Part shown: one piece after another, positions 1 to 36,905 of the stretch
How positions within the stretch are numbered: the stretch's first letter is position 1
Layout: every line of letters starts with the position of its first letter
DNA from: an uncultured Pseudomonadota bacterium
GTDB lineage: Bacteria; Pseudomonadota; Zetaproteobacteria; Mariprofundales; Mariprofundaceae
Direction: 5' to 3'
DNA: 36,905 bases
NCBI GenBank assembly: GCA_913055645.1
Contig: CAJXLC010000022.1
Span: forward strand, 1-36,905
Notes under the pieces: generated by a model
Database searches by the model: none
What the model saw: the letters and a program-made list of their open reading frames with translations, nothing else
What the model was told of the DNA's origin: nothing
Translations under genes and position numbers: made by a program

Positions 1-43
1 TGTTATAGGGCTTGTTGTTTTTGGTTGACTAATGTAGCCGACT

Positions 44-1111
44 ATGAATAATATGTTGGCGGCTATCACCGGTAATCTGTATCTGGCTAAAGAATACGGT
101 TCTGCTGAGCCGAATCTGCTTGCTAGATTAGATAATATAGATAAAATATCCTTCCGCGCTGCTGACATGATTCAGCAATTGCTGGCTTTTGCGCGCAAAG
201 ATCGAGTGATGTTAGAACCGTTTCTTTTGACACCGTTTATTAACGATACAAAAGATTTTTTTCGTAGTGCCCTGCCTGAAAATATCGCCTTCCATCTGAA
301 CGTTTGTACTGATCCATTGCAAATCAGTGGTGATCGCACCCAACTCCATCAGTTGCTAATGAACCTCATTAACAATGCCCGTGATGCGCTAGCCGATGCC
401 GACGCTCCATCTGTTACTGTCAAGCTTGATAGATTTCGCTGCGATAAAAAGTTCATTGAACGTCATCCGAATCTACAGGCAGGCGAGTACGCCCATTTGA
501 GTGTGGTTGATAACGGTAGTGGGATTCCCGAGCATGTCATTGAGCATCTGTTTGAGCCATTCTTTACCACCAAAGAACAGGGAAAAGGTACGGGGCTGGG
601 TCTGGCAATGGTATTTGGTGCGGTGAAAACACATCACGGAGTGATTGATGTGGAGAGTAATATTGGTCAGGGAACAAGTTTCCATATCTACCTTCCATTA
701 CTGAGCATGGTGGAGATTGAACCTGCTGTAACATCGCAGGAAGTTGTCGAAGGCGATGGTGAATGTATTCTTATTGTTGAAGATCAAGAGGCTATTCTCG
801 ATATGGGGCAGGAAGTATTAACTTCCCTTGGCTATAAAGTGCTAACAGCTACAAATGGGCAACTGGCTATTGATACGTATAAAGCTCATGCTGATGAAAT
901 CCAGCTAATCATCATGGATGTTGTGATGCCAGTGATGAGTGGCAGTCAGGCAGCCCGACACATCCGCCAGATCAACCCGCAGGTGAAAATCATCTTTTCC
1001 ACGGGTTATGACAAAGATACGCAATCCAATATGGTGAATGAAACAATAATCACCAAACCTTTCAAGATATCTTCACTGAGCCAGATTATCAGGAGTCAAC
1101 TCGATACGTGA
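44..1111 (+). CDS. Hybrid sensor histidine kinase, 3' part (ATPase plus receiver), probably broken at the 5' end
   Basis: The 355 residues begin inside what should be the HisKA dimerisation domain: the protein starts [11 protein letters not shown], the sequence that normally follows the phosphoacceptor in the HDFNN H-box. The remaining HisKA helix spans about residues 1-55. A HATPase_c domain follows, with N-box [10 protein letters not shown] (107-116), G1 box DNGSG (156-160) and G2 box GKGTGLGL (180-187). A receiver domain occupies about 240-355, with acidic DQ after VE, phosphoacceptor Asp292 in IIMDVVMP and Lys338 in ITKPF. Family members autophosphorylate on His and relay phosphate to the receiver Asp. 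Here the His is absent, and an in-frame TAG lies three codons before the ATG. Upstream, a different frame is open from base 1 and reads VADYE-stop, which looks like a damaged VAHDFNN. A pseudogene or truncated kinase is likely; the domain calls themselves are secure. Confidence 0.75.
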
Positions 1112-1214
1112 GGATGGGAAGGTATAGGGTGCAATACAGAGAACACTATAGTGCTTTTCATGCCGATTGAGGGCTAGCAACGCCCAAAGTGCTAGTGGCT
1201 ATTTCTAAAGAGGA

Positions 1215-1244
1215 GTTCGTGAGAAATCACGAACCTTTTTTTTT
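1215..1244 (+). terminator. Intrinsic terminator downstream of the sensor kinase
   Basis: A perfect 8-bp stem (GTTCGTGA / TCACGAAC) closes a GAAA tetraloop and is followed by C and nine T. It lies 103 bases after the kinase stop and 25 bases before the nagZ start, so it should end kinase transcription. It also argues against the longer in-frame nagZ reading that would begin at 1189, since that would place the terminator inside the gene. Confidence 0.85.
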
Positions 1245-1269
1245 ATCTTGTGAAACGTATGCTTGGCTC

Positions 1270-2148
1270 ATGCATAATCAATTAATCATCGGTTTACGCG
1301 GCTTAACGTTGAGTGAAAAAGAGCGGCAATGGTTGCAAGACAAGCCTCCTTTGGGAGTTATTTTATTTGCCCGTAATATTGAATCGCCCGAGCAGGTGAA
1401 AGCATTGCTCGTTGAGGTGCGTCAATGTGCGGGATCGGAAATTTGGGCAGCAATTGATGAGGAAGGTGGGCGTGTAAACCGTATGCCTTGGACTCCTTTT
1501 ACAAATCGTAAACATGCGGGTGAGTATGGGCGCATGTTTTTGCTGGATGCCAAAGAAGCCAAGCAAGAGGTATTTGATGATGCTTATAAGGTGGGTCGTG
1601 CATTAAAAGATATGGGCTTTACACATAATTGCGCGCCCGTGTTGGATATCTTTTTTGATACAGGGCACAGCATTATAGGTCAGCGCTCTTATGGGGCTAA
1701 TAAACAGGCGGTTGCGGCTTTGGCGGGTGCATGTATGCAAGGTTTACTGGCGGCTGGCATTCAGGCTGTGGGCAAACATTTTCCAGGACATGGGCGAGCC
1801 AATGCTGATTCGCATATGGCTGTGCCAACAGTGGATGCAGCACTGGATGTTTTATTGCAAGAAGCAGAAGTTTTTGAAATATTGGCTAGGCAAGGCATGC
1901 AGCATATCATGACAGCCCATGTTGTATATACGGCGGTTGAAAGTCAGATAGCGACTTTTTCACGTTTTTGGTTACAAGATGTTTTACGTCAACGCTTTGG
2001 CTTTGAGCAAAAAATATGGAGTGATGATCTTTGTATGAAAGGCGCTGGCAATGCTATCAAGGAAGCTGTTACAGATGCCAAATCGGCAGGTTGTGACGTG
2101 CTACTGGTTTGTGAGCCAGAAGGTGTTGAAGCCCTTTACGCCGAATAA
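1270..2148 (+). CDS. nagZ: Beta-N-acetylhexosaminidase NagZ
   Basis: A glycoside hydrolase family 3 enzyme that removes N-acetylglucosamine from anhydro-muropeptides in the cytoplasm during peptidoglycan recycling. The signature KHFPGHG (His170 in its first KHF), followed by DSH (the mobile catalytic-loop histidine) and VPTVD, is intact. The nucleophile aspartate lies in WSDDLCMKGAG (Asp252/253). The start at 1270 (MHNQLIIGL) gives 292 residues, somewhat shorter than the roughly 340 of the E. coli enzyme, the difference being at the C-terminus. A longer frame begins at 1189 but would encode the terminator at 1215-1244 and extra residues unlike NagZ. No strong ribosome site precedes 1270. The stop is one base from the convergent lpxC stop. 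Confidence 0.93.
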   Translation: MHNQLIIGLRGLTLSEKERQWLQDKPPLGVILFARNIESPEQVKALLVEVRQCAGSEIWAAIDEEGGRVNRMPWTPFTNRKHAGEYGRMFLLDAKEAKQEVFDDAYKVGRALKDMGFTHNCAPVLDIFFDTGHSIIGQRSYGANKQAVAALAGACMQGLLAAGIQAVGKHFPGHGRANADSHMAVPTVDAALDVLLQEAEVFEILARQGMQHIMTAHVVYTAVESQIATFSRFWLQDVLRQRFGFEQKIWSDDLCMKGAGNAIKEAVTDAKSAGCDVLLVCEPEGVEALYAE

Positions 2149-2149
2149 T

Positions 2150-3061
2150 TTACGCTTGCTGTTGTGCGAGTTCTTGTTCAGATATGTTGGCTTCTTTGCC
2201 AGAAGCTGAAAGGGTAAGCTCTTCAATGCGCCATGCGCTTGTATCTGCAAGCAGAGCGGTGACCAAGCAATGATTCATTTGATGCCCTGTGCGTTCACCT
2301 TCAAAAGCACCTGCAATAGACAAGCCTGCTAAGGCTAAATCGCCCACAGTATCTAGAATTTTATGGCGGACACATTCATCTTCATAACGCAAACCACTTT
2401 CATTCACAACACGATATTGGTCCAATACGATGGCATTTTCCAATGAACCACCCAGTGCCAAGCCTGCTTTTTGAAGTGCTTCAATTTCATGTAAGAAACC
2501 AAAGGTACGGGCGCGACTCACTTCACGGGTATATGCCTGATGGGAAAAATCAATGTTGACTGAACGATTTTTTAACAAGGGATGATCATAGTCCAAAAGA
2601 TAAGATACTTTAAAGCCAGATGAAGGGTGAAGTGAACAGCGTTTGTCACCATCTGAAACTTCGACACGCTTGAGAATACGTAAGACCTTTTTCGGTTTGT
2701 CTTGCTCACGAATGCCTGCACATTGAATCAAAAATACAAAAGGAGCAGCGGAGCCATCCATAATAGGAACTTCAGCACCATTGACTTCAATATGAGCGTT
2801 ATCAATGCCTAAACCTGAAAGGGCAGAGAGCAGGTGCTCAACGGTCGAGATATTCGCGCCATCTTTACCAATAGTTGAGCACAAGCGAGTGTCAGTTACA
2901 TAATCTGCATGGGCAGGAATAGTGATATTCAAATCAGAGCGGGAGAATGTAATGCCTGTATCCACATCGGCAGGATGCAGAACAAGTTGAATCTTCTTGC
3001 CTGAATGAAGACCAATACCGCTACAGCGAATAGCATGGTCTAACGTCCGTTGTGGAATCAT
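2150..3061 (-). CDS. lpxC: UDP-3-O-acyl-N-acetylglucosamine deacetylase LpxC
   Basis: Zn-dependent deacetylase catalysing the committed step of lipid A synthesis in the cytoplasm. At 303 residues it matches the usual length (E. coli 305). Zinc ligands are visible: His in TVEHLLSAL (about residue 76) and the HKILDTVGD pair (His and Asp, about 235-239). The catalytic histidine region reads GHQMNH. The start is the ATG at 3061 because GGAG lies 5 bases upstream; an in-frame GTG at 3067 overlaps that ribosome site and is unlikely. It is the last gene of the leftward dcw run, 241 bases after ftsZ, as in E. coli, so it may be partly co-transcribed or have its own promoter in the gap. It ends one base from nagZ. 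Confidence 0.96.
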   Translation of the reverse strand: MIPQRTLDHAIRCSGIGLHSGKKIQLVLHPADVDTGITFSRSDLNITIPAHADYVTDTRLCSTIGKDGANISTVEHLLSALSGLGIDNAHIEVNGAEVPIMDGSAAPFVFLIQCAGIREQDKPKKVLRILKRVEVSDGDKRCSLHPSSGFKVSYLLDYDHPLLKNRSVNIDFSHQAYTREVSRARTFGFLHEIEALQKAGLALGGSLENAIVLDQYRVVNESGLRYEDECVRHKILDTVGDLALAGLSIAGAFEGERTGHQMNHCLVTALLADTSAWRIEELTLSASGKEANISEQELAQQQA

Positions 3062-3233
3062 AAACACTCCTTGTTTACGTGATTAAAATAAGTAAACCCA
3101 TTGCCCTGAAATTGTTCCAATGATTCTTGAAACATTGCATGCTCATAAAAGCCATGCAGTGATGCAGGACACGCTTTCAATAATCGCCGGCTATGATGCC
3201 ACTATTGGCAACTATTGAAAAGTTTTGTTGTGT

Positions 3234-3279
3234 GGGAGCTGCTGATTTATGAAATATTGTGATAAATCAGCACGCTCCC
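3234..3279. other. Long hairpin between ftsZ and lpxC
   Basis: Arms at 3234-3250 and 3262-3279 are complementary over 17 bases with a single-base bulge, separated by an 11-base AT-rich loop. It begins 24 bases after the ftsZ stop. Read leftward (the direction of ftsZ), the bases after the stem are not T-rich, so it is not a classical terminator. Read rightward, a T run follows a few bases later, but no + strand gene is near. Possible roles are partial termination, an mRNA processing site, or stabilisation of the ftsZ mRNA 3' end. The rest of the gap (3062-3233) shows no clear element. Confidence 0.5.
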
Positions 3280-3302
3280 AAAGCTTTTTAGTATATTCTA
3301 AA

Positions 3303-4487
3303 TCAATCTGCCTGCCTACGAATCCATGTTGGAATAGACAATTGGTCTTCATCATATGCTAAAGCATTCGCTGTTTGCGCGGCGGTGCGTGAGACTGTAG
3401 GCGCATCAAAGGTTGCATAGTCAATGCTTTGATTGCCTGAATTGGCAGCAGGAATAGGGATATTTAGGCTACCTGTAGAGGTATTGCTACTGGCAATGCG
3501 AGGTGTTGCGCTTGCGCTGCTTTGATTCAAACCTGTTGCCACAACCGTGACACGCAGCTCATCGCCCATACTATCATCATTTACACAGCCAAAGATGATA
3601 TTAGCATCTTCATCAACCATATTTTCAATGATACCAACAGCTTCGGTCACTTCATGCAATCCCATTTCGGAGTTGCCTGTTACATTGACCAAAATACCGC
3701 GTGCGCCATGAATATCGACATCTTCTAATAGCGGTGAAGAAATCGCCATTTCAACGGCTTCACAAGCACGATTCTCGCCATTGGCAGTACCGGCACCCAT
3801 CATCGCCATACTACGGTTCTCGCTCATCACAGCTTTCACATCGGCGAAATCCACATTGATATAACCAGAATTGGCAATCAAATCGGAAATGCCTTTTACT
3901 GCTTGCAACAGAACATCATCGGCTTTGCGGAAGGCATCCATCAATGCAGTATTTTTACCCACTGCACCCACCAATTTCTGATTCGGAATGGTAATCAATG
4001 TATCAACATATTTACGCAATTCTTCGATACCCGCTTCTGCTTGGCGCATACGACGTTTGCCTTCAAAGACAAACGGTTTGGTCACAATAGCCACAGTAAG
4101 AATACCCATTTCACGGGCAATTTCAGCAATCACTGGTGCAGCACCTGTGCCTGTGCCGCCACCCATGCCGGCGGTAATAAATAGCATATCAGTATCAATC
4201 AACATTTCACTGATATGTTGTTTTTCAATTTCTGCGGCTTCTTTGCCCAAGTTTGGATTGGCTCCGGCTCCCAAACCGCGTGTTTTATCGCCACCCAATT
4301 GCAGGCAAACCTCTGCCTGACTTTTTTCAATGGCCTGGGCATCGGTGTTGGCAACAATAAATTCAACACCTGACATATTTTGGATAATCATGTTGTTGAT
4401 GGCATTGCCGCCACCCCCACCTACACCAATGACCTTAATATTTGCTGTTAACCCGCTTGTGTCGTCTAATTCATAAAAAATAGCCAT
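3303..4487 (-). CDS. ftsZ: Cell division protein FtsZ
   Basis: Tubulin-like GTPase that polymerises into the cytokinetic Z-ring. The GTP-binding G-box GGGTGTG lies at residues 109-115, and the catalytic T7 loop ([11 protein letters not shown]) at about 211-221. A variable Ser/Thr/Ala-rich linker covers about 325-380. The conserved C-terminal peptide ends [12 protein letters not shown], the site that binds FtsA and other partners. The 394 residues are typical. The start at 4487 is preceded by AGGAGAGGG. It is separated from ftsA by 78 bases, the only sizeable gap after mraZ until lpxC, which leaves room for separate mRNA processing or additional ftsZ expression control. Confidence 0.98.
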
Positions 4488-4565
4488 GTCCCTCTCCTTT
4501 TTTGTTTTTATCGTTTTGTATTACTTTAAAATGTGTATTGCATATCTTTTTAAACTTTATTTGCG

Positions 4566-5798
4566 TTAGGGTGTATCTCCAAGCCATCGTCGCATACGGT
4601 GAAAAATCCCTTCTTTGTTTTGTGAAGGGTGTTTGTGTGGTGTTTGCTGTCGATAACGTTGCCCATAAAGCAGTAAGCCAACGCTGGTGGCATAAATAGG
4701 GCTGGAAACTACATCAACCAGTCCGCCAACACCTTGAGGACGACCCAGTCGAACAGGCAATCCATCAAACGTTTCTTCTGCCAACTCCACCATGCCTTCG
4801 AGTAATGAACTGCCACCTGTAAGCACCAAGCCAGCAGCAATAAGCTCTTGGTAACCAGAGCGTTGTAACTCGGCTTTGACCAATTCAAAGAGCTCATGTA
4901 CACGCGGTTCTAAAATTTGTGCCATGATTTGACGCGGCATGGGTCGTGGTTGACGACCACCCACACTAGGAACTTCAACTTGTTCTTCAGCTGCAATCAT
5001 TTCGACCATGCATGAGCCGTGCTTAATCTTTAATTGATCTGCTTCACGCGCCGAGGTGCGTAAACCAATCACCAAATCATTGGTTAGGTGGTCGCCGCCA
5101 ATAGGAATTACTGCGGTATGGCAAATTGCGCCATCAATAAATATAGCAATATCAGTGGTACCACCACCGATATCAATCAGTACAACACCAATATCTTTTT
5201 CATCTTGGCTAAGCACAGATTCACTGGATGCAATTTGCTCTAAGACCATATCGGCAACATCCAAATCACAGCGATTACAGCATTTGATAATATTTTGTGC
5301 GGATGAAACTGCACCTGTAATCATGTGGACGCGTGCTTCTAATCGAACGCCAGACATACCGATGGGTTCGCGTATGCCATCTTGTTGGTCAATAATGTAT
5401 TCCTGCGGCAAAATATGCAGAATCTTTTGATCGGCTGGAATAGCCATCGCACTAGCAGCATCCACAGCCCGTTTCACATCATCGTCGGCGACTTCACCAT
5501 TTTTTGTGGCGACCACTCCGTGTGAATTGCAGCCATGAATATGATTGCCTGCAATACCGACAAATACTGAATGAATTTCAGAGCCAGACATCATTTCAGC
5601 TTCTTCAACAGCGAGGCGTATAGATTCGACGGTGCTTTCAATATTGACGACAACACCTTTGCGCAGCCCTCGTGAGGGATGTTTGCCGATGCCAATGACA
5701 TCAATATTCCCATCTGGCGAAGCCTCTGCCACGACACAAGCAATTTTACTGGTGCCTATATCAAGACCTACAATGACATTTTGGTCATGTTTTGACAT
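4566..5798 (-). CDS. ftsA: Cell division protein FtsA
   Basis: Actin-like ATPase that tethers FtsZ to the membrane and recruits later divisome proteins. The phosphate-1 motif is VGLDIGTSKIACVV near the N-terminus; phosphate-2 is DIGGGTTDIAIF at about residue 206; the adenosine motif is LTGGSSLLEGM at about 330. The 1C (SHS2) subdomain lies between the first two. The C-terminus (EGIFHRMRRWLGDTP) looks like the amphipathic membrane-targeting helix. The length, 410 residues, is near the E. coli 420. The ATG directly follows the ftsQ stop TAA with no spacer, and a G-rich ribosome site lies within the end of ftsQ, so translation is probably coupled. Confidence 0.97.
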   Translation of the reverse strand: MSKHDQNVIVGLDIGTSKIACVVAEASPDGNIDVIGIGKHPSRGLRKGVVVNIESTVESIRLAVEEAEMMSGSEIHSVFVGIAGNHIHGCNSHGVVATKNGEVADDDVKRAVDAASAMAIPADQKILHILPQEYIIDQQDGIREPIGMSGVRLEARVHMITGAVSSAQNIIKCCNRCDLDVADMVLEQIASSESVLSQDEKDIGVVLIDIGGGTTDIAIFIDGAICHTAVIPIGGDHLTNDLVIGLRTSAREADQLKIKHGSCMVEMIAAEEQVEVPSVGGRQPRPMPRQIMAQILEPRVHELFELVKAELQRSGYQELIAAGLVLTGGSSLLEGMVELAEETFDGLPVRLGRPQGVGGLVDVVSSPIYATSVGLLLYGQRYRQQTPHKHPSQNKEGIFHRMRRWLGDTP

Positions 5799-6581
5799 TT
5801 AAATAACCCCCTCATGTGTAGCAGGCCGCAAAAACCAACGCTTTTCCAAACGTGTATCAATGCGCCAGTTTCCGGCATGCCAACGTGGTTGTTCTAGTAT
5901 ATGAATAAGTTGTGCAATATTTTTTAGACCGCGTGGACCAAAAGGAATTTGCCACTGTTGTCCTGCCACAAGATTTAATTTCCAGCCTGTAGGTGAGGCA
6001 AATAACTCACTGCTACGGGCAAACCATTGCGGCTGTTCTTTTTTAAGAGTTGCGAGCCACTGGCATGCTGTAGGCAAATGCTTCTGTTGCATGCGTAAGA
6101 CGGGTAAGTCGGAGGATTCACCATGCTTACGAGCTCGATAGGCGATACCCTGCTCATCAACAAGATACAGCTGACCTTGTTGCTTGTTGTCACCATCTTG
6201 ATTGAACCATAACGCAATAGCTTGGCGTGGTGTTACGTGAATAACCAAGCTGTTGGGTAGTTGACGTTGAATCTGAATGTCTGCCAAATCAGGTATTTTA
6301 TTTAGCAACGCCTTACGCAACAGGGCAGGGCGAGAGTGCCAAAAATCAAGTCCATTCATATCACTTAAGGCATGTTCAATATCGGCTTTAAGCGGTGCTG
6401 TAGCATATATATCCCAATGCTTGATGCTTAGGCCTTGATTCAACGACCATATGCCTGATAAAGCAGCTGTAAATAATACGAGGCTGATGATACTGGTGAG
6501 TGCTATTTTTTTCCAATGTAATACACGCTCTACCTTGATGATGTCTTCAACACGGCGTTGATTGCTGCGGATGCGGCTCAT
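5799..6581 (-). CDS. ftsQ: Cell division protein FtsQ
   Basis: Bitopic divisome protein that complexes with FtsL and FtsB in the periplasm. The start at 6581 (MSRIRSNQRR) gives 260 residues: a short basic cytoplasmic tail, one transmembrane helix at about residues 27-48 (IALTSIISLVLFTAALSGI), a POTRA domain at about 50-125 (LSIKHWDIYA through VTPRQAIALW) and the FtsQ beta domain after it. The ATG overlaps the ddl stop in ATGA, with GGAGG 8 bases upstream. An in-frame ATG at 6629 would add 16 residues inside ddl and is rejected. The sequence is divergent in detail, as is usual for FtsQ, but position and architecture agree. Confidence 0.93.
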   Translation of the reverse strand: MSRIRSNQRRVEDIIKVERVLHWKKIALTSIISLVLFTAALSGIWSLNQGLSIKHWDIYATAPLKADIEHALSDMNGLDFWHSRPALLRKALLNKIPDLADIQIQRQLPNSLVIHVTPRQAIALWFNQDGDNKQQGQLYLVDEQGIAYRARKHGESSDLPVLRMQQKHLPTACQWLATLKKEQPQWFARSSELFASPTGWKLNLVAGQQWQIPFGPRGLKNIAQLIHILEQPRWHAGNWRIDTRLEKRWFLRPATHEGVI

Positions 6582-7492
6582 GCCATACCTCCGTGTTGCA
6601 AGGTTGCAGATGCCAAGATGTTCAAACAAAGCTGCTCAAAATCCATACCTGCAGCCGCAGCTGCTTTTGGTAGTAGACTGGTTTCAGTCATACCTGGAAT
6701 AGTATTGATCTCTAAAATCATGGGTGCACCACCATCACCAACAATCATATCCACGCGTGGCGCGCCTTGGCAGTGGGTTGCCTGCACAGCTTGTTCAGCT
6801 TGTTGCATGCACAAGCGAAGTGTTTCCGCAGGTAGACGAGCTGGGCAAAAATATTCGGTTGCACCTTGTGTATATTTGGACTTGAAATCGTACACACCAG
6901 ATTTGGGGCTGACTTCCACAGGCATCAAAGCTGTTCCATTGAGTACAGACACAGCAATTTCCACGCCTGTAACAGGCATTTCAGCCATCCAGCCACGGCT
7001 TGGATCAAGTTTTAATGCTTGCCATGCTTCTTTGTTTTCGACGTGATGTAAGCCTACACTGGAGCCTTCATCCACAGGCTTGATGAATACAGGGTAACGG
7101 ATGGGGCCATTGGCATGAATAGTAATATCAACGGGTGTTTGGAGTCCGACATGTTGCAACACCTGTTTGGTTAGCATTTTATCCATGCAAAGGGCTGATG
7201 CAGCAACGCCAGAACCTGTATAAGGAATGGACATGGTTTCAAGTAAACCTTGGATGCAACCATCTTCACCCCATGTACCATGCAATGCGATAAATGCGGC
7301 ATCTATGTCTGCATGTTGAATATGCGATGCCCAATCGGTTTGTAAATCAATGGCAACGGCATCCATACCAGCTGCATTCAATGCTTCAAAGACGGCGTGA
7401 CCTGATTGCAGGGATATGTCGCGTTCTGCAGATGTTCCGCCCATTAAGACACCGACTTTTTTGAAAGTCATGTTTTGCATGATGTTATTCAT
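6578..7492 (-). CDS. ddl: D-alanine--D-alanine ligase
   Basis: ATP-grasp ligase making the D-Ala-D-Ala dipeptide that MurF adds to the peptidoglycan stem. VGVLMGGTSAERDISLQSG begins about 11 residues in; EGSSVGL is the mobile loop; the C-terminal EINTIPGMTETSLLPKAA holds the Mg ligands Glu and Asn. At 304 residues it is the DdlB size. The start at 7492 overlaps the murB stop (ATGA), with GGAGG 8 bases upstream; a later Met at residue 8 is a weaker alternative. It overlaps ftsQ by 4 bases. Confidence 0.97.
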   Translation of the reverse strand: MNNIMQNMTFKKVGVLMGGTSAERDISLQSGHAVFEALNAAGMDAVAIDLQTDWASHIQHADIDAAFIALHGTWGEDGCIQGLLETMSIPYTGSGVAASALCMDKMLTKQVLQHVGLQTPVDITIHANGPIRYPVFIKPVDEGSSVGLHHVENKEAWQALKLDPSRGWMAEMPVTGVEIAVSVLNGTALMPVEVSPKSGVYDFKSKYTQGATEYFCPARLPAETLRLCMQQAEQAVQATHCQGAPRVDMIVGDGGAPMILEINTIPGMTETSLLPKAAAAAGMDFEQLCLNILASATLQHGGMA

Positions 7493-8379
7493 TGCAAGAC
7501 CTCCAATATACGAACTTCGGTTTCTAGTTTGATGGCAAACTTTTCAAAAACACATTGTTGAGCCAATTGAATAAGGGAAGCAACATCATCGCTACAGGCA
7601 TTGCCATGGTTGACAATAAAGTTGGCATGAAGCTCGGATATTTGAGCCCCACCAATGCTTTTTCCTTTAAGTCCAGCGGCTTCAATTAAACGTGCAGCAT
7701 GATCGCCATCGGGGTTTTTAAAGACAGAGCCACAATTAGCGAGTGCCAAAGGTTGTGTTAATGAGCGCTTTTGACGCATCTCCCGCATGGCATTACGGAT
7801 TTCTTGCTGTTCACCCATTTGAAGTTCAAAACTGGCAGATACGATGATGGACTGCTTAGGAATGTGGCTATGACGATAGCGCATTTGCAGTTGTTGATTG
7901 CTTAATATCTCTTCATTGCCATCATGATGAACGATTGAAGCATGCAAACATGTATCGGAGACCTGTTGCCCGAATGCACCTGCATTCATCGCAATACCAC
8001 CGCCTAAATCACCGGGCACAGTTGCCATAAATTCAAGTCCACTCAGCCCTGCATTGGCGGCTGTTTGTGCAACTTTGGACATACGGCTGCCAGCTTGAGC
8101 GGTTAATGTTTGATGATGCACTTGAATGCTATTCAACAATCCCAAGTCAATGACCATGCCATCAAATCCGTGGTCTGGCACAAGTAAGTTACTGCCTCGT
8201 CCCAAAGGAAGAATGCTTATATTTTCTGGGATGACGGGCAAAGCCTGACACAATGATGGTTTATCATTGGGCTTGAAATACCACGTGGCAGCACCACCTA
8301 CAGCCATGGTGGTATGAGAAGCCATGGGCTCATGTTGACTAAGCTCGCCTAGAGCTTGCAATGCTTGTTGCCAAGGCAT
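7489..8379 (-). CDS. murB: UDP-N-acetylenolpyruvoylglucosamine reductase MurB
   Basis: FAD enzyme that reduces UDP-GlcNAc-enolpyruvate to UDP-MurNAc with NADPH. The FAD-binding PLGRGSNLLVPDHGFDGMVI lies at about residues 55-75. MATVPGDLGGGIAMNAGAFG is at about 120. The catalytic serine is in CGSVFKNPDGDH, and the terminal active-site glutamate in LETEVRIL. The 296 residues and the compact C-terminus fit the type II (shorter) MurB form, unlike the larger type I E. coli enzyme. It sits inside the dcw cluster between murC and ddl, whereas E. coli murB lies elsewhere. The ATG overlaps the murC stop by one base (TAATG). Confidence 0.97.
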   Translation of the reverse strand: MPWQQALQALGELSQHEPMASHTTMAVGGAATWYFKPNDKPSLCQALPVIPENISILPLGRGSNLLVPDHGFDGMVIDLGLLNSIQVHHQTLTAQAGSRMSKVAQTAANAGLSGLEFMATVPGDLGGGIAMNAGAFGQQVSDTCLHASIVHHDGNEEILSNQQLQMRYRHSHIPKQSIIVSASFELQMGEQQEIRNAMREMRQKRSLTQPLALANCGSVFKNPDGDHAARLIEAAGLKGKSIGGAQISELHANFIVNHGNACSDDVASLIQLAQQCVFEKFAIKLETEVRILEVLQ

Positions 8380-9773
8380 TAGCTTTTCTCTCCAAGGTTG
8401 TTTTCACTTAAAACTTGACGTAAACGCACTGCCAGTGAGCCGATAGAGCCTGCTCCCAAAAGTAATACAATATGGTCGTCATCCAATGCTTGTTTAACAC
8501 TTATAAAAGCCGCATCCAAATCATTTACCAATGAAACCTGTCTATGGCCGCGACGCAGCAAGCCTTGTTGTAATGCTTCAGATGTCGCTCCCTCAATAGG
8601 TTCTTCACTTGCAGCATAAACAGGCAGTAAAATAAGTTCATTAGCAAGCTCAAAGCAGCCAAGAAATTCGTCCATCAAATCACGGGTACGGGTATAACGA
8701 TGGGGTTGGAAAATAACTGTGATATAGCGATCAGACCAGCATGTGCGCGCTGCATTCAAGGTTGCCAATAACTCTTTGGGATGATGGGCATAATCATCCA
8801 CCAATACGGTATGTTTGGTCGGGAAACATTGAAAACGACGCTGGATACCTGCAAAGCTTTTAAAACCCTCTTGAATTGTTTCCCAATCAATATCCAAATC
8901 GCGCAAAACAGCAATAGTAGCTAAGGCATTCTCAGCATTGTGTTGACCTGGCATGGGCAAATAAAGTTTTTGGGTTTCTGTTTCACCATGTAAGCCAATG
9001 GTTAATGTTTGCGCATAACCATCACTGATTGATTGCACCAGATGAATATCTGCTTGTGGACTAGAGCCATAGGTCGTGATGGGTTTGTGCACATGCTCAC
9101 GCAGACTGGCAACATGAGGATGTTCATGATGCAAAACAACACGTCCATAAAAGGGTGTTTGATTCACAAATTGTACAAAAGCAGTCATGAGCGTGTCGAA
9201 GTCGCCATAATGATCAAGATGTTCAGGATCAATATTACTGACCACTGTGATGGTGGGTGATAAATGCAAAAATGAACCATCACTTTCATCAGCTTCTGCC
9301 ACAAGCCAAGGGCTGCTGCCAAGGTGTGTATTGCTGCCCGATGCCATCAAACGTCCACCAATCACATAGGTAGGATCAAGACCTGCTACTTCCATGGCAT
9401 GGGCAATCATAGAGGTAATGGTTGTTTTGCCATGGCTGCCAGCAATGGCAATGCCTTGTTTCATACGCATCAATTCTGCCAACATTTCAGCACGTGGAAT
9501 CACAGGGATGTTGTTCTCTCGTGCGGCGATAATTTCTGGATTGCTTTCATTGACCGCAGATGTCACCACGACCACTTCAGCATCACCGATATGCTCGGCG
9601 GCATGACCAATAGCTACTGCAATGCCTAAATCACGCAAACGTTGAACATTGGCACTATCGGCAGCATCACTGCCTTGCACATGAAAGCCTTGGTTATGGA
9701 GCAATTCTGCAATACCGCTCATGCCGATACCGCCTATGCCTGTGAAGTGAATGAGTTGGACGCGGGATTTCAT
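8379..9773 (-). CDS. murC: UDP-N-acetylmuramate--L-alanine ligase MurC
   Basis: Cytoplasmic ATP-dependent ligase that adds L-Ala to UDP-MurNAc. Domain 1 carries HFTGIGGIGMSGIAELL; the ATP P-loop is AGSHGKTTITSMIAH; SNIDPEHLDHYGDFD and VDDYAHHPKELLATL are the other Mur-ligase signatures. The start at 9773 (MKSRVQLIHF) gives 464 residues and overlaps the murG stop in ATGA, with AAGGAAG just upstream. A longer frame from 9809 would lie within murG. Confidence 0.97.
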   Translation of the reverse strand: MKSRVQLIHFTGIGGIGMSGIAELLHNQGFHVQGSDAADSANVQRLRDLGIAVAIGHAAEHIGDAEVVVVTSAVNESNPEIIAARENNIPVIPRAEMLAELMRMKQGIAIAGSHGKTTITSMIAHAMEVAGLDPTYVIGGRLMASGSNTHLGSSPWLVAEADESDGSFLHLSPTITVVSNIDPEHLDHYGDFDTLMTAFVQFVNQTPFYGRVVLHHEHPHVASLREHVHKPITTYGSSPQADIHLVQSISDGYAQTLTIGLHGETETQKLYLPMPGQHNAENALATIAVLRDLDIDWETIQEGFKSFAGIQRRFQCFPTKHTVLVDDYAHHPKELLATLNAARTCWSDRYITVIFQPHRYTRTRDLMDEFLGCFELANELILLPVYAASEEPIEGATSEALQQGLLRRGHRQVSLVNDLDAAFISVKQALDDDHIVLLLGAGSIGSLAVRLRQVLSENNLGEKS

Positions 9774-10897
9774 AAGTTTGCTTCCTTCAAAGTAGCTTTT
9801 CCAAACCATGCTTCTAAAACGCCCAATTGGCGTTCTTTGGCATCTTCTATGTGCATCAAATAGCTGGCTTTATGCATGGTTTGTAATTGTTCAGTATCAA
9901 ATAATGTATCAGCAATCAGCTGTGCCAGTGTGTTGCTATTATGCTCACGTTGTTCTGCCAAGAGAGCCGCACCTTGATCGCTTAAACTGCGCGCATTGAA
10001 TGTTTGATGTTGGTCCGCGGCATGAGGTAGAGGGATGAAAATACAAGGTAAACCTACCAAATTTACTTCGGCAACAGTCATCGCACCCGCTCTGGCAATC
10101 ATTAAATCACCACGCTGATAAAAATCAGGCATATCAGTGCAAAAAGTCATCACTTCGGCTGTTATCCCTGCCTGTTGGTATACTTTAGCAATATCAGCAC
10201 GTTGTTTTTCATCACCACCGCATACGTGAATAACGCTAAAATCTTTGCCTTGCTCATGCAGTGAAACACATGCTTGAGGAATATGCTGATTAAGAAAACG
10301 TGCGCCTTGTGAGCCACCCAATACAAGCAGGCATGGCGGTGTGTGTTGCTGCCATTGGATATTGGCAATATCAGTGCGGACAATATTACCTGTATGCACT
10401 GTTTGTTTTTCTTTTAAATGGTTTAAATGGGCTTGAGCCTCTGCAAAGCCTAACATGATACGTTTGGAGAAACGCGCCAAAGTGCGATTCACCAAGCCGG
10501 GCACAGCATTTTGCTCATAAAGCACGATAGGAACCCGACTGATAACGGCTGCAATGACACCTGTGGCACTGGCATAACCACCCACACCTACAAGCACTGT
10601 TGGACGTTGTTTTTTCCAATATTTATAAATGCTATAAACCGCATGAGGCATTTCCCATAACAATACGCGGAGCTTGTGCATGAACCCAACACCTTGCACA
10701 GCATGCATTTTTAGCAGCAATACATCTTCACCACGTTCAGGCAATAATTTAGCTTCAAGACCGCGTTCAGCCCCAATAAAGCTCACTTGTAGCTCATTCC
10801 ATCTTTCACGCGCAGCGTCAGCCAGTGCCAAAGCAGGCATCACATGGCCACCTGTGCCACCGCCGGCAATACAGAGTCGAGGTGTTATATGACTCAT
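9770..10897 (-). CDS. murG: Undecaprenyl-diphospho-muramoylpentapeptide GlcNAc transferase MurG
   Basis: Peripheral membrane glycosyltransferase (GT28) that converts lipid I to lipid II on the inner leaflet. The N-terminal glycine loop GGGTGGHVMPALALA, the second G-loop LGGSQGARFLNQHIP, and the UDP-GlcNAc site with ARAGAMTVAEV and PLPHAADQHQTFNA are all present. The 375 residues are typical (E. coli 355). The start at 10897 overlaps the ftsW stop (ATGA), with GGAGG 7 bases upstream. The product acts directly after MraY and supplies FtsW/FtsI. Confidence 0.97.
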   Translation of the reverse strand: MSHITPRLCIAGGGTGGHVMPALALADAARERWNELQVSFIGAERGLEAKLLPERGEDVLLLKMHAVQGVGFMHKLRVLLWEMPHAVYSIYKYWKKQRPTVLVGVGGYASATGVIAAVISRVPIVLYEQNAVPGLVNRTLARFSKRIMLGFAEAQAHLNHLKEKQTVHTGNIVRTDIANIQWQQHTPPCLLVLGGSQGARFLNQHIPQACVSLHEQGKDFSVIHVCGGDEKQRADIAKVYQQAGITAEVMTFCTDMPDFYQRGDLMIARAGAMTVAEVNLVGLPCIFIPLPHAADQHQTFNARSLSDQGAALLAEQREHNSNTLAQLIADTLFDTEQLQTMHKASYLMHIEDAKERQLGVLEAWFGKATLKEANL

Positions 10898-12027
10898 GCT
10901 ACCACCTCCGCTGCTCTTTTATGGCGCGAGCTGTTATGTTGTTGTACGGGTAAATGCCTATGAATGCCCAACAAAAGACCCATTAAAATACAGTTGCCAA
11001 ATAATGCGCTGCCGCCATAAGAGAAAAATGGAATAGGCATGCCCTTGGTTGGAATTAAGCCCATCACTGCGGCAAGATTGATAAAGAAACTGATGCCAAT
11101 GAGTAAGGTGCATCCTAGAGCGAGTAAACGTTCAAAAGTCTGTTCACAACGCATTGCCAGTTGTAGACCGCGCATAATGAGAATGCCAAAAATAATAATC
11201 AGTCCCGCAGTCCCGATAAGCCCAAGCTCTTCACCCATGACAGCTGCAATAAAATCAGTAAATGCTTCAGGTAAGTAGAATAATTTTTGTACACCTTGTC
11301 CTAACCCTAAGCCTGTCAGTCCGCCAGAGCCAAAAGCAATCATGGATTGAATCAATTGATAACCACTGCCAAATTGATCTGCCCATGGGTCGGTAAAGCT
11401 TAATAGACGTTCAATGCGGTATGGTTCAGCAATCACTGCAATGATTGCAATGGGAATTAAAATTGCCGCAATACCCGCTAGATGACGAAATGGAACGCCG
11501 CCCACAAACCATAATGTGAAACATACACTAGCAAGCAGCACAGAATTACCAAAATCTGGTTGTAACATAAGCAGTAAAAGTGCAATGCATAGCATCAATA
11601 GCATGGGTGCTAAACCACTGGAAAGCTGTTTAAGGCGATCTGGAAATGTGCTTATATAATATGCCATGTACAAAATAATACTTGGTTTGAGCAGTTCAAC
11701 GGGTTGCAAACTTATGCCGAAAAAGGAAAACCAGCGTGTTGCACCATTCAGACTTTGCCCTGCAATCAGAACAGCTACCATCACCAGTAAGGAAGTAATC
11801 AGCAAGGGTAGGCATGCTGCTTTCCACCACGAAGGGTGAACACGTGAAACGCCCCACATGAGTAATAAACCAAGCGGAATATAGATGAGCCAATGACGGA
11901 TAATTCGAAATGCATCATCATAACGTACTTCGGCAACACTTAAGCTGGCACTGCTGACCATCAATATGCTTAAGGTTAGCAATGCGATAACACAGCCAAT
12001 AAGAATGGAGTCAAAAGCGGGGCGCAT
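10894..12027 (-). CDS. ftsW: SEDS peptidoglycan glycosyltransferase FtsW
   Basis: Polytopic SEDS-family enzyme that polymerises septal glycan from lipid II together with the class B PBP FtsI. It has about ten hydrophobic segments across 377 residues. Family signatures include GATRWFSFFGISLQPVELLK, MGEELGLIGTAG and the C-terminal PTKGMPIPFFSYGGSALFGN. The start at 12027 overlaps the murD stop by one base (TAATG), with GGAGAAG upstream. RodA is the paralogue with the same fold, but the location between murD and murG identifies FtsW. Confidence 0.96.
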   Translation of the reverse strand: MRPAFDSILIGCVIALLTLSILMVSSASLSVAEVRYDDAFRIIRHWLIYIPLGLLLMWGVSRVHPSWWKAACLPLLITSLLVMVAVLIAGQSLNGATRWFSFFGISLQPVELLKPSIILYMAYYISTFPDRLKQLSSGLAPMLLMLCIALLLLMLQPDFGNSVLLASVCFTLWFVGGVPFRHLAGIAAILIPIAIIAVIAEPYRIERLLSFTDPWADQFGSGYQLIQSMIAFGSGGLTGLGLGQGVQKLFYLPEAFTDFIAAVMGEELGLIGTAGLIIIFGILIMRGLQLAMRCEQTFERLLALGCTLLIGISFFINLAAVMGLIPTKGMPIPFFSYGGSALFGNCILMGLLLGIHRHLPVQQHNSSRHKRAAEVVA

Positions 12028-13394
12028 TAGCTTTGCTTCTCCAAATGTTTAATTGCCTTGGCAAAGGCATCACCACGTTCTGCATAATTGGCAAATTGAT
12101 CTTGGCTAGCTGCCGCAGGTGATAATATAATAGGTAGATTGCTTGCATGCTGGGCAGCGATAACAACCGCTCGCTCAACTGTGCCGCCGACAGTGTAACT
12201 AATGCCAGCTTTTTGTAACAACTCGATATAAGGTCTTTTTTCTTTGCCTATGATAATGGCGTGCGATACATGTTCATTAATAACATCAGATAAAGGCATT
12301 AAGTCCAAACCTTTGCGCAAGCCACCGCAAATCCAAATGCTTTGTTCAAATGAATTTAAAGCCGCTTGTGCAGCAGCAGGATTGGTTGCCTTGGAATCAT
12401 CAAACCAATCATGCCCTGCAACATTACCAATCAATCGCAAACGATGTGGAAGACCTCGGAATGATGAGATTGCTTCACGAATCACTGTATTGGAAACACC
12501 AAAATCAGCGGCTGCCTGTGCCGCCACCGCTAGATTGATATGCTGGTGCAAACCACGTGTTGGGATGCGTTGGCAATTGAGGCTTTGGCGGTGTCCATCT
12601 TGATGCCAAAACAACGTATGTTGTTTATCATTGCTTACAATACCTGCAGTCAATGTTTCAATGGTAGGATGATCTTCGGAAAGGTGCCCAAAACGGTGCA
12701 CCTGAACACCACGTTCGGATAGTTGTTCACTCAACGTATTCCAAACATCGCCTGTGGGTAGCATGGTAGTGTCGCCTGCGCCTTGATGGTCGAAAAGACG
12801 TAGTTTGGCCTCCAAATATGCTTCTTGATTGGCATGCATGTCGGCATGGTCAGGTTGAATATTAAGTAAAACAGCCCAATGTGGGTGAATATGATTACAG
12901 CGTTCCAGTTGAAAGCTAGAAAGTTCCAACGCAATACGGTTAGGAAGCTTGTTTGAGCCAATAAGATCGAGCATGGGCGTACCAATATTACCACCCATAT
13001 CGCAGCCACCAGGCAGTGTTTCCAAGAGTGTTTGTATGGTTTGTGTGGAGGTTGTTTTGCCATTGGTGCCTGTGATAGCAATCAATGGCGTGTCACAATA
13101 CTCTAAAAATAGAGCTAAATCGCCTTGCATAGGAATGCCAGCATTGCGTGTTTCTTGTAATGCCAAATGATTCCAAGGAATGCCTGGACTCACCCAGATA
13201 TAATCAAAGGTTTGAAGTGCTTTGCTGTTAAGCAGACCCGTATGCAATGGGATATCCAAGTCTTCTGGAAGTGTGTTCAGTTTTTCATCAAAGGCTTCAC
13301 AGATGATACCTTGGCGCAATAGAAAATGGGCGATAGAGATGCCTGTTTTTCCCATGCCGATGATGGCGTGTGTTTGTGGGTTGCTAGTAGTCAT
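12027..13394 (-). CDS. murD: UDP-N-acetylmuramoylalanine--D-glutamate ligase MurD
   Basis: Adds D-Glu to UDP-MurNAc-L-Ala. The N-terminal Rossmann-like domain begins HAIIGMGKTGISIAHFLL. The P-loop is ITGTNGKTTSTQTI at about residue 110. The Mur-ligase central signature LNIQPDHADMH and the C-terminal WFDDSKATNPAAAQAAL are clear. At 455 residues it matches the family (E. coli 438). The ATG at 13394 follows the mraY stop by 3 bases; the ribosome site is weak, suggesting dependence on ribosomes terminating at mraY. Confidence 0.97.
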   Translation of the reverse strand: MTTSNPQTHAIIGMGKTGISIAHFLLRQGIICEAFDEKLNTLPEDLDIPLHTGLLNSKALQTFDYIWVSPGIPWNHLALQETRNAGIPMQGDLALFLEYCDTPLIAITGTNGKTTSTQTIQTLLETLPGGCDMGGNIGTPMLDLIGSNKLPNRIALELSSFQLERCNHIHPHWAVLLNIQPDHADMHANQEAYLEAKLRLFDHQGAGDTTMLPTGDVWNTLSEQLSERGVQVHRFGHLSEDHPTIETLTAGIVSNDKQHTLFWHQDGHRQSLNCQRIPTRGLHQHINLAVAAQAAADFGVSNTVIREAISSFRGLPHRLRLIGNVAGHDWFDDSKATNPAAAQAALNSFEQSIWICGGLRKGLDLMPLSDVINEHVSHAIIIGKEKRPYIELLQKAGISYTVGGTVERAVVIAAQHASNLPIILSPAAASQDQFANYAERGDAFAKAIKHLEKQS

Positions 13395-13397
13395 GAC

Positions 13398-14468
13398 TTA
13401 ACGAATCTTCAAGGTAGCAAGAGCTACCAACGCCAATAAAAATGAGATGATCCAGAAACGCACAATCACCTTAGGCTCTGCCCAGCCTTTTAGTTCATAA
13501 TGGTGATGAATAGGCGCCATACGAAAAACACGTTTACCTGTAAGCTTAAAGCTAGCAACTTGAACCATCACAGACACAGCCTCTAGGACAAATAGTCCAC
13601 CAGCAATAGCCAGTAAGAACTGTTGATGTACAGCGCATGCTACAAAACCCAGTGCGCCGCCAAGTGCCAATGAGCCAACATCACCCATGAATACTTGTGC
13701 CGGATAGGTATTGAACCATAAGAAGCCTAAACAAGCACCCATAATAGCACCGCAGAAAATGGTTAACTCGCCTGCGCTAGGAATGTAGGGAATTAATAGA
13801 TATTCAGAAAAATGCACATGACCAGCAAGGTATACAATCACTGCCAAAGCCATGGTAGTCATAAAGGTTGGGGTCACAGCTAAACCATCTAGGCCATCGG
13901 TTAAATTTACGGCATTGGATGTACCAATTAATACAAATATAACAAATAAGATATACCAGTAACCCATTTCCCACTGCACAGCGAAAAATGGAATATCAAC
14001 AATAGGGGCAGTAGTTTGCATCAAGCCGACGGCAGCCATAGCACCGAATAAGAGTTGTAACAATAACTTCCAACGACCCGATAGGCCTTTGCTGTTTTGT
14101 TTAGTTAATTTAAGGTAATCATCCCAGCCACCAATCAATCCATAACCGAGCGTGACCAAAAGAGCTAACCAAATAAAATGATTGGTCAAATCAGCCCATA
14201 ATAATGTGGAAATGGTTAAGCTAAAGAGAATCAATAGACCGCCCATGGTCGGTGTACCTTGTTTGGACAAGTGACTTTGTGGACCATCGTCGCGTATAGG
14301 TTGACCTTGACCCTGCAAATCTTTCATCCAGCTGATAAAGGCAGGACCTACTACCCAGCAAATAACCAATGAGGTTACCAGTGCACCTACTGTGCGAACA
14401 GTAATATACTGAAATAGGTTAAGGAATGAATAATCATCAATTAATGGCACAAGAAGGTTATATAGCAT
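13398..14468 (-). CDS. mraY: Phospho-N-acetylmuramoyl-pentapeptide transferase MraY
   Basis: Integral membrane transferase that moves phospho-MurNAc-pentapeptide to undecaprenyl phosphate, giving lipid I. Ten or so membrane segments are visible. Signature motifs are GTPTMGG, the Mg-binding GGWDDYLKL, NAVNLTDGLDGLA, the catalytic Asp in FMGDVGSLALGG, and MAPIHHHYELKGW. The start at 14468 (MLYNLLVPL) gives 356 residues, close to the E. coli 360, with AAGGAG 6-7 bases upstream. A longer frame from 14504 lies within murF. It overlaps the murF 3' end by 11 bases. Confidence 0.97.
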   Translation of the reverse strand: MLYNLLVPLIDDYSFLNLFQYITVRTVGALVTSLVICWVVGPAFISWMKDLQGQGQPIRDDGPQSHLSKQGTPTMGGLLILFSLTISTLLWADLTNHFIWLALLVTLGYGLIGGWDDYLKLTKQNSKGLSGRWKLLLQLLFGAMAAVGLMQTTAPIVDIPFFAVQWEMGYWYILFVIFVLIGTSNAVNLTDGLDGLAVTPTFMTTMALAVIVYLAGHVHFSEYLLIPYIPSAGELTIFCGAIMGACLGFLWFNTYPAQVFMGDVGSLALGGALGFVACAVHQQFLLAIAGGLFVLEAVSVMVQVASFKLTGKRVFRMAPIHHHYELKGWAEPKVIVRFWIISFLLALVALATLKIR

Positions 14469-15819
14469 GGGTATCTCCTTGCTCTGCAAGTAGCTCAACA
14501 ACAAGATGAAGTTTTATGCTATGCGATGCTTTGATGAGTATGGTGTCTTGGGCTGTAAACATGGCTTGATGTTCTCTTAACCATGTGAGCAATAAAGCTG
14601 TATTGGCGAACCATTGCGATGCTGGAATCTGTTGATGTAAGGCATGCATATGCGTACCAACCAGCATCAGCATATCCACGTCTGATACATCAAGTTGTTT
14701 GTGGGCATACTCTGCATCATCACCCAACTCAGCCATGTCACCCAATATGGCGATGCGGCGTTTTGGCATGGCTGCCAATGTGTGAAGTGCAGCTTGCATA
14801 GATATGGGATTGGCATTGTAGCTATCGTCTAAAATAACACAGTGGTTGATGCCTGAAAGCGTTTGCAAACGCCCTTCGACAGCTTGCCAAGTCGCCAAAG
14901 CAGATGTGATTGCTTTCAAGCTTATTGGGTGTTGATGTTTTTGCCCATATTGCAAAACAATCGAAGCAACAAACGCCATATTTGAGCCCCAATGTGGCGC
15001 AGGTAGTGGTAATGTTAACGATGCAGACTCATCCTTATAGCTGAATGACAATGTTTTGCCTTGTAGCTGCCAGCCGACAAAGGTTTCCATGCAATCATGC
15101 TTCATGTCTTTTAACTGTTTACGCACACCTTCACCCAAGGCGCACCAACCTTGTGGCAGTAATTGTTTTAATAATAGAGATTTTTCATGCGCAACACCCT
15201 CTACCCCTCCCAAGCCTTCGCTATGAGCACTCGTAATACCTGTTAAAATGGCAATATCAGGCTGCACAATTTTAGAGAGTTGTTGCATTTCACCCATTTC
15301 GCTAATGCCACATTCAATTAGTGCGATTTCAGCATCTTCGGGAACACCTAAAAGTGTCATAGGCACACCAATCAAGTTGTTTAGATTGGCATGGGTAGCT
15401 GTGGTTTTAATGCCCAAAGCATTGAATGTATGCGCTAACATCGAACGAATGGTGGTTTTACCGTAAGAGCCTGTAATCGCAATCACGCTTGTTGCGGTTA
15501 ATTTTTTACGCCAAACATGGGCAATATCACCGAGTGCAAGCAAGGTGTCGCTAACTTCTAATTGGGGCACTTTCAAATCAGACCAGTTTTGAATACCTTG
15601 ATGGTCGCCAATAAGCGCACAGGCTTTATCACTGACTTGTTGGGCAAAAGCATGGCCATCAAAGTTAGGTCCACGCAAGGCAAGAAAAGCATCGCCTTGA
15701 TTAAAATGACGAGAGTCCGTTTGAAGATGCTTGATTTGAATCTGCTTGATTTCATCAGGTAGCTGATTGCGCCATTGCCCACGTGTGGCGTGTTGAATAT
15801 CTAGACCGCTTAAATACAT
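14458..15819 (-). CDS. murF: UDP-MurNAc-tripeptide--D-Ala-D-Ala ligase MurF
   Basis: Completes the cytoplasmic precursor by adding the dipeptide made by Ddl. The N-terminal domain includes TDSRHFNQGDAFLALRG at about residue 35. The P-loop is ITGSYGKTTIRSML, followed by ANLNNLIGVPMTLL. The C-terminal ILDDSYNANPISMQAAL is typical of MurF. The start at 15819 (MYLSGLDIQ) gives 453 residues, near the E. coli 452, and overlaps the murE 3' end by 10 bases. A frame extending to 15879 would be nested in murE and adds no family sequence. Confidence 0.96.
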   Translation of the reverse strand: MYLSGLDIQHATRGQWRNQLPDEIKQIQIKHLQTDSRHFNQGDAFLALRGPNFDGHAFAQQVSDKACALIGDHQGIQNWSDLKVPQLEVSDTLLALGDIAHVWRKKLTATSVIAITGSYGKTTIRSMLAHTFNALGIKTTATHANLNNLIGVPMTLLGVPEDAEIALIECGISEMGEMQQLSKIVQPDIAILTGITSAHSEGLGGVEGVAHEKSLLLKQLLPQGWCALGEGVRKQLKDMKHDCMETFVGWQLQGKTLSFSYKDESASLTLPLPAPHWGSNMAFVASIVLQYGQKHQHPISLKAITSALATWQAVEGRLQTLSGINHCVILDDSYNANPISMQAALHTLAAMPKRRIAILGDMAELGDDAEYAHKQLDVSDVDMLMLVGTHMHALHQQIPASQWFANTALLLTWLREHQAMFTAQDTILIKASHSIKLHLVVELLAEQGDTHAI

Positions 15820-17330
15820 GAGGTTTGCCCCATGTTTTTTTGATGTAGCAATTGACGAGCACACGCCATATCGCTCCATGGTAAACGTTCACCTTGAATA
15901 TCCATATAGGCTTCGTGACCTTTACCTGCGATAACCAAAGTATCATCACCGTTCATACTAGCGATGGCATCGGCAATCGCTTGTTTGCGGTCAAGCTGTA
16001 AATGTACCTCGATAGGGTAAGGGTGAGGGATACCTTCTTCAATTTCTGAGGCAATGATTTCTGGACGTTCATGGCGAGGGTTATCGGATGTAATCCACAG
16101 GACATCCGCGAATTCAGAGGCAATACGTCCCATAGCAGGACGTTTCTCTCGATCCCGTTCACCACCACAGCCAAATATCAGTAATAAGCGTCCGTGTGTG
16201 ATAGGACGGATGCCTTCCAAACAAGCTTGCAATGCTTCGGCGGTATGTGCGTAATCAATAAATGCCTGCCAAATTCCAGCATTTACGGGCTGCATGCGGC
16301 CTGGAGGGGCTGTAACCCCACATAAAAGCCGGGCAATTTCTTGTAGGTTGAGTTTATAATGGCTATGCAATATCTGTGCTACAGCGGCGATGTTTTCGGC
16401 ATGGAAACGACCCACAGGAATATCCTCTACCACGACTTCTTCGCCTTGGTACGCCAAGCGTAACAAACCAGGAAGCTCTTGCTCCCATGTCATCATATCT
16501 GTTTGTTTGTTATGTTCATATAAACCATGCCCATAGGCGTGCAGTTCAAAATCAGCGTCTTTAAAACGTTTGTAGACATTGGGCTGGTCATGATTGTAAA
16601 CCACTGTTCCACCGTGCTTACCTGTGTCGTAAATAAAACGGCTTTTGAATGATGCATAAGCCTCAAATCCACCATGGTCTTGCAAATGATCGTGCCCCAA
16701 TGTTGTCCATACACCTGCATCAAAATGTAAGCCAGCAATACGTTGCTGCTCTATGCCATGCGATGATACTTCCATCACCAAGGCTGGTATATTTTGTTTA
16801 TCAGCGGCAGATAATAAATGGTGTAGGGTTAACATAGATGGGGTGGTATTACCTAAATCATGAACATGCTCATCATCTTCAATCCAGCCCAAGGTTCCTG
16901 AAGACCATGCTTGACCATATTTTTTCACCAATGCTTCACGCAGAATCCAAGCAACACTGGTTTTGCCATCCGTGCCTGTAATGCCGACACACTGGGTTGT
17001 GGCTTGCTCGGTTTGAAAATAACGACGTAAGAATACACTCGCGTCATCCATATCAGACAGGTAAAGGCATGGAACGCTGCTGTTTATATAATCGTTGCCA
17101 ATATAAATGATACTACTGGCACCTTTGGTAATGGCATCTTGAATATAGTCGCGACTTTGCCCTGCGCTTCGCGGCATGCATAAAAAAGTATCGCCTTGCT
17201 TAACAGCACGGGAATCATCGCAAATATTTTGGATGTTGCAGTCTGCGCCAGAGAAGTCATATCCCAGTGAAGCAAAGCTTTGCACGCTAGGCTGACTCAT
17301 GGTTTTGAGGTATTGCATCGACTTATTCAT
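15810..17330 (-). CDS. murE: UDP-MurNAc-L-Ala-D-Glu--2,6-diaminopimelate ligase MurE
   Basis: Adds meso-diaminopimelate to the stem peptide. Seen are the N-terminal CDDSRAVKQGDTFLCMPR, the P-loop GITGTDGKTSVAWIL, YAHTAEALQACLEGI and the recognition motif DNPRHERPEIIASEI; DNPR is the form associated with meso-DAP specificity, which fits a Gram-negative wall. The start is uncertain: 17330 (MNKSMQYLK) has GAGG 9 bases upstream and overlaps the ftsI stop by 8 bases. Starts at 17318 or 17300 (MSQPSVQ) also fit the usual N-terminus. Length from 17330 is 506 residues. Confidence 0.95.
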   Translation of the reverse strand: MNKSMQYLKTMSQPSVQSFASLGYDFSGADCNIQNICDDSRAVKQGDTFLCMPRSAGQSRDYIQDAITKGASSIIYIGNDYINSSVPCLYLSDMDDASVFLRRYFQTEQATTQCVGITGTDGKTSVAWILREALVKKYGQAWSSGTLGWIEDDEHVHDLGNTTPSMLTLHHLLSAADKQNIPALVMEVSSHGIEQQRIAGLHFDAGVWTTLGHDHLQDHGGFEAYASFKSRFIYDTGKHGGTVVYNHDQPNVYKRFKDADFELHAYGHGLYEHNKQTDMMTWEQELPGLLRLAYQGEEVVVEDIPVGRFHAENIAAVAQILHSHYKLNLQEIARLLCGVTAPPGRMQPVNAGIWQAFIDYAHTAEALQACLEGIRPITHGRLLLIFGCGGERDREKRPAMGRIASEFADVLWITSDNPRHERPEIIASEIEEGIPHPYPIEVHLQLDRKQAIADAIASMNGDDTLVIAGKGHEAYMDIQGERLPWSDMACARQLLHQKNMGQTSCI

Positions 17331-19221
17331 TGAGCCAAACCTCAATATTAGATCCTGCGGATAACGCAGTAAGAGGATGAGGCGATTGGCGTGTAACCCA
17401 GCCAGACCCATGACTACGCAAAGCATAGCCTTGTTGTTCTGCTTGCTGGAAAGCTTGGCGTAAAGATAGACCAATCAAATGAGGCGTTAGACCTGATGCA
17501 GGCGGAGCATTGGATGTTACGGATGCCTGTTGAACTTTCCAGTTTGCCGAGGCTCGCATATCTGGTAGTGAACCGAGATATGGCAATGCTGTTGCTGCTA
17601 TGTTACGGAAAACAGGGGCTGCTACAGTACCACCATAAATAGATTTTTTAGGCTCATCAATCACGACTACTATAACAACTTCAGGGTCTTCGGCAGGCAC
17701 AAAACCAGCGAAGACGGCTGTAAATTTATCTTTGGCATAAGAGCCTTGGTTATTTGCTTTTTGAGCGGTACCTGTTTTCCCAGCCACATGATAACCTGCA
17801 GGAACGGCGCGTTTCCCTGTACCGTTGCTGCCCGTTGCTGCAATAAGCATTTGTGTGACAGCTTGGCTTGTTTTGGTAGAAAATATTTGTTTTCCAAGAT
17901 TCTTTTTATCAGATAATACAAGGCGAGGCGTTAACTTAACGCCATGATTTGCCAAAACGCTAAATGCCGTTGCAAGCTGCAACGGCGTGGTGGCAATACC
18001 TTGCCCAAAGGCTATGTTGGCAGTTTCTACAACCCCCCATTTTTTAGGCGGTAGAAGGATGCCAGCTGACTCACCACCCAACCCTATGCCTGTTCGTCGG
18101 CCAAAGCCCAGAGATGCTAAGTGATTTCCCAGTTGTTCCGAACCTACATTTAAGGCGATTTTGGCGGCGCCGATATTGCTCGATTTTGCAATAATACCTG
18201 TTAAATTTAACCAACCTTCGGAATGATCATCATGAATGGTGTAATCAGCGACTCGGAAACTTCCATTTTCACAAAATACACGGCTATTAGCTTGCCATTT
18301 TTTCGAATCAATCGCCGTAGCAATGGTAAACGGTTTCATGGTAGAGCCTGGCTCAAAAATGTCCGTAATGGCACGGTTGCGCCATTGGCGTGGTTTATAA
18401 TGGGTGAAATTATTGGGGTTGAAACTAGGCCAGCTTGTCATGGCTAAGATATCACCATTTTTTGGGTTCATGACAACAACAGACCCACCCTTGGCATGCT
18501 GTTTGTGAATACCTTCGGTCAATGCGGCATAAGCGACGCTTTGTATATTGCTATCAATGGTTAATGTTAATGCACTACCCATATGTGGTTTTTTCAACCA
18601 TATACCGCCAGGTAACGAGTGTCCGCGTGCATCACGTTGTACAAGGCGTGTGCCAGCTTGACCTTGCAGACGTTGATTCATGCTACGTTCAACACCTTCA
18701 AGCCCATGCCCATCGACACCAACAAAACCCAGAACATGCCCAGTCTCAGGCCCTAGTGGCTGATAGCGCCGCCACTCACTTTCTTGGCGCACACCTAGAA
18801 TTTTCAGTGCGGCCACACGAGCCGCAACCGCAGGTGATACTTGGCGTGCTAACCATCTAAAACCTTTATGATGCTTAATTTTCTTTTGCAACTTAGAAAG
18901 TGGTATGCCTAAGGCACTTGCTAATGATTTTAAATTCTTTTTAGGAATCTCGCCGACCAACGCGCCAATAGATGGAACTTCGATGCTTTTAGATAAGATG
19001 CGCCCATGCCGATCAAGAATAGCTCCGCGCGGAGCGGCTACATCATACTGATGAAAATGTTGATGGGAGGCACGAGCTTTTAGTGTATCGCTTTGCAATA
19101 CATGCAAATTAACAGCGCGAATGAGCAACATCGCTAAACCAAACGCCATCAAACCAACTACAACATACATGCGCCGACGCGCATGTATGTTTTGCTGTTG
19201 TTTATGCTGCATATTACTCAT
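17323..19221 (-). CDS. ftsI: Septal peptidoglycan transpeptidase FtsI (PBP3) with C-terminal PASTA domain
   Basis: Class B penicillin-binding protein that crosslinks septal peptidoglycan with FtsW. A membrane anchor lies at about residues 19-38 after a basic tail. The pedestal domain begins near 60 (APRGAILDRHGRIL). The transpeptidase motifs are STMK (Ser293, Lys296), SSN (347-349) and KTG (482-484). After about 550 a linker leads to a PASTA-like domain at about 575-632 (TPHLIGLSLRQAFQQAEQ to SNIEVWLNE), absent from E. coli FtsI, making the protein 632 rather than 588 residues. The start overlaps the ftsL stop in ATGA. Confidence 0.97.
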   Translation of the reverse strand: MSNMQHKQQQNIHARRRMYVVVGLMAFGLAMLLIRAVNLHVLQSDTLKARASHQHFHQYDVAAPRGAILDRHGRILSKSIEVPSIGALVGEIPKKNLKSLASALGIPLSKLQKKIKHHKGFRWLARQVSPAVAARVAALKILGVRQESEWRRYQPLGPETGHVLGFVGVDGHGLEGVERSMNQRLQGQAGTRLVQRDARGHSLPGGIWLKKPHMGSALTLTIDSNIQSVAYAALTEGIHKQHAKGGSVVVMNPKNGDILAMTSWPSFNPNNFTHYKPRQWRNRAITDIFEPGSTMKPFTIATAIDSKKWQANSRVFCENGSFRVADYTIHDDHSEGWLNLTGIIAKSSNIGAAKIALNVGSEQLGNHLASLGFGRRTGIGLGGESAGILLPPKKWGVVETANIAFGQGIATTPLQLATAFSVLANHGVKLTPRLVLSDKKNLGKQIFSTKTSQAVTQMLIAATGSNGTGKRAVPAGYHVAGKTGTAQKANNQGSYAKDKFTAVFAGFVPAEDPEVVIVVVIDEPKKSIYGGTVAAPVFRNIAATALPYLGSLPDMRASANWKVQQASVTSNAPPASGLTPHLIGLSLRQAFQQAEQQGYALRSHGSGWVTRQSPHPLTALSAGSNIEVWLNE

Positions 19222-19481
19222 GGCTGAAGCACCTGTATGGCACGCGGCGCTTGCATGCCAAGCTTGCTATGAGCCAATCGGCGTAGGCGATTAGGGCGAG
19301 ATAAGCTAGCATACTCTAATCCAAGCACTTGGATTTTTTCGTGTTGCGCAGCAATTTCTTGTTGCAGAACGGAAGCATGTTGAGATGTTTCAATACGCAA
19401 GTGTGATAGCCAGACCTGCGCACCTGCCAATAACATACCGACAGGCAGAAAAAGAGCAATATACAGTAGCCGCGTGTTCAC
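19218..19481 (-). CDS. ftsL: Cell division protein FtsL
   Basis: Small bitopic protein (87 residues) with one transmembrane segment at about residues 5-24 (LLYIALFLPVGMLLAGAQVW), followed by a periplasmic coiled coil (about 30-62, HASVLQQEIAAQHEKIQVLGLEYASL) and a short tail. Such proteins form the FtsQLB complex that activates FtsWI. The start codon is GTG at 19481, overlapping the rsmH stop as GTGA, and the stop overlaps ftsI by 4 bases. Sequence conservation of FtsL is low, so the call rests on size, topology and its position between rsmH and ftsI. Confidence 0.9.
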   Translation of the reverse strand: MNTRLLYIALFLPVGMLLAGAQVWLSHLRIETSQHASVLQQEIAAQHEKIQVLGLEYASLSRPNRLRRLAHSKLGMQAPRAIQVLQP

Positions 19482-20428
19482 GATGCAACCTCTGGCAGTC
19501 GCTCTGCAACACGCAACATAGCAGAACGACTACGTGGGTTTTCTTCCAATTCACTTTCACTGGCACGAATAGGCTTCTTTTGAACCCAACGCATACTTGC
19601 TGCTTTCCCACATACACACATAGGAAATTCTCTTGGGCAAGTGCAAGGATTTACTTCTGCTTCAATAAGGTCGCGAATACGGCGATCTTCACCTGAATGA
19701 AACGATATAACAGCCAAGCGACCCAATGGCGCAAGGCAATGTATGGCAGCTTTTATAGCCGTATCAATTTGTCCATATTCGTCATTCACCCAGATGCGTA
19801 GTGCTTGAAATGTACGGGTAGCAGGGTGAGTGGAGCCATGTCGTGCTTTAGGTGGCACAGCGTGAAAGCATATATTTTCTAATTCCCGAGTAGTGTTAAT
19901 TCCAGTGCTTTTGACTGCTTTTAATATAGCACGCGCCATCCGTCCTGCGAAACGCTCATCACCAAAGCTACGGATAATATGGGTTAAATCTTTTTCAGAA
20001 ACTTTTTTTAAACGTTCAGAAACAGGTTGTCCTGCATCAGGGTTCATACGCATATCAAGAGGGCCGTCATATTGAAATGAAAAGCCGCGTTCAGCCTGAT
20101 CAAGCTGTGGCGAAGACACACCTAAATCAAAGCCGATGCCACAAATATTTGTTTTACCAGCCTCGGATATAGCATCTTCCAAGTTAGCAAAATCACTGTG
20201 AATAATTTGGAAGCGAGAATCTTCTTTAGCCAACATATTCGCAGTCTCAATGGCTTGCGGGTCACGATCCAATGCCAATAAAGAACCCTTATCTGAAAGC
20301 CGGGCTAGCAGCATGCGCGCATGGCCGCCACGTCCAAAGGTTGTATCAACATAGTGACCATCAGGGTCAGTAAGCAATGCATCAATGAAAGAGGAGGCAA
20401 GAACGGGGATATGTTCTTGGGGCAGCAT
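19478..20428 (-). CDS. rsmH: 16S rRNA (cytosine(1402)-N(4))-methyltransferase RsmH
   Basis: SAM-dependent methylation of C1402 of 16S rRNA in the ribosomal P site (former name MraW). HIPVLASSFIDALLTDPDG opens the protein; the SAM site is DTTFGRGGHARMLL; GIGFDLGVSSPQLDQAERGF and DMRMNPDAGQP are highly typical. HSGEDRRIRD and a C-terminal CTCPREFPMCVCGK cysteine cluster complete it. The start at 20428 (MLPQEHIPV) follows the mraZ stop by one base and gives 316 residues; an upstream Met at 20470 is inside mraZ. Confidence 0.97.
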   Translation of the reverse strand: MLPQEHIPVLASSFIDALLTDPDGHYVDTTFGRGGHARMLLARLSDKGSLLALDRDPQAIETANMLAKEDSRFQIIHSDFANLEDAISEAGKTNICGIGFDLGVSSPQLDQAERGFSFQYDGPLDMRMNPDAGQPVSERLKKVSEKDLTHIIRSFGDERFAGRMARAILKAVKSTGINTTRELENICFHAVPPKARHGSTHPATRTFQALRIWVNDEYGQIDTAIKAAIHCLAPLGRLAVISFHSGEDRRIRDLIEAEVNPCTCPREFPMCVCGKAASMRWVQKKPIRASESELEENPRSRSAMLRVAERLPEVAS

Positions 20429-20429
20429 A

Positions 20430-20867
20430 TTAGATACCCAACTGCTCAAGTATATCGGGATCAATGGCATTATCCTCTATTTCAAGCTGCCATAATTGCG
20501 CATCCCATATTTCAACAGTATTGGATGAGCCAGCAAACTGTATAGATTTAGATAAACTAGCATGTTCACGTAAAGATTGCGGCAACAAAACGCGACCTTG
20601 CCTATCGGCGAAACATTCAATAGCCGAGCTAACAACACGGCGTTGAATGCGGCGTAAGGTAGGGTTGGAGGATGGGATAAGGTTCAACTTGTCTAAAAAA
20701 GCCTGCCATTCCATCATGGGATAAACCCTTAAGCATGCATCTCTAATATCTCTGGTGATCACCATGCGCTCATCATCGTAATCTTTGCGCAATGCATCAC
20801 GAAAGGCAGCAGGGATATTAACCCGACCTTTGCTATCCATTGTATTTGCATAATTACCGATAAACAT
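20430..20867 (-). CDS. mraZ: Transcriptional regulator MraZ
   Basis: First gene of the dcw cluster and a DNA-binding repressor of it in E. coli. It has two tandem AbrB/SpoVT-like repeats with the characteristic motifs MDSKGRVNIPAAFR (about residue 10) and DRQGRVLLPQSLREHA (about 85). MraZ forms a ring oligomer that binds repeated TGGG boxes; two such boxes spaced ten bases apart lie 33-47 bases upstream of the start. The start at 20867 (MFIGNYAN) gives 145 residues (E. coli 152); a longer frame from 20906 runs through the leader and reads into the operator. The ribosome site is weak (GGAG about 15 bases away). Confidence 0.96.
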   Translation of the reverse strand: MFIGNYANTMDSKGRVNIPAAFRDALRKDYDDERMVITRDIRDACLRVYPMMEWQAFLDKLNLIPSSNPTLRRIQRRVVSSAIECFADRQGRVLLPQSLREHASLSKSIQFAGSSNTVEIWDAQLWQLEIEDNAIDPDILEQLGI

Positions 20868-20899
20868 GACTACAAGCACCACTCCCGTGCGAATTATTA

Positions 20900-20914
20900 C
20901 CCACACTTACCCAC
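20900..20914 (-). promoter_or_regulatory. mraZ: MraZ operator: two GTGGG boxes, 10-base period
   Basis: On the - strand the sequence reads GTGGGTAAGTGTGGG, so two GTGGG boxes start exactly ten bases apart and each continues TAA. This matches the known MraZ-binding pattern of TGGG repeats separated by 5 bases. The boxes lie just after the predicted -10, near the likely transcription start and 33-47 bases before the mraZ ATG, a good place for autorepression. Only two clear boxes are seen; a third in-register box is not present. Confidence 0.75.
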
Positions 20915-20923
20915 TTATGCGCC

Positions 20924-20952
20924 AATATCGACTAATTTTTTATATATGTCAA
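20924..20952 (-). promoter_or_regulatory. Sigma70-type promoter of the dcw cluster
   Basis: On the - strand a perfect TTGACA (-35, 20947-20952) is separated by 17 bases from GATATT (-10, 20924-20929, 4 of 6 consensus). It points at mraZ, with an initiation point expected about 50 bases before the mraZ ATG and immediately next to the MraZ boxes. Surrounding DNA is very AT-rich. It is likely the main cluster promoter, although internal promoters cannot be excluded. Confidence 0.7.
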
Positions 20953-21083
20953 TACTATTTGTCCATTATTTATTATATATTTCAAGCATTTACGATAAAA
21001 CAGTTTAGTTATTAGGGTTTTGCAGCCTTTGTGAATGAAGTTCTTTTTTTAAGTCTTATAACCTATTGTTATATATAGATAAT

Positions 21084-21127
21084 TATAATATTTAGAGCGT
21101 GGTTTATGCAGTGTGGGTTAAAGTGGG
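21084..21127 (+). promoter_or_regulatory. Second MraZ-type box pair in opposite orientation, with a TATAAT hexamer upstream
   Basis: On the + strand GTGGG occurs at 21113-21117 and again at 21123-21127, again with a ten-base period and both followed by TTA. A perfect TATAAT lies at 21084-21089, but the matching -35 is poor. The pair points away from mraZ and toward the 3' end of kdsB, about 200 bases from the mraZ operator. No + strand gene follows, so it may help MraZ looping or control an antisense or small RNA. The rest of the 20868-21160 gap is AT-rich without other clear elements. Confidence 0.45.
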
Positions 21128-21160
21128 TTATTTTTTCTTATTCTGATAATCAGGAAGTAA

Positions 21161-21925
21161 TTACGATGCTTGTAGCTGTTTCTTCGCACGTTCGAGGTCT
21201 TCAGGTGTATCCACGCCCAAGCAGTGAAAGTCGCCAGTGGTTACGGCAATAGTGTATCCATGATGCAATACGCGTAGCTGTTCCAATTGTTCGGAATTAC
21301 CATTTGGGCATTCGGATAATTGACTGTAATTTGATAGAAATTCTTTGGTATAAGCATACAAACCAACATGTTGTAGTGCCGTAGCGACATGTTCTTTACG
21401 AGGGAAAGGTATGGCAGCACGGCTGAAATACATGGCATGAGATTTGGCATTGCAGACCACTTTGACGACATTGGGATCGTACAGGTCTTCATCACGCAGC
21501 AATGGATGAGCAAGCGTTGCCATTTCAAGCGTGGAATCAAGTGTAAATGGTTTGATAACGGCTTGAATAGCAAGCGGGTCAATTAAGGGTTCATCACCTT
21601 GCACATTAACCACAATATCACAATCCATGTCTTGCACAGCTTCAGCCAAGCGCTCGCTGCCACTTTGATGGTCAATATGACTCATAAAAACATCACAATC
21701 TGCATCACGGACAATGGAAGCAATGCGCTCATCATCGGTTGCTACAAAGACATGACCAATATTTGCCTGTTTGGCACGCTCAATAACATGAACAATCATG
21801 GGTTTACCAGCCAACTCAGCCAAAGGCTTGCCAGGAAAGCGGGTGGATGCGAAACGCGCAGGAATACCAACAGCAACAGTTTGTTTTGTGACAGTTTTCT
21901 TCGATGTTCTCATGGTATGCGTCAT
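21161..21925 (-). CDS. kdsB: 3-deoxy-manno-octulosonate cytidylyltransferase KdsB
   Basis: Activates Kdo with CTP to CMP-Kdo for the lipopolysaccharide inner core. The N-terminal nucleotide-binding signature GIPARFASTRFPGKPLAEL is at about residues 20-38. IVVNVQGDEPLIDP holds the Mg-binding Asp; ATDDERI and the C-terminal HCLGVDTPEDLERAK are typical. The 254 residues fit the family; a start 4 codons later (MRTSKK) is equally possible. The ATG at 21925 shares one base with the rfaE1 stop (TAATG), so it belongs to an LPS-precursor operon with rfaE1. Confidence 0.96.
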   Translation of the reverse strand: MTHTMRTSKKTVTKQTVAVGIPARFASTRFPGKPLAELAGKPMIVHVIERAKQANIGHVFVATDDERIASIVRDADCDVFMSHIDHQSGSERLAEAVQDMDCDIVVNVQGDEPLIDPLAIQAVIKPFTLDSTLEMATLAHPLLRDEDLYDPNVVKVVCNAKSHAMYFSRAAIPFPRKEHVATALQHVGLYAYTKEFLSNYSQLSECPNGNSEQLEQLRVLHHGYTIAVTTGDFHCLGVDTPEDLERAKKQLQAS

Positions 21926-22842
21926 TAAAAGGCTTTTATTTCTTGCCAGCTAGCCGTAGCCGTACCTACTTTGCTCACCACTACACCAGCAGCTTTATTG
22001 GCTGTTTGTGCCGCAAGTAGCGGTGAATCACCACGGCTTAAACAGGTGGTAAATACTGCAATCACTGTATCTCCAGCCCCTGTAACATCGAACACATCGC
22101 GTGCGGCGGTTGGAATATGGTGGCACACATGCCCATCAAATAATGTCATGCCACGCTCAGAACGTGTGATAAGCACATATTGTAAAGCAAGGTCGGCGTG
22201 TAATTTACGGGCAATGGATTCCACATGAACATCTTCATTGATGCTATCCATATTCGTCATTGCGGCGGCCTCATGCAGATTGGGCGTAATAAATGTTGCG
22301 CCTTTATAGGCATCGGTATGTGCTGGTTTGGGGTCAATAGCGATAATTTTCCCATGCAATTCAGCGATAAGTTGTTTGAGAAAATTTGGGGTGAGTACGC
22401 CTTTGGCATAATCGGAAAGAATCACTGCTTTAGCATCACTTAGTTTATTTTTTAAATGTTGTAAAAGCACGGCATGCATATCTTCGTGTAAGGGCATGGC
22501 CCACTCTTTATCAAAGCGGACGACTTGTTGATGGCGAGCAATTACACGGGTTTTAATAGCGGTAGGGCGACCGTTCTTTTTTGTAATGACACCTTCATGC
22601 GCAGCGTTTAGTTCTGCCAAACGGTTATGTACCCAAATGCCAGGCTCATCATCACCAACGGCACCAAACATGGCAGATGATTGCTCTAGAGCATGCAGAT
22701 TACGAATAACATTGGCAGAGCCACCCAGTCGGCGTTCAACCTTTTCGACGTGTACGACAGGCACGGGAGCTTCAGGTGAAATACGTGATACATCACCAAG
22801 AACAAACTCATCAACAATAATGTCGCCTATCACCAAAATCAT
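21925..22842 (-). CDS. rfaE1: D-glycero-beta-D-manno-heptose-7-phosphate kinase (stand-alone HldE kinase domain)
   Basis: PfkB/ribokinase-family sugar kinase that makes heptose 1,7-bisphosphate for ADP-heptose and the LPS inner core. The N-terminus ILVIGDIIVDEFVLGDVSRI, the RLGGSANVIRNLHAL sugar-binding region and the C-terminal anion-hole motif DVTGAGDTVIAVF with catalytic Asp are present. At 305 residues it has only the kinase half of the bifunctional E. coli HldE; the nucleotidyltransferase half must be encoded elsewhere. It overlaps the upstream methyltransferase by 4 bases (ATGA) and kdsB by one. Confidence 0.9.
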   Translation of the reverse strand: MILVIGDIIVDEFVLGDVSRISPEAPVPVVHVEKVERRLGGSANVIRNLHALEQSSAMFGAVGDDEPGIWVHNRLAELNAAHEGVITKKNGRPTAIKTRVIARHQQVVRFDKEWAMPLHEDMHAVLLQHLKNKLSDAKAVILSDYAKGVLTPNFLKQLIAELHGKIIAIDPKPAHTDAYKGATFITPNLHEAAAMTNMDSINEDVHVESIARKLHADLALQYVLITRSERGMTLFDGHVCHHIPTAARDVFDVTGAGDTVIAVFTTCLSRGDSPLLAAQTANKAAGVVVSKVGTATASWQEIKAF

Positions 22843-23795
22843 GACTTAAAACGTCCTTCCAGATCTTTCACGAAGCTATTGGCTTGCATGTATTCTTTGG
22901 CATAGGATGTAAGCTTGATGATACGGCGCAATAAATAATCAGTGCGTAGATTGTAGGTGAACCAGTTGTAACGAAAAATTGCATCATGGCTGTGCTTAGC
23001 TTCCTGTTTATCAAATTCAATACTTTCAGGGATAGTGACTTTTTTGAAAAGAATTTGAATGTCAGGGTTGGTTGTGTCGGTGAAAGTCTGTACGACTTCA
23101 AAGCCTGCAACCTTTGCCATATTAATCAAAGTATTGTGGGTGAAGTTATAGGTGTGGGCAAAATGAAATAAACGACCAAAAGTGGCAAATGGCGCGCCTA
23201 CGTTCGGGCATTCAATGTATAACAAACCATCATCTTTGATTAAGCCGCGCATATGGGTGAGCGCACGTTTGGGTGATACGAAGTGTTCAATCACATGAAT
23301 CAATAGCAATACATCACGTGAATAATCTTCTTTAAGGTCGTATAAGTTTATATTTTCTACATTGGCATGCAATACACCACGGGTATAGCTGTTGAAATCA
23401 GTGTTTGGCTCAATGCCTGAAGCATCAAAGCCATCAACTTCAAATGATTTAACCGTGCAGCCAATGCCTGCGCCAACTTCAAATACCTTGGATTTTTCAG
23501 GAATGAATGATTTTATTTGTTTAAGAATACGTTGCCCATTGTTCCAAGCACGCATAATACGGCGTGGAGATGGTTTGCTCTCACCGTGATAATCACGGCG
23601 GTAATCTTTGGCGTAATAGGTTGAAATTTCATCTTCACTGGGCATAGGTTGGTGCATCACCAAACCGCAACCTTGGCAGATACCTGTTTTTAAAGGTTTG
23701 TTGTGACGGTCATATTCAGAGATGGTCTCGAAGCTTGAACTGCCACAAAGATCACAGATTTGTTGAACATCTTCATTTTGAGTAACTTGAGTCAA
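22839..23795 (-). CDS. Class I SAM-dependent methyltransferase with N-terminal zinc ribbon
   Basis: Residues 14-43 hold a CDLCG...CQGCG four-cysteine ribbon (Cys14, 17, 40, 43), followed at about 104-115 by the SAM motif FEVGAGIGCTV and later by LLIHVIEHFVSPKRAL and LYIECPNVG, the usual class I methyltransferase order (Methyltransf_11/23-like). Proteins of this form are common in surface-polysaccharide loci and may methylate sugars, but the substrate is unknown. The start is TTG at 23795, with AAGGGG 7 bases before it; no better in-frame ATG is near. It is translationally coupled to rfaE1 by a 4-base overlap, suggesting an envelope-glycan role. Confidence 0.8.
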   Translation of the reverse strand: MTQVTQNEDVQQICDLCGSSSFETISEYDRHNKPLKTGICQGCGLVMHQPMPSEDEISTYYAKDYRRDYHGESKPSPRRIMRAWNNGQRILKQIKSFIPEKSKVFEVGAGIGCTVKSFEVDGFDASGIEPNTDFNSYTRGVLHANVENINLYDLKEDYSRDVLLLIHVIEHFVSPKRALTHMRGLIKDDGLLYIECPNVGAPFATFGRLFHFAHTYNFTHNTLINMAKVAGFEVVQTFTDTTNPDIQILFKKVTIPESIEFDKQEAKHSHDAIFRYNWFTYNLRTDYLLRRIIKLTSYAKEYMQANSFVKDLEGRFKS

Positions 23796-23836
23796 AACAT
23801 GCCCCTTGGATAAGATAGGACAGAACTATGCCAGCC

Positions 23837-24919
23837 TTAGAGCTTGGCGGCGAGTTTTCTGCGCGCGACAACTTCAGTTTTAAGTTGACCACATGCCGCA
23901 GAAATATCACGCCCCCGTGATTCTCGTACCACAGCAATAAAACCAGCTTGTTTTAATTCGGCACGAAACGCTTCGACATGACTGCGCTCCGGGCGTTGCC
24001 ATTGGCTGCCCTGAAATGGATTAAAGGGAAGTAAGTTGATGGTGGTTGCGATACCATCAAGCAGCTGAATAAGGCGCTTGGCATCGTCAATACTGTCATT
24101 GATGCCACCAAGTAAAACATATTCAATGAGAATGCGTTTTCGCCCATGTTTATCCACATAAGCACGCATAGCGTCCAATAGTTCAGTGATTGGGTATTTC
24201 TGATTAATCGGCATGATATGGCTGCGAATATCATCAGTTGTTGCATTGAGTGAAACAGCCAGCGAACATGGAAGTTCATCTTCAATCATGCGGTAAATAG
24301 CAGGTACAAGCCCAGCTGTGGATAAAGTGACACGGCGCGGAGGGAAAGCCATACCCTTAGTATCCGTAACCATGCGTACAAAATCAGAGACAGCCTCATA
24401 GTTGTGTAAAGGCTCGCCCATACCCATCAATACAAGGTTGGTGACAGGTTGTCCCATAAGATGTCTCGCTGTGAATGCTTGTGACATAATTTCTGCAGTG
24501 CTTAAATTGCGCGTTAGCCCAGCGGTAGCCGTGAGGCAAAATTTACAGCCAATGGCGCAGCCCACTTGGGTGGAAACGCATTGTGTGAGTCTGCCAGATG
24601 CAGGGATAAGTACGCTTTCTACTTCTTTACCATCAGGCATACTGAGTAATATTTTGCGTGTGCCATCTTCAGCTTGTTGATTGGCGATGAGTTTTGGCTC
24701 TAATAAGCGTACATGTTGATCCAGATAGTTGCGTAATTGTTGTGGTAGTTCAGGCATGGCATGCCAATTAGTGATGCCACGACGAAAAATATAAGCATTC
24801 AGTGTGTCAGCATGGACATCTTTTACGCCTGCATCACGACATAAGTTTAATAATGCCTGTGCGTTCATGCCCGTAAGGTAAGGACGATGATCCAGCGAGT
24901 TTTTCAAGTTGTTTTGCAT
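23837..24919 (-). CDS. rlmN: Dual-specificity RNA methyltransferase RlmN
   Basis: Radical-SAM enzyme that methylates C2 of A2503 in 23S rRNA and of A37 in certain tRNAs. The cluster motif CAIGCKFC (Cys121, 125, 128) is preceded by the conserved CVSTQVG segment. MGMGEPLHNYEAV and LSTAGLVPAIYRM follow; the methyl-carrying cysteine is in AACGQLKTE (about Cys343). The 360 residues are typical. The start at 24919 has no Shine-Dalgarno match and sits 5 bases after the T-run of the ferredoxin terminator; Met18 is an alternative but cuts into the N-terminal domain. Confidence 0.96.
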   Translation of the reverse strand: MQNNLKNSLDHRPYLTGMNAQALLNLCRDAGVKDVHADTLNAYIFRRGITNWHAMPELPQQLRNYLDQHVRLLEPKLIANQQAEDGTRKILLSMPDGKEVESVLIPASGRLTQCVSTQVGCAIGCKFCLTATAGLTRNLSTAEIMSQAFTARHLMGQPVTNLVLMGMGEPLHNYEAVSDFVRMVTDTKGMAFPPRRVTLSTAGLVPAIYRMIEDELPCSLAVSLNATTDDIRSHIMPINQKYPITELLDAMRAYVDKHGRKRILIEYVLLGGINDSIDDAKRLIQLLDGIATTINLLPFNPFQGSQWQRPERSHVEAFRAELKQAGFIAVVRESRGRDISAACGQLKTEVVARRKLAAKL

Positions 24920-24924
24920 GCGTT

Positions 24925-24956
24925 TAAAAAGAATGACCGAGGGCTTGCCTCGGTCA
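24925..24956 (-). terminator. Intrinsic terminator after the ferredoxin gene
   Basis: A perfect 9-bp stem (TGACCGAGG / CCTCGGTCA, 24934-24942 and 24948-24956) with a 5-base loop is followed on the - strand by TTCTTTTT. It begins 8 bases past the fdxA stop and ends just before the rlmN ATG, so rlmN needs read-through or a promoter within fdxA. Confidence 0.85.
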
Positions 24957-24964
24957 TAGAAAGT

Positions 24965-25309
24965 TTATAGGCCGTATTTAGCCTTGTTTGCAGCAACTTC
25001 TTCGGCTGATGGAGGGGTGTCTTCTTCCACTTCTGCCAAGTCAAATTTATCACGTTCTGTATCGCATAGTTCATTCAAAGCAATATCGGATTCAAAGACT
25101 TCAGGTACATCTTCTTCAGGGTAAATAGCTTCCCAAGGGCATTCAGGCTCACAAACAGCGCAATCAATGCACTCATCAGGTGAGATAAGTAGCATATTTG
25201 GTGTTTCTTCGCTGACTTCTTTGGGTTGATAAAAACAATCAACGGGACATACCGCAACGCATGCAGTATCTACACAATCTTTACAAAGTTGGGTGACAAC
25301 AAAAGCCAT
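24965..25309 (-). CDS. fdxA: 7Fe ferredoxin ([3Fe-4S][4Fe-4S]), FdxA type
   Basis: Small acidic electron carrier. Cysteines at 9, 12, 17, 21 and 25, then 47, 50, 53 and 57, have the same spacing as Azotobacter ferredoxin I, where Cys8, 16 and 49 hold a 3Fe-4S cluster and Cys20, 39, 42 and 45 a 4Fe-4S cluster. The second motif reads [13 protein letters not shown]-terminal extension of about 50 acidic residues ([20 protein letters not shown] end) is usual in this group. The start at 25309 has AGAGG 8 bases upstream. It is flanked by a strong terminator and by a 102-base upstream gap, so it may be its own unit. The redox partner is not evident from the neighbours. Confidence 0.93.
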
Positions 25310-25411
25310 GGTGTGTACCTCTTATATTTAGAATTTCTGCGAAGCATAGACGAGTGCTAAAACAAAATCACCTATAAGCGTTCAATTGTATGAGAAAGGG
25401 TACAGAAGGCT

Positions 25412-26941
25412 TTACTTGAGGTATAGGTGATAGTGGTGTGTTGGACTATGAATATCGATTAAAGTTTGAGGTTCCAAACCTTCTTGAATCAGTTGTTCGC
25501 GTAGCGTATTTAAATCAATATGGGCATCACGAATATGCTCGTGGATATGCTCAGGCATAAGAGATTCAAGTTGCAGGGCGTTTTCTGCTGGTAAAGTGAT
25601 GTGTATAGGCTCTTTGTCTGGACGTTTAATATGAATATGCAGCTGTTTGGCAGACCCTTTGTAAACAGGTGTTTCATTTATAGGAGTGCTACCGAGCTGC
25701 CAAAGTGTACTTTCTTCTATGACTTGAGTTTTAACAGCTTGTTTAAGGCACTCCCACCAATCTAGCTGTACGTTAAGTGTTTCAATTTGTGTGACTAGCC
25801 CCTGAAAAACACGGATTAAAAGAAATAAATCGGCAGGGCATGCAGAGCGAAACAGCCAGCGTTCGTCGCCTAATAAATCTGCAACGGCATCACTCAAATG
25901 CCATGTTGTGCTATGAAATGGGGCGTCTTTTATAAATGGTTGGAATAAAAGTTGCATAAGCTGTGGTAATTTATCTTGAATGGGTTTGAGTTTTTCTGCA
26001 TCAAAACCCAATGAGACAAAAGCATCAAGTAATATGATGTCGGACTCGGAACGACTATGTAAAATTAATTTTAATAATGCCATGCGGCGTGTTTTTTCGA
26101 CGTTCATCATGCAACCAAAATCCAAAAGTATCGTTTGTGGTTTGCTATCGTGATATTGAAAAAGCATATTGCCTGGGTGTGGGTCACCATGCACAAGCCC
26201 GAATTCAAAAAGGCTTTGGAACATGGTTTGCATCAATGTGCGAGCAATATATGAGCGCGCAGGCAAAGACCATGTAGCCGCCTCGGATAAACGCACACCT
26301 TCAACCCACTCTTGCACCAAAATATTTTTCCTGCATAAAACGGGAAAAACATGGGGAACATGTAGCCCTTCGACATGCATAGTTGAGTAAAATTTTAGTT
26401 GTTGTTTCATTTCATGGAGGTAGTCTAATTCATTGTTGAGTGTGTCTTTGAGTGTGATTTTATAACTCTCTAAATCGAATGCCCAGGTTTTGATAGGACC
26501 ACCAGCGGGTACTAAACCAGCAAGCTTCATTTCGGCATCAATAGCTGTGCCAATATCAGGGTACTGAACTTTGACAGCGACGCTTTCACGATTATTCAAA
26601 TAAGCATGGTGAACTTGCCCCAATGATGCAGCAGCATGACTTTCTTCAATATCCTTTAATATAAAGCGTAAGGGTTGCTGCCAGGTTTGTTCGAGAATAG
26701 GTTTGATATGTGTTAATGGCCATGGCTCAATGCTGGTGGTGAGTTTGGCGTAAGGTGTGGCTTCATCCATGCCGGCCAAGAATTGTCCGACTTTCATGGG
26801 GAGACCGCGTGAGCCTGCTAATAATTCTGATAGTGCATGACGGGCGGCTTGTTGCGTGTGTTCGTTTTCAGTTTTGCGAATACGACGTATAACCCAAGCC
26901 ATGTGAAACAAACGCATGCTGCGTTGAAAAATAGTTAACAT
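25412..26941 (-). CDS. ABC1/UbiB-family atypical protein kinase-like protein
   Basis: The protein has the hallmarks of the UbiB/COQ8/ADCK family: KVGQ in GLPMKVGQFLAG (Lys50-Gln53), the A-rich loop AAASLGQVH (103-111) in place of a glycine-rich loop, VAVK with Lys124, catalytic HGDPHPGN (251-258) and DFG (274-276). Family members are ATPases that support ubiquinone biosynthesis or lipid handling. The C-terminus lacks an evident pair of membrane helices like those of E. coli UbiB, and no ubi gene is adjacent, so I do not assign ubiB. The roughly 150 C-terminal residues (about 360-509) match nothing I recognise. The start at 26941 is plausible but without a strong ribosome site. Confidence 0.85.
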   Translation of the reverse strand: MLTIFQRSMRLFHMAWVIRRIRKTENEHTQQAARHALSELLAGSRGLPMKVGQFLAGMDEATPYAKLTTSIEPWPLTHIKPILEQTWQQPLRFILKDIEESHAAASLGQVHHAYLNNRESVAVKVQYPDIGTAIDAEMKLAGLVPAGGPIKTWAFDLESYKITLKDTLNNELDYLHEMKQQLKFYSTMHVEGLHVPHVFPVLCRKNILVQEWVEGVRLSEAATWSLPARSYIARTLMQTMFQSLFEFGLVHGDPHPGNMLFQYHDSKPQTILLDFGCMMNVEKTRRMALLKLILHSRSESDIILLDAFVSLGFDAEKLKPIQDKLPQLMQLLFQPFIKDAPFHSTTWHLSDAVADLLGDERWLFRSACPADLFLLIRVFQGLVTQIETLNVQLDWWECLKQAVKTQVIEESTLWQLGSTPINETPVYKGSAKQLHIHIKRPDKEPIHITLPAENALQLESLMPEHIHEHIRDAHIDLNTLREQLIQEGLEPQTLIDIHSPTHHYHLYLK

Positions 26942-27059
26942 GGTGAATATTGCATATTACAAATTGTTAAATGAACGATTAAGGTGAAATTTAGCGGTGC
27001 TATTGTCGTACATTTATTGATTGTTTTTAGTAGTTTCAATGGTATCGCATTCATTTCGG

Positions 27060-27080
27060 CTAGAAGTCTAGCGGACTTAG
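27060..27080 (-). repeat. Repeat copy 1 (inverted) of the pre-dnaE family
   Basis: Read on the - strand: CTAAGTCCGCTAGACTTCTA followed by G. It matches copy 2 at 17 of 21 positions, keeping the CTAA-TCCG-AGACT-CTAG framework. Confidence 0.6.
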
Positions 27081-27204
27081 ATGATTGTTGCGAGAAATAG
27101 CGGGGTTGAGGTGATTTTTACATTGCATTGAGGCGAATAGTAGCGCTATTTAAGGAAATTCAATGTGAAAAGCGACCCATATCCGATTTTTCGTAGTAAA
27201 TAAG

Positions 27205-27227
27205 CCTAAATCCGACAGACTCCTAGA
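27205..27227 (+). repeat. Repeat copy 2 of the pre-dnaE family
   Basis: Reads CCTAAATCCGACAGACTCCT then AGA. It is the most consensus-like copy and lies about 95 bases before the dnaE start. It resembles small dispersed intergenic repeats of the REP type. Confidence 0.6.
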
Positions 27228-27290
27228 TTAGGTTTAAGTTTGTTAAGGGTTAAAATTTTTCTATGTGTTGTGTGCTTGTTCTTGGCTTGT

Positions 27291-27313
27291 CCTAAGTCGA
27301 ATAGACTCTTAGT
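27291..27313 (+). repeat. Repeat copy 3 of the pre-dnaE family, in the dnaE leader
   Basis: Reads CCTAAGTCGAATAGACTCTT then AGT. It is identical to copy 2 at 17 of 23 positions, begins exactly 86 bases after it, and ends 8 bases before the dnaE ATG. Its ends can pair weakly (CTAAGTC with GACTCTTAG), so it could affect dnaE translation. Confidence 0.55.
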
Positions 27314-27321
27314 GTTGAGGC

Positions 27322-30300
27322 ATGTCTTTTTCGCAGTTTACGCCATTTGTCCATTTGCATAATCATTCTGATTTTTCGCTTTTATCAGGTATGAGCAGTG
27401 TGAAAGAGATTATTCAGACTGCAATTGATATGCGCCAACCTGCCGTAGCATTGACTGATTATGGCAACTTATTTGGCGCGATTGCATTTTATTCACAGGC
27501 TATAAGTGCAGGTGTGAAACCCATTATGGGTTGTGAACTGTTTGTCTGTGATGATTATCAAAAACGGGTATCCGATGGACCACGTGGACCACGTTATGCA
27601 CAAGTTGTATTGCTTGCACGCAACAATGAGGGCTGGAAAAATCTACTCAAGCTTGTGTCGATTGGTTATTTGGAAGGTTTTTATTATAAACCACGTATTG
27701 ATAAGGCTTTATTGCGCCAATATGGCAAAGGATTGATTGCATTATCCAGTGGCAAGGAAGGTGAAATCGAGCGTCTATTGCAAAAAGGTGATGAGCAAGG
27801 TGCGCGTGCTATGGCATTGGAATACCGAGAGATATTCAATCAAGAAGAGGGCGAATCGCCTTGTTTTTTTATTGAATTGCAGGATCACGGCGCTTCTGCG
27901 CAACGAATGCTTAATGAAAAGCTCATTGAGCTAGCTTATAGCTTGGATATCCCCTTGGTGGCGAGTAATAATAGTCACTTTATTCAACGTGATGATTTTG
28001 AGGCGTTTGAGGCAATGCTAGCTTTGCGCGATAACCGCACCTTGGATGATGTGGAGCATGGGTTTAATCAGGAATGTTGTTTTAAATCGTATGAGGATAT
28101 GGCGCAGTTGTTTGAAGATGTGCCAGAAGCGATTGCCAATACCATGAATATTGCCACGCGCTGCAATGTAGATTTACAGTTTGGACAATATAAATTACCA
28201 GATTTCCAAGCACCCAATGGTATGGAATTGGCTGATTATATGCGTAAGCAAGCACATGATGGACTAGATGCGCGTTGGCCAGCGATTCTTGCGGGTAAAC
28301 CTGATGCGAATCGTGCTGAATATGATGCTCGTTTGAAATTTGAATTGGATATTATCAATCAAATGGGTTTTCCAGGGTACTTTCTCATCGTTGCTGATTT
28401 TATTCAATGGTCCAAAGAACAGGAAATTCCGGTAGGCCCAGGTCGCGGTTCAGGGGCGGGTTCATTGGTGGCATATGCCATGTTAATTACTGATTTGGAC
28501 CCGATTAAATATGGATTGTTGTTTGAACGATTTTTAAATCCAGAACGTGTTTCCATGCCCGATTTTGATATTGATTTTTGCATGTCGCGGCGTGAGGAAG
28601 CGATTCGTTATGTTACCCAAAAATATGGCGAGGAGAAGGTTTCTCAGATTATTACCTTTGGTGCGATGAAAGCCAAAGCGGTGATTCGTGATGTTGGGCG
28701 CGTACTGGATATGGAATTGGGTAAGGTGAATATGATTGCCAAGTTGATTCCTGATGAATTAAAAATGACCTTAGCAAAAGCCGTGGAAGCAGAAAATAGG
28801 CTTGCTAAGCTTATTGATGAGGATGATGAAGTTGCACGCTTGTTTGATTTGGCATACAAATTGGAGGGCAAGCATCGTAATGCAGGTACGCATGCGGCAG
28901 GTGTGGTGATTGGTAAAGATGCTTTGGTAGAAAATGCACCCTTGTTCAAAATTGCAGGTGCTGAATCCAAAGTTGTACAGTGGGATATGGGAAATTCTGA
29001 GAAAATGGGCTTGATTAAGTTCGATTTTCTTGGCCTTAAGACCCTCACTGTGATTGATTTGGCTTGCCGCTTGGTGCGCAAGCAAAAAGGCGATGAAGAC
29101 TTCGATATTACCACCATTCCCATGCATGATGAAGCCAGCTTTCAATTGATGCAGCGTGGTCAAACCAAGGCAGTATTCCAGGTGGAATCACAAGGCATGC
29201 GCGAACTTCTCACCGAGCTCAAACCAGATTGTTTTGAAGATATTATTGCCTTGGTAGCGTTGTACCGTCCAGGACCGATGGAATCGGGCATGGTGGGTAC
29301 GTATGTGGAATGTAAACATGGTCGCCAAGAGATTGTGTATCCATTGCCACAGTTAGAACCTATTCTTAAAGAAACCAATGGGGTCATTTTGTATCAGGAA
29401 CAAGTGATGCAAATTGCGCAGGTATTGGCTGGTTATAGTTTGGGTCAGGCGGATATGTTGCGTCGCGCTATGGGTAAGAAAAAGCCTGAAGAAATGGCGG
29501 AGCAGCGCAAGATTTTTATGGCAGGCTCTGAAAAGCAAGGTGTTCCAGATGATAAAGCCGAGCATGTATTTGATTTGATGGAGAAATTTGCAGGGTATGG
29601 GTTTAATAAATCGCATTCAGCAGCCTATGCATTGATTTGCTATCAAACTGCCTATTTGAAAGCTCATTACCCGCAAGCCTTTATGGCAGCAACGCTATCC
29701 TGTGATATGGGTAATGCCGATAAAGTTGCAGCTTTGGTTGCCGATTGTGCGGAAATGAATTTGCCGATGTTACCACCTGATGTGAATGCTTCTGATTGGG
29801 AGTTTGTACCAGAAGGAGATGCTATTCGATATGGTATAGGGGCAATCAAAGGTGTAGGTGAAGCGGCGATTCGTAGCTTGGTTGAAGCCAGAAAAGCGGG
29901 TGATAATTTTACATCTTTTGATGATATGGTGATGCGTTTGCCAGAAAAAACGCTAAACAAACGTGTTTGTGAGGCATTGGTTAAAGCAGGGGCGATGAAT
30001 GCCATGATTCCACATATGCGTTCTGGTTTGGAAGGTATGGCAACGGCATTGGATGAAGCCTCTCGTCGTCGACATGATCGTTTGGCAAGTCAGGTCGGGC
30101 TGTTTGGTGTTGCGGAGCCTTGTGAAGATGGCAATGATTTATTTCCGTGGTTAGAGCCGTGGGATGAGCGTGAATGTTTACAGGCTGAGCGGGATGTATT
30201 GGGCTTTTACTTAACTGGGCACCCTTTGGAAAGCTATTTACACCAAGTTTCAGGCTTAGCGGATATTCATTTGGGTCAACTATCAGGATGTTTGGATGAA

Positions 30301-30849
30301 GCTAAAGTTGTGGTTCCCGTATTTGTATCTTCGATGCGTGAGTTTAGAACTGCCCGTGGCATGATGGCTTTTGTGCAATTGGAAGACTTGCATGGTCGAG
30401 CGGAAATGGTGGTGTTTTCCAAATTATACGAATCCTGTCGTGAGATGTTGCAAGCTGATGCTCCCTTATTATTGGCAGCGAAAGTCGATGCATCCAAAGA
30501 TGAACCCACACTGATTGCTGAAGCGATTATTTTGCTTGAAGATGTTCTGCCCGAGTTAGTGCAGCGGATTACGCTTGCTGTTCATGCGAGCACATTAAAT
30601 GATGAAAGCATCAAAGTGTTACGTCAATTCCCCGTTGATTCGGATGCCCATGTGCAGTGGCGGTTTCAAGTAGCGTTAGCAAATGGCAGCATTGCGCGAC
30701 TTGAGTCGGCATTGCCTGCACCATTGTGGAATCATATTGTGCGGCGTTCATTGTATGAGCATTTTGGTATGGATGCCGTGTCAGTGCAGTGCGCGACTTG
30801 GAAACCAGTTATTGTAGAGAACCGAACATTTCGTAAAAAAACAGCCTGA
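27322..30849 (+). CDS. dnaE: DNA polymerase III subunit alpha DnaE
   Basis: The replicative polymerase catalytic subunit. The PHP domain begins FVHLHNHSDFSLLSGMSS at residue 9. The polymerase domain has PGRGSGAGSLVAYAM, and the catalytic aspartates Asp414 and Asp416 in MPDFDIDF and Asp568 in IKFDFLGLKTLT. The finger and helix-hairpin-helix regions follow (KSHSAAYALICYQTAYLKA, then GIGAIKGVGEAAI), with an OB-fold at about 1000-1080. At 1175 residues it matches type-1 DnaE (E. coli 1160). The start at 27322 is the first ATG after an in-frame TGA; GAGG lies only one base from it, so the ribosome site is poorly spaced. accA follows 36 bases later. Confidence 0.98.
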   Translation: MSFSQFTPFVHLHNHSDFSLLSGMSSVKEIIQTAIDMRQPAVALTDYGNLFGAIAFYSQAISAGVKPIMGCELFVCDDYQKRVSDGPRGPRYAQVVLLARNNEGWKNLLKLVSIGYLEGFYYKPRIDKALLRQYGKGLIALSSGKEGEIERLLQKGDEQGARAMALEYREIFNQEEGESPCFFIELQDHGASAQRMLNEKLIELAYSLDIPLVASNNSHFIQRDDFEAFEAMLALRDNRTLDDVEHGFNQECCFKSYEDMAQLFEDVPEAIANTMNIATRCNVDLQFGQYKLPDFQAPNGMELADYMRKQAHDGLDARWPAILAGKPDANRAEYDARLKFELDIINQMGFPGYFLIVADFIQWSKEQEIPVGPGRGSGAGSLVAYAMLITDLDPIKYGLLFERFLNPERVSMPDFDIDFCMSRREEAIRYVTQKYGEEKVSQIITFGAMKAKAVIRDVGRVLDMELGKVNMIAKLIPDELKMTLAKAVEAENRLAKLIDEDDEVARLFDLAYKLEGKHRNAGTHAAGVVIGKDALVENAPLFKIAGAESKVVQWDMGNSEKMGLIKFDFLGLKTLTVIDLACRLVRKQKGDEDFDITTIPMHDEASFQLMQRGQTKAVFQVESQGMRELLTELKPDCFEDIIALVALYRPGPMESGMVGTYVECKHGRQEIVYPLPQLEPILKETNGVILYQEQVMQIAQVLAGYSLGQADMLRRAMGKKKPEEMAEQRKIFMAGSEKQGVPDDKAEHVFDLMEKFAGYGFNKSHSAAYALICYQTAYLKAHYPQAFMAATLSCDMGNADKVAALVADCAEMNLPMLPPDVNASDWEFVPEGDAIRYGIGAIKGVGEAAIRSLVEARKAGDNFTSFDDMVMRLPEKTLNKRVCEALVKAGAMNAMIPHMRSGLEGMATALDEASRRRHDRLASQVGLFGVAEPCEDGNDLFPWLEPWDERECLQAERDVLGFYLTGHPLESYLHQVSGLADIHLGQLSGCLDEAKVVVPVFVSSMREFRTARGMMAFVQLEDLHGRAEMVVFSKLYESCREMLQADAPLLLAAKVDASKDEPTLIAEAIILLEDVLPELVQRITLAVHASTLNDESIKVLRQFPVDSDAHVQWRFQVALANGSIARLESALPAPLWNHIVRRSLYEHFGMDAVSVQCATWKPVIVENRTFRKKTA

Positions 30850-30885
30850 TGATATATATTGGTTGTATAAAGTAAGGAGGGAATC

Positions 30886-31845
30886 ATGGCCCGAAGTTAT
30901 CTTGAGTTTGAACGTCCTATTGCTGAAATGAGTGCGAAAATTGATGAATTATCACGCATGGGTAGTGATGCCGATGTAGATATTGCTGAAGAAGTGGAGC
31001 GGCTTAGCAAAAAGCGCGATCAATTGATTGAAAAAACATATGGGCAAGCGACCCGTGGTCAGATGGCGCAGCTATCGAGGCATCCTGACCGCCCTAATTT
31101 TTTGGATTATGTGCCGTTGATTTTTGATGATTTTAAAGAGTTGCATGGGGATCGTGCGTTTGCTGATGATGCGGCGATTGTTGGCGGCATTGCGCGCTTT
31201 GGTTCGCGTTCAGTGATGATTGTCGGACATCAAAAAGGGCGCGATACCAGGGAAAAGATTCGTCGTAACTTTGGCATGGCGAGACCAGAAGGTTACCGTA
31301 AAGCCTTGCGCCTTTTCCATTTAGCGGAACGTTTTGATATGCCAGTGATGACCTTTATTGATACCGCAGGTGCTTGGCCAGGCATTGATGCGGAAGAGCG
31401 TGGGCAAAGTGAGGCCATTGCACGTAACCTAATGGAATTGGCGGTATTGAAAGTACCAGTGATTTGCACAGTGATTGGTGAGGGTGGCTCTGGTGGTGCA
31501 TTGGCAATTGGTGTGGGTGATAGGTTATATATGCAGCAATTATCGACATATTCTGTGATTTCCCCTGAAGGATGTGCAGCTATTTTATGGCGTGATAGAG
31601 CATTTGCAGATAAAGCAGCCGAATCATTAAAACCAACGGTGACAGATTTGCAAGAACTTGGCTTGATTGATGGCGTGATTCCAGAACCAAAAGAAGGGGC
31701 GCATCGTAATTTGGAAGAGGCTGCATCGATGATGTCGGAAGTGCTGGATAACGCATTGAATGAAGTCTTGGCGATACCTGTAGAAAAATTATTAGAGCAG
31801 CGTGAGCAACGTTTGCGTCAGTTGGGCGAATTCGCAGAAGTTTAA
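30886..31845 (+). CDS. accA: Acetyl-CoA carboxylase carboxyltransferase subunit alpha AccA
   Basis: Carboxyltransferase alpha subunit that, with AccD, transfers CO2 from biotin to acetyl-CoA to start fatty acid synthesis. The N-terminal helical region ([18 protein letters not shown]) is followed by [38 protein letters not shown], the oxyanion-hole glycines in [17 protein letters not shown] and the [15 protein letters not shown] motif. The 319 residues equal the E. coli length. AGGAGGG lies 6-7 bases upstream. The dnaE-accA order also occurs in E. coli, so co-transcription is likely. Confidence 0.98.
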
Positions 31846-31910
31846 TTAGACAGACGCTTGTTGTTTTGGAACCCATGCGTATGCTTCGCCGCCCACAGCG
31901 TGTTGTGTTT

Positions 31911-32000
31911 GGAGAGATGTCTGAGTGGCTGAAGGAGCACGCTTGGAAAGCGTGTGAACTCGTAAGGGTTCCGAGGGTTCGAATCCCTCTCTCTCCGCCA
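31911..32000 (+). tRNA. tRNA-Ser (anticodon GGA)
   Basis: The acceptor stem GGAGAGA/TCTCTCC pairs perfectly, with discriminator G and an encoded CCA (31998-32000). The anticodon stem CACGC/GCGTG encloses TTGGAAA with anticodon GGA, reading UCC/UCU serine codons. A long variable arm (about 15 bases) and the T-loop GGTTCGAATCC are as expected for serine tRNA. It lies 65 bases after accA and is the last host gene before the mobile module. Confidence 0.97.
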
Positions 32001-32011
32001 GTTAGTCTAGG

Positions 32012-32034
32012 CCACCTATGATAGGTGGTTTTTT
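32012..32034 (+). terminator. Intrinsic terminator of tRNA-Ser
   Basis: A perfect 7-bp stem CCACCTA/TAGGTGG with a TGA loop is followed by six T, C and five more T. It starts 12 bases after the tRNA CCA end and should end transcription from the accA/tRNA side. Confidence 0.9.
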
Positions 32035-32244
32035 CTTTTTAAGAAGTCCCGAATTCTGCGGGGTTATTGGGCTTGTTCGGATTCTTAGTTTCTCTAAACT
32101 TGCTATATTAATGCTCTATAAAGGCACTCTTATACCATAATTCTCAGTGGCACTTTTGTCGGTACCGTTCAATTGTAGTATTGGTTAGCCAAATATCCGA
32201 TATTTGCATTCATTTCAGGCTTTCATCTGCTGGATTGCGTTACT
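32035..32244. other. Gap between tRNA-Ser and the recombinase gene; possible left element end
   Basis: The 210 bases hold no gene. A 15-base palindrome, AAATATC-C-GATATTT, lies at 32191-32205, close to the recombinase stop. Any attachment core would be expected here or in the tRNA 3' end, but no second copy is visible within the window, so no att site can be assigned. Confidence 0.4.
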
Positions 32245-33909
32245 CTATAGCACACCAAGCAGCCTGCGTTGTTCAGACCAATCAAGCGGTAATGGTACTG
32301 CTTTTTTCAAACATTCAGAGTTAAGCTCTATAGGTTGCTCCCCCTGCAATATCTTTTGCACTATGAATGGATCTAGAAGTGCGAGATAAACTGTTCGTGT
32401 AAAATATGACCTGCTGACATTCTCTTGCCTCGCTAGAGACTGGATGCTGTCGTATTGGCCAGATGTAAGTTTAGCAAACCACTGGTGAGATTTTGCAATT
32501 AACGCCACCATCTTCGGATCAGTTTTTTTAGGAACTGGGGTGCCAGTTGGCTGGACAATTAGCCTCATGGCCATTCCGCACCTTTTTAGCCGTACAGGTA
32601 GCGTGATCGAAGCAGTCACATCAGAAATATCATTTGATGCCCATATCCTATTGGTATGAAACACAATCACGATTTTGCGATTATGAATGGTGATTCGCTT
32701 CACGATACGATTAAGTATCTCAATTGTGCCGGGTGAGTTTTCTTTAGCTAACGCCTTGGCAAGATTTTGTGCCTGGTGGAGTTTCTTTTGTATATGTGTG
32801 TTAGCAGTGCCGGTGAACTCGAGCAGCTTCGACTTGTCGGTCAGGAAACTTTCAACCGTACCTAGCACTGCATTCTCCAGCTCTCTGGCCGGCAAACGCA
32901 ATCTTGTGGGAGAAGAGTCCGGAGCCTTTTTGATTAGTGAGTGTGTTACGTAATAACGATAACGGCGTTCACCTTTTTTTGTATGTGTGGGTGTTAACCT
33001 GTTGCCATGATCGTCGAATACGAGACCCGTTAGAAGGCTTGGGTGAGAAGCTGTTGCCCTAGTTTGGTGATTGTGTCTGTTACTATTTAAATGCGCCTGT
33101 ACCGCGTCCCATGTTTTCGTATCTACAATGGCAGGTTGATTGCCATCATAGACCTTCTTTTTATGTGCGATCTTTCCGATATAAACTGGATTACGCAAAA
33201 TACGGTATAGGTGGCCTCGGCTGAATGGCTTTCCACCCATTTCTTTTTTCTGAGACGTTCTACGGATGGGGGTCAGGCACGCACGCTTATCCAGTTCGTT
33301 TTTTAACCTTCGAACACATCCGTATTCTAGGTAGAGCCGGAATATTTTTCGTATGCAGTCAGCTTGAGCTTCATCAATCACCAGAGTCCGTTCATGAGGG
33401 GTATAACCTATGGGTGGAATCCCGCCCATCCACATTCCCTTTTTTTTGGATGCAGCGATCTTGTCCCGGATCCGTTCCCCAGTGACCTCACGTTCAAACT
33501 GTGCAAAAGAAAGCAGTACGTTCAGCGTCAGGCGGCCCATAGAGCTCGTGGTATTGAACTGCTGTGTAACCGATACAAACGAGACTACGTGCTCATCAAA
33601 TAGCTCCACAAGCTTTGCAAAGTCCGCCAGTGAGCGCGTGAGTCGATCTACCTTGTAAACCACTACGATGTGAACGCGTCTGGCTTTAATATCAGCCATT
33701 AACTGTTTCAGGGCAGGGCGCTCTGTATTGCCGCCAGAGAACCCACCATCATCATAGCGATCTACTATAGCTTTCCAGCCCTGTGACTTCTGACTAAGTA
33801 CAAATGCCTCACAGGCCTCACGCTGGGCATCCAAGGAGTTGAATTCCTGCTCTAGGCCGTCTTCCGTGGATTTCCGAGTATATATGGCACAGCCTCTGTA
33901 CTCCTTCAT
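32245..33909 (-). CDS. Large serine recombinase (site-specific integrase) of the DUF2924-associated type
   Basis: The 554 residues begin with a resolvase catalytic domain: Ser14 in IYTRKSTEDG is the predicted nucleophile, with DGGFSGGNTERPALKQL and VVYKVDRLTRSLADF farther along. A recombinase domain follows (PIGYTPHERTLVIDEAQADC through FSRGHLYRILRNPVYIGKI). The usual Cys4 zinc ribbon is replaced by a cysteine-free segment (GLVFDDHGNRLTPTHTKK, RYRYYVTHSL), as in the recombinase group found next to DUF2924 genes. The start at 33909 overlaps the DUF2924 stop in ATGA; a longer frame to 34050 lies inside that gene. Likely role: integration and excision of this module. Confidence 0.92.
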   Translation of the reverse strand: MKEYRGCAIYTRKSTEDGLEQEFNSLDAQREACEAFVLSQKSQGWKAIVDRYDDGGFSGGNTERPALKQLMADIKARRVHIVVVYKVDRLTRSLADFAKLVELFDEHVVSFVSVTQQFNTTSSMGRLTLNVLLSFAQFEREVTGERIRDKIAASKKKGMWMGGIPPIGYTPHERTLVIDEAQADCIRKIFRLYLEYGCVRRLKNELDKRACLTPIRRTSQKKEMGGKPFSRGHLYRILRNPVYIGKIAHKKKVYDGNQPAIVDTKTWDAVQAHLNSNRHNHQTRATASHPSLLTGLVFDDHGNRLTPTHTKKGERRYRYYVTHSLIKKAPDSSPTRLRLPARELENAVLGTVESFLTDKSKLLEFTGTANTHIQKKLHQAQNLAKALAKENSPGTIEILNRIVKRITIHNRKIVIVFHTNRIWASNDISDVTASITLPVRLKRCGMAMRLIVQPTGTPVPKKTDPKMVALIAKSHQWFAKLTSGQYDSIQSLARQENVSRSYFTRTVYLALLDPFIVQKILQGEQPIELNSECLKKAVPLPLDWSEQRRLLGVL

Positions 33910-34301
33910 GACCGGAGCCCAAAAAACTTTGGACCTGACCAGGACATACCCGTGATATCCCTGGTGATTGCTGTGAGACTTCGGTACTTCTTGCCGGAGT
34001 ATTCGAAGCCATCTTCCAGCACATTCACATGATGGGTCTGACCACGCCATTCTCGTAGCAGTCGCGTTCCAGGTGCGAGGAATGCTCTCGTCGATGTAGG
34101 AGAAAAATGCTGCAACTTTTTGAGTGTCCGGTTTACCGCCCTTTTATCTACAGCTGTTAACACATCAAGTTGCTGTTTCCATGCAAGACCTCCGCGCAAC
34201 AGTTCAGCCCTGCATCGTGGTGGTGGCGGATGGCCAAAAGCTTCTGTCCACCACCGTATAAGAGTCTCCCTGTCAAGTTCCATCAGTTTCTCAATAGTCA
34301 T
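33906..34301 (-). CDS. DUF2924 domain protein
   Basis: A small basic protein of about 131 residues. RWWTEAFGHPPPPRC followed by ELLRGGLAWKQQ and a C-terminal PGTRLLREWRGQTHHVNVLE, SGKKYRSLTAITRDITG and WSGPKFFGL are the conserved parts of DUF2924. The function is unknown; the family is regularly encoded just before serine recombinases of phages and mobile elements, so an accessory or directionality role is plausible but unproven. GGAGG precedes two adjacent ATGs at 34304 and 34301; the ATG at 34316 overlaps that site and is rejected. It is coupled to the recombinase by a 4-base overlap. Confidence 0.85.
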   Translation of the reverse strand: MTIEKLMELDRETLIRWWTEAFGHPPPPRCRAELLRGGLAWKQQLDVLTAVDKRAVNRTLKKLQHFSPTSTRAFLAPGTRLLREWRGQTHHVNVLEDGFEYSGKKYRSLTAITRDITGMSWSGPKFFGLRS

Positions 34302-34367
34302 CATTGGTGCCTCCATTTGTAAGCACCAGTAACGCTCTTTTTGGCTGGACTAGCAAGTTAAAAGAAT

Positions 34368-35780
34368 TCAGATCAGAGAACCTCTTTGACTCAGGCCAAA
34401 CATTCTTTCAGCCATCATAATAGACATCACTAAACTATCGACCTGATCATCATTTCGGCTATTTGGAAACGTGCATACCTCATCCATATATGCCTTAAAT
34501 GCGGTCTTATTATCCTCAGTCCTCAGTATAGAGACATGCCCACCATGGATTGCAGGCATAACATACGAAGCTCGAGTGGTTTTATCTTCCTTGGGGAAAT
34601 AGCTAGTACAGATCGCACCATGGATTCTCAATGAGCTAATCAAAGCTGTTCCATTACTTGCAGCCTCAACAATAAACTGTACCCGCGCCCCATATTTACG
34701 CACATACGATTTTGCCTTGCCTAGAAGGCCTTCATAATCCCAACGCCCCCGTTCTGTTTCAATGACGTAGTAACCAGTACTAGCAGCATACATCACAGTG
34801 ATTGCTGAATAGTTGGCACTTTCAGATGTGGATGAAGCTGCATCAATACTGACAACAAACTCTCCGCCATCAAAACTTGGGTAACTATCAATGATGTTAA
34901 ACCACCTGCGTTTAAACATCGCCCCTTCAGGCGTTTCAGGTGACTGCTGATACTGTGACTGGAAGTGTTGAGGACTGACTTGACTCTTGGTTTCCTCCAG
35001 CGTTGCTAGGCTCTCACGCTCTTCATGCAAGGGCTCACCCTCTTCACGGTAATATACATCTTCATTATTCAACGGAACCTCTTCATGTCTGGTCGAGATC
35101 GCTGGCAATGATAGTTTGTGGTAATTACCGTTGCTTTGTACGAATCCGGTCAAATCATTCACATGTAACCGTTGCATCACCAAAATCAACACACTGTGTT
35201 TTTTGTCTTCTAGGCGACTGAAGAGCGTCGACTTAAACCATTCGTTCGTTTTCTCTCGAGTTTTATCAGATAGGGCATCCTCTGGTTTCATCGGATCATC
35301 AATAATCAGAAAATCAGCACCTTTACCTGTAAGCGAACCACCAACCGAGGTGGCATATCTGAATCCCCCCTGATCGGTCACCACATCCGTCTCTGTCAGC
35401 TTGGTCACCTGTACATTTGGAAACAGACCTTGATACCAATCACTCTCAAGGATTCTTCGAAAATCGCGGGCAAGTGTTTTCGTCAATTCATCCGAATAAC
35501 TGACACAGATAATCTTGGCCGATGGGTCCATGCCAAGAATAAATGCGGGTAGAGCAACAGAAACCAGGAATGACTTCAGATGCCGCGGTGGCAGGTTAAT
35601 AATCAGTCGAGGCTGTTTACCTTCGATTGCCAATTCCAGTTGATAGATGATGGCGTCAACATGCCAGTTATCCATAAACTGTTTGCCTGGATATATAGTC
35701 GCGAATGCGTGCTGCACGAACACCTTTAGATCTGACCTGACCGCTGCCAGGTATATTTCTTCTGTAGTAATTTTCTTCAT
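34368..35780 (-). CDS. Phage terminase large subunit
   Basis: DNA-packaging motor ATPase/nuclease of 470 residues. The ATPase half has the deviant Walker A LPPRHLKS (63-70) and Walker B FLIIDD (Asp161, Asp162). The RNase H-like nuclease half has VVSIDAASS (Asp313), Glu372 in FIVEAAS and the acidic cluster NDDQVD (444-448). This matches the terminase_6 / TIGR01630 type. All catalytic residues are present, so the protein looks functional. The start at 35780 overlaps the DUF5681 stop in ATGA. It precedes DUF2924 by 66 bases and is transcribed with it. Confidence 0.93.
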   Translation of the reverse strand: MKKITTEEIYLAAVRSDLKVFVQHAFATIYPGKQFMDNWHVDAIIYQLELAIEGKQPRLIINLPPRHLKSFLVSVALPAFILGMDPSAKIICVSYSDELTKTLARDFRRILESDWYQGLFPNVQVTKLTETDVVTDQGGFRYATSVGGSLTGKGADFLIIDDPMKPEDALSDKTREKTNEWFKSTLFSRLEDKKHSVLILVMQRLHVNDLTGFVQSNGNYHKLSLPAISTRHEEVPLNNEDVYYREEGEPLHEERESLATLEETKSQVSPQHFQSQYQQSPETPEGAMFKRRWFNIIDSYPSFDGGEFVVSIDAASSTSESANYSAITVMYAASTGYYVIETERGRWDYEGLLGKAKSYVRKYGARVQFIVEAASNGTALISSLRIHGAICTSYFPKEDKTTRASYVMPAIHGGHVSILRTEDNKTAFKAYMDEVCTFPNSRNDDQVDSLVMSIMMAERMFGLSQRGSLI

Positions 35781-36181
35781 GACGCATCCTCCTGAGCTTT
35801 ATTGTTTATCTTAGCGGGTTGTTTTTTTGACTGTCGGCGTTCGACAAATGAATTAAGAATGCTTTCATAGTTATCCGGGATAAGTCCCTGAACCTCCACT
35901 TCATCCATCTGGCCGGTTTTACGCATGATATCGATCAGGGTAATCAGTGAGCGGCGTTCCCCCTGCAATGCTTCGGCAACAAGCCGCTTCACCATTGCTT
36001 CCATTCGGGAGATCTTTTTCTGCCGACCATTTTCATTAACAGTAACTTTTTGATTCAGCTCCTTAGTCAGGATGGTGACAAAATTCTTCGAACCCTTTGG
36101 GCGCCCGTGCGGGTTACCTGATTGACCCTTCTTGAATTGGCCTTTCTTTGGTGGCTTCTTATATCCAACATCATACGCCAT
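35777..36181 (-). CDS. DUF5681 domain protein, candidate small terminase partner
   Basis: A 134-residue basic protein whose N-terminus carries the DUF5681 signature GQFKKGQSGNPHGRPKGSKN. A helical middle follows (MEAMVKRLVAEALQGERRSLITLIDIM), then a charged tail. The start at 36181 (MAYDVGYKKP) is chosen because AAGGAGGAG lies just upstream; a longer frame to 36256 lies inside the methyltransferase. Overlaps: 11 bases with the methyltransferase, 4 with the terminase. Proteins of this family often sit directly before large terminases, which suggests DNA recognition in packaging; that role is inference. Confidence 0.82.
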   Translation of the reverse strand: MAYDVGYKKPPKKGQFKKGQSGNPHGRPKGSKNFVTILTKELNQKVTVNENGRQKKISRMEAMVKRLVAEALQGERRSLITLIDIMRKTGQMDEVEVQGLIPDNYESILNSFVERRQSKKQPAKINNKAQEDAS

Positions 36182-36905
36182 GACTCTCCTCCTTCTGAGC
36201 CATGCGTTCAGAGGAAACCTGGACCCATGTTTGGTCAGTTGATGATAGGTGCGCATCCTTTCCAGTTATTCGCTGCCATCGTTGTACGGCCACATCGACG
36301 TATCGTGGATCAAGCTCCATAGACCGGGCCTTACGCCCAGTGCGCTCGGCTGCTATTAAAATCGTTCCACTGCCACAGAAAGGATCGAGCACAATGCCAT
36401 TACGATGACTACAGTCGCGAAGCGCATCGGCAATCATGGCGACTGGTTTCACAGTTGGATGCATAGAGAGAAGTTCGAAGCGTTTGCCTTTGAGCGTGTT
36501 AACTCCGGGGTACTCCCAAACGTTCGTGCGGTACCTTCCGTGCTGGCCAAGTTCGAAATTGTTAATGTGCGGTGCATCGCCCTTCTTGAAGGTGAAACAC
36601 AATTCATGCTGAGAACGATAAAAGGTCCCCATGCCGGCATTGTCTTTCACCCAAATGCATAGTTGGCGTAACGGGCCAAATAGAGGTTTGGCTGCCTCTT
36701 GAATCTCGGCCATGTGCCGCCAATCCATGAAGGTAAAAATGATGCTACCCTCTTGCATGGAATCGTGAGCCAAATCTAGAGCACCTTGTAAGAAGTTTGT
36801 GAACTCATCTTGGGACATTTCACCGGAGGCCATAGCAAACTCTTGGTGTTTCGTCTTTCCTTTACCGCAGACGTGGCCGTTAACTTTTACGTTGTACGGC
36901 GGATC
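36171..36905 (-). CDS. Site-specific DNA methyltransferase (N6-A/N4-C type), 5' end outside the window
   Basis: The frame is open to the window edge and begins there with the catalytic motif IV, DPPYN. The SAM-binding motif LDPFCGSGTILIAAE lies near the C-terminus, followed by ARSMELDPRYVDVAVQRW. The order catalytic motif before SAM motif indicates the beta class of N6-adenine/N4-cytosine methylases (N6_N4_Mtase). About 244 residues are visible; anything N-terminal, such as a ParB-like domain often fused in phage homologues, cannot be seen. Internal Met at 36833 is not the true start since it follows DPPY. No restriction gene is visible. A role in phage DNA protection or regulation is likely. 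Confidence 0.9.
   Translation of the reverse strand, partial: DPPYNVKVNGHVCGKGKTKHQEFAMASGEMSQDEFTNFLQGALDLAHDSMQEGSIIFTFMDWRHMAEIQEAAKPLFGPLRQLCIWVKDNAGMGTFYRSQHELCFTFKKGDAPHINNFELGQHGRYRTNVWEYPGVNTLKGKRFELLSMHPTVKPVAMIADALRDCSHRNGIVLDPFCGSGTILIAAERTGRKARSMELDPRYVDVAVQRWQRITGKDAHLSSTDQTWVQVSSERMAQKEESHGV

Follow-up and report, generated by a model that had tools for sequence, protein, structure and literature searches.

A distal inverted MraZ-box pair as a candidate auxiliary operator of the mraZ/dcw promoter in Mariprofundaceae

MraZ, among the most conserved regulators of bacteria, is very widespread, and its gene comes first in the operon of division and cell-wall (dcw) genes. In E. coli, it reportedly binds boxes of the dcw cluster just 3' of the mraZ -10 element, and in Mollicutes the MraZ boxes are said to be arranged as direct repeats. 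Control through two separated sites is familiar from LacI, GalR, AraC, and lambda CI, in which an oligomeric repressor and an auxiliary operator 90-300 bp away form a DNA loop with a preference for helical phase. MraZ itself forms multi-subunit rings, and an octameric toroid has been described (PMC7761207). In B. cenocepacia, the direct GTG repeats bound by MraZ overlap the dcw start, and no gel-shift binding was observed with the distal half of the intergenic region in a strain that may lack the distal pair described below (PMC7761207). In R. sphaeroides, the mraZ leader gives rise to the sRNA UpsM, a same-strand 5' leader RNA (PMC5089854).

Here, we examine the region upstream of mraZ in an uncultured member of the Mariprofundaceae (Zetaproteobacteria), within a window of 36,905 nucleotides that represents one contig of a 1.88-Mb genome. 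As in E. coli, B. cenocepacia, and Mollicutes, the boxes have a GTG core and a 10-bp period and lie 3' of the mraZ -10 element, with mraZ first in the dcw cluster. Known MraZ arrays form one direct-repeat block (four repeats in B. cenocepacia, PMC7761207), whereas here two promoter boxes are accompanied by a conserved facing pair, 98-287 bp off across relatives. An MraZ operator with such a conserved distal partner would differ from the single-block arrays described, and the papers that our literature search covered, with Eraso 2014 and the reports on the 2026 cryo-EM structures not among them, describe no distal inverted MraZ site. The arrangement resembles the LacI, GalR, AraC, and lambda CI loops in carrying a second operator copy at a similar range and in having an oligomeric repressor, with looping here a proposal. 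Unlike those repressors, MraZ is an AbrB-like ring, its boxes are non-palindromic, and the distal copy is inverted. The likeness to UpsM is that of a regulatory element upstream of mraZ, but the feature here is a pair of DNA boxes and not an RNA.

Two facing box pairs in the kdsB-mraZ gap

Gene order on the minus strand runs from kdsB (21161-21925) across a 293-bp gap to mraZ (20430-20867, ATG at 20867; Pfam PF02381, E 1.5e-30), rsmH, and the remaining dcw cluster. The MraZ protein is ordinary, with the DxKGR and DxQGR motifs conserved in the family. Its AlphaFold model (pLDDT 92) matches solved MraZ structures with Z scores of about 19-20, including that of M. genitalium MraZ bound to a promoter with four boxes (9sz7). 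The M. genitalium MraZ-DNA cryo-EM entries 9r4j and 9sz7 share this fold (Z about 19) and present multivalent MraZ on repeated boxes; by their titles, one 4-box promoter stretch is bound, with no indication of two-site bridging.

The mraZ/dcw promoter (20924-20952, minus strand) consists of TTGACA, a 17-nt spacer, and GATATT. The end of its -10 element lies 9 nt before the main operator GTGGGTAAGTGTGGG (20900-20914, minus strand), the direct pair GTGGG-TAAGT-GTGGG. Facing this site, at 213 bp from start to start, is the distal pair GTGGGTTAAAGTGGG (21113-21127, plus strand), which reads GTGGG-TTAAA-GTGGG and is recognized by motif and by conservation. It has the GTG(G)-core direct repeats at 10-bp spacing (GTGGG-N5-GTGGG) that characterize MraZ boxes, and it shares with the main site an extended motif of GTGGG(G/T), an (A/G)A-rich spacer, and GTGGGT. 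The initial annotation had proposed a second, oppositely oriented MraZ-type pair about 200 bases from the dcw operator, a proposal that these sequence features, together with the conservation, mraZ association, and inversion documented below, appear to bear out.

The 198-bp spacer between the two pairs (20915-21112) is a candidate loop. Within it, two blocks are conserved in congeners, at 21065-21077 and about 21030-21045, comprising TATATATAACAAT (minus strand) and GAACTT.ATTCACAA, the latter in 4 of 6 congeners; no promoter or known site accounts for either. A search of plasmid DNA matched kdsB fragments of enterobacteria only.

Conservation and association with mraZ

The inverted pair is present in all six same-genus genomes that carry mraZ, between positions -253 and -319 relative to the mraZ ATG. 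Its CCCAC boxes are invariant across these congeners in an alignment with a mean column identity of 60%. Absence from near relatives had been named at the outset as grounds for discarding the pair, and the congeners instead retain it. Beyond the genus, a distal pair within loop range of the main pair is conserved in about a dozen genera.

We searched 398 Pseudomonadota genomes for the facing pattern CCCACN5CCCAC-gap-GTGGGN5GTGGG with gaps of 75-135, 136-196, or 205-265 bp, using the same pattern reversed as a control. Facing pairs were found in 39 genomes (20, 11, and 8 for the three gap classes, respectively), bearing in mind that many of the genomes are MAGs, that they are related, and that motifs do not equal binding. 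By coordinates, the matches adjoin mraZ in 39/39 genomes, while the reversed pattern matched in a single genome; among the 398 genomes, the facing arrangement thus occurs at mraZ loci only. In the target genome itself, the motif has five exact matches, namely both pairs of the mraZ gap and one each on C5, C35, and C45, with those on C5 and C35 falling within long open reading frames.

Four of the 39 genomes lie outside Mariprofundales (G105, G114, G124, and G165). Of 119 genomes in the G124 family, 13 match a facing pattern one base shorter: 11 belong to the G124 genus and carry its mraZ promoter sequence, one similar-looking match comes from another genus, and one appears to be chance-like. 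Separately, most searched members of a Burkholderiaceae-like genus, g54 (L177 and L217-L225), have a facing pair about 242 bp 5' of the main operator.

We did not detect mraZ in the congeners G005, G006, G008, and G010, nor in G011 from another genus, and a Pfam model search of G005, G006, and G011 likewise returned no mraZ. All five retain rsmH, and neither operator pair is present in their rsmH and kdsB regions. In these mraZ-less genomes kdsB lies on a separate contig, so the pair is not carried along with kdsB; loss in place is not implied. The initial annotation had raised a possible link of MraZ to LPS precursor synthesis through kdsB. We rejected this link: the pair is absent beside kdsB in the congeners where that gene lies elsewhere and persists where the neighbor is another gene or points away. 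Apparently lost here within a genus, mraZ otherwise ranks among the most conserved genes of bacteria.

The distal pair is absent in genus g8 (about 17 genomes) and in G016. Across the g8 loci (L046, L047, L049-L057, L059, and L062, among others), it is missing genus-wide with the main operator retained, and these loci also keep upstream degenerate boxes (GTGGT, TTGGC). We considered whether the inverted pair trades off with the length of the direct array, with fewer direct boxes where the inverted pair is present, and found no clean pattern: a similar degenerate 4-box array occurs in both g8 and g9, which differ in the inverted pair.

Orientation, spacing, and a proposed looping model

Sigma-70 scoring separates the two sites. 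The main operator is accompanied by a TTGACA promoter in every Mariprofundales genome, with the -10 end 7-11 nt upstream and mean z per genus of 1.2 to 3.5. For a promoter facing the inverted pair, mean z stays close to zero in all genera apart from g13, a genus represented by a single genome. Scanning the whole spacer, or the mraZ direction around the pair, scored no better and did not exceed shuffled background. The main operator, and not the distal pair, overlaps a promoter start 3' of a -10 element; lacking its own promoter, the distal pair is therefore termed auxiliary and not a second primary operator.

Orientation was counted 5' of the mraZ promoter, no more than 450 bp from mraZ and with at most one mismatch. 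The 68 Mariprofundales loci yielded 48 inverted pairs and 1 direct pair (chance expectation, 0.37), and the 38 loci from other Pseudomonadota yielded 8 and 0 (chance expectation, 0.25). Counts so far above chance argue that the inversion of the distal pair is under selection. A flexible loop needs no inversion, so a bridged complex would have a dyad, or the site would also serve leftward transcription that escaped detection.

The distance between the pairs varies from 98 to 287 bp across relatives. The 28 genus-unique exact distances give the greatest vector length at 10.3 bp (R 0.53; p 0.001 by jitter), and 24 clustered distances give R 0.36-0.46 (p 0.006-0.05) when the period is set to 10.2-10.5 bp. 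When distances of nearly equal size are pooled genus by genus, 19-24 values remain, with p 0.006-0.06; Mariprofundales alone gives p 0.03-0.06. The p value climbs to as much as 0.10 once one-mismatch sites are included, and individual subsets give 0.17 and 0.34. In several congeners the distances are offset by exactly 10 bp (203, 213, and 223; 100 and 110). Helical phasing of the spacing is thus suggestive; the signal is weak and changes with the way in which related genomes are pooled.

We estimate a probability of roughly 60% that the distal pair is an auxiliary MraZ operator of the mraZ/dcw promoter, with a multivalent ring probably linking it to the main site in a small repression loop. 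The pair exists, is conserved, lies in the opposite orientation, is associated with mraZ, and has no recognizable second promoter; from these observations we infer MraZ binding, bridging, and a regulatory effect. MraZ would occupy the main pair just 3' of the -10 element, and the distal pair upstream would offer it a second set of boxes. One ring with many DNA-binding subunits, or two associated rings, could bridge the two promoter boxes and the two distal boxes, and a many-subunit ring holding both sites would give the repression loop, making autorepression stronger or more switch-like. The suggestion in the initial annotation of a looping partner fits well with a pair that is conserved, tracks mraZ, and is inverted, with a suggestive helical period. 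Against the auxiliary-operator reading stand the strict inversion, which a flexible loop would not demand, the genomes of g8 and G016 that lack the site, and the weak phasing. In addition, the distal half of the B. cenocepacia region was unbound in gel shifts (PMC7761207), and the g9 pair keeps its distance from a ycgN-like start, as described below.

More tentatively, and at somewhat under even odds, the site may be one half of a split operator, in which one ring, or a dyad-related ring pair, holds two promoter boxes together with two facing boxes that lie 10-27 helical turns upstream, in a phased repression loop. Such an operator would be ancestral in Zetaproteobacteria and recur in other Pseudomonadota.

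Competing explanations and the ycgN-like gene

The strict inversion (48:1 and 8:0) could also reflect a divergent promoter, with MraZ controlling a gene or RNA on the far side of the pair and the orientation mirrored for that reason. In 10 of 11 genomes read from genus g9, the inverted pair lies 41-45 nt before the ATG of a divergent ycgN-like gene, a distance similar to the 54-61 nt that separate the main operator from mraZ there. The pair holds this place before the ycgN-like gene even in G088, 797 bp from mraZ, a constancy that counts against a purely looping role. The g9 loci with the pair near the ycgN-like start are L063, L064, L122, L126, L131, L133, L134, L135, L137, and L143. A second role of the distal pair for the ycgN-like gene is likely in g9, and this gene is a candidate member of the MraZ regulon in that genus.

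As a general account, a divergent promoter is unlikely. The sigma-70 score finds none above background in nearly all genera, although weak or non-sigma-70 types could escape it, and in this genus there is neither an outward promoter above background next to the pair nor a divergent gene or RNA. The upstream neighbors, named by sequence inspection except where Pfam is cited, vary in both identity and orientation (kdsB, multicopper-oxidase-like, HD-domain, ycgN, ObgE, and others), and the pair persists. Co-directional kdsB lies upstream in this genus, g13, and G024; G052, G044, G074, G083, and G026 instead have other genes of the same direction ending there; and G124 has an RsmI-like gene. There is no divergent gene in any of these, nor in g1. 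A divergent gene beyond the distal pair is present only in some other genera, where it encodes a sugar kinase, ObgE, a YceD-like protein, or others, and in g9 often the ycgN-like protein.

A roadblock or insulator role, in which MraZ on the distal pair would keep transcription of the upstream gene from reading through into dcw, is improbable. The pair does follow the kdsB stop codon by about 33-40 nt in this genus, with no recognizable terminator, but it also occurs where the upstream gene points away, and its distances to upstream stop codons vary. We consider it very improbable that the pair serves for storage or titration, buffering free MraZ with no loop: the shared core motif and the lack of an adjoining promoter would suit a decoy, which needs neither a fixed orientation nor closeness to the main operator.

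That the pair in this genus controls a small or antisense RNA extending into the kdsB 3' end, as the initial annotation envisaged, is highly improbable. The TATAAT that it placed upstream of the pair is present (21084-21089, plus strand) and is followed by a Shine-Dalgarno-like AGGAAG and an ATG at 21166 that opens a 27-codon frame. This TATAAT is not conserved in the alignment with congeners, a facing promoter does not exceed shuffled background, and the hexamer is probably no promoter element. The frame at 21166 is lost in most congeners, an Rfam search gave no RNA match above threshold, no terminator was found, and the pair is kept where the neighbor is not kdsB. Chance presence of a short motif, consistent by itself with an unremarkable 2 matches against 1.24 expected in the window at one mismatch or fewer, is refuted with near certainty because the distal pair is conserved in congeners, with a facing arrangement specific to mraZ loci and a bias toward inversion.

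Returning to the auxiliary operator, a conserved distal facing site would give the multivalent MraZ ring something to bridge, and its placement suggests that MraZ may control the division genes through two distant sites at once. MraZ control would move from a single-site model to a testable two-site model, for which genus g8 offers a natural comparison, and the ycgN-like gene becomes a candidate new MraZ target in one genus.
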